Assembly (NCBI GenBank): GCA_947302655.1
Contig: CAMYVW010000001.1
Span: 124,001 to 188,000 of the forward strand
Source of the DNA: an uncultured Mycoplasmatota bacterium
Lineage (GTDB): Bacteria > Bacillota_I > Bacilli_A > RF39 > UBA660
DNA length: 64,000 bases
Reading direction: 5' to 3'
Positions 1-64,000 of this stretch are shown piece after piece; within the stretch, counting starts at the first letter, position 1, and the number at the start of each line of letters is the position of its first letter. The translations under genes and the position numbers were made by a program. The notes below the pieces were generated by a model, which was given only the letters and a program-made list of their open reading frames with translations, did not search any database and was not told where the DNA came from.

Positions 1-1
1 T

Positions 2-1381
2 GAAAGAACTCACAGCTTAAGTGAAGCATCTAAACTTGATGATGGAACAACAGGAGTTAAAGTTGCTGGAAGAGTTGTTTTTGCAAGAAAAATGGGTAAA
101 TTATCATTTGTAAAAATTAGAAATTTAGAAAGTTCATTTCAACTTGAATTTAAAGTTGATTTATTAGGTGAAGAAAAATATGATTTCTTCAAAAAAATGA
201 TAGATGGTGGAGATTTTCTAGGTGCAGAGGGTGAAATATTTACAACTCAAACTGGTGAAAAAACACTTAGAGTTAATGATTTTACTTTCCTAGGTAAAGC
301 ACTTAGACCACTTCCTGAAAAGTTCCATGGACTTGCTGATACTGAAATTAAATATCGTGAAAGATATATTGATTTAATAATGAATCAAGAATCTAGGGAT
401 ATTTTCCTAGGTAGATCAAAATTCTATGCATTCTTAAGAAAATATTTGGGAGAACATGGTTTTTTAGAAGTTGAAACTCCAATTGTTCAAACATCTGTTT
501 CTGGTGCATCTGCAAAACCATTTTTTACACATCATAATGCATTAGATTTAGACTGCAATTTGAGAATAGCTCCGGAGTGTTATTTAAAAGAATGTATTGC
601 TGGTGGATTTGATAGAGTTTTTGAACTAGCAAAATGTTTTAGAAATGAAGGAATGGATCCTGAGCACTTACAAGAGTTTACTCAAGTAGAGTGGTATGCA
701 TCATACTGGAATTATGAAGATAATATTGAATTTTATCAAAACTTTATTAGAGAACTTTTAATGGAATTAAAAGGAACTACTAAAATAACTTACCAAGGTA
801 ATGAACTTGATTTTGGATCTGAATGGAATAAAATTAATTATGTTGAAGAAATGAAAAAGATTCTTGGAGAAGATTTTTTAGATATAGATGATACAATGAA
901 GTTAAAAGAAAGAGCTGCTGAAAGAGGAATCTTTACCATTGAAGAACTAACAGATTATAAATCTGTAGGTCAAGTAATTGACTTTATTTATAAAAAGAAA
1001 ATTAGAGCAGATATAATTCAACCAACTATTATATATAATTATCCATCAGTATTACTTCCTCTTGCAAGGCGTAATGATGAAGATGAAAGACTTACTGATG
1101 TATTCCAAGTTGTAGCTTGTGGAACAGAACTTTGTAAGGCATATTCAGAACTTGTTAATCCAATGCAACAAAGAAAATCTTTTGAAGATCAATTAAAAGC
1201 CAAAGCTGAAGGTGACGATGAAACAATGGATCTAGATGAGGATTATTTACTTGCTATGGAACAAGGAATGCCTCCTATTTCAGGGCTTGGATTTGGAATA
1301 GATAGATTAATGATGCTTCTATATGATGCTGCAAACATTAGGGACGTTGTTTTATTCCCAACAATGAAACCAAGAGATTAA
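2..1381 (+). CDS. lysS: Lysine--tRNA ligase (class II), 5'-truncated by window edge
   Basis: Frame is open upstream of the ATG at 92 (ERTHSLSEASKLDDGTTGVKVAGRVVFARKM); class II aaRS motifs (FRNEGMDPEHLQEFTQVEWY, GLGFGIDRLMMLL). Confidence 0.95.
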   Translation, partial: ERTHSLSEASKLDDGTTGVKVAGRVVFARKMGKLSFVKIRNLESSFQLEFKVDLLGEEKYDFFKKMIDGGDFLGAEGEIFTTQTGEKTLRVNDFTFLGKALRPLPEKFHGLADTEIKYRERYIDLIMNQESRDIFLGRSKFYAFLRKYLGEHGFLEVETPIVQTSVSGASAKPFFTHHNALDLDCNLRIAPECYLKECIAGGFDRVFELAKCFRNEGMDPEHLQEFTQVEWYASYWNYEDNIEFYQNFIRELLMELKGTTKITYQGNELDFGSEWNKINYVEEMKKILGEDFLDIDDTMKLKERAAERGIFTIEELTDYKSVGQVIDFIYKKKIRADIIQPTIIYNYPSVLLPLARRNDEDERLTDVFQVVACGTELCKAYSELVNPMQQRKSFEDQLKAKAEGDDETMDLDEDYLLAMEQGMPPISGLGFGIDRLMMLLYDAANIRDVVLFPTMKPRD

Positions 1382-1382
1382 T

Positions 1383-1414
1383 AAAATATTACTTGAAAAA
1401 GTAATATTTTTTTT
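1383..1414 (+). terminator. Intrinsic terminator after lysS
   Basis: AAAATATTAC / GTAATATTTT stem followed by T-run. Confidence 0.75.
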
Positions 1415-1482
1415 ATTAAAAAATCAGGTTTTTCTTTTAATTTACTATTTTAAAGTGATATAATTTTTATAAGGAGGAAAAT

Positions 1483-3219
1483 ATGAAAAAGTTTTTTGAA
1501 AAGCATACAGTTGCTAAACTTGTTGGAATACTATTCTTTGCTGCAATAGTTTTATCATGGATTATTCCATATAGCGCATTCCAAGGTGCTGAACTAATGA
1601 AGGCTGAAAAAGCAAATGTTGGTTTTAGTGACATTACAACAATTTTTAGTACAAGTATAAGTTTTATAATTGATAAAATTGTATATTTAGTTGCTTTAGG
1701 TGGCTTCTATGCAGTTATATCTAAAACTGAAGGTTACAAAAAAGTTGTATCTGGAATTGTAAAAAAACTAAAAGGTAAAGAAATTTTATCTACAATTATA
1801 GTTTCAATTGTTATTGCTGTTTTGTCATCATTTATGACACAATCATTTGTTGTTATATTATTTATTCCATTCTTTATAACAATATTAAGAAATCTTGGAA
1901 TGAATAAAATTACAACATTTGCTGCAACATTTGGTGCAATGCTTGTTGGTATTCTTGGTGCTACATATGGATACGAAGGATTAATTACTTTTGATGCTTA
2001 TTTCTCACAAACATTAAGTAATAATTCTGCAATGAAAATGACACTAGGATACAGATCAATCATTTTACTATTTGCTGTAGCACTATACAATTTCTTTTTA
2101 TTCTTTGCTGCAAAGAAATCTCTTGCATCAAAAGATAAGAAAGAAAAAATCGAGGATGAATATCTAATCGATGATGTAAAAGGAAAGAAAGCCAAGACAT
2201 TCCCAATGGTTATTATCCTAGTTTTAGCTTTAGTATTTGCTATTCTAGGTTACATTGACTGGGCTGGAACATTTAAATTAAATATATTTAATGATTTCCA
2301 TAGCTGGTTAACTGGACTTAAAGTAGGAAAAGACTTTACTATTATGTCATATATTTTAGGAAGAGATGTTACAGCATTTGGTACATGGAATTTATATAAT
2401 ATTTCATTTGTACTTGTATTCTTATCACTTTTAGCTGCAATTTTATATTCAGTTAAATTTGATGATTTCTTTACTAGTTTTGGTGAAGGAGTTAAAAGAT
2501 TATTAAAACCTATTGGAGTTTTAGTTGCAGTATACGCTATTTTTGTTGCATCATACATGACAGGAATTACTCCTAAGATTGCAGATGATGTAATGCATGT
2601 AAAAGCAATACCTGAATATAACATTGATTATAATGGTGCACAAGTTGCATTCTTCAATATTGATATTGATGATGATAAAAAAGCTGACACAAACCTAATT
2701 AATCAAGATGTTGATAAAGATGGTAAATGTGATTTAAACTGCGATACTAACAAAGATGGTTATCCAGATGAAAAGCTAGATTTTGACGGTAACGGAAAAG
2801 TTGATGCTACTGACGACAGTATCAAAAAACAATTAGAAGGTGGAGTATCAACACTTAATCAAGATGTAGATGGCGATGGTGTAGCTGACATCAATGTAAG
2901 TGATAAATTTAATTTAGCTAAACTTACTATTGGTTCTGCTATAGTTGATATATTCAATAATGATTTAGGTTATAGTGGTTACTCAATGAGTGGATATTTA
3001 CTTGCTAACTATGGAGCAACTCAAACTAAATTAGTATTCCTAGTATTTGTAACTATATTTGGATTATTACAATTCTTTATTCCATCAAGTATAATTCTAA
3101 CATTTGGATTAACATATTCTGATGTATCTATCTGTGATTGGTATAAATATGCTTGGAGATTTATCCTTGGAATGCTTTGCATTATATTATTAGTATTCAT
3201 ATTTATATTAATAATTTAG
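1483..3219 (+). CDS. Multi-TM membrane protein (YfcC/AbgT-like transporter) with internal DxDxDG repeat insert
   Basis: Many hydrophobic segments; Asp-rich repeats between predicted TM helices. Confidence 0.6.
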   Translation: MKKFFEKHTVAKLVGILFFAAIVLSWIIPYSAFQGAELMKAEKANVGFSDITTIFSTSISFIIDKIVYLVALGGFYAVISKTEGYKKVVSGIVKKLKGKEILSTIIVSIVIAVLSSFMTQSFVVILFIPFFITILRNLGMNKITTFAATFGAMLVGILGATYGYEGLITFDAYFSQTLSNNSAMKMTLGYRSIILLFAVALYNFFLFFAAKKSLASKDKKEKIEDEYLIDDVKGKKAKTFPMVIILVLALVFAILGYIDWAGTFKLNIFNDFHSWLTGLKVGKDFTIMSYILGRDVTAFGTWNLYNISFVLVFLSLLAAILYSVKFDDFFTSFGEGVKRLLKPIGVLVAVYAIFVASYMTGITPKIADDVMHVKAIPEYNIDYNGAQVAFFNIDIDDDKKADTNLINQDVDKDGKCDLNCDTNKDGYPDEKLDFDGNGKVDATDDSIKKQLEGGVSTLNQDVDGDGVADINVSDKFNLAKLTIGSAIVDIFNNDLGYSGYSMSGYLLANYGATQTKLVFLVFVTIFGLLQFFIPSSIILTFGLTYSDVSICDWYKYAWRFILGMLCIILLVFIFILII

Positions 3220-3227
3220 TTTTATAC

Positions 3228-3255
3228 AAAAAACGACAATTTTGTCGTTTTTTTT
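3228..3255 (+). terminator. Intrinsic terminator
   Basis: AAAAAACGACAA/TTTGTCGTTTTTTTT hairpin plus T-run. Confidence 0.8.
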
Positions 3256-3322
3256 GTGTATATTTTTGTATATAAATTAATAATTTAAATATTATATGAG
3301 TAGAAATACTAGCGGAGGATAT

Positions 3323-5104
3323 ATGGCAAATAATAAGAAGAATAATTTAGATAAAATACTAGAAAGTGCAGAAAAAGAAAGAATAAATTTAAAGCATCCC
3401 TATGTTGGCTCAGAACACTTATTTCTTGCACTAATTAAAGGGAAAAATAATGTATCTAATTTTTTAAACAACTATGGTGTAAATTATAGTAATTTTAAAA
3501 AAGAACTAATTGAAGTTGTAGGAATGTCCACAAAAAATAATGACATTAATTTATATACACCTCTTTTAAGAAAAATAATTAAAAGATACAAATCAAAAAA
3601 TATCTTACCAGTGTCTGATATACATGAAGATTTGCTTCTATGTTTATTAGATGAAGGTGAAGGTATTGCAATTAGAATAATGTTAAAAATGAATATAGAC
3701 TTGGATGAAGTATATTTCACTTTAAAAGAGAAGAAAAAATTAAACGACATGGATGTATCAAATAAAGTAGGAATACTGTTAAATAACACTGTTGATATGA
3801 ATGAGAAAACTATAAATAGAGATGAAGAAATAAATAAGATAATAATAACTTTAACAAGAAAAAAGAAGTGTAACCCTATGCTAATAGGACCTGCTGGTGT
3901 TGGTAAAACAGCTATTGTAGAAGAACTAACAAGGAAAATCATCAAAGGAGAAGTTCCTAGTCAATTAAAAAATTATAAAGTATTTATGATAGAGATGGGA
4001 AGCCTAGTTTCGGGAACAAAGTATCGCGGTGAATTTGAAGAAAGATTAAACAAAATTATAAGGGAAATAATAAATGATAAAAAATCAATAATTTTTATTG
4101 ATGAAATCCACACAATGCTTAATGCTGGAGGTGCAGAAGGAGCAATTAGCGCATCTGATATATTAAAACCTTATCTAGCAAGAGGAGAAATAAAATGTAT
4201 TGGGGCTACAACAATAACTGAATACAATAATTCTATATTAAATGATAAAGCTTTAGCTAGAAGATTTGATATCATAAATATAAAAGAACCAAATCAAGAA
4301 GAAATGAAAAATATTTTAAAAAAGATTAAACATGAATATGAAAACTATCATTCAATAAAAATTTCTAATGATGTTATTAATAAAGTAATTAAGTATTCGG
4401 ACTATTATTTAAGAAATGTTGTAAATCCTGATAAATCAATTGATCTATTAGATTCTTCTTGTGCATTTGCTAAAGTAAATGGAAATAAAAAAGAATTAAC
4501 TGAAGGTGATATATTAAGTACAATATATTTTAAAACTAATAATCACATAATAAATGGTAATAAATTTATAAATGAATTAAAAAATGATTTAAATAAAATC
4601 ACTGATAATAAAACAGCAACAAAAATAAGTAATTCATTTTCATTTAGACCTAATATTCCAATAAGTATATTAACAAATGAAAAAGACTTAGATGAAGTGA
4701 TAACAAGTAAGTTTTCTAATATAAATAATATAAATATTGATTTAAATGATTATGATTATAATAGCTATAATTATCCAGCACACGAAAAAAAAGTGACTGA
4801 TAGTGTCTTTAGTTCTTTAATTGATAAACCACATAGTTTTATACATATAAAAAATGTTACTAATGCAACTAAATACATTCTTGATGAAATTTCAAAAATA
4901 AATAAAGATGGATTTATAACATTTAAATATGGAGAAAAAATATACTTTAATAATGCAATTATTTTAGTATCATGTTCTAATAAGAATAATAAACCTACTG
5001 GTTTTTCAAATAGTACATATAAAAATCAATTATCAGAAGATTTTATTAATAGTTTTCAATGTGATTTTCGTAATATCTTAAAAAAAGAAATAACTTTTAG
5101 CTAA
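3323..5104 (+). CDS. ClpC/ClpB-like AAA+ protein, Clp-N + D1 + degenerate D2
   Basis: Clp-N HPYVGSEHLFLALI; Walker A GPAGVGKTAIVEEL; Walker B IIFIDEIHTML; D2-like C-terminus without Walker motifs; start placed at ATG 3323 after gcggaggat. Confidence 0.8.
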   Translation: MANNKKNNLDKILESAEKERINLKHPYVGSEHLFLALIKGKNNVSNFLNNYGVNYSNFKKELIEVVGMSTKNNDINLYTPLLRKIIKRYKSKNILPVSDIHEDLLLCLLDEGEGIAIRIMLKMNIDLDEVYFTLKEKKKLNDMDVSNKVGILLNNTVDMNEKTINRDEEINKIIITLTRKKKCNPMLIGPAGVGKTAIVEELTRKIIKGEVPSQLKNYKVFMIEMGSLVSGTKYRGEFEERLNKIIREIINDKKSIIFIDEIHTMLNAGGAEGAISASDILKPYLARGEIKCIGATTITEYNNSILNDKALARRFDIINIKEPNQEEMKNILKKIKHEYENYHSIKISNDVINKVIKYSDYYLRNVVNPDKSIDLLDSSCAFAKVNGNKKELTEGDILSTIYFKTNNHIINGNKFINELKNDLNKITDNKTATKISNSFSFRPNIPISILTNEKDLDEVITSKFSNINNINIDLNDYDYNSYNYPAHEKKVTDSVFSSLIDKPHSFIHIKNVTNATKYILDEISKINKDGFITFKYGEKIYFNNAIILVSCSNKNNKPTGFSNSTYKNQLSEDFINSFQCDFRNILKKEITFS

Positions 5105-5151
5105 GTATATTTCTTTTTTTTAATTCATATATTTTATTGAGGATAAAATAT

Positions 5152-7704
5152 ATGAAAAAAGGATTAACATCTAAAGAGGTAGAAATAAGTAAAAATAAAT
5201 ATGGAACTAATGATTTACCTGATGTTAAACATAGAACATTATTTAATATTATTATTGAATCTTTTGGTGATCCGATTATTAAAATATTACTAATTGCTTT
5301 AGCTATAAAAGTTTTTTTTATGTTTAAAGATTTTAATTGGTACGAAACACTTGGGATATTAATTGCTATATTTCTTGCAACTTTAATTTCTACTCTTTCT
5401 GAGTATGGAAGTGAAACAGCGTTTAAAAAATTGCAAGATGAAAATAAAGAAATAATATGTAAAGTATACCGAAATAATAAATTAAATAATTTAAAGTCAT
5501 CACAAATTGTTGTTGATGATTTAGTTTATCTTGAAACCGGAGATATTATTCCTGCCGATGGCATTATTATTGATGGTGAACTTGAAATTGATGAATCAAT
5601 ATTAACTGGTGAATCAAAGGTTCAAAACAAAAATAGTATAAATAATAATGTTTATAAGGGGACAGTAGTAATAGGTGGGTGTGCTGATGTTAAAATTAAA
5701 GGCGTAGGTATTAATACCGTATATGGAAGTATTGCAAAGGAAGTAGGAGAATCTAAAAATAAAAGTCCTCTTAAAATAAGATTATTAAAATTATCAAAAA
5801 TAATTAATAGAATAGGTTATATAGGATCTGCACTAGTTGCATCTTCTTTTTTATTTTCAGTAGTTATAATTAAAAACAATTTTGATTTAAAATTAATCAT
5901 GATATATATACAAAGTAAATCATTCATTAATGATTTAATATATGCCCTTACACTATGCGTAACCACAATTGTTGTAGCTGTCCCTGAAGGTCTTCCAATG
6001 ATGATAACTTTAGTTTTATCTAGTAATATGAAAAGATTAATTAAAGATAATGTTCTAGTTAGAAAAATGGTAGGTATTGAAACTGCAGGCAACCTAAACT
6101 TCTTGTTAACAGATAAAACAGGAACAATAACACAAGGTAAATTAGAAGTAACAAGCTATATATCAGGAGATTTAATAAAGTATAGTAAATTAAATAAAAT
6201 AAATAACACATATAAAGATATAATAGTTGAGTCACTACTTTATAATTCATCCAGTAATGTATCTAAAAATGATATTATTGGTGGTAACTCAACAGATAAA
6301 GCAATAATGGATTATATCAAAAATGAAAATATAACTAAAAAATATAAGTATGATTTTAAACCATTTAATAGTTATAACAAATATAGTGAAGTTTATGTTA
6401 ACAATCATCATTATATAAAAGGAGCTTTTGATATACTTATAAAAAAATGTAACTACATAATGGATCATAATGCTAGTATTAAAAAAATAAACAAATCCAG
6501 TATAGATGCGTATATTAATGACTTAACAAGAAAAGGCGAAAGAGTTCTTGCTAATGTTGATATATATGATAATAAAACCATTTTACTTGGAGTTATATGT
6601 TTAAAAGACACTATAAGAAAAGAATCATATGAAGGAATAGAAAATATAAAAAATGCTGGAATTAACGTCATTATGATTACTGGAGATAACAAAAATACTG
6701 CAGTTAATATTGCTAGAGAAGTTAAAATTATTGAAAGTAGTAATGATGTTGTAATAGATTCTTCAGAGTTAAACAACTTAACTGATGAAGAACTCCTTAG
6801 TAAGATACATTGTATTAAAGTTGTTTCAAGAGCATTACCATCAGATAAAAGTAGGATAGTAAAAGTACTTCAAACAGATAACCATGTAGTTGGTATGACT
6901 GGTGATGGTGTAAATGATGCTCCAGCACTTAAAAAAGCAGATGTAAGTTTTGCTATGGGAAGTGGAACTAGTGTAGCAAAAGAAGCATCTGATATTGTAA
7001 TACTTGATAATAATTTATTATCTATTTCAAAAGCAATATTATTTGGTAGAACAATATTTAAAAGTATAAGAAAATTCATTGTATATCAATTGAGTGTTAA
7101 TTTTTGCGCATTAGCACTATCTATAGTAGGCCCATTTATGGGCATTAATACACCTATAACAATAATGCAAATGCTTTGGCTAAATATGATAATGGATACA
7201 TTTGCTGGTTTAGCTTTTTCTTTTGAACCATCACTAAAAAAATACATGAAAGAAAAACCTATTAAAAAAAGTGAACCAGTAATAAATAAAAATATGTATG
7301 TTGAAATAATTACGGATGGTCTTTATAGTGCTTTACTATGTGTTATATTTTTAAAAGCTCCGTTTATTAAGTTGTTAATAAGTAATGATAAATCATATTT
7401 TATGACAGCATATTTTGCGTTATTTATTTTCCTGGGAATATTTAATGCATTTTGTTCAAGAACTGAAAGTGTAAATATATTTAAAGATATATTAAAAAAT
7501 AAATACTTTTTATTAATATTTATTTTTATATCTGCTGCTCAAATATTCATAATATATTATGGAGGAAAAGTTTTTGGAACCTATGGCTTAAAAATAAATG
7601 ATTTATGTATAGTTATTCTCTTATCAAGTACAACAATCATAATAAATACAATTAGAAAAATCATTTTAAATAAAAGAAGATTAGCATCTGCTAATCTTCA
7701 ATAA
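5152..7704 (+). CDS. Cation-transporting P-type ATPase (Ca2+-ATPase-like)
   Basis: DKTGT motif, TGES, MVTGD-like MITGDN, TGDGVNDAPAL; ATG 5152 preceded by gaggat. Confidence 0.9.
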   Translation: MKKGLTSKEVEISKNKYGTNDLPDVKHRTLFNIIIESFGDPIIKILLIALAIKVFFMFKDFNWYETLGILIAIFLATLISTLSEYGSETAFKKLQDENKEIICKVYRNNKLNNLKSSQIVVDDLVYLETGDIIPADGIIIDGELEIDESILTGESKVQNKNSINNNVYKGTVVIGGCADVKIKGVGINTVYGSIAKEVGESKNKSPLKIRLLKLSKIINRIGYIGSALVASSFLFSVVIIKNNFDLKLIMIYIQSKSFINDLIYALTLCVTTIVVAVPEGLPMMITLVLSSNMKRLIKDNVLVRKMVGIETAGNLNFLLTDKTGTITQGKLEVTSYISGDLIKYSKLNKINNTYKDIIVESLLYNSSSNVSKNDIIGGNSTDKAIMDYIKNENITKKYKYDFKPFNSYNKYSEVYVNNHHYIKGAFDILIKKCNYIMDHNASIKKINKSSIDAYINDLTRKGERVLANVDIYDNKTILLGVICLKDTIRKESYEGIENIKNAGINVIMITGDNKNTAVNIAREVKIIESSNDVVIDSSELNNLTDEELLSKIHCIKVVSRALPSDKSRIVKVLQTDNHVVGMTGDGVNDAPALKKADVSFAMGSGTSVAKEASDIVILDNNLLSISKAILFGRTIFKSIRKFIVYQLSVNFCALALSIVGPFMGINTPITIMQMLWLNMIMDTFAGLAFSFEPSLKKYMKEKPIKKSEPVINKNMYVEIITDGLYSALLCVIFLKAPFIKLLISNDKSYFMTAYFALFIFLGIFNAFCSRTESVNIFKDILKNKYFLLIFIFISAAQIFIIYYGGKVFGTYGLKINDLCIVILLSSTTIIINTIRKIILNKRRLASANLQ

Positions 7705-8200
7705 TATAATCTTTACTTTTATGTGGTTCATCAAATAATAAATCATTATAATTTTGTTGTCTTAAAGCTTCATATATAACAATTGCAACTGTATTAGATA
7801 AATTAAGTGATCTAACATTTTTAGACATTGGAATACGAAAACAATTATCTAGATGTTCTTTTAAATATTTTCTTGGTATACCAGTACTTTCTTTTCCAAA
7901 CATAAAGTAGATATTCTCATTTTTATCTGTATAATTTCCTGTTGTATGAGGTTTATGACCATATCTTGTTAAATAGTATATGGTACCTTTATTCTTGGAA
8001 TAAAAATCTTCAATATTTTCATATATCTGCATATCTATTTTATCTATATAATTTACGCCACTTCTTCTAACACTTTTTTCATCTAATGAAAAACCTAATG
8101 GTTTTATAAGATGAAGTTTTGCATTTGTTGCAATGCATGTTCTCATTATATTACCTGTATTTGTTGGTATTTCTGGTTCAAATAAAACTATATTTAACAT
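7691..8200 (-). CDS. trmL: tRNA (cytidine(34)-2'-O)-methyltransferase, SPOUT family
   Basis: MLNIVLFEPEIPTNTGNIMRTC...FGKESTGIP...RIPMSKNVRSLNLSNTVAI. Confidence 0.92.
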   Translation of the reverse strand: MLNIVLFEPEIPTNTGNIMRTCIATNAKLHLIKPLGFSLDEKSVRRSGVNYIDKIDMQIYENIEDFYSKNKGTIYYLTRYGHKPHTTGNYTDKNENIYFMFGKESTGIPRKYLKEHLDNCFRIPMSKNVRSLNLSNTVAIVIYEALRQQNYNDLLFDEPHKSKDYIIED

Positions 8201-8231
8201 ATTATTCTCCTTTTAAAAAATAGCCATCTGG

Positions 8232-8762
8232 CTATTTTTTATCTATTTTATATTTATCAAAAATATTCTTTACATCATTATACTTTTTTACAACCTTATA
8301 AGATGATATTTGACCATCTTCATAGTATATAATAACGGGAAAGTCTGTAACACTTATATCAAGAGTATCATCAAGTATTTCCTTATAATTAGTAACTTTT
8401 TCTTTCATGGTAGTGAAATCATAGATATATATAATATCCTTTATATCATAATTATTAAAAGCTTTTGCAATATTCTTTTCTATCTTATACATACTTTTAC
8501 TATTATGATAACTTAAGAATAAAATTAGTCTTGATGGTTTTTCATTTAATACTTGTTTTAATTCTTGAATACTTTTTATTTCATTATTAATGTATTTTTC
8601 CTTTACTAAATAACTTACGCTAGTTTTATCTTTACCTTTAATAGTGTAATACCTAATAAAGTAAATACAAATAAATGCTATTGCAATAATTATTAAAAAG
8701 TAAAGTAAATAGTTTTTCATAGTAACAGGTTTATTTGTATACATTGAATTATTATCTTTCAT
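8232..8762 (-). CDS. Membrane-anchored thioredoxin-fold-like protein without CxxC
   Basis: One N-terminal TM; RLILFLSYHNS...DFPVIIYYEDGQI resembles a Trx-like fold; no Cys pair. Confidence 0.45.
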   Translation of the reverse strand: MKDNNSMYTNKPVTMKNYLLYFLIIIAIAFICIYFIRYYTIKGKDKTSVSYLVKEKYINNEIKSIQELKQVLNEKPSRLILFLSYHNSKSMYKIEKNIAKAFNNYDIKDIIYIYDFTTMKEKVTNYKEILDDTLDISVTDFPVIIYYEDGQISSYKVVKKYNDVKNIFDKYKIDKK

Positions 8763-8783
8763 AAAACCTCCTAAAAAGTATTA

Positions 8784-11024
8784 TTATTTTTCTTCTTGAA
8801 GTGCTACAAGAACTTCTCTTGGTTTAGAGCCATTTTGTGGTCCAACAATGCCTCTTTCTTCAAGTAAATCAATAATTCTTGCAGCTCTATTATATCCAAG
8901 TCTAAATTTTCTTTGGATAAGTGATGCACTTATTTTACCTGTTTGAATAGCAAACTCTACAACTTCATCATATACAGGATCGTCATATCCATCACTTGAT
9001 CCAGAACCAGATGAAGTACCGATAGATGGATTATCAAGATTCATTGAATCATCATATTTAGCTGCTTGTTGTTTACATACATAATCAATAACTTTTTTAA
9101 TTTCATCATCAGATATAAAGCATCCTTGAATACGGATTGGAGTATTTTCTCCCATCGGAAGAAATAACATATCACCTTTACCAAGAAGTTTTTCTGCTCC
9201 TGACATATCTAGTATAGTTCGAGAATCAATACTTGATGCTACAGCAAAGGCAATTCTTGATGGAATGTTGGCTTTAACGACACCTGTAATAACATCAGTA
9301 GATGGTCTTTGAGTTGCAACGATTAAATGAATACCAGCAGCACGAGCCATCTGAGTAATTCTTAATATTGAATCTTCAACTTCTTTAGATGCAACAAGCA
9401 TTAAATCAGCTAGTTCATCAATAATAGTAACTAAATAATACATTTTCTTTTGAGGTGCTTCTGGATGTTTCTTGTTTTCTTTTTCAATCATATCATTATA
9501 TGATTCAATATTCTTTGCACCTTTTTCAGTAAATTCATTATATCTTCGTTCCATTTCTGAAACAACTCTTTGTAGTGCAACCGATGCTTTTTTAGGATCA
9601 GTTACTACTGGAGTAAGTAAATGTGGAACGCCATTATAATTTGATAGTTCAACTTTTTTAGGGTCTACTAATACTAGTTTAACTTCATCAGGTCTATAGT
9701 TCATAAGTATTGATGTAATTATACTATTTGTACAAACTGATTTACCTGAGCCAGTAGATCCGGCAATAAGTAGATGTGGCATTTTTGATAAATCAGATAG
9801 TATAGGAGTACCCATAATATCTTTACCAAGAGCAACATTTATCTTTCCTTTAGGTTTATCATTACTTAAAAGAATTTCTTTAATACAAACTGTTGAAACA
9901 GATGAATTAGGTATTTCAATACCTATGGTATTCTTTCCTGGAATTGGTGCTTGAATACGTACATCTGTTGCTGCCATACCAAGAGCAATTTCTTTATTAA
10001 CACTAGTAATTCTACTTACCTTAGTTCCATTTGGAACAGTTAATTCATACTGAGTTACAGCAGGTCCAATATGTATTTTTACAACTTTAGCAGTAATCCC
10101 AAAATCAAGAAGTAATCTTTCTAATGTATCTTTATTTTTTCTCATTTCATTTTGATTAATATTTGATCCTTGATTTAGAGGAGAATCATTTAAAATACTA
10201 AGAGGAGGTAACTTATAATGAAGATTTTCAGTTACATTATCGTTACGTTGAGATTCTATTTTTTGCTCTAAAGCTTGAGGAGCTGGAGTTTTAAGTTCAG
10301 ATACATCAGTGATGATAATTTTATCTTCTTTATTTTTTTCTTCACCTAATTTTTTCATTTGTGACGAGTAATCATTTATTTCAATATCATCAGGAACGAT
10401 ACTCTCATCAGTTTTATTTTTCTTTTTAAATAAACTTTTAAATTTTTGAAGAAAATCAGCAAATGTTATATCAAATAACAAGATAAGTCCAAATACTAAT
10501 AAGACAACTTCAACAATCTTAGTACCATTTAATCCAAATAAAGATGAGAAAAGGAATGAAAATAATGCTCCAATAATTCCTCCACCAATTTCAATTGATG
10601 TAGAACCTGATGTAAATAATGCTGTTTTTCCATTTATAGTACTAATTCTTTCCATAAAATTATCCATTGTTTTAGAAAAAATTTGACTACCAGTCTTAGC
10701 ATTTTCAACAAAACCAAAATGGCTTGCAACTAGAACTACTATGACAATAACATATAAACCAAGTAGTTTACTGGAAAAGAATTTAGGTAGTTTTCTTTTA
10801 AAAAGCATGTATGCGCCAAGCGATAAAATACCTATTAAAAGGAACATCCACCATGTACCTACTAAAAAAATACTAAACTTTTTTAAAAGAGATCCAACAG
10901 GTCCGAACCCAAAACCAATAATTCCAACAAGAATTAAAAATAGTCCTGTAAGCTCAACACTATACTTAAATTTAGTTACTTTTTCTTTTTTTCTACGTTT
11001 ATGCTTTGCCATATTATTCACCAT
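8784..11024 (-). CDS. ftsK: DNA translocase FtsK/SpoIIIE (likely start MAKHKRR at 11012)
   Basis: N-terminal TMs, GSTGSGKSVCTN, winged-helix gamma domain at C-terminus. Confidence 0.95.
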   Translation of the reverse strand: MVNNMAKHKRRKKEKVTKFKYSVELTGLFLILVGIIGFGFGPVGSLLKKFSIFLVGTWWMFLLIGILSLGAYMLFKRKLPKFFSSKLLGLYVIVIVVLVASHFGFVENAKTGSQIFSKTMDNFMERISTINGKTALFTSGSTSIEIGGGIIGALFSFLFSSLFGLNGTKIVEVVLLVFGLILLFDITFADFLQKFKSLFKKKNKTDESIVPDDIEINDYSSQMKKLGEEKNKEDKIIITDVSELKTPAPQALEQKIESQRNDNVTENLHYKLPPLSILNDSPLNQGSNINQNEMRKNKDTLERLLLDFGITAKVVKIHIGPAVTQYELTVPNGTKVSRITSVNKEIALGMAATDVRIQAPIPGKNTIGIEIPNSSVSTVCIKEILLSNDKPKGKINVALGKDIMGTPILSDLSKMPHLLIAGSTGSGKSVCTNSIITSILMNYRPDEVKLVLVDPKKVELSNYNGVPHLLTPVVTDPKKASVALQRVVSEMERRYNEFTEKGAKNIESYNDMIEKENKKHPEAPQKKMYYLVTIIDELADLMLVASKEVEDSILRITQMARAAGIHLIVATQRPSTDVITGVVKANIPSRIAFAVASSIDSRTILDMSGAEKLLGKGDMLFLPMGENTPIRIQGCFISDDEIKKVIDYVCKQQAAKYDDSMNLDNPSIGTSSGSGSSDGYDDPVYDEVVEFAIQTGKISASLIQRKFRLGYNRAARIIDLLEERGIVGPQNGSKPREVLVALQEEK

Positions 11025-11113
11025 AATAATTATATCTTATTTATTATTTTTTTGCAAAATAAATAGGCAATTTTTATAGCTCCTGCATAATCTAAAGGTA
11101 GGGAGGAAATAAT

Positions 11114-11512
11114 ATGTATTTTGATGACTATAGTTTTATTGATAATATTGAATTATTTGCAGGCAAAAGTATAAATATAAATGATAGTGGATATATTTAT
11201 GGAAATATGTTTAAAGATGAATATAAACCATATAAAAATTACTCAGTTTATAAATTAAAATCCGATACTGAAGAAGGAAATCTTAAACTTAAAATTATGG
11301 AAGAAATGTTTATTATTAATGATTTAAATCTATATCTTGATCTTCATCCAGGTGATGTGGATGTATATAGTTATTTTAAAAATCATGAAAACCTATTAGA
11401 AAGATATATAAATGAATATCAAAATAATTATGGAAGTATTTATTTAAATGCAGTTAAAGAAAAATATAATTGGATAAATAGTCCATGGCCTTGGGAGGAT
11501 AAAAATGTATAA
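11114..11512 (+). CDS. CotJA-like/CotJB fusion spore coat protein
   Basis: N-terminal GNMFKDEYKPYKNY (CotJA-like) joined to EEMFIINDLNLYLDLHPGD...WPWE (CotJB). Confidence 0.7.
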   Translation: MYFDDYSFIDNIELFAGKSININDSGYIYGNMFKDEYKPYKNYSVYKLKSDTEEGNLKLKIMEEMFIINDLNLYLDLHPGDVDVYSYFKNHENLLERYINEYQNNYGSIYLNAVKEKYNWINSPWPWEDKNV

Positions 11513-12068
11513 GTATAATAAAATATTAAATTATCCTGTTAATATTAAAAATAAAGATTTAAAAATGGCAAAATTAATAATTACACAACTAGGTGGTTAT
11601 GCAGGAGAACTAGGTGCAGCTTTAAGATATTTTTGTCAAAAATTTACTATGCCCGATGATGAAGGTAAAGCACTTTTAAATGATATTGCAACTGAGGAAT
11701 TAGGTCATGTAGAAATGATTTCATCTATTTTATGTGGCTTAATGAAAGATGCATCGTTAAAGGAATTAGAAGAAGCTGGACTTAGTGGTTACTATGTAGA
11801 ACATGGAAAAGGAATATATCCTCTTGATACTGGAGAAGTACAATTTGATACTAAACTTTTTGCAGTAACAGGAGATCCAATCGTAGATTTAGAAGAAGAC
11901 TTAGCGGCAGAAGAAAAAGCAAGAATTGTCTATGAGAGATTAATTGATTATGCTAAAACAGATGATTTAATAGCGCCTTTACTTTTTTTAAGACAAAGAG
12001 AAGTTGTTCATTATAATAGGTTTAAGGAATTATTAGAAAAATACAAAAGAGAGAAAGATATTAAATAA
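11505..12068 (+). CDS. cotJC: CotJC-type manganese catalase
   Basis: QLGGYAGELGAALRYFCQ, ATEELGHVEMI di-metal site. Confidence 0.9.
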   Translation: MYKYNKILNYPVNIKNKDLKMAKLIITQLGGYAGELGAALRYFCQKFTMPDDEGKALLNDIATEELGHVEMISSILCGLMKDASLKELEEAGLSGYYVEHGKGIYPLDTGEVQFDTKLFAVTGDPIVDLEEDLAAEEKARIVYERLIDYAKTDDLIAPLLFLRQREVVHYNRFKELLEKYKREKDIK

Positions 12069-12101
12069 AGAATAATAAGGCATAATATTATAGGTGATAT
12101 T

Positions 12102-12584
12102 ATGCTTTATTTTTTAGTAATAAAAATTTTTTTTGCTAGAATTGTTGACGTATCATTAGGAACATATAAAACACTTTTAACAGTAAAGGGTAAAATAATT
12201 CTACCTACAGTTGTTGCGTTTATAGAAGTAATTATATGGTTTTATGTTGCAAGAGAAGCTTTAATAGTAAATGAAAAATCAATATTAATACCAATTTCAT
12301 ATGCATCTGGATATGCTATTGGTGGTTTAATTGGATCTATTGTTTCTAATAAATTAATTAATTCTGTTCTTGAAGTAAAAATATATAATTTTAATAAAAA
12401 AGTATTAACATATTTAAATGAAAATAAAATTAATTTTTTCTATATTAAAAACCATTTAATTGTATTTTATTTAACTAAGAACTATGACAGAAAATATATT
12501 CGAGAAATACATAAAATATCTAAAAATAGCATAATATATACAAAAGAGGTCAAATTAGAACAATTTAAAAAATATAAATTATAA
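12102..12584 (+). CDS. DUF5698/DUF2179-type membrane protein
   Basis: ARIVDVSLGTYKTLLTVKGKIILPTVVAFIEVIIWFYVA. Confidence 0.7.
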   Translation: MLYFLVIKIFFARIVDVSLGTYKTLLTVKGKIILPTVVAFIEVIIWFYVAREALIVNEKSILIPISYASGYAIGGLIGSIVSNKLINSVLEVKIYNFNKKVLTYLNENKINFFYIKNHLIVFYLTKNYDRKYIREIHKISKNSIIYTKEVKLEQFKKYKL

Positions 12585-12635
12585 GGATTTACTTGCAATA
12601 AGATTATATTATGTTATAATATGAATACAGATTTT

Positions 12636-12657
12636 GAGTGGGCTAAAACCCACTCAT
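12636..12657 (+). promoter_or_regulatory. Hairpin in rimP-nusA operon leader
   Basis: GAGTGGGctaaaaCCCACTC between a TATAAT-type promoter and the rimP SD. Confidence 0.5.
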
Positions 12658-12681
12658 TTGTTGTATAAGAGGTGATTAATT

Positions 12682-12939
12682 ATAGAAACTAAATTAAGTA
12701 ATCTAAAAAAACTTATTTCGGATGCTTTATCAGATAAAGATATTATTGTTGATGAAGTAACTTATCGAAAAGAAGGTACTATAAATTTTCTTGAGATAGT
12801 ACTTGATAAAGAAGAAGGAATAGATTTAGACACTATTGTTGATGCAACAAATATTATTAATCCGATTGTTGATAACATGGACTTTATTGACGAAAGTTTT
12901 GTTATGGACGTTGTAAGTAAGGAAAGAGGAGAAGAGTAA
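12682..12939 (+). CDS. rimP: RimP N-terminal domain protein (ribosome maturation factor), non-canonical start
   Basis: Translated IETKLSNLKKLISDALSDKDIIVDEVTYRKEGTINFLEIVLDKEEGIDLDTIVDATNIINPIVDNMDFIDESFVMDVVSKERGEE; position 5' of nusA; SD aggtga 12670-12675; only ATA (12682) or ATT (12679) available as start. Confidence 0.75.
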   Translation: METKLSNLKKLISDALSDKDIIVDEVTYRKEGTINFLEIVLDKEEGIDLDTIVDATNIINPIVDNMDFIDESFVMDVVSKERGEE

Positions 12940-12943
12940 AAAA

Positions 12944-14110
12944 ATGAGCGCAAAAAAAAGTAAAACAGAAGCTAGTATTGGTATGAATCCAAAAGAATTT
13001 ATTAAAGCACTAGATTTTATTGTTGAAGAAAAAAATATTTCTCGTGAAGTTGTTCTTGAAGCAATGGAACTTGCTTTAACAACAGCTTATAAGAAAAATT
13101 TTGATTCTAAAACAAATGTTAGAGTTGATATAAATTCAGATACAGGAGAAATTAAAGTTTTCTCATATCAAGTTGTTGTTGATGATTTTGATTATGGTAC
13201 TGAAACAACAGATGAAGAAGGTAATGTTATAGTTACTCCACCAGAAATTCCTCTTGATGCACAAATATTACTTGAAGATGCAGAAAAAGAAGTTCCTGGT
13301 ATTAAAGTTGGAGAAACAATTGAAAAAGAAGTTACACCAAAAGACTTTGGCCGTGTAGCTGCAGGTACTGCTAAACAAGTAGTTACTCAAAAAATTAGAG
13401 AAGCTGAAAAAAATAGTATTATTGCAGATTTTGCTGATAAAGAATTTGAAATGATGATTGGTTTAGTAGCAATGGAAGATGCAAATAACTATTATATTGA
13501 TTTAGGTAGAACAAGAGGAATACTTCCTAAAGCAGAATGTATTCCTGGCGAAGAAATCAAGATGGGTTCTAACATTAAAGTATATATTACAAAAGTTGAA
13601 AGTAATACTAAAGGACCTCTTATTCTTTTATCAAGAAAACATTATGGATTTGTTAAAAGATTATTTGAAACTGAAATACCTGAACTTCAAGATGGTACAG
13701 TAGTTCTTTATAGCGTAGCTCGTGAACCAGGTGTAAGAAGTAAAGTTGCTGTTTATTCAACTAACCCAAGAGTAGATGCTAAAGGAGCTTGTATTGGTGA
13801 ACATGGTTCAAGAATAGCAAATATCTTTAAAGAACTTAATGGAGAAAAAGTAGATTTAATTGAATATAATGAAGATCCAATCGAATTTATTAAAAATGCT
13901 TTACAACCTGCTAAGGATGTAATTGTAAGTATAACAGATGAAACTAAAAAAGAAGCCCTTGCAATTGTTAACGATGAAAACTTATCACTAGCAATTGGTA
14001 AGAAAGGAACTAACGTAAAACTTGCTTCACGTTTAACTAAATACAAAATTGATGTTAAAACAATGGATCAAATTACAAAAGAAGGAAATAAAACAGCGGA
14101 GGAAGAATAA
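12944..14110 (+). CDS. nusA: Transcription termination/antitermination factor NusA
   Basis: S1 and KH domains, VRSKVAVYS, GACIGEHGSRI. Confidence 0.97.
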   Translation: MSAKKSKTEASIGMNPKEFIKALDFIVEEKNISREVVLEAMELALTTAYKKNFDSKTNVRVDINSDTGEIKVFSYQVVVDDFDYGTETTDEEGNVIVTPPEIPLDAQILLEDAEKEVPGIKVGETIEKEVTPKDFGRVAAGTAKQVVTQKIREAEKNSIIADFADKEFEMMIGLVAMEDANNYYIDLGRTRGILPKAECIPGEEIKMGSNIKVYITKVESNTKGPLILLSRKHYGFVKRLFETEIPELQDGTVVLYSVAREPGVRSKVAVYSTNPRVDAKGACIGEHGSRIANIFKELNGEKVDLIEYNEDPIEFIKNALQPAKDVIVSITDETKKEALAIVNDENLSLAIGKKGTNVKLASRLTKYKIDVKTMDQITKEGNKTAEEE

Positions 14111-14364
14111 TGAAAAAAATTCCAATGCGAAGCTGTGTTGTAACACGTGAAAAATGTGAGAAGAAAGAATTATTTCGCGTTGTTAGAACACCTGAACAAA
14201 ACGTTATATTAGATGAAACTGGAAAAGCTAATGGTAGAGGAGCATATTTAAAAAAAGATGCTGATGTAATAAATAAAGCTAAAGCTTCTAAAGCGTTAGA
14301 TAAAGTATTAGAAGTGGAAGTTCCAGATAGTTTATATGATGAACTTTTTGAAAAATTAAAATAG
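14110..14364 (+). CDS. ylxR: YlxR family nucleic-acid-binding protein
   Basis: MRSCVVTREKCEKKELFRVVR, GRGAYL; position between nusA and infB. Confidence 0.93.
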   Translation: MKKIPMRSCVVTREKCEKKELFRVVRTPEQNVILDETGKANGRGAYLKKDADVINKAKASKALDKVLEVEVPDSLYDELFEKLK

Positions 14365-14381
14365 AAAGAGGTGGATTTAAC

Positions 14382-16496
14382 ATGATGAGTGTTAAAGATT
14401 ATGCCAATGATGTTAATTTATCAGTTGCAGAAGTACTTAAAAAATGTCGTGAAATGCAAATTGAAGTAAAAACTGCTGAAGATGAATTATCGGAAGATGA
14501 TATTATCATCCTTGATAATGCAATATCATTAATTTCTACAGAGGAAGAAGCTTCATACGAAGAAGAAGATGCCATTGATGAAGTAGTTGATGAAATTATG
14601 GAATCATCAGATATTAAAGGTAACTTCCATGATGAAGAAAAGAAAGAAAAATTTAAAGCTAAAAAAGATAATAGTAAAGAAAATAATGATTACAAAAACT
14701 TAAAGAAACAAATGTATAAACATAAAGAAAAACTTCAAACAAATAATGTTGCTGAAAATGTAGTTCTATATAAAGATGGTATGACAGTACTTGATTTAGC
14801 AAATGAACTTGAGGTTTCAGGAACAGAACTAGTTAAAAAACTAATATCTTTAGGTTTAATGTTATCAGTAAATCAAGCAGTTGATTATGATGCTGCTGAA
14901 CTAATTTGTGAAGAATATAATAAAGTATTAAAGAAAGAAGAAACACAAGATGTTGCTAACTTTGATGCTTATGAAATAGTAGATGACGAAAAAGATCTTG
15001 TTAAAAGACCTCCTATTGTTACTATTATGGGTCATGTTGACCATGGTAAAACAACTTTACTAGATTATATTCGTGATTCACATGTTGTTGAAGGTGAATT
15101 TGGTGGTATCACTCAACATATTGGTGCTTACCAAATTGAATATAATGGTGAAAAAGTAACATTTATTGATACTCCAGGACATGCTGCATTTACAGAAATG
15201 CGTGCTCGTGGAGCAAGCGTAACAGATATCGTTATTATTATAGTTGCAGCAGATGATGGTGTAATGCCTCAAACCAAAGAAGCAGTTGACCATGCTTTAT
15301 CTGCAAATGTACCTATAATTGTTGCTGTTAATAAAATAGATAAACCAGATGCAAATATTGATAGAATTTATCAAGAAATGGCTGCAATAAACATTACTCC
15401 AGAATCTTGGGGTGGAAATATACCATTTATAAATCTATCTGCTAAAACAGGTGAAGGAGTAGATAAACTTCTTGAAACTATTTTAGCTATTGCAGAAGTA
15501 TCAGATTTAAAAGCAAATCCAAATAGATATGCTATTGGTTCTGTTATTGAATCTAAAGTAGATAAGAAAATTGGTGGAATTGCATCACTACTTATTATGA
15601 ATGGTACACTTAGAATTGGTGATCCAATTGTTGTTGGTACTGGTGCTGGTAAAGTAAGAACCATGAAAAATGATTCTGGCAAATCAATTGTTGAAGCAGG
15701 ACCTGCTACTCCAGTTGAAATTACTGGACTATCTGAAAACCCATCAGCTGGTGATAAATTCATGGCTTTTGAAACAGAAAGCCAAGCTAAAGAAGTTGCT
15801 GAAAAAAGAGCTATTGCTGCTAGAGAAAACAAATTCAAAAAACAAGCATTAACTCTAGATGATTTATTTGCAAGAATTGATGCTGGTCAAAAAGAAATTA
15901 ATGTTGTACTTAAAGCAGACGTTAGAGGTTCTGAAGAAGCAGTTAAAAACTCTTTAGAAAAAATAGACGTTGAAGGCGTTAAAGTTAAAGTTATTAGAAG
16001 TGGTATTGGAGCTATCACTGAAAGTGATGTTGTTCTAGCTAATGCATCTGATGCTGTTATTATAGGTTTTAACGTTGTTCCAACAAATACTGCTAAAGAT
16101 GTAGCAAAAGAATATAGTGTTGATATAAGACTTTATACAATAATTTATAAAGCTGTAGAAGAAATGGAACTTGCCATGAAAGGTATGCTTGACCCAGAAT
16201 TTGAAGAAAAAATTCTTGGTACAGCTGAAATCAGAAAAATATTTAAATTTAGTAAAATTGGTAATATAGCAGGTTGCTATATAACTGATGGTATTGCTAA
16301 AAATGGTGCAAGTGCTAGAGTAATTAGAGATGGTGCTGTTATCTATGATGGTAAAATTGCATCTATTCAAAGAGAAAAAGATACAGTTAAAGAAGTTAAA
16401 AAAGGCTTTGAGTGTGGTATTACACTTGAAAACTTTAGTGACATCAAAGAAAATGACACAATCGAAATGTTCGAGTTAGTCGAGGTTAAAAGATAA
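14382..16496 (+). CDS. infB: Translation initiation factor IF-2
   Basis: [39 protein letters not shown]. Confidence 0.98.
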
Positions 16497-16837
16497 TGAG
16501 TAAAATTAAATGTGAGAGAATAGCAAGTGATATGATAAGAATCATTAGTAATATTTTAGCTAATGAGTCTCGTGATGAACTTTTAAAAACGGTTACAATT
16601 ACAGGTTGTACTGTATCAAATGATTTAGGTTATGCTAAGGTTTATTTTACAAGCACAAGTAACTTATCTAATGAGCAAATGGAAAAAGAACTAGCAGAAG
16701 CATCAGGGTATATTAGACATGAACTTGCTGAAAGAATTGAAATTCGTCATACTCCAGAATTACATTTTGTATATGATGAATCAATCGCATACGGAAATCG
16801 TATTGAAGAATTAATTAAAGAAATTAATGAAAAATAA
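16496..16837 (+). CDS. rbfA: Ribosome-binding factor A
   Basis: IKCERIASDMIRIISNIL..., conserved operon position. Confidence 0.93.
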   Translation: MSKIKCERIASDMIRIISNILANESRDELLKTVTITGCTVSNDLGYAKVYFTSTSNLSNEQMEKELAEASGYIRHELAERIEIRHTPELHFVYDESIAYGNRIEELIKEINEK

Positions 16838-16904
16838 AATAATCAACTTTTAAGTTGATTTTTTTATATTTTATTTATGTTATAATCAAGTTAAGGTGAG
16901 TTTT

Positions 16905-17366
16905 ATGATTATAGGTTTGTTAATTACAATTGTTTTATCTTTATTTTTACAAAGTATGCCAGTTTTTTATGATGGAGAAGGTGTGTATCAAATTAATAAA
17001 CTTGAATATAGCTATACAAGTGGATACGCAGTAAACAGTGATGTATCATATAAAATTGATTGTGACGATAAATGTATATTAATTATTAAAGAATATGGTA
17101 AAGATGAAAAGGATGTAATTAAAAAATCTTTAACTAATAAAGACATGGATAAGTTTGAAGATATGCTTAATAAATATCATGTATTATCATGGAAAGGATT
17201 TAATAAGTCTGATAAAAATGTATTAGATGGAAACTCATTTAGTTTCCACCTAAGATATAATGATGATGAAAAATTATCAGCAAGTGGTTACATGATGTAT
17301 CCAGATTATTATAATAATTTCAAAGAAAACTTTGAAGATTATATAGATGAAATAAAAAGCAGGTGA
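16905..17366 (+). CDS. Hypothetical exported/anchored protein
   Basis: N-terminal TM; ORF with SD aaggtga before ATG 16905. Confidence 0.6.
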   Translation: MIIGLLITIVLSLFLQSMPVFYDGEGVYQINKLEYSYTSGYAVNSDVSYKIDCDDKCILIIKEYGKDEKDVIKKSLTNKDMDKFEDMLNKYHVLSWKGFNKSDKNVLDGNSFSFHLRYNDDEKLSASGYMMYPDYYNNFKENFEDYIDEIKSR

Positions 17367-18208
17367 TTTTTATAAACGGAGTATTAATAGTTAATAAACC
17401 AAAAAATTTTACATCAAGAGATGTTATAAATGAATTAAATCGCAAGTTAGGAACTAAAAAAATAGGTCACACAGGAACATTAGATCCAATTGCAACAGGA
17501 GTTTTAGTTGTAGTAATTGGTTCTTATACTAAACTTGTTAATGATTTAACAAGTTTAGATAAAGAATATATTGCTGAAATTAAACTTGGTATTAAAACAG
17601 ATACCGGTGATATAACTGGAAGTGTTTTAGAAGAAAATAATAAGTATAATATTTTCAAAGAAGATATATTATATGTTTTTGATTTATTTCCAAAAGAGTA
17701 TGAGCAAACAGTTCCTAAATACTCTGCTGTTAAAGTTGGTGGAAAAAAACTATATGAATATGCAAGAAATAATATAGATGTAGAACTTCCAAAAAGACTT
17801 GTTAAAATATATGAATTAGAACTACTAGATTTTAATAACGATGTAATAAAGTTTAGAGTAAAAGTATCAAAAGGAACATACATAAGATCTTTAATAGAAG
17901 ATTTATGCAAAAAACTAAATGCTATTGGAACTATGAGTAGTTTAGTTAGAACAAAACAAGGAAAATTTAGAATTGAAGATTCACATATTTTAGATGAAAT
18001 AAATATAAATACAAAACTTTTAGATTCTAAAGATATCCTCGATATAAAAGATTATGTATTAAATGATTATGAATACAAACTTGTTTCTAACGGAAATAAA
18101 CTTAACATTGAATTAGAAGATGGTTATTACAATGTTGTATATAACAGTGAAAATGTTGCAATTTATAAGTTTATATATAATGAAGGAAGACTATTAATGT
18201 TTTATTAA
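17363..18208 (+). CDS. truB: tRNA pseudouridine(55) synthase TruB
   Basis: NGVLIVNKPKNFTSRDV, KIGHTGTLDPIATGVL. Confidence 0.95.
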   Translation: MIFINGVLIVNKPKNFTSRDVINELNRKLGTKKIGHTGTLDPIATGVLVVVIGSYTKLVNDLTSLDKEYIAEIKLGIKTDTGDITGSVLEENNKYNIFKEDILYVFDLFPKEYEQTVPKYSAVKVGGKKLYEYARNNIDVELPKRLVKIYELELLDFNNDVIKFRVKVSKGTYIRSLIEDLCKKLNAIGTMSSLVRTKQGKFRIEDSHILDEININTKLLDSKDILDIKDYVLNDYEYKLVSNGNKLNIELEDGYYNVVYNSENVAIYKFIYNEGRLLMFY

Positions 18209-18230
18209 TTTAAACATATAAAGGTGATTA

Positions 18231-18855
18231 ATGATGAAATCTTTTTTTACAAAAACTCAAATAATTGATTTTCTTAAAAAGAATTACTATTAAAGAATCA
18301 ATTGTAAAGCATCAAGATTTATTAAAGATTGCCAATGAGCAAAATAAAAGCGATATAGTGCAAGATTTGAGTTACAAAATCGAAATGTTAAAAAATGTTA
18401 AAAAAGAGTTTTCTCTAAATGAACTATCAAATCTTACGTGTTTAAATACTCATGGGGATTATAATGTTTTACAATGTATTTATGGCGATGATAATAAAAT
18501 TAAAGCTGTACTTGATTTTGCTTCTGCATGTAAGATGCCAATTGCATGGGAAATCATACGATCTTATTCTTACCTAGATAAAAATGCAGCTAATGGACGT
18601 ATTGATATTGATAATTTAAAAGCATATGTATCAGAATTTATAAAGTATCAAGAATTAACAATATATGATTTAAGATATATGAGTTTATTATATTTTATTC
18701 AAATACTAACAAGTACTTATGGTTATAGACAGTTTTTAAATGATGAAAGTGAAATTGATATGTTTAAATTTGCTAAGTTTAGAACGAATATGTGCAAATT
18801 TTTATATCAAAATATAGATAAAATATCAAATGAAATTGAAAATATAAAAAAATAA
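18231..18855 (+). pseudogene. Remnant of aminoglycoside/choline phosphotransferase-family gene
   Basis: Intact SD/start with MMKSFFTKTQIIDFLKKNYY* then C-lobe in another frame (NTHGDYNVLQ...VLDFASA); N-lobe missing. Confidence 0.6.
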
Positions 18856-18956
18856 GTCAATATTTTATATATTTATTATTTATTTACTGTAAATTCATTA
18901 ATATTTAATTGATTTTTACTTTTAAATATCATATAATTAATAGGAAGTTTGGATTT

Positions 18957-18997
18957 GGTTTAAACGCAACTCCATGCATTTATTCTAGATTTAAACC
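18957..18997 (+). promoter_or_regulatory. Possible rpsO leader structure
   Basis: GGTTTAAA ... TTTAAACC hairpin directly upstream of S15 gene. Confidence 0.5.
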
Positions 18998-19028
18998 GAT
19001 TTTAAATTTTAAAAAGGAGGATGTAAAC

Positions 19029-19298
19029 ATGGCTGTTACAAAAGAACAAAAAGAAAAAATCATTAAAGATTTTAGAATTAATGATAAGGACTGTGGAAGC
19101 GCACAAGTTCAAATCGCAATTTTAACATCTGAAATTAATGATTTAACAGAACATCTTAAAACTCACATTCATGACTATCATTCAAAAAGAGGTCTTTTAA
19201 TGAAAGTTGGTAAAAGAAGAAAATTACTTGCTTATTTAAAAGAAAATGATGTTGTAGCATATAGAGATGTTATAAAAAGATTAAATTTAAGAAAATAG
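19029..19298 (+). CDS. rpsO: 30S ribosomal protein S15
   Basis: MAVTKEQKEKIIKDFRINDKDCGSAQVQIAILTSEI...; start ATG 19029 after aaaggagg. Confidence 0.97.
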   Translation: MAVTKEQKEKIIKDFRINDKDCGSAQVQIAILTSEINDLTEHLKTHIHDYHSKRGLLMKVGKRRKLLAYLKENDVVAYRDVIKRLNLRK

Positions 19299-19358
19299 GC
19301 ACTAAAAACTTTTTAGTGTCTTTTTTTATAAAAGTAGTAGAAAAGGAAGTAGAAAATT

Positions 19359-21557
19359 ATGGCAAAAAAAATATTTAAAATGGATTTCTATGGTAAAGAA
19401 TTAATAGTAGAAAATGGCCAAGTTGCTAAACAAGCTCATGGTGCTGTATTAGTTAGATATGGCGATACTGTTGTTTTATCAACTGCAGTTGTTTCTAATA
19501 ATGCAAATGTATTATCTGACTTTTTCCCACTAATGGTTCTATATCAAGAAAAATTATATTCAGTAGGAAAAATACCTGGTGGATTTATTAAAAGAGAAGG
19601 TCGTCCAACAGATGCTGCAACTCTTGCTGCACGTATGATTGATAGACCTATGAGACCAATGTTCCCAGAGGATTTTAGAAATGAAGTACAAGTAGTTAAT
19701 ACTGTATTATCAGTTGATACTGATAACTCACCGGAACTAACTGCAATGTTTGGTTCTTCACTATCAGTAAGTATTTCTAAAATACCTTTTGATGGACCTA
19801 TTGCTGGTGTTAAAGTTGGTCGTGTAAATGGTAAGTTTATTATTAACCCAACACCTGCAGAATTAGAAGAATCAGATATTGATTTAACTGTTGCCGGTAC
19901 TAAAGAAGCTATTAACATGGTTGAAGCTGGTTCTAAAGAAGTATCTGAAAAAGATATGTTAGAAGCTTTAATGTTTGGTCATGAAGCAGTTATTAAGTTA
20001 TGTGAATTTCAAGAGGAAATCATTGGTGAAATTGGCCAAGAAAAAATGGAATATGAAAAACTTGAAATCACTGATGAACTTAGAAATGAAGTTACTAAAC
20101 TTGCTGCTGATAAATTAGATGCAGCAATGCGTATTAAAGAAAAACTTGAAAAATATGCTGCAATTGATACAGTTAAAGAAGAAGTAGTAAATAAATATAC
20201 TGAAGAAAATGCTGATCTTGATAAAGATGAATTAACAGTATTAATTACTAAAGTTAAATTAGTTCTTGAATCAATTGAATATGATATCTTCAGAAATATT
20301 ACTGTTAAAGAAAAAACTAGATCTGATGGACGTAAGATGACTGAAATTAGACCACTTTCAACAGATATTGATTTACTTCCAAGAACTCATGGTTCTGCAT
20401 TATTTACAAGAGGTGAAACTCAAGCCCTTGCTATTACTACATTAGGAGCTTTAAATGAATATCAAGCTCTTGATGGATTATCATTAGAAGCTGAAAAACA
20501 TTTTATGCTTCACTATAATTTCCCAGCATTCTCAGTTGGTGAAACTGGTAGATATGGATCTCCTGGAAGAAGAGAAATTGGGCATGGTGCTTTAGGTGAA
20601 AGATGTTTAAAACAAGTTATGCCATCTGAAGAAGAATTCCCATATACAGTACGTGTTGTGTCTGAAATTCTAGAATCAAATGGTTCATCATCTCAAGCTA
20701 CTATTTGTGCTGGATGTATGTCTCTAATGGCTGCTGGTGTTCCAATTAAAGCTCCAGTTGCTGGTATTGCAATGGGATTAATTACATCTAAAGATGGTAA
20801 GAAATATACTATTTTAACTGATATCCAAGGTATGGAAGATCACTTAGGTGATATGGACTTTAAAGTTGGTGGTACAAGAAAAGGTATCTGCTCACTACAA
20901 ATGGATATTAAGATTAAAGGTATTACTAAGAAGATTTTAAAAGAAGCTTTAGATCAAGCTAAAGATGCAAGAATGGAAATTCTTGATGTTATGGAAGCTC
21001 AAATAGCTGAACCAAGAAAAGAATTATCTAAATATGCACCTAAGATTGAACAATTTATGATTAACCCTGATAAGATTAAAGAAGTTATTGGTAAGGGTGG
21101 AGAAACAATCACTAGAATAATTCAAGAATCAAGCAATGTTGTATCTGTAAGCGATATCAATGCTGTTAAGATAGATATTGATGATGATGGTAGAGTTTTA
21201 ATTTACCATACTGATAAAGATGTTATTGCTAAAGCCAGAAAAATGATTGAAGATATTACAAGAGAAGTAGAAGAAGGAAAAGTATATACTGGTAAAGTAG
21301 TTAAAGTTGAAGACTTTGGATGCTTTGTAGAACTTTGGCCTGGATGCGAAGGATTAGTTCACGTATCTCAACTTGCATGGGAAAGAGTAGATAAACCTTC
21401 TGATTTATATAAAGTTGGCGATGAGATTGTTGTTAAATCTCAAGGATATGATCAAAAGGGTAGATTAAACTTATCAAGAAAAGAATGTCTTCCTAAACCA
21501 GAAAAAAAAGAAGAATCTAAAGAAAATAAGAAAAATAAAAAAGAAACAACTAAATAG
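19359..21557 (+). CDS. pnp: Polyribonucleotide nucleotidyltransferase
   Basis: RNase PH domains, KH ([10 protein letters not shown]), S1 domain. Confidence 0.97.
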
Positions 21558-21568
21558 TTGTTTCTTTT

Positions 21569-21982
21569 TTATTTTGAATTAATTCTTTTATTAACAGCAT
21601 CGAAATATACTTTAGATGATTCAGGAAATGTTAAATTATCAGGAAGTGTATCAGAAAGCATTACTTGATTCATTTCAAATTCTTTGGGTAAATCACCAAA
21701 CTCAAGTACTTCACAGTAGCAAAGTAAACCATATGTTGATATTTTATACACACATACTGGTGTTAAATTAACTTTTATAGCTCCTGTTTCTTCATACATT
21801 TCACGTTTTGCAGCTTCTTCCCAAGTTTCTCCTTCTTCAATATGTCCTCCAGGGATTTCCCAACCATTTCTTTTAGTGTTGTAGCAAAAAACATATTTAC
21901 CTTTATACTTTGATACACAAACAACTCTTGTGTATTCTTTTTCGTCACAAACGCCAATATCATAAGTATTAATATCAAACAT
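21569..21982 (-). CDS. NUDIX hydrolase
   Basis: Nudix box GHIEEGETWEEAAKREMYEETGA. Confidence 0.93.
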   Translation of the reverse strand: MFDINTYDIGVCDEKEYTRVVCVSKYKGKYVFCYNTKRNGWEIPGGHIEEGETWEEAAKREMYEETGAIKVNLTPVCVYKISTYGLLCYCEVLEFGDLPKEFEMNQVMLSDTLPDNLTFPESSKVYFDAVNKRINSK

Positions 21983-22000
21983 AATTATTTCACCTCAGCT

Positions 22001-23071
22001 TTATTTTAAATATAAATCGTAATATTCGTCAAGAGTTAAACCAGAATCTTTAACTTTCTTTGCAACATCTTTTCCTAAATATCTGATATGCCAGTCTTCC
22101 TCTTGATAACCTGTTATATTTTCTTTTCCTTCAGGAAATCTTATAATAAATCCAAATTTATCTGCATTATCTTTAAGCCACTTATAATCATCAGCAGATA
22201 ATCTTCTAGGTGAGTAGTTTGGATCGTTTAAATCGGCAGCTAAACCAGTTTGATGTTCTGAATAACCAGGTCTAGCAGAATAGGTATCTGCTAGAGCTTC
22301 ACCATCTTTATTTTTATAACTATTATACAAAGAACTTTGAAATGCATATGATCTATATGCCGTTGTTGCAACTAGAGTAATACCATCATTTTTAGCAGCT
22401 TCTACTAATTCCTTATATGCATTAGCAGCTTCTTCAACCATAGTTACACCACTATTATTAAATAATGGTTTTAAATTTTTTGGAATAAAGTTTGCATCAA
22501 GATAATTATATTTATTAACAACTACGTATAAACTATCAGGATCTTTAACGGGTTCTGTATCAGTATAGTACTCTTTATCAAGTTTTATATTTACTCTTGT
22601 TACAACATCTTGATAATCCAAATCAGAGTTCTTTTCTTTATATGATAAATATCTTTCAAAGTTATATTTATTAAAATTAGGACAATTAGTGTAATTCTCT
22701 ATAATTTTTGATATTTCATCAACACTAGTACTTCTATCTAATAGTATATTTATAAAATCAATGAAATTATCAATATCTACATAATCAATTTTTTCATATT
22801 TATTTACGTATTCACTTTGAAAATATTCATCAAATATAGCAACATCTAATGTTTTACTATATAAATTTGTATTAACTTTATCTTTAATTTTTAAATCATC
22901 CATTTTCTCAAGTGATTTTTTTGAATAATTAGATGTTGTTTGTTTAATTTTTTTATCATTATTATTATTTTTAAAGAATCTAAAATATCCAAACCCTAAA
23001 CATAGTATTATTAAAACTATACAAAAAATTGGAAATTTTTTTATTTTCTTTCTCTTCATTACTATCACCAA
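22001..23071 (-). CDS. VanY/LdcB-type D-alanyl-D-alanine carboxypeptidase
   Basis: TTAYRSYAFQSSLY...SARPGYSEHQTGLAADL...EDWHIRYLGK; N-terminal TM. Confidence 0.92.
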   Translation of the reverse strand: MVIVMKRKKIKKFPIFCIVLIILCLGFGYFRFFKNNNNDKKIKQTTSNYSKKSLEKMDDLKIKDKVNTNLYSKTLDVAIFDEYFQSEYVNKYEKIDYVDIDNFIDFINILLDRSTSVDEISKIIENYTNCPNFNKYNFERYLSYKEKNSDLDYQDVVTRVNIKLDKEYYTDTEPVKDPDSLYVVVNKYNYLDANFIPKNLKPLFNNSGVTMVEEAANAYKELVEAAKNDGITLVATTAYRSYAFQSSLYNSYKNKDGEALADTYSARPGYSEHQTGLAADLNDPNYSPRRLSADDYKWLKDNADKFGFIIRFPEGKENITGYQEEDWHIRYLGKDVAKKVKDSGLTLDEYYDLYLK

Positions 23072-23180
23072 ATTAATTATAACATACTATAAATCTATTT
23101 ATTCTTATCCATATATATGTATTTTACAAAAAGTGACATTAAATATTAAATATCATCATAATTATTATTAGGTGATATGA

Positions 23181-24323
23181 TTGAAAAAAATTATAGTATT
23201 TATGATTCTTTATTTATTATTAATTCCAAAGGTTAAAGGAGCTGATATTTCTTTAAATGCTAAATCAGCTATATTAATTGAACCATCAACTGGTAAAGTA
23301 ATTTATGAGTTAAACCCAGATGAGAGACTTCATCCAGCTTCTATGACAAAGATAATGAGTCTAATTATCATAATGGAATCAATTGAAGAAGGAAAAATAA
23401 ATTTAACTGATGAAGTTACAATTTCAAAGGAAGCTGCAAGCATGGGTGGAAGTCAGGTATATATAAATGAAGGAGAAGTATATACAGTTGATGAACTTTT
23501 AAAAGCGGTATCGATTGCATCAGCTAATGATGCAGTTGTAGCTCTTGCAGAAAAGGTTAGTGGTTCGAAAGAAAAATTTGTTGAAAAAATGAATATCAAA
23601 GCAAGTGAATTAAAACTTTCCAATACACATTTTATGAATCCTCATGGACTAGATGAAGAAAATCACTATTCATCAGCAAAAGATATGAGTATTATGGCTA
23701 AAGAATTAATTAAACATAAAAACATATTGAATTATACAAGTAGATATGAAGATTATTTTAAGAAAAAAGATAATTCTAGTATCTGGCTTGTTAATACTAA
23801 TAAACTAGTAAAATTTTATGAAGGTATGGATGGACTTAAAACTGGTTTCACATCTTCTGCAGGTTATTGTTTAACTGCAACGGCTGAAAAAAACAATTTA
23901 AGATTTATTAGTGTAGTTATGGGTGAAGAAAGTATCGAAAATAGAACAGAAGATACACTAAAATTACTTAATTATGGATTTAATACAATAAAAAAAGAAG
24001 TTATTATGAGTAGCAGTAAACCAATAGATTCATTCAAATTAGATTTATCCAGTAAAGAAAAAGTAAATGTATATTTAAAAAATGATGTGGCAAGATTAAC
24101 TGATATTAATTCTGAAAAACTAAAGTATAAGTATAGTATTTCATATAATAAGAAAATAAACTTTCCTCTTAAAACAGGTGATAAAGTGGGTAAAGTAATA
24201 ATAACAGAAGATAATGGGAATATAATAAAAGAAGATTTAATAGTGAGAGAAAATATATATAAGATAAGTTTTATTAAATTATTTAAAAAGAATTTGAAAC
24301 TAATTTTATCAGGAAATATATAA
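23181..24323 (+). CDS. dacF: D-alanyl-D-alanine carboxypeptidase (DacF-like, PBP5 family)
   Basis: HPASMTKIMSL (SxxK), SAND-type SxN, KTGFTS; close to sigF operon. Confidence 0.88.
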   Translation: MKKIIVFMILYLLLIPKVKGADISLNAKSAILIEPSTGKVIYELNPDERLHPASMTKIMSLIIIMESIEEGKINLTDEVTISKEAASMGGSQVYINEGEVYTVDELLKAVSIASANDAVVALAEKVSGSKEKFVEKMNIKASELKLSNTHFMNPHGLDEENHYSSAKDMSIMAKELIKHKNILNYTSRYEDYFKKKDNSSIWLVNTNKLVKFYEGMDGLKTGFTSSAGYCLTATAEKNNLRFISVVMGEESIENRTEDTLKLLNYGFNTIKKEVIMSSSKPIDSFKLDLSSKEKVNVYLKNDVARLTDINSEKLKYKYSISYNKKINFPLKTGDKVGKVIITEDNGNIIKEDLIVRENIYKISFIKLFKKNLKLILSGNI

Positions 24324-24360
24324 AATAATTTGTTATAATAAATAAAACGAAGGTAGTAAA

Positions 24361-25092
24361 ATGAAAGAAAACAAATTATTTAATATTATATATAAATTGT
24401 TAATAATAATATTTATATTTTTACTTATTTACTCACTTTATCATATTTTAATTTGGAAAATGGATAATAATAAAAATAAAAAAATTAAACACAGTTTGGA
24501 AAGTTATATTAAAGTTGATAAAGACGAACATTATCGTATTAATTTTAATAAATTAAAAGAAAAGAACTCAGATGTTGTAGGTTATTTAAGAGTAAATAAT
24601 ACTAATATTGATTATGTTGTTGTAAAAGGAAAAGACAATAGTTATTATTTAAGTCACAATTTTAACAAGGATAAAAATATAGCAGGTTGGATTTTCATGG
24701 ATTACAGAAATAATTTAGATAACAAAAATAAAAACACAATTATTTATGGTCATAATACTGCAGACGAAAGTATGTTTGGTACATTAAAGAACACTCTTGA
24801 AGAAGAGTGGTATCTAAATAATGAAAATCACAAGGTATTATATATTGATGAGAAAGGTACTCATTATTATGATGTGTTTTCAACATACAAAATAGATAAT
24901 GAAGACTATTATCTTCAAATTGATTTTAAATCTTCAACAGATTTTAATAACTACATCGATGTTATTAAGAATAGATCAGTTTACAACTATAATGTTGATA
25001 TTAATGAAAATGATAATATTTTAACTTTATCATCTTGTGCAAATTTAGGAAAAAAACGAGTAGTCCTTCATGCAAAAGAATTATTTAATTAA
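24361..25092 (+). CDS. Class B sortase
   Basis: NSYYLSHNFN, NTIIYGHNT, LTLSSCAN...R active site. Confidence 0.92.
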   Translation: MKENKLFNIIYKLLIIIFIFLLIYSLYHILIWKMDNNKNKKIKHSLESYIKVDKDEHYRINFNKLKEKNSDVVGYLRVNNTNIDYVVVKGKDNSYYLSHNFNKDKNIAGWIFMDYRNNLDNKNKNTIIYGHNTADESMFGTLKNTLEEEWYLNNENHKVLYIDEKGTHYYDVFSTYKIDNEDYYLQIDFKSSTDFNNYIDVIKNRSVYNYNVDINENDNILTLSSCANLGKKRVVLHAKELFN

Positions 25093-25167
25093 TTAAATTG
25101 GATTTTTTAAAATCCAATTTTATTTTTACATCTATTTTTGATATAATACTTTTGCAGGTGTTGGTTT

Positions 25168-26580
25168 ATGAGTAGAAGAAAAAAAACAAAAACATCACCA
25201 ATAGTTAAATATTTTATCGTATCAATGATCATACTTTCATGTGTAACTGTTGGTTTAATAAAGTTTATAGATATATTACCAAATAATTATTTTGGGGTTT
25301 TAATCTCTGTTTTTGTAATAGTGGATTTTGCATTATGTTCACTATTATTAAGTTCAAAAATATTTGTAAGGATCCTTGCTGGACTAATATCAACGTTTTA
25401 CTTATTTATAATGATAGTAGCAATTATATATGAACTCAATACAATTGATTTTTTAAAGAAAATAGGTAAAAGTGAATATAGTACGTTAAATTATCATGTA
25501 ATGGTTTTAAAAAACTCTAAGTTGAAAAATATAAAAGATGTTAATGGTGAAAAAATTGCTTTAGTCGATGAATATAGCGATGAAGTTGTTAAATCGTTAT
25601 CTAAAGAAATAAATTTCACATACGAAAAATGCCTTTTATATACTGATTTATCCGATAAATTATTAACTGGTCATATAAACGTTATAGTTATCGAAGAGTC
25701 AGCTCTTCGTATCCTAGAAGATGAAAATCCTGATTTTGTTAATAACGCTAAAACAATACATAATTTTAAAATTGATATAAAACAAAAAGAGATTAAAAAG
25801 AGCGTTAATATTACGAAAAAACCATTTAATATATTTATTTCTGGAATAGATACATATGGAAAAATAAATAGTGTATCAAGAAGTGATGTAAACATTATTG
25901 CAACTGTAGATCCAAGTAGTCATAAAATATTACTTACTTCAATACCAAGAGATTACTATGTTAAACTTTATGAAAAGAATGAATATGATAAGTTAACTCA
26001 TGCAGGAATATATGGCATTGATACATCAGTTAAAACTATTGAAGAATTTTTGAATATAAAAATTAACTATTATGTTAAAGTAAATTTTACTTCGTTAGTA
26101 AAAGTGGTTGATACATTAGATGGTATTGATGTAGATTCCAAATTTGAGTTCACATCTATGGATGGTTATAGCTTTAAAAAAGGTATTAATAAAATGAATG
26201 GAAAGCAAGCTTTATCTTTTTCAAGAGAAAGAACGGCTTTACCGAGAGGCGATAAATCAAGAGGTGAAAATCACCAAGCTGTATTAACTGCTATTATAAA
26301 TAAAGCTATGAATAAATCAATTTTATCAAAATATAATAGCTTAATTAAATCCTTAAAACCAAGTATGGTTACAAACTTTACAAATAAAGAAATAACCGAT
26401 TTTATAAAGATGCAGCTAAAGAATAATAGTGGATGGAATATTGAATACATTAATTTAGATGGAACTGATGGTTATGAGTATACATATTCATATTCTAAAA
26501 ATAAACTTTATGTTATGATTCCTGATGAAACATCTATAAATGAAACATCAACAAGAATAAATGAAATCTTTAAAAAGTAG
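25168..26580 (+). CDS. LytR-CpsA-Psr family protein
   Basis: FISGIDTYG, RSDVNIIATVDP, SIPRDYYV, ALSFSRERTALPRGDKSRGENHQ. Confidence 0.93.
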   Translation: MSRRKKTKTSPIVKYFIVSMIILSCVTVGLIKFIDILPNNYFGVLISVFVIVDFALCSLLLSSKIFVRILAGLISTFYLFIMIVAIIYELNTIDFLKKIGKSEYSTLNYHVMVLKNSKLKNIKDVNGEKIALVDEYSDEVVKSLSKEINFTYEKCLLYTDLSDKLLTGHINVIVIEESALRILEDENPDFVNNAKTIHNFKIDIKQKEIKKSVNITKKPFNIFISGIDTYGKINSVSRSDVNIIATVDPSSHKILLTSIPRDYYVKLYEKNEYDKLTHAGIYGIDTSVKTIEEFLNIKINYYVKVNFTSLVKVVDTLDGIDVDSKFEFTSMDGYSFKKGINKMNGKQALSFSRERTALPRGDKSRGENHQAVLTAIINKAMNKSILSKYNSLIKSLKPSMVTNFTNKEITDFIKMQLKNNSGWNIEYINLDGTDGYEYTYSYSKNKLYVMIPDETSINETSTRINEIFKK

Positions 26581-26610
26581 CAAGAAATTGCTACTTTTTT
26601 TGATATGTTT

Positions 26611-26617
26611 TGTCGAA
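26611..26617 (+). promoter_or_regulatory. Spo0A-box-like site
   Basis: Exact TGTCGAA (ttTTGTCGAAAct) upstream of the SpoIIAA-like gene. Confidence 0.5.
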
Positions 26618-26669
26618 ACTGTAGAAATATTTTTCAGAGTAATTTAAAATGCAACAAGAGGTGATGATA

Positions 26670-26996
26670 TTGGATTTAGAATACAACAAAGGAATTCTTT
26701 TTATTCGCTTTAAAAATAATATTGATAAAAAAATATCAAAAGAAATAAATCAAGGATTAATTCCTAAAGTTCTTGAACAAAAAATTAGGTATATTGTTTT
26801 AAATTTATATGAAGTAGAGAATGTTGATAGTTTTGGATTAGATTCACTTCTTAATCTTAAGTGTGCTGTTAGATCAAATAAAGGTAAGATATGTTTATGT
26901 GAGATATCTAAAGAATTAAATCAGAAAATTAAACTAATTAATATAAGAAGAATAAAGGATGAATTAAAAGCCTTTGATGTTATAGGAGCAACATAA
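26670..26996 (+). CDS. SpoIIAA-like STAS-domain protein (phosphosite Ser replaced)
   Basis: IRYIVLNLYEVENVDSFGLDSLLNLK; directly 5' of sigF; probable TTG start 26670 after agaggtga. Confidence 0.7.
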   Translation: MDLEYNKGILFIRFKNNIDKKISKEINQGLIPKVLEQKIRYIVLNLYEVENVDSFGLDSLLNLKCAVRSNKGKICLCEISKELNQKIKLINIRRIKDELKAFDVIGAT

Positions 26997-26997
26997 T

Positions 26998-27648
26998 ATG
27001 GACAGTGTAGATTATAAAAAACTTGATGGTTTAATATATAAAATGGCAAGAACATTTACTAATGATGTTAATTTAATTGAAGATTTATATCAGCAAGGTA
27101 TGTTAGGCGTTCTAAAAGCTCAAAAAAACTTTAACTATAATCAAGGAACTGATTTTTTACCGTATGTAAAAATGTATATATATGGAGAAATGTATGATTA
27201 TTTCAATAATGCAAATAAGACTTTTAAAACAAGCAAAGAAATAATAAAATTATACACAATAATCAACAAAACCAGTGATTTATTATCACAAGAATTAAAA
27301 AGAAAACCATCACTATATGAAATTGCTTCATACCTTAAATTACCATATGAACAAATAGAATATACTATGAAAATTATGCAATCTACTTTAAGTATAAATT
27401 ATGATTATGATGATAAATCTTTAGAAGATTATATCTCTTATAATGATTCATATACTAATGTTGAAATTAATGAACTGATGAATGATTTACCTAATAGTGA
27501 AAAACAAATTATAGAGTACAAATATTATGAAGGATATAATCAAGAAGAAATAGCTAAAATAATGAATATTTCACAGTCAAGTGTTTCTAGGTATGAACAA
27601 AATGGAATATCAAGAATGAGAAAAAATATTAATAGTATATCTAAATAA
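26998..27648 (+). CDS. sigF: Sporulation sigma factor SigF/SigG-like
   Basis: Sigma region 2 (DLYQQGMLGVLKAQKNF), region 4 HTH (YNQEEIAKIMNISQSSVSRYEQ); followed by spoVA genes. Confidence 0.85.
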   Translation: MDSVDYKKLDGLIYKMARTFTNDVNLIEDLYQQGMLGVLKAQKNFNYNQGTDFLPYVKMYIYGEMYDYFNNANKTFKTSKEIIKLYTIINKTSDLLSQELKRKPSLYEIASYLKLPYEQIEYTMKIMQSTLSINYDYDDKSLEDYISYNDSYTNVEINELMNDLPNSEKQIIEYKYYEGYNQEEIAKIMNISQSSVSRYEQNGISRMRKNINSISK

Positions 27649-27683
27649 AAATAATAAATAATACCTTTAGGAGGTATTATTTT

Positions 27684-28121
27684 TTGAATAAAGATACATA
27701 TAAAAAAATAGTAAAAGATTATAGAAAAAAAGATAAATACATACGTAACTATTTATCTGCATTTTTAAGTGGAGGGTTAATAGGGTTTTTAGCTGAATGT
27801 TTATATTTAATAATTATAAACTTAACAAATATATCAAGTAATAATGCAAGAAGCATTATTACTTTAGCTATAATTTGTATTGCATCATTTTTAACTGCCA
27901 TTGGTTTATTTGATAATCTAATTAGAAAATGCCGTTCTGGTTTAATAGTACCAACAACTGGTTTTGCTCACTCAGTAACAAGCAGCGCTATTGATTTTAA
28001 AAGGGAAGGCTTAATAAATGGTATAGGAAGTAATGTCTTTCATCTTGCAGGTAGCGTTATATTATATTCTATTATAGGTAGTTTTCTTCTAGTTATATTA
28101 AAGGTGATTATTAGTGCTTAG
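27684..28121 (+). CDS. spoVAC: Stage V sporulation protein AC
   Basis: FLSGGLIGFLAECLYLII..., PTTGFAHSVTSSAIDFKREG. Confidence 0.93.
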   Translation: MNKDTYKKIVKDYRKKDKYIRNYLSAFLSGGLIGFLAECLYLIIINLTNISSNNARSIITLAIICIASFLTAIGLFDNLIRKCRSGLIVPTTGFAHSVTSSAIDFKREGLINGIGSNVFHLAGSVILYSIIGSFLLVILKVIISA

Positions 28122-29079
28122 CTTTAATTTTAAAAATATATATATAGCTGATTATGATGCAATTGTTGGCCCAAATGAAAAGAAAGGTCATTTAAAAAAA
28201 ATAAAAAATATAATTAATGATTTTTATTATGATGAAAAATCATTTGAACTTGCTCAAATAAAAATGCAGCGAGAAGTTATTAATAACTTATTAAAAAGGA
28301 ATAATGATATTAATTTAATAATTGGGGGAGATTTAAGTAATCAAATAAGTTCAACAACATATGCATGTAGTAATAATAGTATTTCTTTTTTAGGAATATA
28401 TACGGCATGCGCTAGTTTTATTGAAGGTTTAATAATTTCTTCTTTACTTATAGAAAAAGACAGTTCAAAAAAAGTAATGAATATTACATCAAGTCATAAT
28501 CTTGCTGCAGAAAGACAATTTCGTTTTCCAGTTGAATATGGAGTATTAAGAAATGTAAATTCAACTTTTACAGCAACCGGTGCAGTTGGATGCATAGTAT
28601 CTAATAAGAAAAGTTCCATTAAAATAACAAATGCAACCATAGGAAGCCCAAGTGAATATGATATTAATACACCTAATGATATTGGTGCTATTATGGCCCC
28701 ATCAGCTGCAGAAGTTATTAAAGAACATTTAAATAATATAAATAAAAGCATTGATTATTATGATCTTATATTGACTGGAGATTTAGGTTCTGTTGGTCTT
28801 AAAATATTAAAAAAATATTTGGAAACTAAATATAATATAAAAACAAATAATATAATTGATGCTGGTGCAAGTATTTATAATAAAATAAATGAAGTAAATG
28901 ATGGAGCTAGTGGCCCAGCTGTATTACCATTATTCTTTTTCTATAATATTATGCATAGCAAAAAATATAAGAACATTCTTCTCGTAGGAACTGGAGCACT
29001 ACACTCAAGATCCCTTGTTAATCAAATGGTACCCATTCCTGGAATAAGTCATGCTGTTGGAATAGAGGTGAAAAGATGA
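28114..29079 (+). CDS. spoVAD: Stage V sporulation protein AD
   Basis: Thiolase-like fold; GIYTACASFIEGLI, SSHNLAAERQFRFPVEYG. Confidence 0.93.
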   Translation: MLSFNFKNIYIADYDAIVGPNEKKGHLKKIKNIINDFYYDEKSFELAQIKMQREVINNLLKRNNDINLIIGGDLSNQISSTTYACSNNSISFLGIYTACASFIEGLIISSLLIEKDSSKKVMNITSSHNLAAERQFRFPVEYGVLRNVNSTFTATGAVGCIVSNKKSSIKITNATIGSPSEYDINTPNDIGAIMAPSAAEVIKEHLNNINKSIDYYDLILTGDLGSVGLKILKKYLETKYNIKTNNIIDAGASIYNKINEVNDGASGPAVLPLFFFYNIMHSKKYKNILLVGTGALHSRSLVNQMVPIPGISHAVGIEVKR

Positions 29080-29426
29080 GTTTAATATACGCATTTTTAT
29101 TTAGTGGGGTAATATGTTTAATTGCAGAAATTATTATTAATCACACAAAATTAACTCCAGGGCATGTTACTAGTTTGTTTTCTGTTATAGGATCAATAAT
29201 GGCCTTTTTCGGACTATACAACAATATTATTAACAAATGTGGAATGGGTGCAATCACATTAATATCTAATTTTGGTAGTTCACTATATATTGCTGGTTTA
29301 AAAGGATTTAGAAATAATGGTATAATTGGACTTTTTTCTAATATGTTATCAAAATCATCACTTGTGTTAACATCAACAGTTATTTTTTCATTTATATTTG
29401 TTTGTATATATAAATCAAAGGACTAA
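29076..29426 (+). CDS. spoVAE: Stage V sporulation protein AE
   Basis: FLFSGVICLIAEIIINHTKLTPGHVTSLFSVIGS; operon position. Confidence 0.92.
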   Translation: MSLIYAFLFSGVICLIAEIIINHTKLTPGHVTSLFSVIGSIMAFFGLYNNIINKCGMGAITLISNFGSSLYIAGLKGFRNNGIIGLFSNMLSKSSLVLTSTVIFSFIFVCIYKSKD

Positions 29427-29486
29427 AAGTCCTTTTTATTTTTACTATTATTTGTTATAATTAACATGAATAGGAAGGGATATATT

Positions 29487-30434
29487 ATGGCTAAAAAGAA
29501 AGCAAATAATATAGTAATAAGTGATGAAGAATTAACACCTACAACATTAGGTACATATTCTAATAAAGGCAGAAGCCCAATTATTGTATTTTTTATATTA
29601 GCAATATTTTTACTTATAGCTTTTTATATGCCTGACATACAAAAATCTATTAATAAATTTTTAGGAAAAGAATCAAATACAAATAACAATAATACACCAA
29701 GTACTCCTGATACACCGGATACACCAGATACGCCTGATACTCCGGATACTCCAACAGATGAAGAAATAAAATATGATATTTCAACTGAAACTATTATTGA
29801 TGGAGAAAAATTTAGTATTGATAATATAAACTTTAATGCAAGTGTATTAACGTTAAGAGTTGTTCCTAAAACTAGTGTTGATTTAAATTCATATTTTATT
29901 GAATTATATAACGCAGATAATACTTTTTTAGGAAGAGTTAAATTATCTGACGAAACTTTATCTGCTGATAATCCTACAACTTATTATTATAGTGCTCCAG
30001 TTGAATCATCTAAACTTAGTTTAGTTAAAAAAACACTAGATGATTATCCAGAAGTAACTTTATCATATAATGATAAAAACGAAGGAATAATGACATGTAA
30101 AAATGCTTTAGGTGAGGAATATATTTATACATTTGTAGGTAATCAATTATCTAAAATTGTGTACACATTTAAGTATTCATCCAGTGATGAAAATTACGAT
30201 GGAGCATATAATAATTACTTAGAGCTTGATAGTAAATATAAAGCAATAGATAATGTATCGTCATCACTAATTAGTTCTGATAATGGCTTTGATTATACTT
30301 TGAGTTTGAATCTAGATAATGTATCTCAAGAAGATATTAAACAAATTGTGTTTGAAGGTATATATAAGATAAAAACTCAAGCTAAAGAAGTAAAATTTAT
30401 TTCTGAAGCTAAGAACTATACATGTAATTTTTAG
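29487..30434 (+). CDS. Anchored hypothetical protein with PDT-repeat linker
   Basis: One TM then (PDT)n linker; ATG 29487. Confidence 0.65.
   Translation: MAKKKANNIVISDEELTPTTLGTYSNKGRSPIIVFFILAIFLLIAFYMPDIQKSINKFLGKESNTNNNNTPSTPDTPDTPDTPDTPDTPTDEEIKYDISTETIIDGEKFSIDNINFNASVLTLRVVPKTSVDLNSYFIELYNADNTFLGRVKLSDETLSADNPTTYYYSAPVESSKLSLVKKTLDDYPEVTLSYNDKNEGIMTCKNALGEEYIYTFVGNQLSKIVYTFKYSSSDENYDGAYNNYLELDSKYKAIDNVSSSLISSDNGFDYTLSLNLDNVSQEDIKQIVFEGIYKIKTQAKEVKFISEAKNYTCNF
29706..29750 (+). repeat. 9-bp in-frame tandem repeat (PDT)
   Basis: Five degenerate copies of CCKGATACW. Confidence 0.9.
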
Positions 30435-30451
30435 AAAAGAGGAGAAGATCT

Positions 30452-31168
30452 ATGAATAATATCATGATTAATGATTTCGAAGGTCCATTAGATCTTCTTT
30501 TACATTTAGTTAAAACTTCAAAAATGGATATTTATGAAGTTAATATGTCATATATAATTGAAGAGTATTTAAAATATATAAATACTATGCAAGATTTAAA
30601 TATTGATGTTGCAAGTGAATATTTAGTTATGGCTGCAGAACTTATTCATTTAAAAAGTAAGATGTTGATAAATATAGATGATGAAGAGTCAAGTGAAGAT
30701 GATGAATATTCAATATCAAGTGAGGACGAATTAAAAGAAAGATTAATCAATTATGAGAAATATAAAAATTCAACTGAATCTTTTAGACGTCTTGAAGAAA
30801 ATAGAAAAGAATATTTAACAAGATCTCCAGAAAATATTATGGAGTATGCAAAAAATGAATCTTATTCTATGGAACTATCTCTTGATGACTTGATAAGTGC
30901 TTTTCTTGAATATAAGAAGAGATTAGAAAATGAAAAACCTATTGAAACAAAAATTACAAAAAGAGAATTAAGTGTTAAAGATAGAATTAGTTACATTAGA
31001 AATATATTAAAAGAAAAAAAGAAAATTGAATTTACAGAGTTATTTGAATCTTTTTCAAAAGAATATGTTGTTGTAACATTTTTATCAATATTAAATATGA
31101 GCAAAAACAATGAAATTGTGTTATCTCAAAAAGATAATTTCAGTCCCATATTAATTGAAATGAGGTAA
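30452..31168 (+). CDS. scpA: Segregation and condensation protein A
   Basis: FEGPLDLLLHLVKTSKMDIYEV. Confidence 0.95.
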   Translation: MNNIMINDFEGPLDLLLHLVKTSKMDIYEVNMSYIIEEYLKYINTMQDLNIDVASEYLVMAAELIHLKSKMLINIDDEESSEDDEYSISSEDELKERLINYEKYKNSTESFRRLEENRKEYLTRSPENIMEYAKNESYSMELSLDDLISAFLEYKKRLENEKPIETKITKRELSVKDRISYIRNILKEKKKIEFTELFESFSKEYVVVTFLSILNMSKNNEIVLSQKDNFSPILIEMR

Positions 31169-31173
31169 TTTAT

Positions 31174-31746
31174 ATGAACTTAACAGGAGTGGTAGAGGGT
31201 ATTTTATTTGTTGTAGGTGATGAAGGTATTACTCTTCAAGACTTAGCTGATACACTAGAAATAAGTTTAGATGAAACTAAAGCTTTATTAAAAGAACTTC
31301 AAACTGAGTATGAAAAAGATAATAGAGGAATAAGAATCAGTTTTTTAGGTGATGCTTTTAAACTAACAACAAAAAAAGAACACAAAGAGTATTATGAAAA
31401 ACTAGTTGATCAAGGAGAACTAACACCTTTATCTCAAGCTTCTTTAGAGACTCTTGCAATTATTGCATATAATCAACCAATTACAAGAGCGGAAATAGAT
31501 GAATTAAGAGGTGTATCTTCTGCACATATAATTAGAAGACTTGTTGCAAGAAACTTAGTTAAAGCATCGGGAAAAAGTACTCTTCCTGGTAGACCTAACT
31601 TATATGCAACGACATCTGATTTCTTAGATTATTTTGGTTTATCAACTATAAAAGATTTACCAAAACTTGACGATTCACTACCAAGTGAAGCAAAAGAAGA
31701 AAAAGAACTGTTTACTTCTATTTACAAGGAAGATATAGAAAAATAA
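31174..31746 (+). CDS. scpB: Segregation and condensation protein B
   Basis: LSQASLETLAIIAYNQPITRAEIDELRG. Confidence 0.96.
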   Translation: MNLTGVVEGILFVVGDEGITLQDLADTLEISLDETKALLKELQTEYEKDNRGIRISFLGDAFKLTTKKEHKEYYEKLVDQGELTPLSQASLETLAIIAYNQPITRAEIDELRGVSSAHIIRRLVARNLVKASGKSTLPGRPNLYATTSDFLDYFGLSTIKDLPKLDDSLPSEAKEEKELFTSIYKEDIEK

Positions 31747-31774
31747 AGTATTATAATATATAATACTTTTAGAC

Positions 31775-31860
31775 GCCTGCGTGGTGAAATGGTAGACGCG
31801 CTGGACTCAAAATCCAGTGGTAGCAATACCGTGTCGGTTCAAGTCCGACCGCAGGCACCA
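31775..31860 (+). tRNA. tRNA-Leu (CAA)
   Basis: Cloverleaf GCCTGCG/CGCAGGC, anticodon loop CTCAAAA, long variable arm, encoded CCA. Confidence 0.95.
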
Positions 31861-31973
31861 ATAAAAAAAACAAACTAACTTATAAGGTTAGTTTTTTAGT
31901 GTAATATTAATGTAATTAGTATTTACATTAAATGAATTTATTTTTAAAATTATAATAGTAAGGAATTGATATT

Positions 31974-32672
31974 ATGGATAGTGGAAAAGTAATTGTTATT
32001 GAAGGTGCTTGTGATTGTATTGGAAAAACAACTCAAATTAAGTTACTTGAAGAAAAATTTAAAAATGCATCCATAGAATATGTTACTCATCATTTTCCAA
32101 CGAAAGGAAAACCTCAAGCAGAATATGCTGAAAAATATTTAAAAGGCGCATTTGGTCAAAGAAATAAACTTGATCCATTTTTAATAAATAGTTTTTTTAC
32201 TATAGATAGGGCTGTTACATGGAAACAGGACTTAAAAGAAAAATATGATACTGGAAATATTATACTTCTTGATAGATATACTACATCAAGTTTGACTTAT
32301 CAAGGAGCTTTAATAGATGATAAAGATGAAAGAGATAAGTTTCTAGAATATGTTCAAAATCATGAATACAATGTTCTTAGAATTCAAAAACCTGACTTAG
32401 TAATTTTTCTTAAAGCTCCATACGAAGTTGTAAAAATGTTTGAACAAAAAAGAGATTTAATTACTAACAAGAAAAAAGATATTCATGAAAGCGATGATGA
32501 ATATATGAAAAAGGTATATAATTTATCTAATATCATTGCTGAAAAATATGGATGGTCAATAATTGATTATATGGATAATGGTAGAATAAAAACAGAAGAA
32601 GAAATAAACGAAGAAATAACAAATATATTAGAAGAAAAATTAAAATTAAATCTTTCAAAAACACTTAAGTAG
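31974..32672 (+). CDS. Thymidylate kinase-like P-loop kinase
   Basis: VIEGACDCIGKTTQIKLL, LLDRYTTSSLTYQG. Confidence 0.85.
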   Translation: MDSGKVIVIEGACDCIGKTTQIKLLEEKFKNASIEYVTHHFPTKGKPQAEYAEKYLKGAFGQRNKLDPFLINSFFTIDRAVTWKQDLKEKYDTGNIILLDRYTTSSLTYQGALIDDKDERDKFLEYVQNHEYNVLRIQKPDLVIFLKAPYEVVKMFEQKRDLITNKKKDIHESDDEYMKKVYNLSNIIAEKYGWSIIDYMDNGRIKTEEEINEEITNILEEKLKLNLSKTLK

Positions 32673-32735
32673 CACTTAAGTGTTTTTTAATATTATATTT
32701 TTTAATTTTATTCAAATAATACTAATGTGATAAGT

Positions 32736-32933
32736 ATGTTAAAAAATAAAGATTTAGAACTATTAGAAGAATTATTTTTAAGTAATTATTTTTCATATGT
32801 TAATGTAAAAAATATTAAATTAAATAATTCTGATAATACATTAAAAAAACTGCATTCTGATACTATTGATATATTATATGATGCTATGGATACTGTTTTA
32901 GAAATACTTGATATAAGTGGGGCTAATAAATGA
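32736..32933 (+). CDS. Small hypothetical protein
   Basis: ORF overlapping the next small ORF by 4 nt (ATGA). Confidence 0.5.
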   Translation: MLKNKDLELLEELFLSNYFSYVNVKNIKLNNSDNTLKKLHSDTIDILYDAMDTVLEILDISGANK

Positions 32934-33181
32934 AGAGTTCATATATAATATATAATTTGTTAATAAATATAGAAAAAAGCGAGCAAGTTTTAAGTAAAAT
33001 GATTTCTTTTACAGATAATGAAAAAATCTTTAAAAAATTAATTACATTATTAAACGACTTAATAAGTATTAAAAAAAGATTATATTCATATATTAATAGA
33101 GATTTCCCATCTGAAAAAATAAATAAGGCAAAAATTAAAGAAAAATATAATGAATATAAAGATATTATGAGTTTTTTATAA
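32930..33181 (+). CDS. Small hypothetical protein
   Basis: ORF coupled to the previous one. Confidence 0.5.
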   Translation: MKSSYIIYNLLINIEKSEQVLSKMISFTDNEKIFKKLITLLNDLISIKKRLYSYINRDFPSEKINKAKIKEKYNEYKDIMSFL

Positions 33182-33232
33182 AATAACATTTAAAAATGTT
33201 ATTTTTTTATGCTATACTATTAAGGAATTAAT

Positions 33233-33308
33233 TGCCCAGTAGCCAAGCGGTAAGGCATCAGGCTCTGACCCTGACATTCCATAGGTTCGAATCCTATCTG
33301 GGCAACCA
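33233..33308 (+). tRNA. tRNA-Gln (CTG)
   Basis: TGCCCAG/CTGGGCA, anticodon loop CTCTGAC, CCA. Confidence 0.95.
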
Positions 33309-33336
33309 TTTTGTTTTTAAGAAATGAGTGATATAT

Positions 33337-34989
33337 ATGACAAATAAAGACCTAGCAAATATTATATTTCCAAACATAGATAAAACGATTGAAGACTATG
33401 AAAAAATGTATCCTGAAAGAAATATGCCTGAAGGAAGTAAAGTAACTAGATTTGCTCCATCACCAACAGGTTATATGCATTTGGGTGGTTTTTATCAAGC
33501 AATAATTGATTATGTTATAGCTAAAAATTCTAACGGTTTATTTTATCTAAGAATAGAAGATACAGATACTAAAAGAGAAGTTAAAGAAGCCGTAGATTTA
33601 ATCGTTGAATCACTTAATCACTATGGAATTATTCCTGATGAAAGTGAATATAATGGAATAGTTAAAGGCAACTATGGACCTTATTTTCAAAGTGAAAGAA
33701 AAGAGATATATCACACATTTATTAAATATTTAATTGAAATAGGAAGAGCATATCCTTGCTTTTGTACTAGGGAGGACCTAGAAGAACTTAGAAAACACCA
33801 AGAAGAAAGAAAATTTAGAACAGGATATTATGGTAGATATGCTAAATGTAGATTACTTCCTGTTGAAGAAGCTATTAAAAAAATCAAGAACGGTGAAGAA
33901 TATGTTATAAGATTTAAATCTGAAGGAAACTTCGATTTAAAATTTAAAACTGATGATTTAGTCAAAGGAACTCTTGAACTATCACAAAATGATGAAGATT
34001 TCGTTATAATGAAATCTTCAGATAAACTTCCAACTTATCACTTTGCTCATATAGTTGATGATTATTTAATGCATACAACTCATGTTGTAAGAGGTGAAGA
34101 GTGGCTTTCAAGTTTACCAAAACATTTGGAATTATTTAGAGCTTTTGGTTTTAAGGCACCTAAATATGTTCATACACCACTTTTAGTTAAAAAAGATGGA
34201 AATAGTGTTAGAAAGATAAGTAAGAGAAAAGATCCTGAAGCATCAATGACTTATTATAAAGAAAAAGGATATCCAACTGAGGCTGTAGTTGAAGCTTTAA
34301 TGACTATCATTAATTCAAATTATGAAGAATGGCATACTCAAAATCCAGATAAACAATTCTATGATTTTCAATATAGTCCTAAAAAAATGTCTTCTTCAGG
34401 AGCATTCTTTGATTTAGATAAACTTGATAATATTTCAAGAAATATTATTTCAAAAATGACTAAAGATGAAGTTTATGATAACTTATATAAATGGGCTGAT
34501 GAGTATAATAAAGAGTTTGCAAATATTATATCTAAGGACGTTGATTATACTAAATCTATCCTTAATATTGAAAGAGAGCAAAAAAAACCAAGAAAAGATT
34601 ATGCTTATTATTCAGATATAGAAAATCAAATTTGGTATATGTTCCCTGAAATTTTTGATAATCATGAAAAAAATTATGAATGGGGAAAAATAAATAGTAT
34701 TACTGATATAAAAGAAATATTAGAAGAATATTTTAATAATTATTATAATAAAGATGATGATAAAGACACTTGGTTTAGTAAAGTAAAAGAATTATCTGAT
34801 AAATTGGGTTATTGTACTGATATGAAATTATATAAGGAAAATCCTGATAGTTATAAGGGTAGTGTAGCTGATGTATCAACTGTAATAAGAGTTGCTGTAA
34901 CAACTAAATCAATGACCCCTGACTTATATGAAATACTTAGATTACTAAGTAGTGATGAAATTATCAAAAGAATATCTTTAATAAAATAA
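33337..34989 (+). CDS. gltX: Glutamate--tRNA ligase
   Basis: RFAPSPTGYMHLGGF, RKISKRKD (KISKR motif). Confidence 0.95.
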   Translation: MTNKDLANIIFPNIDKTIEDYEKMYPERNMPEGSKVTRFAPSPTGYMHLGGFYQAIIDYVIAKNSNGLFYLRIEDTDTKREVKEAVDLIVESLNHYGIIPDESEYNGIVKGNYGPYFQSERKEIYHTFIKYLIEIGRAYPCFCTREDLEELRKHQEERKFRTGYYGRYAKCRLLPVEEAIKKIKNGEEYVIRFKSEGNFDLKFKTDDLVKGTLELSQNDEDFVIMKSSDKLPTYHFAHIVDDYLMHTTHVVRGEEWLSSLPKHLELFRAFGFKAPKYVHTPLLVKKDGNSVRKISKRKDPEASMTYYKEKGYPTEAVVEALMTIINSNYEEWHTQNPDKQFYDFQYSPKKMSSSGAFFDLDKLDNISRNIISKMTKDEVYDNLYKWADEYNKEFANIISKDVDYTKSILNIEREQKKPRKDYAYYSDIENQIWYMFPEIFDNHEKNYEWGKINSITDIKEILEEYFNNYYNKDDDKDTWFSKVKELSDKLGYCTDMKLYKENPDSYKGSVADVSTVIRVAVTTKSMTPDLYEILRLLSSDEIIKRISLIK

Positions 34990-35142
34990 TGTAACAACTG
35001 TTACATTATTTTTTTATTATACATATCTTATTATATATTCTTAAATTAATATAATTAATTTAAGATAAAAATTATTTAAATTAAGCCTATAATATTTACA
35101 AAAGAATAAAAGTTTAGTAAAATCAATATAGGAAGGAGTAAT

Positions 35143-35478
35143 TTGAAAGTGAAAAAAGCTGCAATTCTAGGACTTGCTAGTTTATTTGTTTTAACTGGAT
35201 GTGGTTCAAACAAACTTACTTGCAAAAATAAAGAAGGAAAAGTTATCGCTACTATAAAAGGTGATAAAGTTTCTAAAATTTCTATGGAAGTAACTGCTGA
35301 TAGCAAAGAGGAAGCTAAAATGGTTTGTGCTTTCTACAAAGGTGCTAAATGTAATGGTAAAAAAGTTACAATTGATGACGCTGCAGATATGTTAGGTTAT
35401 TCAAATAAAACTTTATCTAAACTTAGCAAAGCAGACTTCAAGAAAGCTATGGAAGGTCAAAACTTCAAATGTAACTAA
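35143..35478 (+). CDS. Small lipoprotein
   Basis: Lipobox LFVLTGCGS. Confidence 0.8.
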   Translation: MKVKKAAILGLASLFVLTGCGSNKLTCKNKEGKVIATIKGDKVSKISMEVTADSKEEAKMVCAFYKGAKCNGKKVTIDDAADMLGYSNKTLSKLSKADFKKAMEGQNFKCN

Positions 35479-35551
35479 AAATAAGCGCGAGCTTATTTTT
35501 TTTATCATTTACATTTTACTTATTTTTTAGTAAAATCTACTTATATGTAAT

Positions 35552-35628
35552 GGCCTGTTGGTGAAGTGGTTTAACACATAACCCTCTCAAGGTTACATAC
35601 ATGGGTCCGAATCCCATACAGGTCACCA
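35552..35628 (+). tRNA. tRNA-Glu (CTC), atypical T-loop TCCGAAT
   Basis: GGCCTGT/ACAGGTC acceptor, anticodon loop CTCTCAA, CCA; C at position 55. Confidence 0.88.
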
Positions 35629-35769
35629 ATATTGTTTAAAAAAGCTCCTTAATAGGAGCTTTTTATTATTAATTAATATTTTTAACTTTACATTCATATA
35701 CTATACTATAAAACTATCATAATTTGATTTTAATATAATTTATGTTATAATTTTATTGCACGGAAGGAA

Positions 35770-36303
35770 ATGTGTATGAAAGAATATTATGATATTGTTT
35801 CTAATATTATAACTGATGATAGATTTAAAGAGTTAAAAAAAGATACTCATCATAATACTAATAAATATGACCATTTAATAAGAGTATCTAAACTTTCATA
35901 TAGAATTGCAAAACATACAAAAGCTAATGTTAAAGAAGTAACTACAGCTGGCGTTTTGCATGATTTTTTCCATGGTGGAAGAAAAGATGCACAAGCAAAT
36001 AGTTATCTTAATCATCCGTACACAAGTGCAAAAAATGCTAAAGAGTGTTTTGATATAAATGATAATGAAGCTGAAATAATTAAAACTCACATGTTCCATC
36101 ATACATTCTTTAGATCGTTTTTACCATTTATAAATCCTGATGAGAAAGTTAAAATAAAAGATGGTAAACCAAAAAGTAAAGAAGCATGGATTGTTTGTTT
36201 ATCCGATTTAATGGTATCAGCGTATGAAGGACTACGATTTAATATCGGTGGTAAAATGGCACTTTACATATTATTTATTTGTAATTTTATAAATTTAAGA
36301 TAG
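35770..36303 (+). CDS. HD-domain phosphohydrolase
   Basis: HNTNKYDHLIRVSKLSYRI...GVLHDFFHGG. Confidence 0.8.
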   Translation: MCMKEYYDIVSNIITDDRFKELKKDTHHNTNKYDHLIRVSKLSYRIAKHTKANVKEVTTAGVLHDFFHGGRKDAQANSYLNHPYTSAKNAKECFDINDNEAEIIKTHMFHHTFFRSFLPFINPDEKVKIKDGKPKSKEAWIVCLSDLMVSAYEGLRFNIGGKMALYILFICNFINLR

Positions 36304-36351
36304 AATTTTTATGATTCTATTTTTTTAATGCTTATGTTAAAATATGTATGT

Positions 36352-36428
36352 GTCCCTGTAGCTCAGCTGGATAGAGCGACCCCCTCCTAAGGGGTAGGTC
36401 GGAGGTTCGAATCCCCTCAGGGACGCCA
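36352..36428 (+). tRNA. tRNA-Arg (CCT)
   Basis: GTCCCTG/CAGGGAC, anticodon loop CTCCTAA, CCA. Confidence 0.94.
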
Positions 36429-36525
36429 CTATGTTAAATAATCTGGTACTTAAGTACCAGATTTTTTTTATAATAAAATATCTATAGTTGTAATATGATA
36501 TAATTAAAATAGAGGTGAAGATGTA

Positions 36526-37881
36526 ATGCTTAAAACCGATTCAAGATTAGTTGAAAAAGGAGATACTTTTATTGCTATAAAAAATGTTAATACAGATGGT
36601 CATGACTTTATTGAAAGCGCTATTAAAAACGGAGCAGTGAAAATAATTTGTGAACATGGTAATTATTCTGTTGAAACTCAAATAGTACCGAGTACTAGAA
36701 AGTATTTAGAGGACTATTTATATAATAATTATTATCCTAAATTTAAAGATATGAAATTAATTGGGGTAACAGGAACAAATGGTAAAACAACAACATGTTA
36801 TTTAGTTTATCAAATGCTTAATAAATTAGGCATTAAATGTGCTTATATTGGAACCATTGGTTTCTATTATGGTAATCATAAAGAAGAACTTAATAACACA
36901 ACTCCTGATATAGATATTCTTTATAAAATGTTTACGGAAGCATCTATAAACGATTGCAAATGTATGGTGATGGAAGTTAGTTCTCATGCACTTGATATGA
37001 ATAGAATTCATGGTCTTTTATTTGATGAGGTTGCGTTTACAAATCTAACACAAGACCATTTAGATTATCATAAAACCATTGAAAACTATGCCAATGCAAA
37101 GAAAAAACTATTTTATAAAACTAGAAATGATAAAGTTGCTATTATTAATGGTGATGATCCGATGTTTGAAACATTTATCAATCCAGAAAATAATAATATA
37201 ATTGTTGGTAAAAATTCAAATGACGTTAAAATAATTGATGTAAAATTATCACATCTTGGAACGCATTTTTCATTTAGTTATGATAGTAATATATATAATG
37301 TATCAATTGATATGGTTGGTTTATATAATGTATATAATTACTTAACTGCAGTTATGCTTGTAAATAAACTTGGATTTTCAATCGAAGATATTTTAAATAT
37401 TACACCAGATATTAAAGCACCAAGTGGAAGAATGGAATTAATAAAATATAATACAAATAGCATTTTTATTGATTATGCACATACACCTGATGCTGTTATT
37501 AACGTTTTAAAAAACGCTAATATGTATAAAAAAGGTAAAATTATAACTATTATTGGTTGTGGAGGGGATAGAGATAGAACTAAAAGACCAATAATGGCTG
37601 ATGAAACATTAAAGTACTCTGATTATGCAATTTTCACAAATGATAATCCAAGAACTGAAGATGAAAAACAAATAATGGATGATATGACATCTCATTTAAA
37701 ATCACATAACTTTGAAATTATATATGATCGAGTTGATGCCATAAAGAAAGCTATAGAAATGCTTAGAGAAAAAGACATTTTAATGCTTCTTGGTAAAGGC
37801 CATGAAACATATCAAATTATCGGCAAAGAAAAGATTCATTTTAGTGATAAAGAAGAAGTGCTTAAATGCATAAAAAAATAA
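36526..37881 (+). CDS. murE: UDP-MurNAc-tripeptide ligase MurE (meso-DAP-type DNPR motif)
   Basis: GVTGTNGKTTTCYL, TNDNPRTEDEKQI. Confidence 0.93.
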   Translation: MLKTDSRLVEKGDTFIAIKNVNTDGHDFIESAIKNGAVKIICEHGNYSVETQIVPSTRKYLEDYLYNNYYPKFKDMKLIGVTGTNGKTTTCYLVYQMLNKLGIKCAYIGTIGFYYGNHKEELNNTTPDIDILYKMFTEASINDCKCMVMEVSSHALDMNRIHGLLFDEVAFTNLTQDHLDYHKTIENYANAKKKLFYKTRNDKVAIINGDDPMFETFINPENNNIIVGKNSNDVKIIDVKLSHLGTHFSFSYDSNIYNVSIDMVGLYNVYNYLTAVMLVNKLGFSIEDILNITPDIKAPSGRMELIKYNTNSIFIDYAHTPDAVINVLKNANMYKKGKIITIIGCGGDRDRTKRPIMADETLKYSDYAIFTNDNPRTEDEKQIMDDMTSHLKSHNFEIIYDRVDAIKKAIEMLREKDILMLLGKGHETYQIIGKEKIHFSDKEEVLKCIKK

Positions 37882-37903
37882 AACGTTCTCTTAAGAACGT
37901 TTT
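37880..37903. terminator. Bidirectional terminator between murE and murF
   Basis: AAAACGTTCT ctta AGAACGTTTT between convergent genes. Confidence 0.75.
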
Positions 37904-39251
37904 ATTTAATTGCGTTAAAAATATCAATAAACTTCATTCCGTTAGATGCTTTAATTAATATTACATCATCAACTTTAAGTTCATTTTTTAATTCATTAAT
38001 TGCATCTTCATTACTATCAAATGATAAAATTTTCTTAGCTTTACTATTACTTGCAATATATTTAGCATCATTACCAACTGTTATTAGTATATCTAAATCA
38101 TTAGTATAAGTTCCAACTTCTTCATGGAGTTTTTTAGAAAACTCATTTAATTCAAGCATGTCACCTAGAACAGCAATTTTTCTATTGCCAGGAGTATTTT
38201 TTAATATTTCTAAGCTTGATTTCATTGAATCAACTGATGCATTATAGCAACCATTAATAATTTTATATCCTTTATCTGAATCAATAATATCTATTCTGTT
38301 TTCAGTTAATTTAAAATCTTCAATACCTTTTATAATTTTCTCTGGTTCAATGTTTGTTAAAATACCTACAGCAAACGCAATTAAACTATTATATATAAAT
38401 GCTTTACTAAGTATAGGAATTTGTGCTTTATAAATATTATTTTGATAACAAATATCAAAACAATATTTATTATTAATAATGTTAAGGTTCTTTGCTGTGA
38501 AGTCACTTTCATTATCAATTCCAACTGTTATGATATTTTGAGGTTTATTTAAATAGTAATTATGTAATAAATCATTATCATTATTAATTATTAATTTACC
38601 ACCATCTTCTAAACCGTTTATAATTTCAAGTTTAGCTTTTAAAATATTTTCTCTAGAACCTAAGTTACCAATATGAGCTGTTGTAACATTGGTTATAACA
38701 GCAATATGTGGTTTTGTAATTTTTGATAAATAATCAATTTCACCTAAGTTATTCATACCCATTTCAATTACGGCACATTCTTCATCAGTTAATCTTGTTA
38801 GAGTAAGAGGAAGGCCTATATTGTTATTATAGTTACCAAGGGTTTTTAAAGATTTATATTTAGTTGAAACAACACTATATATCATATCTCTTGTCGATGT
38901 TTTACCAACACTTCCAGTAACAGCAATAAAGGTAGCATTAGAATTATTTCTATAATATTCACCAATTCTTTTAAGAGCTTCTATCGAGTTATTAACTAAA
39001 ATTATAGGTTTAGTAATGTTTTTATCTTCATAAGAACTTTTTTCTATAATAGAGCAGATAGCTCCTTTATTAAAGGCATCTTCATATAATAAGTTTCCAT
39101 CAAAGTTTTCACCTTTAATACCAATATATATTTCACCTGGTTTAATTGTTCTTGTGTCTTTAGAAAAAGAGAAAGAATCATAGTTAACGTCATTATCATT
39201 TAAGAGTTCTCCACTACAAATTTCACATAGTTTTTTAATAGTTAATTTCAT
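37902..39251 (-). CDS. murF: UDP-MurNAc-tripeptide--D-Ala-D-Ala ligase MurF
   Basis: AVTGSVGKTSTRDM, GDMLELNEFSKKLHEEVG. Confidence 0.95.
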   Translation of the reverse strand: MKLTIKKLCEICSGELLNDNDVNYDSFSFSKDTRTIKPGEIYIGIKGENFDGNLLYEDAFNKGAICSIIEKSSYEDKNITKPIILVNNSIEALKRIGEYYRNNSNATFIAVTGSVGKTSTRDMIYSVVSTKYKSLKTLGNYNNNIGLPLTLTRLTDEECAVIEMGMNNLGEIDYLSKITKPHIAVITNVTTAHIGNLGSRENILKAKLEIINGLEDGGKLIINNDNDLLHNYYLNKPQNIITVGIDNESDFTAKNLNIINNKYCFDICYQNNIYKAQIPILSKAFIYNSLIAFAVGILTNIEPEKIIKGIEDFKLTENRIDIIDSDKGYKIINGCYNASVDSMKSSLEILKNTPGNRKIAVLGDMLELNEFSKKLHEEVGTYTNDLDILITVGNDAKYIASNSKAKKILSFDSNEDAINELKNELKVDDVILIKASNGMKFIDIFNAIK

Positions 39252-39398
39252 ATTGCCTCCATAAACATTATATTATTTATATTAAAAATTGTCTAAATAA
39301 TTATTATAAATAGTGTTAAATATGAGTTATTTTAGATGATTATTAATATAATATGGTATAATGAACTTGAAAAAGATGAATTATAACTTGGAGGCTAT

Positions 39399-40097
39399 AT
39401 GAATACATTTTATAACTATGTATTATATTTTATTATATATTCATTAGTTGGATGGCTTATAGAAGTATTACTTAAATTTATTGACGATAAAAAATTTGTT
39501 AATAGAGGTTTTTTACTTGGGCCGATATGTCCTATATATGGATATGGTGTACTTTTAATAATATTATTAATTGGATGTAATGATAATGATCTTTTAAGTA
39601 TCTTTCTTAAATCTATATTTATATGTTCTGTACTTGAGTATTTTACATCATTTATTATGGAAAAACTTTTTAAAGCAAGATGGTGGGATTATTCTCAAAA
39701 AAGATTTAATATTAATGGAAGAATATGTTTAGAAACAATGCTTCCATTTGGTATTGGCGCAACCTTAATTTTATATAGTATACATCCTAAAATAATATAT
39801 TTAGTTGGACTTATTCCAAACAGAATTAAAGCTACTTTAGCAGTTACATTATTAGTTTTATATTTAGTAGATAACTTTATTTCAATGAGAGTAATGAATA
39901 AGATTAAGTCACAAATTAAAAAGGAAAAAGCTGATAATACAACGGCAATAAAAAGTAAGGTCATTGAATGGATTGATAATAATTCATTTTGGTACAAACA
40001 TATTAAAAATGCGTTCCCTAAGTTTAGAATAATGGAACGAGTTAAAAAATTAAAACAAGTTATAATTCGTGATTCTAAGGATAATAACAACGATTAA
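39399..40097 (+). CDS. CmpB-type putative ABC transporter permease family protein
   Basis: YFIIYSLVGWLIEVLLKF...NRGFLLGPICPIYGYGVLLI. Confidence 0.75.
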   Translation: MNTFYNYVLYFIIYSLVGWLIEVLLKFIDDKKFVNRGFLLGPICPIYGYGVLLIILLIGCNDNDLLSIFLKSIFICSVLEYFTSFIMEKLFKARWWDYSQKRFNINGRICLETMLPFGIGATLILYSIHPKIIYLVGLIPNRIKATLAVTLLVLYLVDNFISMRVMNKIKSQIKKEKADNTTAIKSKVIEWIDNNSFWYKHIKNAFPKFRIMERVKKLKQVIIRDSKDNNND

Positions 40098-40184
40098 AAT
40101 AAATGTAAATGTTTAATAAAGGTAGTGTAAACTACCTTTATTTATATTATAATATAATTGTAAACAAATAAGGAGTGATGAAAA

Positions 40185-40754
40185 TTGAAAAAGTGTTCAA
40201 AATGTAATTTAGAATTTGATGACTCAGCTGTTTTTTGTAGTACTTGTGGAACTAAACTTAAAAAGGAAAGAAAATCAACAAAAAAAGAAGAGACAAAAGA
40301 AAAAGCTTTTTTTAATAAAATAGGGGATAATATTGAAAAAATATTAGATACAGAAGATACTAGTAAAGACTATAAAGATGAAGAAGTAGATAGTTATAGA
40401 GGATTAGCTGCTTTATCATATATTGGACCACTTGCTTTGATTCCATATTTTAAAGGTAAAGAAAACAAATATGCTTACTATCATGCTGTTCAAGGAATGA
40501 ACTTACTTCTTGTTTGGATTTTATATACAGTATTAGCTATAGCTTTTTATCAAATTAAAGTAACAAAAAGTTGTTCATATTTCTTTGGAAAAGTAATTAG
40601 TAAATGTGTAACAACAACTCCTTGGTGGATTAAACTACCATTTGGAATAGTTGGTTTTGCTTTATTTGTATTAAGTGTTATTGGTATTATATATGCCTTG
40701 TTTGGTAAAGCAAAGAAACTTCCATTAATAGATAAAGTAAATATTATAAAGTAG
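40185..40754 (+). CDS. Zinc-ribbon membrane protein
   Basis: N-terminal CSKCNLEF..CSTCG, C-terminal TMs (DUF4870-like). Confidence 0.7.
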   Translation: MKKCSKCNLEFDDSAVFCSTCGTKLKKERKSTKKEETKEKAFFNKIGDNIEKILDTEDTSKDYKDEEVDSYRGLAALSYIGPLALIPYFKGKENKYAYYHAVQGMNLLLVWILYTVLAIAFYQIKVTKSCSYFFGKVISKCVTTTPWWIKLPFGIVGFALFVLSVIGIIYALFGKAKKLPLIDKVNIIK

Positions 40755-40761
40755 GTTTATT

Positions 40762-41628
40762 ATGAAAATAATAAAAGATTTTAATGAATATAAATTATTA
40801 GATATGGCTGATGGAATGAAACTTGAACTTTGGAATAGTTTCAAGTTGTTAAGGCCAGACCCTCAGATTTTGTGGCCTGATAAAACTAATCCAGATTTAT
40901 GGAATAATATTGATGCTATTTATCATCGAAGTTCATCAGGTGGAGGAAACTGGGAAATTAAAAATCCTAAACTTAATGATAAGTGGGATATTCACTATAA
41001 AGATTTGACATTTAATTTAAAACTAATGGGATTTAAACATACCGGTTTATTTCCAGAGCAGGCATATAACTGGGATTTAATTAGAGAAAAAATTAAAGAA
41101 AGTAAACGAAATAATATTAAAGTTTTAAATTTGTTTGCATATACAGGTGGAGCATCTATAGCGGCACTTAGTGCTGGAGCTAGTGTTGTTCATGTTGATT
41201 CATCAAAAGGAATGGTAGAGTGGGCAAAAACAAATGCATACTCATCAAATCTTGGAGATAAACCAATTAGATATATAGTAGATGATGTTAGAAAATTTGT
41301 TAAAAGAGAAATTAATCGTGGTAATAAATACGATATTATTTTAATGGATCCACCATCATTTGGTAGGGGTAGTAAAAGTGAAGTATGGAATATTGAAAAT
41401 GATCTATATAAACTTGTTAAAATGTGTTCTGAAATTTTAACTGATGATCCACTATTATTTATTATTAATTCTTATACAACTGGTCTATCAAAAACTATTT
41501 TAGAAAGTGTATTAAAATTTACAATTAATAAACCAGGAAAGATATCTAGCGATGAGCTTTGCATTCCAATGGAAAACTCTGATTTAGTTCTTCCTTGTGG
41601 TTCTTATACAAGATGGGAAAAAGAATAA
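40762..41628 (+). CDS. Class I SAM-dependent rRNA methyltransferase
   Basis: VLNLFAYTGGASIAALSAGA, IILMDPPSFGRG. Confidence 0.88.
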   Translation: MKIIKDFNEYKLLDMADGMKLELWNSFKLLRPDPQILWPDKTNPDLWNNIDAIYHRSSSGGGNWEIKNPKLNDKWDIHYKDLTFNLKLMGFKHTGLFPEQAYNWDLIREKIKESKRNNIKVLNLFAYTGGASIAALSAGASVVHVDSSKGMVEWAKTNAYSSNLGDKPIRYIVDDVRKFVKREINRGNKYDIILMDPPSFGRGSKSEVWNIENDLYKLVKMCSEILTDDPLLFIINSYTTGLSKTILESVLKFTINKPGKISSDELCIPMENSDLVLPCGSYTRWEKE

Positions 41629-41674
41629 TATTTCTTTTTCTTTTTTCATATATATAATTATGGAAGGAGAAGTT

Positions 41675-41935
41675 ATGGAAATATTAAAAGTATCATCAAA
41701 ATCAAATCCTAGTAAAGTAGCAGGAGCGATTGCTAATATATTTCGTGAAAAGAAATGTTTAGAAATACAAACTATTGGTGCTGGTTCATTAAATCAAGCC
41801 ATTAAAGCAATAGCTATTGCAAGAGGATTTGTAACTCCAAGTGGAGATGACATTGTTGTTACTCCAGCATTTAGTGATGTAATCATAAATAATGAACAAA
41901 AAACAGCAATAAAACTTATTTTGGAAGCCAAATAA
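41675..41935 (+). CDS. spoVS: Stage V sporulation protein S
   Basis: MEILKVSSKSNPSKVAGAIANIFREKKCLEIQTIGAGSLNQAIKAIAIARG; ATG 41675. Confidence 0.95.
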   Translation: MEILKVSSKSNPSKVAGAIANIFREKKCLEIQTIGAGSLNQAIKAIAIARGFVTPSGDDIVVTPAFSDVIINNEQKTAIKLILEAK

Positions 41936-41961
41936 AAACCTAACATTTTTGTTAGGTTTTT

Positions 41962-42708
41962 TTATAAATAAATTAGTGTTAAAACAACAGCTATAGTTGC
42001 TATAACAAGAAATATTATTGTTAATAAATTTACAAAAGCTCCATTACTAAATATATTAGGATCATATTCAGATGTATCATAGTAACTTGATATATTAGTA
42101 GGTTGTGTTTTAAATGCCGTATTACGAAGAACTCTTGCTGTACCTTTTCCACCACTATTATTTAGTTCTTCTTGATTATTAGATTTAACATACTCAAAAA
42201 ATTTATCATTAACAATTTTATAACCTTCAGTTACAAGTGCTATTCCACTAACTAAATTATTAATCCATGAAGAAATTACTTCAAAGTTTTCTTTTAGTTC
42301 CCACCTTAAATATGGTTTAAACATTTTAAGCGAATTATAATAATCCATAAAACTATTAAGTAAGTCTTTTTCATCATTACCCAATGGATTCATTTTAACA
42401 ATGATATCCATTTTTTCAATATCTTTATTAATGTTTGTTACAGTATAAATTGAATTAACATATTCTCTAATTAAAAAATATAGAGCATGAGTATCAAGTT
42501 GCCAAACAGGTATATCTATAAGTCCAACTCTAAAATATCCTAAATTTACACATTCACCTTTTTGAACACCACATCTACCTGCAAAGAACTTTGTTTCACC
42601 TTCGTAGTATACAATGTTGTTTTCACATCTTAAAGTATTATCATTTGGATGATATTTATACATTAGATTAGTAAAATCAATATCGTTATAAGCAGCTAAT
42701 TGATCCAT
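41962..42708 (-). CDS. Hypothetical protein with C-terminal TM
   Basis: Long ORF; C-terminal hydrophobic tail. Confidence 0.6.
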   Translation of the reverse strand: MDQLAAYNDIDFTNLMYKYHPNDNTLRCENNIVYYEGETKFFAGRCGVQKGECVNLGYFRVGLIDIPVWQLDTHALYFLIREYVNSIYTVTNINKDIEKMDIIVKMNPLGNDEKDLLNSFMDYYNSLKMFKPYLRWELKENFEVISSWINNLVSGIALVTEGYKIVNDKFFEYVKSNNQEELNNSGGKGTARVLRNTAFKTQPTNISSYYDTSEYDPNIFSNGAFVNLLTIIFLVIATIAVVLTLIYL

Positions 42709-42812
42709 TATATACTACCTCCACTATAGATAATTTTATCAGTTTTATTTTTGTTTGCCAATTGTTTTATATATAAGAATGTAGTATTATAGTCAAGTAA
42801 AGGGAAATAAGT

Positions 42813-44105
42813 ATGAAAAAAGATCTTAAAGATTTTATTATAGAATTATCAAAAAAGAAAAAAGAACCCAAATGGATGCTTGATTTTCGCATGCAGTCAT
42901 ATGAAACTTATATAAATCTTCCAGAACCTGATTTTGGACCTAAACTTAATATTAATTATGATGAAATAAATTATTATAAAGATAACAATATTCAAAATAC
43001 TAGTAACTGGAATGATGTTCCCGAAAATATTAAAGATACATTTGATAAACTTGGTGTAATTGATGCGGAATGTAAATATCTGGGTGGTGTCACTAACCAA
43101 TATGAAAGTGAAGTAATTTATCACAGTACAAGTGTAAATAATGATGGCATTATTTTTTGTAGTACAGATGATGCTTTAAAAAATCATGAAGAGTTATTTA
43201 AAAAATATTTTAATTCCCTTGTTAAGTATAACGAAAATAAATTTACAGCTTTAAATGGAGCATTTTGGAGTGGTGGAAGTTTTATTTATATACCTCCATA
43301 TACTAAATTAGATAGACCGCTTCAAAGCTATTTTAGAATTGAAAGTGAAAGTTTAGGCCAATTTGAAAGAACAATTATTATTGTTGATGAGGGAGCAGAG
43401 CTTGAATATATTGAAGGATGTACTGCATTATCTCATGCTAAAGCATCACTTCATGCAGGGGTAGTAGAAATATTTGTTCACCCTAAAGCAAAATGTAGAT
43501 ATTCAACTATTCAAAACTGGAGTAATGATGTTTATAACTTAGTTACAAAAAGAGCCATTGTAGAAGAAAATGGAAAAATGGAATGGGTTGATGGAAATAT
43601 TGGTAGTAAAGTAACAATGAAATACCCATCATGCATTCTAAAAGGGGATAACGCTATAGGAAATTCTATTAGTATTGCATATGCTAAAGAGGGGCAATTT
43701 CTTGATGCTGGAGCAAGAATGATTCATATAGGGAAGAACACAAAAAGTTCCATTATAAGTAAATCAATTGCTAAGAGTGGTGGAGTTGCAAACTATAGAG
43801 GAACCACAAGAATTAATAAATCTGCTACCGGAAGTAAAGCAAATATAAAATGCGATACAATACTTTTAGATAATTTATCTAAAAGCGATACATATCCTAA
43901 AAATATTTTGGATAATAGTTCTAGTACATTAGAGCACGAAGCAACTATTTCTAAGGTAAGTGAAGAAGAACTTTTATATTTAAAACAAAAAGGAATCGAT
44001 GAAGAAAAAGCTAAAAATCTTCTCGTACTTGGATTTGTTGATGATTTTAAAAAAGAGTTACCGATGGAATATGCTGTTGAATTAAATAGATTATTAAAAA
44101 ATTAA
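42813..44105 (+). CDS. sufB: Fe-S cluster assembly protein SufB
   Basis: SGGSFIYIPPYTKLDRPLQSYFRI...CKYRSTIQNWS-like...YRGTTRINKSATGSKANIKCDTILLD. Confidence 0.92.
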   Translation: MKKDLKDFIIELSKKKKEPKWMLDFRMQSYETYINLPEPDFGPKLNINYDEINYYKDNNIQNTSNWNDVPENIKDTFDKLGVIDAECKYLGGVTNQYESEVIYHSTSVNNDGIIFCSTDDALKNHEELFKKYFNSLVKYNENKFTALNGAFWSGGSFIYIPPYTKLDRPLQSYFRIESESLGQFERTIIIVDEGAELEYIEGCTALSHAKASLHAGVVEIFVHPKAKCRYSTIQNWSNDVYNLVTKRAIVEENGKMEWVDGNIGSKVTMKYPSCILKGDNAIGNSISIAYAKEGQFLDAGARMIHIGKNTKSSIISKSIAKSGGVANYRGTTRINKSATGSKANIKCDTILLDNLSKSDTYPKNILDNSSSTLEHEATISKVSEEELLYLKQKGIDEEKAKNLLVLGFVDDFKKELPMEYAVELNRLLKN

Positions 44106-44251
44106 AAAATTGTATAAAAAAAGTCCATAAATTGGACTTTTTTATTAATTTATATAATTTTTGTATTGTTCTTAGTGCAAAAAATCAATTTTTGAAGTTT
44201 GTAAATAACTTTTTATAATGTTATTCTCTGATTTATGAAAGGAGAATTAAT

Positions 44252-44587
44252 ATGTTAAATCAAGTAGTATTAGTTGGTAGACTTACATCTGATCCAGATG
44301 CTGTTGTGTTAGATGGAGGTCACAAAAAATCTGTATTTAATGTGGCAGTTCCAAGAAGTTATAAAAATTCAAATGGGGAGTATGAAACAGATTTTATAAG
44401 GTGTGTGTTATGGGATGCAATAGCAACATCAACAGCAGAGTATTGTAAGAAAGGTGATATTGTTGGTATTAAAGGAAGGATACAAGTATCAGCTTTTGAA
44501 AAAAATGAAAAGAAAGAATACATAACAGAAGTGATAGCTGAAAAAGTAACTTTCTTATCTAATAAGAAGCAAGAAGAAACTAATTAA
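44252..44587 (+). CDS. ssb: Short single-stranded DNA-binding protein, copy 1
   Basis: MLNQVVLVGRLTSDP...; no acidic C-terminal tip. Confidence 0.92.
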   Translation: MLNQVVLVGRLTSDPDAVVLDGGHKKSVFNVAVPRSYKNSNGEYETDFIRCVLWDAIATSTAEYCKKGDIVGIKGRIQVSAFEKNEKKEYITEVIAEKVTFLSNKKQEETN

Positions 44588-44673
44588 ATTGTTTCTTTTT
44601 ATTTATAGAATAATAATATTATTGCTATATACATTATTATATTGTAGAATAAAGAATTACTGGAGATGAACTT

Positions 44674-45861
44674 ATGGAAAAATATTTACTCTTTAACACA
44701 AGAGATGTAAAAACAGTAATAAATTGTCTATTAAAAAATGCTGAAACAACAACATGTGATGATGTTGACAAAGTAATAACTTCATATCTTGGCACAGGAT
44801 ACAATATTAGTGAATCAGACTTTCAAATACCTGAAGAAGAATACGATGAAGAAATTGTTTTACCAGAATATGATTATAAAACTGATAATAAAATGTGCTT
44901 AGAACTATCAAAGATTTTACTTGATCAAATATATGCTGGAAAAGAAAAAATTACATTAACTAAAGAACAAATTGAATCATTATTAATTAATAGAAATAAT
45001 GATACAGTAAATAAGAAAATATTTTATGCATTATGTGATTTAAGAGCAGACATGACTGGTGTTGATTTATCAGGTTTATATATTCACGGACTTGACTTTA
45101 GAGGTTTAAAAAACTTAGTGATAGATTTAGATAAAGTAAAAGAAAAAGATTTTATTAACGTAAACTTTGCTGGAGTTACATTAAAAGGAAGTTTAGATGG
45201 TTGTAAACTTTTTTATACAAGATTTGGTCGAAGCATTAATGATTTAAAGTTAGATCCACAAAAAATAAAACATAAATCTATGAAGTGTACAAATCTAGCA
45301 GATATAACTATTGATGGATCTTTTGATGGTGTAAAAATAGATTATTGTGATTTTACTTATGCTAAAGGTAAAAAAGAAATAAACCCACAGACTGTTTACG
45401 GAAAAACTCTTGAAGGCATAATTCTACATGGTGTAACTTTTGTTGGAGAAAACGGTAGTAAACCATCATTTAAGGGATGCCAAATAAAATATTGTAACTT
45501 CGATGGTATAAAAGGATGTAAAGAAATTAATCTTGAAGAACCTGAATATTATATTGAGGAAGAATACGACGGAAAGAAAATTAAAACTAAGATGGCATAC
45601 TGCAATCTAAGAGGAGTTACGTTAACAGGAAATGTACGTAGATCAGAATTAGAAAACATTGTATATGGATGTTATACTGATTGGATGAGTCATCCAAATA
45701 GATCTGCTACAACAGAACAAGTAAATATGCCTTATAACGGCCCTGTATTTTGTCAATTAGTTTATTTAAACGGAAAATGTATATATGAAAGAAAAGATTT
45801 AGATATAAGAATCAAGATTAAAAGTGGATTTAGTTTCACTAGAAAAAGAACAAGAGAATAA
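44674..45861 (+). CDS. Pentapeptide-repeat-like protein
   Basis: Repeating LxGVTFxG..DGCKxxYxxF modules. Confidence 0.6.
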   Translation: MEKYLLFNTRDVKTVINCLLKNAETTTCDDVDKVITSYLGTGYNISESDFQIPEEEYDEEIVLPEYDYKTDNKMCLELSKILLDQIYAGKEKITLTKEQIESLLINRNNDTVNKKIFYALCDLRADMTGVDLSGLYIHGLDFRGLKNLVIDLDKVKEKDFINVNFAGVTLKGSLDGCKLFYTRFGRSINDLKLDPQKIKHKSMKCTNLADITIDGSFDGVKIDYCDFTYAKGKKEINPQTVYGKTLEGIILHGVTFVGENGSKPSFKGCQIKYCNFDGIKGCKEINLEEPEYYIEEEYDGKKIKTKMAYCNLRGVTLTGNVRRSELENIVYGCYTDWMSHPNRSATTEQVNMPYNGPVFCQLVYLNGKCIYERKDLDIRIKIKSGFSFTRKRTRE

Positions 45862-45969
45862 AATCTTGTTCTTTTTTAATATACATTATAAATTGTAAAG
45901 TAAAAGACAAGAAAATGTAAGCATAAAAACTAGACATGTTATTCTCGGAAATATGAAAGGAGAATTAAT

Positions 45970-46299
45970 ATGTTAAATCAAGTAGTATTAGTTGGAAGAT
46001 TAACTTCCGATCCTGAAGCAGTTAGAATAGAAGGTGGTCATAAAAAATCTGTTTTTAGTGTAGCTGTACCAAGAAGTTTTAAAAATTCAAATGGAGAGTA
46101 TGAAACTGATTTTATAAGATGTGTTCTTTGGGATGCAATAGCAACATCAACAGCAGAATACTGTAAGAAAGGTGATATAGTTGGTATTAAGGGAAGAATA
46201 CAAGTATCATCATTTGAAAAAGATGATAAAAAAGAATATATTACGGAAGTAGTTGCTGAAAAAGTAACTTTTTTGTCAAGTAATAAGCAACAAAGCTAA
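45970..46299 (+). CDS. ssb: Short single-stranded DNA-binding protein, copy 2
   Basis: About 90% identical to copy 1, shares its SD/leader. Confidence 0.92.
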   Translation: MLNQVVLVGRLTSDPEAVRIEGGHKKSVFSVAVPRSFKNSNGEYETDFIRCVLWDAIATSTAEYCKKGDIVGIKGRIQVSSFEKDDKKEYITEVVAEKVTFLSSNKQQS

Positions 46300-46340
46300 A
46301 CGATAAAAAATAGTATGATATAATTAGTTAGGTGATAACA

Positions 46341-46841
46341 ATGGATGAAACTATTAAAAATAGTATCAAAGGTAGATATGATGCTTTTAATGCAACATAC
46401 GAATTAACGGATAAAATGAAGAATGAAGTGGATGAACTTTTTGATAGGATATGTGATTTTGGATCAAAATGCTCTGATGTGATGGATTTTGAAACCAAAT
46501 TTGCTTCAAGTCCACTTAATCAAGAATATATTGACATGTTCACTAAGGTTTCACAAAATTGCAAACCAAAAGAGATTATACATGCTGAAAATAATGTTGA
46601 AACAAAATCAAAAGGACAAGCCATATTAGAAGATATTGAATCTGATGCTAAATACTTAGCCGATGATTTAACCATGCCTGCCAGGAGAAAAGCACGCGAA
46701 GAAATGGATAGTAAACTAAGAGATACGCCTCTTGGAAAGATTGAACAGGCAAATAATACATTTTGGTTATTTAAAAAGATTAAAGGAAAAGTTTCACGTA
46801 ATAAAAGTGATGTAGATAACATCACTAATGAAGATAACTAA
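46341..46841 (+). CDS. Hypothetical protein
   Basis: ORF with SD aggtga before ATG 46341. Confidence 0.55.
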   Translation: MDETIKNSIKGRYDAFNATYELTDKMKNEVDELFDRICDFGSKCSDVMDFETKFASSPLNQEYIDMFTKVSQNCKPKEIIHAENNVETKSKGQAILEDIESDAKYLADDLTMPARRKAREEMDSKLRDTPLGKIEQANNTFWLFKKIKGKVSRNKSDVDNITNEDN

Positions 46842-47029
46842 AACTCATTATAAAAAATATCATCTGGCTTTTTATCAAATACTTTGGCTATTTTTACCGC
46901 AAGGCTATAATAAAGTCTGCGGGTTTTATTTTCTATTTGCCAATAGTACGTTGGTGATATACCCACCATTTTCGAAATTTCAATAATACTAATATTTTTT
47001 TTAATTCTTAATTCTTTCAGTGTTTTCAT
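46838..47029 (-). CDS. Small XRE-family HTH regulator
   Basis: MKTLKELRIKKNISIIEISKMVGISPTYYWQIENKTRR. Confidence 0.85.
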   Translation of the reverse strand: MKTLKELRIKKNISIIEISKMVGISPTYYWQIENKTRRLYYSLAVKIAKVFDKKPDDIFYNEF

Positions 47030-47144
47030 ATTTAAATTATAAATGACCATTACATATAAAATCAATAAAAAATTGACCGAAAGTCTACTTTTCACACTGA
47101 GTAAATTTTTCTTCTTATACTACATTTATAGTGAGGTTAAGAAA

Positions 47145-47501
47145 ATGTTTAAAGGTGACAGATTAAAAAAATTAAGAATAAATAAATGCTTAAATCAACA
47201 ATCACTTGCTGATATGATTGGCGTAAGTAAGTCTTTAATTTCATGTTATGAAAATGGAAAGAGAAAACCTTCATTAGAAAACATAATAAGTTTTATGGAA
47301 ATATTTGGTGTTTCTTCTGATTATTTATTAGGCGCAGACAATTTAATTAAAACTGTAAGTAAAAATGAAACCAAATATAAACCATTAACTAATGAAGAGG
47401 TATTATTTATTGAAGAACTAAGAAAGAATAATTTAGTTTATGAAGTTCTATTTACTGAACCAAAACGTGGTGCAGAATTAATTGTTAAAAAGTTGAGTTA
47501 A
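47145..47501 (+). CDS. XRE-family HTH regulator
   Basis: GDRLKKLRINKCLNQQSLADMIGVSKSLISCYENGKRKPS. Confidence 0.9.
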   Translation: MFKGDRLKKLRINKCLNQQSLADMIGVSKSLISCYENGKRKPSLENIISFMEIFGVSSDYLLGADNLIKTVSKNETKYKPLTNEEVLFIEELRKNNLVYEVLFTEPKRGAELIVKKLS

Positions 47502-47557
47502 TCTCAGCTTTTTTTAATATATTAGAATTAAAATCATAAAATAATAATGGTGAAAGT

Positions 47558-48232
47558 ATGAAAAATATTACAAAAATATTTAGCGTTATTATATTAATGA
47601 TTTTTAGTTTTTATTATACTGAAAAAATAGCTATCTATGCTCAAAATAACACCCCATTAAAAAAAGAAATAATCGTTTTTAAAGAAAATAATCAATCAGC
47701 TTCATTAAACGCAACAATTAATGGTAATGAGATTATTCCAGGAATTAATGGATTAGCGGTGAATGTTGAAAAAAGTTATAATGTTATGAAAACATATAAT
47801 ACTTTTATTGAAAATGAACTTATATATGATGAAATAAAACCAAGCATTTCTGTTTCTGATTATCCAGAAAAAATAATAGTAGCTGGAAACTCATTTAAAA
47901 AAGCTATTTCTATTATAGTTAGTAATAAAAACCAAAATATAAAATATTTAAAACATTATAATATAAATTATACTTACATTTCTGATACAAAATACTGTGT
48001 AATAATTGATGAAAATTCATGTTATTTTTATAAGCAAAGAGTAAAACCATCAATATTTTTAAATAATAGTAATTTTATTAAAAATATAAACGAGATAAAA
48101 ACTGGATCCATAATATATTTAGCAGATGATTTAGATAAAATGTATATTGACGTATTAGTTAAACACATTAAATTTTATAATTTAAATATCTATAACCTTG
48201 ATAACTTATTGAGTGAAAGTAACCATATCTAA
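47558..48232 (+). CDS. Exported protein, possibly degenerate polysaccharide-deacetylase-like
   Basis: Signal/TM N-terminus; VNVEKSYNVMKTY...; low motif support. Confidence 0.45.
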   Translation: MKNITKIFSVIILMIFSFYYTEKIAIYAQNNTPLKKEIIVFKENNQSASLNATINGNEIIPGINGLAVNVEKSYNVMKTYNTFIENELIYDEIKPSISVSDYPEKIIVAGNSFKKAISIIVSNKNQNIKYLKHYNINYTYISDTKYCVIIDENSCYFYKQRVKPSIFLNNSNFIKNINEIKTGSIIYLADDLDKMYIDVLVKHIKFYNLNIYNLDNLLSESNHI

Positions 48233-48311
48233 TTTGCAATTATAATGTTTATTTGATATAATGTACTCACTGAAAAGAGCTTTATATTAATTTTAGAAAA
48301 GGTGATTACAT

Positions 48312-49946
48312 ATGAGTAAAATAAAGATTTTTAGTATGGGTGGATTAGATGAAAATGGTAAAAATCTCTATGTCATCGACGTAGATCAAGATTTATTTAT
48401 TTTTGACTGTGGTCTAAAATATGCATCTGGTAATCTTTTTGGTATTGATTATATAATTCCTGATTTTTCATTTTTAGTTGAAAACAAAAATAGAATCAAA
48501 GGTGTTTTTTTAACTCACAGCCATTATGAAAATTTTGGTGGGGTTTCTGATTTAGTTAGAGAAATACCAGATATAAAAATATACGCTACAAACTTTACAA
48601 AATATAATCTTTTAGAAGATGGCGTTCCAGAAAAAAATATCATAGATGTAAATCCACATAGAAAAATTAATTTTGGAGATAATAGTGTTTTCCCAATATC
48701 TGTTTCACATAGTTGCCCTGATGCCGTAATGTATGTTCTTAATACAAAAGATGGATCAATTTGTTACACCGGAGATTTTATTATAGACCCAACAATGGAA
48801 GGTGCATATGGAATGGATTTAGGAAAAATTGCATATGTAGGTAAGCAAAATGTACTTTGTTTACTTAGTGAATCAGTTTTTTCAGAAAAACCAGGACATA
48901 CATCTCCAAATCATCGCTTAAAATCTTTCTTTAAAGATACATTAACACATTATCCAGATAGATTACTATTTTCTGTTTTCCCAACTCATTTATATACAAT
49001 TCAGGAAATATTTGATAGTGCAATAAATTCACATAGAAAAATTGTTATAATGGGTAAAAAGTTGCAGAATGTTGTTAATTTTGGAATTGAAAACAAATAT
49101 TTAACTGTTGCTGATGGATTGCTAGGAGATTTATCAAATATTGAAGATAGTAATTCAATATTATTAATTAGTGATGATAGAGCATATCCTTTTTCAGCCA
49201 TTACTAAAATAATTAATGGTTATGACAAGTATATAAAACTAAGACCAAATGATTCATTTGTTTTTGCAGAACCAAGATATGATAGTACAGAAAAACAATT
49301 AGTAAAAATTGAAAATGATTTAGCAATGCTTGGATGTAATATTATATCTGTTCCAAAAGATAAAAGTATTTTACACCATGCATCAAGTGAAGACTTAATG
49401 CTTATGATAAGATTATTACAACCTAAATACTATATGCCTGCTGAAGGAGAATATAGATATATGGTTGGTAATGCTAATTTGGCATCATCACTTGGAATAC
49501 CAAACGAAAATATTTTCTTAAAACAAAATGGTGATGTTATTGAAATAGATAATGGAGAATATGTTGATAAGTTTGAACATATTAATATTATGGATGTACT
49601 TATTGATGGTAAAAGTTCAGATGATGTTGGTGAACTTGTAATTAAAGATAGGGAAATGCTAAGTGAAAGTGGAATTGTTCTAATAAGTGCAACTGTTAGT
49701 AAGCAAGATAAAGTTTTATTAGTTGGCCCAGAAATTACAACAAGAGGTTTTATTTATGTAAAAGACTCTGTTGAAATAATTAAAAGGATGAAAGAAATAT
49801 CTCAGGAAGTTATTGAAAGAAATATTTCACCAACTTATGTAGATTATAATAAGATTAAAACTGAAATAAGAGAAGAATTAAGTAAATATCTATATGATGA
49901 AACAGAATGTAAACCAATGATAATTGCTGTAGTTCAAGAAGTATAA
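48312..49946 (+). CDS. rnj: Ribonuclease J
   Basis: GGLDENGKNLYVID, LTHSHYENFGG, YTGDFIIDP, metallo-beta-lactamase/beta-CASP. Confidence 0.93.
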   Translation: MSKIKIFSMGGLDENGKNLYVIDVDQDLFIFDCGLKYASGNLFGIDYIIPDFSFLVENKNRIKGVFLTHSHYENFGGVSDLVREIPDIKIYATNFTKYNLLEDGVPEKNIIDVNPHRKINFGDNSVFPISVSHSCPDAVMYVLNTKDGSICYTGDFIIDPTMEGAYGMDLGKIAYVGKQNVLCLLSESVFSEKPGHTSPNHRLKSFFKDTLTHYPDRLLFSVFPTHLYTIQEIFDSAINSHRKIVIMGKKLQNVVNFGIENKYLTVADGLLGDLSNIEDSNSILLISDDRAYPFSAITKIINGYDKYIKLRPNDSFVFAEPRYDSTEKQLVKIENDLAMLGCNIISVPKDKSILHHASSEDLMLMIRLLQPKYYMPAEGEYRYMVGNANLASSLGIPNENIFLKQNGDVIEIDNGEYVDKFEHINIMDVLIDGKSSDDVGELVIKDREMLSESGIVLISATVSKQDKVLLVGPEITTRGFIYVKDSVEIIKRMKEISQEVIERNISPTYVDYNKIKTEIREELSKYLYDETECKPMIIAVVQEV

Positions 49947-50031
49947 CATATAAACGATTTTTTATCGTTTATATGTTTTTTATTTGATTGTTTTTAAATA
50001 TTACAGGTGCTATAATTTTTATTGATGGGAG

Positions 50032-50748
50032 TTGAAGAAAATGAAATTAATAAATATAAAAAACAATAAACTAAATATCATAAATTACTTAATATTAATT
50101 TTATTTTTAACAACTTCATTTTTTACAATTAAACACTTATTTTTTAATAAAAAAAACAAAAATAATAACGCCATAATAGCACGAAATAATCAATTGATTT
50201 ATGCTAAACCACTTTTATATTTATATCCAAAAAAAGAAGCAAAAATAACAGTAACATTTGCTGATCCTAAAAAATTAAAAGTTACATATCCTGTATACAA
50301 AGATAAATGGAAAGTAACTGCAAAAGCAAATGGTGATTTGGAAGACAAGGATAGAAATTATTATTATGCTTTATATTGGGAAGAAGAGGGCAAAGCAAAT
50401 ATTGACTTTACTAAAGGATACTACGTAACTAAGGATGAAGCACGCACCTTTTTAGAAGATAAGTTAAAATATATAGGTCTTAATGATAAAGAAAGAAATG
50501 AATTTATAATTTACTGGTTACCTGTTCTAGAAGAAAATGATAAATCTGTTATATATTTCGAACTTACCGAAGAAAGAGAAAAGTTTAATAAAATAGAAAT
50601 AAACCCAAAACCAGACTCACTTTTAAGAGTTGCTATGCATGTTAAAAGAGTTGAAAAAAAGCCAAATAATCTAGAAAAACAAAAACTAAGCCACTTTCAC
50701 AGAAAAGGATTTTCTGCAATTGAGTGGGGCGGAGTAGTTCATAATTAA
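50032..50748 (+). CDS. Membrane-anchored hypothetical protein, KPxLYLYP-type domain
   Basis: AKPLLYLYPKKEAKITVTFADPKKLKVTYPVYKDKWKVTAKANGDL. Confidence 0.6.
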   Translation: MKKMKLINIKNNKLNIINYLILILFLTTSFFTIKHLFFNKKNKNNNAIIARNNQLIYAKPLLYLYPKKEAKITVTFADPKKLKVTYPVYKDKWKVTAKANGDLEDKDRNYYYALYWEEEGKANIDFTKGYYVTKDEARTFLEDKLKYIGLNDKERNEFIIYWLPVLEENDKSVIYFELTEEREKFNKIEINPKPDSLLRVAMHVKRVEKKPNNLEKQKLSHFHRKGFSAIEWGGVVHN

Positions 50749-50769
50749 TATAAATATATTAATTATTTA

Positions 50770-50798
50770 TTGACAATTATATATGTCACATGTAGAAT
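50770..50798 (+). promoter_or_regulatory. Sigma-A promoter of the RiPP operon
   Basis: TTGACA (50770-50775), 17-bp spacer, TAGAAT (50793-50798). Confidence 0.8.
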
Positions 50799-50856
50799 AA
50801 ATAGCAAATATTTAGTAATTGCCCATATATATGATAAAAATTCTATGAGCAAAACT

Positions 50857-50896
50857 AGGGAACATGGGCATTCTTGTGCTTTTGTTCCCTTTTTTA
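50857..50896 (+). terminator. Leader terminator/attenuator upstream of precursor gene
   Basis: AGGGAACA ... TGTTCCCT + T-run; 5' arm overlaps a competing TGCCCAT/ATGGGCA pairing. Confidence 0.75.
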
Positions 50897-51145
50897 TTAA
50901 GTACACAACATAGGTTTACTATGTTAATGATAAATCCGAAAGGAGGAGTTTTAAATGAATAAAACAAGACAAAAAAATGATATTGTTAAAAATTTAAAAA
51001 CAAAACTTTCTAAAAAAGAAATTAAAATTTCTTTTGGTAAAAAAATTGGGTTGGGTTACGACGGATGCGGAACTCACACTCACAAAGACTAATTTTTTAA
51101 AAGCATTTAAATAAAACAAAATAAATCCTATGTTGTGTATTTAAT
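50896..51145 (+). repeat. 19-bp inverted repeat bracketing precursor peptide gene
   Basis: ATTAAGTACACAACATAGG (50896-50914) vs CCTATGTTGTGTATTTAAT (51127-51145); one G-U at RNA level. Confidence 0.85.
50955..51092 (+). CDS. Candidate RiPP precursor peptide, 45 aa
   Basis: MNKTRQKNDIVKNLKTKLSKKEIKISFGKKIGLGYDGCGTHTHKD; strong SD aaaggagg; immediately 5' of radical SAM/SPASM gene. Confidence 0.85.
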   Translation: MNKTRQKNDIVKNLKTKLSKKEIKISFGKKIGLGYDGCGTHTHKD

Positions 51146-51159
51146 AATGGAGGTAAATT

Positions 51160-52719
51160 ATGAGAAGCCCATGGTTGAGTAGAGAATATGAAAAAAACAA
51201 AAATGTAGTTGTAGAAGAAAAAGATAATAAATATATATTAAAAAATAATACAACTAATAAATCTTTAGAGTTAACTAAAGAAGAATATGAAAAATATGAT
51301 AAAGAACTATTTAATGAAATAGAATGGGAAAGACTATATTTTTATGGATTAGCCAGTGATAGAAACTGTGAAGATCTAGAAATTGATAGTAGTTTTGATA
51401 TATCAGAAATGTCATTTAAAAAGTCTGATATTGTAAAGTCATTTCCATTAAAAACAAAATATGGAATGTATACAATTTTAATAAATCCTGAACTTGGTTC
51501 TTGGATGGCTTTAACCGATGATGATCTAAAAAGATACAATGATAACAAACTTTCAAAATCTGAATGGATGAGCTTATTTATCAGAGGACTTGCTGAGGAA
51601 GAAAGTAATACTAAAGTAGAATTTGAGTTTCCTGAACCAGCAGAATATCCAAGCGTTGTTGTTGTAAACATTACAACAGGATGTAATTTAAGATGTAAGT
51701 ATTGCTTTGCAGATTGCGGTCCTTTTAAAGGTGAAAACATGACAGAAGATGTTATGGATGCAACTATCGAAAGCATGTTATCAATGCCAAAAGTTAAAGT
51801 AATAACTTTTGAGTTTCAAGGTGGTGAGGCCTCAACAAATGTTCCTGGTGTAAGAAAATTTATCGAAAAAGTTGAAGCTGTTAAACCTAAATATGATAAA
51901 CTTGTAAAATATAGAACTGAAATAAACTGTGTTTCAGTTACTGATGAATTAATAGATCTTGTTAAAGAATATAATATTAGTGTTGGTGTAAGTTTAGATG
52001 GACCAAAAGAAATGACTGACCAAAGTAGAGTAGATATCAATGGTGTTGGTGCATATGACAGAATTTATAAAGGTATTGAAAAACTTAGAGCTGGAGGAAT
52101 ATACATCGATGGTGCTGTTTGCACAATAGGTCAACATAATGTTCACTACCCTAAAGAGTTAATGAAATATTTTGATCAAATGGGAATAAGTTTTAAACCT
52201 AGACCTGTTAACATTTTAGGTAGAGAAAAAGAAAATAATATAACAACCAAACCTGGAGAATGGGCTGAATGTTTTAAAGAAATGCATAAGATGAAGAATG
52301 ACGTAGATATTGAAAACTTCTCAATGCATATTTTTGAAGAAAATGTATATACACCTATAAGAGATTATATTTGTTTAAGATATCCATGCGGTGCTGCAAG
52401 GGAACTAGTATCTGTAAATCCAAATGGAGATGTATTTCCATGTGATGGATTTAAAGGTGAAAAAGCATTTGTTATCGGAAATGTTTTAAATGAAAAAGTT
52501 GCTGATATGATTCAAAAACCTGAAGTAGTAAAATTAAGAAGCAGAATTGCTAAAGATATAGAAAAATGTAGTACATGTTTATTTAGAGGAATGTGTTGTT
52601 CATGCTGCTACTCTGCATATGGAAAATTTGGTAGCATCTATAGAGAAGACCCACATTGTTCTGATAAACGACAAATATATATTTATTTAATGCAAGCATG
52701 GCTTGAAGAAAACAATTAA
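51160..52719 (+). CDS. Radical SAM/SPASM peptide maturase
   Basis: TTGCNLRCKYCFADCG (CxxxCxxC), CGAARELVSVNPNGDVFPCDGFKG and Cys-rich C-terminal SPASM. Confidence 0.93.
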   Translation: MRSPWLSREYEKNKNVVVEEKDNKYILKNNTTNKSLELTKEEYEKYDKELFNEIEWERLYFYGLASDRNCEDLEIDSSFDISEMSFKKSDIVKSFPLKTKYGMYTILINPELGSWMALTDDDLKRYNDNKLSKSEWMSLFIRGLAEEESNTKVEFEFPEPAEYPSVVVVNITTGCNLRCKYCFADCGPFKGENMTEDVMDATIESMLSMPKVKVITFEFQGGEASTNVPGVRKFIEKVEAVKPKYDKLVKYRTEINCVSVTDELIDLVKEYNISVGVSLDGPKEMTDQSRVDINGVGAYDRIYKGIEKLRAGGIYIDGAVCTIGQHNVHYPKELMKYFDQMGISFKPRPVNILGREKENNITTKPGEWAECFKEMHKMKNDVDIENFSMHIFEENVYTPIRDYICLRYPCGAARELVSVNPNGDVFPCDGFKGEKAFVIGNVLNEKVADMIQKPEVVKLRSRIAKDIEKCSTCLFRGMCCSCCYSAYGKFGSIYREDPHCSDKRQIYIYLMQAWLEENN

Positions 52720-52733
52720 TATAAGGATTAAAA

Positions 52734-53357
52734 ATGAGTAATAATGAGATAATAGTTGACAAAAGAAATGTTGGTAAAACAACATTTCTATATAATGAAA
52801 TAGTAAAAGGTTACAGTAACTACAATTTTATAGTATTAGATTCAGCAACTGATCACGTTGATAAATCATTACTTAAAAAAGTAGTAAATACATACAATGA
52901 TGCAGTTGTTATATACACTGAAAATCCTTCACAAATTGTAATAAATAATATGAAAATTGAAGAATATAAAAAAATATATAAGAACTATTTTCCTTTTAAT
53001 GAAATAATAACAAATATGAATAATGTTATATGCTTTGATTTATCATATTTTTTAGAAAAGGCTTATGAAGAACTTGAAAATAATAATTCTAAGGAATTAT
53101 ATAACTATTATCGAAAAAAATATAATGATCTTTCACAACAAATTATTACATGTATAGTACTAATGAACAAAGAAGGTTTATTAAATAGTGTGCATGTTGT
53201 TATGGATGAAATTGAATTACCAATTGTTGATTATGATTTAAAAGTGTTGCAAGATGATATATCTTTTCTAGCATCAGTGCATCCAGAAAATTCATTTGGT
53301 ACATTCTATCAAGGTTTTACAAGAGCAAGATTTAAACCATATATAAAAGAGGGATGA
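52734..53357 (+). CDS. P-loop NTPase-like protein
   Basis: DKRNVGKTTFL (degenerate Walker A), VHVVMDEIEL (Walker B). Confidence 0.6.
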   Translation: MSNNEIIVDKRNVGKTTFLYNEIVKGYSNYNFIVLDSATDHVDKSLLKKVVNTYNDAVVIYTENPSQIVINNMKIEEYKKIYKNYFPFNEIITNMNNVICFDLSYFLEKAYEELENNNSKELYNYYRKKYNDLSQQIITCIVLMNKEGLLNSVHVVMDEIELPIVDYDLKVLQDDISFLASVHPENSFGTFYQGFTRARFKPYIKEG

Positions 53358-53362
53358 TAATC

Positions 53363-55432
53363 ATGAATATTGATAAAGATGAATTACAAAAAGAGCAAGA
53401 GTATTTAAACAAAACTCTTGATGTTGTAAATGAACTTATTGAAGAAAATGATGAACTTATTCAAGGAAAGCAAAATGAAATTCAAGAAATGAAAAAATAC
53501 ATTTGGGATAATAATGGTGTTTTGGATGATGTTGAAGTCAAACTTGAAATGTATAATATAAATCGTAGCGTATCAAATACCAACGATACCATAAAACAAT
53601 TACTAAAACTAAAAAAATCATTAATTTCACCATATTTTGGAAGAGTGGATTTTGAAGAAGATGGTTTTAAAGATACTGTATATATTGGAATAAATGGTAT
53701 CATGAAAGATCTAGAGTTCTATGTATTTGACTGGAGAGCTCCAATTTCAAGCTTGTTTTATAATTATGGTGTAGGACCTGCAAGTTATAGTGCTCCAAAT
53801 GGTGAAATATCTGGAGATGTAACTCTTAAAAGACAATATAAAATTAATGGTAACACTATTGAAAGATGTTTTGATAGTGATTTAAATATTGATGATGATT
53901 ATCTTCAAGAAATATTAGCGAATTCTTCATCAGAAAAGATGACCAATATAGTTAATACTATTCAAAAAGAACAAAATGAAATAATTAGAAACATTACTGA
54001 TAAATATTTAGTAGTTCAAGGAATCGCTGGATCTGGTAAAACAAGTGTAGCCCTTCATAGAATTGCTTATTTACTATATAAAGAAAAAGATCTTAAATCG
54101 AATAATGTTTTAATATTTTCTCCAAATGAAGTATTTTCACAATATATTTCCAACGTTTTACCAGAATTAGGTGAAGATAATGTTCTTCAAACAACATATA
54201 GTGATTTTGCATACGCTTTTATGAAAGATGTAAAGAAAATTGAAAGTTTTACTGAATTTATTGAAAGATATTATAAAAATAATGATATGTCTGAAGATGA
54301 ATATAAAACAACTAAGTTTAAAGTATCAGATAAATTTAAAGAGTTAATAGATAAATACATAACTGATTGCAAAAATAATATATCATTTATTAAACCAATG
54401 GTTATTAATGGTAAGACATTTTCTGTTGAAGAGTTAAACAAATTATTTAAAGAAACTTATGATAAATTTCCTTTAACAGAAAGAATATATGTTCTTGCAG
54501 ATCATTTATGTGATTTAACTAAAATTTCATATAAGAAAAACGAAAAATTACTTGATTGTAAGATTAGAGATAATCTAAATTATAATTTAGATTTTAAAGA
54601 AATATATAAAGATATTATTGAATCAGATGAATTTAAAAAATTATCTGGTTCTAATGAAAACATCACCTTTAATCTTGGAAAAGTTTTAAAATATGAAGAT
54701 TTAATTCCCCTTATGTATATAAACTTTGAAGTTAATGGTTACCCAAAAAATAATCGTATTAGACATGTTATTATTGATGAAGCTCAAGATTATTCACTAG
54801 TTCAATTTGAAATGCTGAAAAAAATATTCAACGATTCTTCATTTACAATCCTTGGTGATATAAATCAAACTATCAATCCATATTATAAATATGAAAGTTT
54901 AAATAATGTTAATGGAATATTTAATAACAAAGTCAGATATCTTGAACTTAATAAAACTTATCGTTCAAGTGAAGAAATAATAAATTATACTAACGAGATA
55001 CTAGGTTTAAGTAATGCTTGTGCTGTAAGACATAGTAATAATATACCAGTAAAAGCATGTACTGTATCAATAGATGAAGTTGCTGAACATATTGTTAAAG
55101 ATATTGAAACTATGAGGCAAAATGGCATTAAGAGAATAGCTATTATTACAAAAAACAGTAGTGAAACTTTATCTTTATATGAAGTTCTTAAAGATTATGT
55201 AACTGATATAAGTGTAATTGATAAATCTACAAATAATAAAGTAGGTGAAACTGTAATAATGCCTTCATACATATCAAAAGGCTTAGAGTTTGATGGCGTT
55301 ATTTCGTATACAGACGAAAAGAACCCATATACAGAAAAAGATAAATATTTATTTTATGTAGTATGTACAAGGGCTCAGCATAGTCTAACTGTATATAATC
55401 AAAAAGAATTAAAATTAGAAAGAAAAAAATAA
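53363..55432 (+). CDS. HelD/UvrD-like superfamily 1 helicase
   Basis: VVQGIAGSGKTSVALHRIAYLLY, HVIIDEAQDYSLVQFEMLK, N-terminal coiled coil, FYVVCTRAQHSLTVY. Confidence 0.88.
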   Translation: MNIDKDELQKEQEYLNKTLDVVNELIEENDELIQGKQNEIQEMKKYIWDNNGVLDDVEVKLEMYNINRSVSNTNDTIKQLLKLKKSLISPYFGRVDFEEDGFKDTVYIGINGIMKDLEFYVFDWRAPISSLFYNYGVGPASYSAPNGEISGDVTLKRQYKINGNTIERCFDSDLNIDDDYLQEILANSSSEKMTNIVNTIQKEQNEIIRNITDKYLVVQGIAGSGKTSVALHRIAYLLYKEKDLKSNNVLIFSPNEVFSQYISNVLPELGEDNVLQTTYSDFAYAFMKDVKKIESFTEFIERYYKNNDMSEDEYKTTKFKVSDKFKELIDKYITDCKNNISFIKPMVINGKTFSVEELNKLFKETYDKFPLTERIYVLADHLCDLTKISYKKNEKLLDCKIRDNLNYNLDFKEIYKDIIESDEFKKLSGSNENITFNLGKVLKYEDLIPLMYINFEVNGYPKNNRIRHVIIDEAQDYSLVQFEMLKKIFNDSSFTILGDINQTINPYYKYESLNNVNGIFNNKVRYLELNKTYRSSEEIINYTNEILGLSNACAVRHSNNIPVKACTVSIDEVAEHIVKDIETMRQNGIKRIAIITKNSSETLSLYEVLKDYVTDISVIDKSTNNKVGETVIMPSYISKGLEFDGVISYTDEKNPYTEKDKYLFYVVCTRAQHSLTVYNQKELKLERKK

Positions 55433-55956
55433 TGGAAAAAGAGTATCTTTGTGGAAGTTCATGTGTGAAATATATATTAGATGAATTAAAAATTAATTCA
55501 TCTAATATTAATCCAAACATGACATGGGTTAGTGAACTTGCTCTTTCTTTAAGAAGTAATGGATTAAATAATATAAAACTAAATTGTTATGATAGTAATT
55601 TATATAATGATTTTAAAGACTCTATTATTGATGAAAACTTTGATGGGTTCAAATATATAAAACTTGCTCTAGAAAATAATGTTATAATTGATGAAATTAA
55701 ATTAAGCAAAGAAGAGTTAATATATGAAATTGATAATAATAAATATATTATTATGTGTGTAGAATCAAGTTTACTTAATAATGATCCATCAATGTCTGGT
55801 GGTCATTATATAGTGTTAAATGGAAGAGATAACGATTTAGTTAATGTTATAAACCCACAAAAGAATAAATATAATGAAACAAAGTTTACATTAGATTTTA
55901 TTATAAAACTTTGTGAAAATTATGGTTCGTGGAGAATTTTAATAGGATGTGATTAA
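55432..55956 (+). CDS. C39-like papain-fold peptidase, soluble
   Basis: LCGSSCVKYIL (Cys), SGGHYIVLNGRDNDLVNVINPQ (His/Asn-Pro). Confidence 0.75.
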   Translation: MEKEYLCGSSCVKYILDELKINSSNINPNMTWVSELALSLRSNGLNNIKLNCYDSNLYNDFKDSIIDENFDGFKYIKLALENNVIIDEIKLSKEELIYEIDNNKYIIMCVESSLLNNDPSMSGGHYIVLNGRDNDLVNVINPQKNKYNETKFTLDFIIKLCENYGSWRILIGCD

Positions 55957-55957
55957 T

Positions 55958-56500
55958 ATGATTAAAATAATAGCATTTGATTTAGTAGGTGTTTTAGTTG
56001 GAGAAAAAGATATGGATTTAACCGATGAAGAAACTAAACTTGAAAGAATGTTTGGGCCAAATTTAAACGACTCCGATTATTTTATTGAAGCCAGAAAATT
56101 TATCGATAAAGACCCTATTATACTAAGTACTACTGAAGAATTAATTTCGAAACTTTACCGAGTTAAAGATAGTGATATTTTTAAGAAGGTAAAAGAAAAA
56201 CATCCAGAAGTAAAAAATATTATTGCAACTAATCATATCTCATTTGTAAGGAATTTTATTGGTGAATCATTTGATATTAATTATCTTGATGATTTATTAA
56301 TATCAGCAGAAATTCACCATATAAAACCAAATAGTGATTTTTATGAATATATATTAAGTAAGTATAGTATTAAACCAGAAGAATTACTTTTTATAGATGA
56401 TAATGAAGAAAATGTTCTAGGTGCTAAAAAATTAGGAATTAATGCTATAAAAGTAAATAAAGAAACAGATATAATTGGTGAAATAGACAAGTATTTTTAA
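55958..56500 (+). CDS. HAD-superfamily hydrolase
   Basis: IIAFDLVGVLVG, HHIKPNSDFYEYIL, LLFIDDNEENVLGAKKLG. Confidence 0.88.
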   Translation: MIKIIAFDLVGVLVGEKDMDLTDEETKLERMFGPNLNDSDYFIEARKFIDKDPIILSTTEELISKLYRVKDSDIFKKVKEKHPEVKNIIATNHISFVRNFIGESFDINYLDDLLISAEIHHIKPNSDFYEYILSKYSIKPEELLFIDDNEENVLGAKKLGINAIKVNKETDIIGEIDKYF

Positions 56501-56521
56501 TTCATAAAATTATGTATTAAT

Positions 56522-56560
56522 AAAAAGGTACTTACATATTATAATAGTAAGTACCTTTTT
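56522..56560. terminator. Terminator closing the RiPP operon
   Basis: AAAAAGGTACTTAC / GTAAGTACCTTTTT. Confidence 0.85.
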
Positions 56561-56624
56561 ACCTAATATATCAATAAAATAATTGACAAAAGAAAAAATA
56601 TTGTTATATAATGTATTAGCAAGT

Positions 56625-56700
56625 GCCTGATTAGCTCAGTCGGTAGAGCGCACGGCTGTTAACCGTTAGGTCGTAGGTTCGAGTCCTACATCAGGCGCCA
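56625..56700 (+). tRNA. tRNA-Asn (GTT)
   Basis: GCCTGAT/ATCAGGC, anticodon loop CTGTTAA, CCA. Confidence 0.96.
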
Positions 56701-56806
56701 TTTAAAAATTACTAGTAATTTTATTACTAGTTTTTTTATGCTATAAACTTGAAAATATATAAGTATTATGTTAGTATATAACATACTTTCTAAGGAAGTG
56801 TTGTAT

Positions 56807-57541
56807 ATGAATGATTTTGATGCAATTAAAAATATATATATAAGTACAAAAAAAGACAATCAATATATCTTAGATGGATGTAATAAATTAATAATAATTC
56901 CACAAATGAATTTATTTGAAATAAAAAGGATTATTGATAACCCACAAAACAATGATGAAATTCAATTTGATTTTACTTACCTTGAATTAGCTAAAAGAAT
57001 ATATAATGACGGTGAAGTGCTATGCATGGAAGAAGTTGTAAAGCCTTTAGAAACTAAAGCTTTTGAGTATTTATCTGGAGCTATTAGAATTCAAAACAAT
57101 GATATGTATAATGAGGTTTTAAATATTACAAAAGGTAATGTTGAAAAAGCTTACTTATCTGAGTATGAAACAAGAGATAGACTAAGAAAATATGCTAAAG
57201 AATTAGTAGGTAATGACGCTAATACATATTACCGTTTTCTTGTTGAGTTATTTATAATTACAGTTTTTGAACTAAATGCAGTTGCTGGAAAGATAATCGA
57301 AACTGAATATGATCCTAACTATAAAGATTTAAATAAAACAATTGTAGGAAGAGAAAAACTTGATGAATACTATCGAATGACTTATACATACATAGGTGAA
57401 TCTTGTTTAGCACTTTTTAAAAAAGAGTTAAAACTTGATAGTAATAATGATATAAATGCAAATAACTTACAAAATGCAATTTTATATATGGATCAATATA
57501 AAAAATATATAAAAGGGTTAGTTGCAAGTAGAAAAAAATAA
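56807..57541 (+). CDS. Hypothetical protein preceding AAA+ gene
   Basis: ORF from ATG 56807 (MNDFDAIKNIYISTKK). Confidence 0.6.
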   Translation: MNDFDAIKNIYISTKKDNQYILDGCNKLIIIPQMNLFEIKRIIDNPQNNDEIQFDFTYLELAKRIYNDGEVLCMEEVVKPLETKAFEYLSGAIRIQNNDMYNEVLNITKGNVEKAYLSEYETRDRLRKYAKELVGNDANTYYRFLVELFIITVFELNAVAGKIIETEYDPNYKDLNKTIVGREKLDEYYRMTYTYIGESCLALFKKELKLDSNNDINANNLQNAILYMDQYKKYIKGLVASRKK

Positions 57542-57615
57542 TATTAATAAACAATGCATAGCATTGTTTTTTATTTTTATAATTGTTATAATTATTAAAG
57601 AAAATAGGTGATAGT

Positions 57616-58524
57616 GTGAACACTGATTTTAGTTTACTTGAAACATATGGAGAATGTTTAACTGATAAAACTTATATTACAGATCCTGCAATAGCAAGAG
57701 ATGAAGAAATTAAACAAATGATTTTAACTTTATTAACACCAGAAAAAAGTGCTCTTTTAGTGGGTAAACCTGGTATAGGTAAAACAGCTATTGTAGAAGG
57801 ACTTGCTTATAGAATTAAAAATGGCAATGTTCCTAATGCATTAATGGGTTGGAAGATTTATAAATTAAACATTACATCCTTACTTGGATCTAATGTTATT
57901 AATGGTCAAAATGAAAACAGATTAGATTTAATTATAAAAGAAATATCATCAAAAAAGAATATTATTCTTTTTATAGATGAAACTCATTTATTAGTAAATA
58001 AATCTGGAGGAATGGATTTTGCTAACCAGTTAAAGGCTGGTTTAGACCGTGGCGAAATTAAAATGATTGGTGCTACAACTACTGAAGAATATGAACAATA
58101 TATCTTAAGAGATAGAGCCTTCCTAAGACGTTTTCAAAAAATAGATGTTTTAGAAGCTGACCAACCAACAGTTGTAAGGATATTAATGGGTACTTATCCA
58201 AAACTAGAAAAACAAATAGGTGTAAAACTTGAATATACTGATTATATTAAAGAAAGATTATTTAAGTTTATCGTTGAAATGACAGATGAGTATAAAAGGG
58301 TATATGAAGTAGCTAGTAGATATCCTGACATTTGTTTAACAATTCTTGCTAATGCTTTCACATTTGCTTTATATGATAATGAAACAAGTGTAAAAATAAA
58401 ACATTTCTATAAAGCTATATGTAACGCTAAGAATATATATGAAGACGTAAGAGCAAAAGAAAAAGTTCGTTTTAAAGAAGAATTTAAAGACATAATAAGC
58501 GAAGAGGGAGAACTAGATGGATAA
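57616..58524 (+). CDS. Single-domain ClpA/B D1-type AAA+ ATPase
   Basis: [57 protein letters not shown]. Confidence 0.85.
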
Positions 58525-59566
58525 AATAAGAATAATTCAGGTTGGCTGTGGAAAAATGAGCCGTTACACAATGAGATATGCCATTGAAAAAGGTTATGAA
58601 ATTGTAGGTGCTTATGATATTAGTAGTGATATAGTTGGTAAATCTATAAATAGTATTTATAAGGAAGTAAAATCTGATATAGTTATTGAAAATATCAGTA
58701 ACTTAGAAAATATAGATGAAAGATTTGCAGATATAGCCGTAATAGAAACAATGAGTTTATTAAATGACATAAAAAGTCCTGCCAGAACAATATTAAATAA
58801 AAAAATAAATGTTATAACAACTTGTGAGGAAGCATTTTTTGCCGAAAACAGTAATCCATCATTATATAGAGAACTAGATATTATAGCAAAAGCAAATGGA
58901 GTAACTATTACAGGTTGTGGATATCAAGATGTATTTTGGGGAAACTTAATATATACTCTTGCTGGATCTACTCATAAAATCACAAAAATTAAAGGTTCTT
59001 CATCATACAATGTTGAAGAATATGGAATTGCACTAGCTGATGCTCATGGTGTAGGACTTACACCAGAAGATTTTGATGAAAAAATAGCTTCAGTTGATAA
59101 CATTAGCGATGATGCTAGAAAAGTTTTAATAAATCAAGGCGAATTTCTACCATCATATATGTGGAATACAGTTGGTTGGCTTGCTGATAAGTTCAACTTA
59201 CACATCGTTGATATTAAACAAAGATGTGTTCCAATATTATCTAAAGATGAAGTATATTCAGAAACTTTAGGTAGAAAAATCGAATCTGGAAATTCACTTG
59301 GTATGAGTGCAATTGTTACAGCTACAACAAAAGAAAATATAAAACTTGAAGCTGAATGTATTGGAAAAGTTTATGTTGATGATGACATTGATTTAAATGA
59401 ATGGACAATCTATGGTGAACCTGATACTTCAGTTATAATTAAAAAACCTCAAACTGTAGAGCTTACATGTGCTGATATTATTAATAGATTAGCTGATGTT
59501 ATAGAAGCTGCTCCAGGATTTGTTCCAACTAGTAAAATGGGAACACCTAAATATATATTAAAATAA
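58517..59566 (+). CDS. 2,4-diaminopentanoate dehydrogenase-like oxidoreductase (DapB-like N-domain)
   Basis: [31 protein letters not shown]; family-level resemblance. Confidence 0.7.
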
Positions 59567-59621
59567 AAAAATAAGTTTAAAACTTATTTTTTTTGTGATA
59601 AATTATATAAAGGTGATTTTT

Positions 59622-60362
59622 ATGTCAAATAAAACTGTAATTATTACTGGCGGATCTAGAGGAATCGGAAGAGCCATTTCTACAAGGTTTGCTAAAGAAG
59701 GTTATAATATAGTAATAAACTATGTAAATGATGATAATAGTGCCCAAAACTTAAAAGAAACACTCGAAAATGAATATAATATAAGTGTGTTATTAATAAA
59801 AGCCGATATATCAAACGAGGATGAAATTAAAAAAATAATTTCAACAACTAGAGAAAAGTTTAACAGTATAGATGTTATTGTTAATAATGCAGGTATATGT
59901 TATGACTCATCCATTAATGAAAAGAATAAATCAACCTTTATGAAAATATTAGAAGTTAATTTAGTAGCTCCATTTTTAATTTGTAAATATGCTGAAAAAG
60001 ATTTAATAAGTAATAAAGGATGCATTGTAAATATAGCTTCTACTAACGGAATTAATACATATTATCCTGAAAGTTTAGATTATGATGCTTCTAAAGCAGG
60101 TCTTATAAATTTAACAAAAAATTTATCAAAGTATTTTGCTCCAAATGTAAGAGTCAATGCTATTGCTCCTGGTTGGACCGATACTGATATGGTAAAGGAT
60201 ATTGACCCTAAATATAGGAAAATAGAAGAAGATAATATCTTACTTAATAGATTTGCTAAACCTGAAGAAATAGCAAACGTTGTTTACTTTTTAGCATCTG
60301 GTGAAGCATCTTATATTAATGGTGAAATTATAGTAGTAGATGGTGGTAATAATGGATATTAA
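59622..60362 (+). CDS. Short-chain dehydrogenase/reductase (FabG-like)
   Basis: TVIITGGSRGIGRAI, NNAG, YDASKAGLI; ATG 59622. Confidence 0.9.
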   Translation: MSNKTVIITGGSRGIGRAISTRFAKEGYNIVINYVNDDNSAQNLKETLENEYNISVLLIKADISNEDEIKKIISTTREKFNSIDVIVNNAGICYDSSINEKNKSTFMKILEVNLVAPFLICKYAEKDLISNKGCIVNIASTNGINTYYPESLDYDASKAGLINLTKNLSKYFAPNVRVNAIAPGWTDTDMVKDIDPKYRKIEEDNILLNRFAKPEEIANVVYFLASGEASYINGEIIVVDGGNNGY

Positions 60363-61575
60363 AAAATTATTCGAAGATTCAGAGAATGAATTAAAAGATG
60401 TTTTTAAACAGATTGATAAACAAGTTTTTAAAAATAGCTGTAAAGTTTTGGACGCCTTTCATCACAATGAATTAAGTGAATCATCATTTAATTCAACAAC
60501 TGGTTATGGTTACGGTGATTTAGGCAGAGAGAAAATAGAAAAAGTATTTGCAGAAGTACTAGGTGCACAAGATGCCCTTGTTAGAAATCAATTTATATCA
60601 GGATCTCATGCATTAAATGTATGTTTTTTTGCACTGCTTAGACCTAATGATATTCTTTTATCAATAAGTGGTACACCATATGATACTTTGCATGAAGTTA
60701 TTGGTATAAAAGAAAACCCTAGTTCGTTAAAATCATTTGGTATTAAATATGATGAAATAGATTTAATAGATAATGATTTTGACTATAAAAAAATTGAAGA
60801 TTATTTAAAACAAAATAAAGTAAAAGTAATCGAAATTCAAAGAAGTAAAGGTTATTCAACAAGAAAGAGTATAACAATAGACAAATTAGAAAAAGTAATT
60901 AGTTTTATTAAAGAGATTGATGAAAATATTATTATAATGGTTGATAACTGTTATTGTGAATTTGTTGAAGATACAACTCCAACTGAAATAGGTGCAGATA
61001 TTATGGTAGGTTCATTAATTAAGAATTTAGGAGGTTTTATAGCACCAAATGGAGCATATATAGCAGGTAAAAAAGAACTTGTAGAATTATGTGCAGAAAG
61101 ATTAACGCTTCCAGGAGAAGGAAGGGAAGTTGGTCCTACACTTGGAATTAATAAATCAATTCTTCAAGGTATATATCTTGCTCCATCTGTTGTTGGATCA
61201 AGTTTAAAAGTTGCTATATTAACATCAAAAGTTATGGATAAATTAGGATATAATGTAGAACCAAAATATAACGAAGAAAGAGCAGATATAGTGCAAAACA
61301 TTATCTTTAATGATAAATTAAAGTTAATTAAGTATGTTCAAGGCATTCAGCTAGGTAGTGCTATTGATTCATTTGCATTACCAGAACCATCTGATATGCC
61401 AGGATATGATGATAAAATTATTATGGCATCAGGTTCATTTACTCAAGGTTCTTCAATTGAAATATCATGCGATGGACCGTTAAGAGAACCATATATTGCA
61501 TACCAGCAAGGATCAGTAACATATGAATATGGCAAATTATCTGTCATTAAAGCAGTTGATTATCTTTTAAAATAA
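60352..61575 (+). CDS. PLP enzyme, aluminium-resistance/methionine gamma-lyase-like
   Basis: GYGYGDLGREKIEKVFAEVLGAQDALVRNQFISGSHAL, MVGSLIKNLGG. Confidence 0.88.
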   Translation: MDIKKLFEDSENELKDVFKQIDKQVFKNSCKVLDAFHHNELSESSFNSTTGYGYGDLGREKIEKVFAEVLGAQDALVRNQFISGSHALNVCFFALLRPNDILLSISGTPYDTLHEVIGIKENPSSLKSFGIKYDEIDLIDNDFDYKKIEDYLKQNKVKVIEIQRSKGYSTRKSITIDKLEKVISFIKEIDENIIIMVDNCYCEFVEDTTPTEIGADIMVGSLIKNLGGFIAPNGAYIAGKKELVELCAERLTLPGEGREVGPTLGINKSILQGIYLAPSVVGSSLKVAILTSKVMDKLGYNVEPKYNEERADIVQNIIFNDKLKLIKYVQGIQLGSAIDSFALPEPSDMPGYDDKIIMASGSFTQGSSIEISCDGPLREPYIAYQQGSVTYEYGKLSVIKAVDYLLK

Positions 61576-61632
61576 GTTGACTTATTTGTTTAGATTAAAT
61601 ATAATACAAACTAAGTTTTAAGGAGTTTGCAT

Positions 61633-62004
61633 ATGGATGTAGATTTAAATGGTTTGCCATTTCCTAAACTATTAGATTTGTTTTTAGACATGTATTCTCT
61701 TGCTAAAGGTGAACAATTTGATATTAAAGATTTGGAAATATATACATTATCTTCACATAAAACAATGTTAACTTCAATTAACGAAATTGATTTATGCACA
61801 GATATAATGCTATTTAGATTATATTATTTCTTTACGGAGTGCATAGATGATAACGTGATTGAAAATTCAAATCATTCTAAATTTTTAAAGGAAGCAAAGA
61901 AACGTTTCTTAATTGATATAAATGCTGAACTTAACAAAAGAATTGAATATAAAAAAATTCAAGTTAAGGGAAGAAGCTTAAGATATAAAAATAATTTATT
62001 ATAA
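61633..62004 (+). CDS. Hypothetical protein
   Basis: ORF from ATG 61633 with SD aggag. Confidence 0.55.
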   Translation: MDVDLNGLPFPKLLDLFLDMYSLAKGEQFDIKDLEIYTLSSHKTMLTSINEIDLCTDIMLFRLYYFFTECIDDNVIENSNHSKFLKEAKKRFLIDINAELNKRIEYKKIQVKGRSLRYKNNLL

Positions 62005-62070
62005 ACTAATCAAGTACCTAAATACTTGATTTTTTTATGTATTTTTGATATTCTAATTAAGTCAAGAAAT

Positions 62071-62147
62071 GGCGGTATTGGTGAAGTGGTTAACACGCTA
62101 GATTGTGGCTCTAGTATGCGTGGGTTCGATTCCCACATCCCGCCCCA
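62071..62147 (+). tRNA. tRNA-His (GTG), G-1:C73
   Basis: Anticodon loop TTGTGGC, T-loop TTCGATT, CCA. Confidence 0.94.
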
Positions 62148-62161
62148 TATTGAAGTGTAAA

Positions 62162-62186
62162 TCGAACCCACGTTGGTTCGGTTTTT
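62162..62186 (+). terminator. Terminator after tRNA-His
   Basis: CGAACCcacgttGGTTCGGTTTTTT. Confidence 0.75.
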
Positions 62187-62228
62187 TCTTTTGATTATGT
62201 GCTATAATATTATTGAAGGGATGATATT

Positions 62229-62981
62229 ATGAAAGCACTTATTACAGGAGCATCATCAGGAATTGGTAAAGATTTTGCTAAATTACTTATTAATAAATAT
62301 GATGAATTAATTTTAGTTGCAAGAAATGATGAAGGATTAAAAAAGTTAAAAGAAGAATTAAATAAACTTCCTGATAAAAGAATTAAAATTATTGCAATGG
62401 ACTTAAGTAATCCAAAAAATTGTGAAAAATTATTTGAAGAGAATAAAGATGTTGATTTATTAATAAATAATGCAGGATTTGGAGACTGTGGATATTTTAA
62501 CAAAACTGATTTAGAAAAAGATTTAGATATGATCAATACAAATGTAGTTGCAGTGCATATATTATCTAAACTTTATCTTAGTGAAATGATTAAAAATAAT
62601 AAAGGACATATATTAAATGTTGCATCCATTGCTGGTTTTATGCCTGGCCCTTTAATGGCAACATATTATTCAACTAAGTCGTATGTACTTAGATTATCTG
62701 AAGCCATAAGAAGTGAATTAAAAAACCTTAATACCAATGTAAAAATAAGTGTTTTATGTCCTGGACCTGTAAAAACAAATTTTGAAAAAACAGCTAATGT
62801 TCAATTTCAAATAAGTAAAGCAAGTAGTTTTAAAGTTGCAAGCTATGCTTTAAAACATTTAAATAAGTTTTATATATGCCCTGGATTTGGTGCTAAAATG
62901 ATTAGAATTGGATCAAAAATATTACCAAATACTTTGCTAGCAAAAATGGCATTTAAATCACAAAAAAGAAGAATCAAATAA
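62229..62981 (+). CDS. Short-chain dehydrogenase
   Basis: MKALITGASSGIGKDFAKLL, YYSTKSYVL. Confidence 0.92.
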   Translation: MKALITGASSGIGKDFAKLLINKYDELILVARNDEGLKKLKEELNKLPDKRIKIIAMDLSNPKNCEKLFEENKDVDLLINNAGFGDCGYFNKTDLEKDLDMINTNVVAVHILSKLYLSEMIKNNKGHILNVASIAGFMPGPLMATYYSTKSYVLRLSEAIRSELKNLNTNVKISVLCPGPVKTNFEKTANVQFQISKASSFKVASYALKHLNKFYICPGFGAKMIRIGSKILPNTLLAKMAFKSQKRRIK

Positions 62982-63067
62982 AAAAATAAGCTATTTTATA
63001 ACTTATTTTTTTGTTGAAATAGTTTTGAAATAAGAATACAATTAAATTAAGAAAGGATAATGTGATT

Positions 63068-63733
63068 ATGAAAAAGTACATCGCAGAATTTATTGGAACT
63101 TTTACTCTTGTTTTATTTGGTACAGGAATAGCTGTAGTATCAGGTGGAAATGTTTTAGTTACCGCACTTGCTTTTGGACTTGCAATTATTGCATCAGCAT
63201 ACGTAATTGGAAATATTTCAGGATGCCATGTTAATCCTGCAGTTTCACTTTCAATGTATCTAAATAAAAAAATAACTTTAGAAGAATTTATCAGCTACGT
63301 TGCATCTCAAATAGCTGGTGCCTTTGCTGCAACCGGAGTTTTATACTTCATTTTATCATCAACAACTATTGGTACAGCTGCATTGGGAGCTAATGGTTAT
63401 GGTGATTTATCAGCAACTGGCATTTCATTAATTGGTGCCATTGTTACTGAGATTATTCTAACTTGTATATTTATATATACAATCTTAGGTGTAACAAGTG
63501 ATGAAAAAAAATCAAGTATTGCTGGAGTTGTTATTGGATTAACACTTACATTTGTTCATTTACTTGGTATTAACTTAACTGGTACATCTGTAAACCCTGC
63601 AAGAAGTTTAGCTCCTGCTGTTATTCAAGGTGGAGATGCTTTATCTCAAGTATGGGTATTTATTGTAGCACCTTTAGTAGGTGCAGTTATTGCCACATAT
63701 ATTTTTAAATATTTAAATAAAGCAAAAAAATAA
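63068..63733 (+). CDS. MIP/aquaporin family channel
   Basis: GCHVNPAVSL and GTSVNPARSLAPA NPA motifs. Confidence 0.95.
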   Translation: MKKYIAEFIGTFTLVLFGTGIAVVSGGNVLVTALAFGLAIIASAYVIGNISGCHVNPAVSLSMYLNKKITLEEFISYVASQIAGAFAATGVLYFILSSTTIGTAALGANGYGDLSATGISLIGAIVTEIILTCIFIYTILGVTSDEKKSSIAGVVIGLTLTFVHLLGINLTGTSVNPARSLAPAVIQGGDALSQVWVFIVAPLVGAVIATYIFKYLNKAKK

Positions 63734-63854
63734 TTATTTTGCTTTATTTTTTATTAGTAAATAGTTCCAAATAAAAGAAAAAATAGATATAAAATCTATT
63801 TTTCTTTTATTTAAATATGTTATACTATATTTAGAAAATTTAAGAGGTATGGTT

Positions 63855-64000
63855 ATGTTTAAAGATGATAAGATAATTGTTGGTAAGAACAAAAAAACTG
63901 AAGCTTGTCTACTTGCAAAACTCGCAAATAGACATGGACTTATTTGTGGTGCATCTGGAACAGGTAAAACTATTACATCAAAAGTTATGGCAGAAAGTTT
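63855..64000 (+). CDS. HerA-like/DUF853 ATPase, 3'-truncated by window edge
   Basis: MFKDDKIIVGKNKKTEACLLAKLANRHGLICGASGTGKTITSKVMAESF. Confidence 0.75.
   Translation, partial: MFKDDKIIVGKNKKTEACLLAKLANRHGLICGASGTGKTITSKVMAES

Follow-up and report, generated by a model that had tools for sequence, protein, structure and literature searches.

An open reading frame of 45 codons in the window (the whole 64,000-nucleotide stretch analyzed here, which lies within a 1.04-Mb assembly) is, judged by its codon changes, a genuine and conserved RiPP precursor under purifying selection at the protein level. It stands directly upstream of a gene for a radical SAM/SPASM maturase, followed by genes for a P-loop protein, the RNA polymerase recycling motor HelD, and a C39-like cysteine peptidase (Table 1). 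The RiPP pathway is well supported; its target and chemistry we infer. Our tentative reading is that the modified, leader-cleaved peptide acts on RNA polymerase and that HelD serves as self-protection, and we draw the link between peptide and polymerase from gene linkage alone.

Table 1. Features of the precursor locus (positions in the window)
Feature	Position	Strand	Evidence or remark
Accessory block	49947–56575		Absent from same-genus genome G096 (blastn, window vs G096 region)
Promoter-like site, TTGACA-17-TAGAAT	50770–50798	+	Consensus scan, 11 of 12
Terminator-like hairpin with T run in precursor 5′ leader	50857–50896	+	Fold z −4.2
Long-range helix, 5′ arm	50902–50914	+	Covariation; fold z −6.1 for the window segment with the helix
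Ribosome-binding site, AAAGGAGG	50939–50946	+	Read directly from the sequence
Precursor peptide gene, 45 aa	50955–51092	+	Kept at 18 loci; dN/dS 0.08 (residues 2–43)
Invariant core codons 32–43, GLGYDGCGTHTH	51048–51083	+	dN 0, dS about 1.77 (78 pairs, 13 distinct loci)
Long-range helix, 3′ arm, ahead of maturase ribosome-binding site	51127–51139	+	Covariation, fold
Radical SAM/SPASM peptide maturase, 519 aa	51160–52719	+	HxsB-like, below HxsB cut-off
Two N-terminal βββαα units of maturase, possible leader-binding domains	51187–51600	+	Predicted structure
Maturase CX3CX2C motif (C175, C179, C182)	51682–51705	+	Invariant
P-loop protein, 207 aa (GKTT)	52734–53357	+	In nearly all cassettes, including L020
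HelD, RNA polymerase recycling motor	53354–55432	+	NF041464, 524 bits vs cut-off 419
C39-like cysteine peptidase, probable leader peptidase	55432–55956	+	C7, G8, C11, and H125 invariant (14 sequences)
HAD-family hydrolase	55949–56500	+	Pfam and synteny; conserved in f1 cassettes only

Conservation of the Precursor

A preliminary description of this DNA had proposed an overlooked 45-residue precursor, made up of a leader and a compact core, beside a radical SAM enzyme. The frame was confirmed at that position, and the conservation described here supports the reading as a RiPP precursor. It translates to MNKTRQKNDIVKNLKTKLSKKEIKISFGKKIGLGYDGCGTHTHKD, is preceded by a strong ribosome-binding site that ends 8 bases ahead of the start, and is matched by no Pfam or NCBIfam model. 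At 18 of 18 related loci, an orthologue immediately precedes an orthologous maturase; some of these are single genomes counted via two search routes, and the aligned DNA comprises 14 rows, 13 of them distinct.

The frame is short and unannotated, as a chance frame or a dead remnant might be. However, chance is ruled out because the codon changes show selection on the protein: most changes across residues 2–43 are synonymous, and core codons 32–43 give pN 0 and pS 0.68 over the 13 distinct family loci. With conservation and the ribosome-binding site also contradicting it, a chance or non-functional frame retains virtually no probability.

Residues N8, D9, I10, L14, I23, K30, G32, G34, Y35, D36, G37, C38, G39, H41, T42, and H43 are invariant in an alignment of 15 sequences. 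The core GYDGCGTHTH, whose lack of conservation among homologues would have spoken against the preliminary description, is thus preserved, but conservation reaches beyond the compact C-terminal core described there, to N8, D9, I10, L14, and I23. The terminal aspartate, which had been counted as a core feature, is peculiar to the window locus. In most relatives the peptide ends ...THTHK, L008 runs on as GYGVQSNLKAKKD, and the distant Lentisphaerae-labelled copy (L020), whose C-terminal end is GQGYDGCGSHTHDD, terminates in THDD. The core of L020 differs by the replacement of L33 with Gln and of T40 with Ser.

RNA Features Flanking the Precursor Gene

Promoter-like sites similar to that of the window stand ahead of the precursor in several relatives. 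The leader at 50818–50896 appears attenuator-like by its sequence, as its terminator-like hairpin faces a competing pairing with 50820–50826 (TGCCCAT/ATGGGCA). Comparable terminator-like leaders with competing pairing occur at several related loci. The leader has no Rfam match, and the Rfam matches in the window are tRNAs only.

A long-range helix encloses the precursor gene, in which TACACAACATAGG upstream pairs with CCTATGTTGTGTA downstream. The helix is conserved at all family loci covering both arms, with standard pairs in 97.6% of cells and three pairs that change on both sides, counted from related sequences and not as independent events. Its covariation score was reached by 1 of 500 shuffles, and sliding the partner along lowers pairing to 61% or less. 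The 5′ arm can alternatively form a local hairpin, and in L020 the enclosing helix is replaced by a local hairpin that lies between the precursor and maturase genes. The covariation-supported helix and the upstream attenuator-like terminator would probably determine how much precursor is made relative to the enzyme.

The Radical SAM/SPASM Maturase

The maturase scores above cut-off for both Radical_SAM (PF04055) and SPASM (PF13186), and its invariant cysteines are C175, C179, C182, C410, C428, C470, C473, C479, C483, and C500. Among solved structures, CteB is closest to it in both sequence and fold, and the maturase model aligns with CteB over 475 columns in Foldseek. The model (pLDDT 73) features two similar N-terminal βββαα units, which may be leader-binding domains. 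The first of these units is absent from the L020 maturase.

The best NCBIfam match is HxsB (TIGR03978), whose cut-off of 370 bits is not reached by the window enzyme (168.6 bits) or that of the Lentisphaerae-labelled cluster L067 (184.8 bits). It is followed by DynA (151 bits, cut-off 450) and PapB (144, cut-off 340), and the SCIFF maturase model also stays below its cut-off (117 of 425). The preliminary description had suggested motifs of the kind that cyclophane-forming enzymes cross-link. This reading is weakened by the maturase scores, which fall far under the cut-offs of the cyclophane-forming models AmcB (111 of 425 bits), GrrM (84 of 310), YhhB (73 of 445), and FxsB (60 of 370).

The maturase occurs in 7 of 196 family genomes, its own included, at 68–78% identity, and at 12 loci in the genome collection, where L020 shows 56% identity. 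The relatives carry the labels Bacilli, Mycoplasma, or Tenericutes and are MAGs, as are the members so far as named; the Lentisphaerae label depends on a single binned contig. Viral contigs yielded no relatives, and plasmids only distant radical SAM proteins (23–30% identity), with the one neighborhood read being unrelated. At strict thresholds, no further member was found in samples of 398 genomes from the phylum of the window and 394 from that of the Lentisphaerae-labelled MAG; in the class sample, a search with the peptide profile returned a single match, weak and partial. The precursor/maturase family is without a description in the open-licence literature searched, in which the search for the term HelD was blurred by the word “held.”

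Candidate Chemistry of the Core

With the invariant core residues, a thioether at Cys, a cross-link based on His or Tyr, or the two together would be feasible. The invariant Cys-38 is available as donor for a thioether to a non-α carbon, and a Cys thioether was the alternative raised in the preliminary description. It is our judgment, not a result, that the core probably carries a cross-link of some kind and that, among the types, the Cys thioether stands somewhat ahead.

Three aromatic-X-X motifs (YDG, HTH, and HKD) had previously been taken as possible sites of triceptide formation. Glycine has no β-carbon, and YDG is a poor triceptide motif because its third residue lacks this acceptor. The aspartate of HKD is not conserved, which leaves HTH as the only surviving motif. 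Known triceptides carry a bond from an aromatic ring to the β-carbon of the third residue, and His-based examples exist (PMC11002830). A triceptide-type cyclophane RiPP cross-linked at His-Thr-His, or at another motif, would agree with these examples and with the invariance of HTH. However, with YDG and HKD set aside and the maturase under the cyclophane-family cut-offs, we consider this very unlikely.

Organization of the Cassette

The cassette of ∼6.6 kb is one accessory block beside tRNA-Asn. In G096, where RNase J adjoins tRNA-Asn, the flanks of the block are contiguous; the block was either inserted as accessory DNA or cleanly lost. Where a family locus is long enough, the order is mostly precursor, maturase, P-loop protein, HelD, C39-like peptidase, HAD hydrolase. 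Exceptions are L015, with extra DNA ahead of the HAD gene, L008 and L071, with the HAD gene upstream, and G067, where the cassette extends over two contigs. The order from precursor to HelD is common to the Bacilli/Mycoplasmatota MAGs and the Lentisphaerae-labelled MAG, and a C39-like domain is present in the cassettes of both phyla. The HelD, P-loop, and C39-like genes extend the locus beyond what had been described.

The P-loop protein yields a good model (pLDDT 88), for which a fold search of the PDB gave no confident match. The C39-like protein does not reach the Pfam gathering score of 22 bits (14.7 in the window, 15.0 in L067). Its invariant C7 and H125 are assigned by analogy as the putative catalytic residues. 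Among 192 genomes, the C39-like gene was found in all seven that carry the maturase and in one other, G132. This genome retains only a 47-residue C-terminal stretch of HelD and a 52-residue C39 fragment (L074, G132:C98, 530–835), apparently the remnant of a decayed cassette. No exporter was found among the cassette genes scanned, and a check for anti-phage defense (PADLOC) returned only generic helicase and radical SAM matches.

The accessory block also encodes a protein of 235 residues (50041–50748) that probably has a membrane segment at its N terminus; it has no family match and was not found at related loci. Downstream of HelD, the Lentisphaerae-labelled cluster (L067:4651–9650) encodes a SufS-like cysteine desulfurase, next a protein that begins SufU/NifU-like and has an NTP_transf_5-like part, and then a large protein that combines kinase-like, BspA-repeat, and C39-like parts. 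Elsewhere in the window, two very similar genes for single-stranded DNA-binding proteins (44252–44587 and 45970–46299) flank a gene for a 395-residue protein (44674–45861).

HelD and the Proposed Function of the Product

HelD raises rifampicin resistance in Bacillus subtilis by protecting RNA polymerase (PMC12802891), and HelR in Actinobacteria likewise confers resistance to this RNA polymerase inhibitor (PMC10719064). The cassette HelDs exceed the NF041464 cut-off in both phyla (524.3 bits in the window, 548.1 in L067), and within the family HelDs those from cassettes group together (SH-aLRT 93, short search). The Lentisphaerae-labelled HelD is a long branch, no closer to the cluster HelDs than to others. 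The window’s genome contains no other HelD. In the order to which the Lentisphaerae-labelled MAG belongs, 21 genomes were covered, and a HelD of this kind is confined to the one that bears the cluster. Some HelD is found in 65 of 192 family genomes, mostly without the cassette. The non-cluster HelDs of the family had no maturase-like neighbor in the loci read, with one weak match of 66 residues (L049, E 0.005), and HelD alone is therefore no marker of such cassettes.

In the mechanism that we propose, the conserved leader (KNDIVKNLK...) would be bound by the maturase, probably via its N-terminal repeats. The enzyme would then modify GYDGCG(T/S)HTH, most likely cross-linking side chains via Cys-38 or His/Tyr. 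The C39-like peptidase, as its invariant Cys and His and its co-occurrence suggest, would cut off the leader near GLG. Gene linkage suggests that the product would act on RNA polymerase and that the cassette HelD would protect or clear the producer’s polymerase, as HelD and HelR do against rifampicin.

Several observations favor a peptide that acts on the polymerase. The precursor is under strong purifying selection (core dN 0) and always lies beside one radical SAM/SPASM enzyme; gene order and the C39-like domain are kept across both phyla at a maturase identity of 56%; and the C39-like gene tracks the maturase, its sole extra genome carrying a decayed cassette. The HelD scores in both phyla, the restriction of HelD to the cluster-bearing genome in one order, the lack of a second HelD in the window’s genome and of the whole block in the same-genus genome, and the rifampicin precedents point the same way. 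On the other hand, HelD occurs widely and has other reasons to spread, the HelD copy of the Lentisphaerae-labelled MAG stands no nearer to the cluster HelDs than to others, the C39 match stays under its Pfam cut-off, and the core modification is a prediction only. A secreted antibiotic normally needs an exporter, whereas the cassette has none. The core also lacks any variation, unlike many bacteriocins; such constancy would suit a fixed target and a cofactor-like product alike.

Fixed peptides give rise to PQQ and mycofactocin, and the pathway could accordingly yield an intracellular cofactor-like or metal-binding small molecule from YDGCGTHTH, with HelD and the P-loop protein linked otherwise, e.g. 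through transcription recovery under a stress that the product relieves. The core, fully invariant in the family and nearly so across phyla, would suit such a product, as would the missing exporter, a Cys and two His that could bind metal, and the cysteine desulfurase and SufU-like genes of the Lentisphaerae-labelled cluster. We nevertheless regard it as rather unlikely, since the distribution is scattered and accessory (7 of 196 genomes), the cassette holds no enzyme that would use such a cofactor, and the HelD linkage is left unexplained. The modified peptide could also be a regulator or partner of the producer’s own HelD and RNA polymerase, with peptide, HelD, and P-loop protein forming a stress-response or defense module. 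Such a role would match the order from precursor to HelD kept across phyla, the lack of an exporter, and the position of the block next to a tRNA gene, but the PADLOC matches reflect generic similarity only and the C39-like peptidase suggests a leader-cleaved product, which makes this alternative unlikely.

For the peptide acting on RNA polymerase, a fuller formulation would be an undescribed RiPP class with an invariant GYDGCG(T/S)HTH core, whose product inhibits RNA polymerase and which has dedicated HelD immunity in two phyla; in this form we hold it to be doubtful. If true, reduced-genome bacteria make a fixed-structure peptide aimed at RNA polymerase, HelD proteins can be dedicated immunity to a peptide, and HelD beside RiPP genes becomes a search handle for RNA polymerase inhibitors. 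Even apart from the target, the precursor and maturase form a family without a name and with a strictly invariant core, so that the chemistry is directly testable with two genes.

Comparison with Known Systems

The maturase resembles HxsB over 413 residues, which include the stretch just ahead of the radical SAM domain, and the target peptide contains His, as in the His-Xaa-Ser system. However, the scores (169 and 185 bits) stand against a cut-off of 370, and the short target peptide carries a single HTH instead of His-Xaa-Ser. The Hxs system is reported with both HxsB and HxsC (PMC9062424), whereas the cassette proteins scanned include a single radical SAM enzyme, with no HxsC nearby.

With the ranthipeptide/SCIFF maturases (PapB, CteB), the enzyme shares the SPASM architecture, and the core contains Cys and Thr residues; in contrast, the PapB and SCIFF cut-offs are not reached and the precursor has one Cys only. 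DynA, the second-best NCBIfam match, relates the enzyme to the dynobactin/darobactin maturases (DynA, DarE, DarW), and dynobactin contains a Tyr-to-His bond (PMC11002830). Yet the DynA score is far below its cut-off, the core lacks Trp, and its Tyr-His spacing is i+6 and i+8 and not i+2. Triceptide systems likewise pair a radical SAM/SPASM enzyme with a short core in which aromatic or His residues occur, but the present maturase falls outside those families. Finally, the cassette HelD corresponds to the HelD/HelR recycling factors in exceeding the NF041464 cut-off and differs from other HelDs of the same bacterial family in its fixed place beside a RiPP precursor and its maturase.
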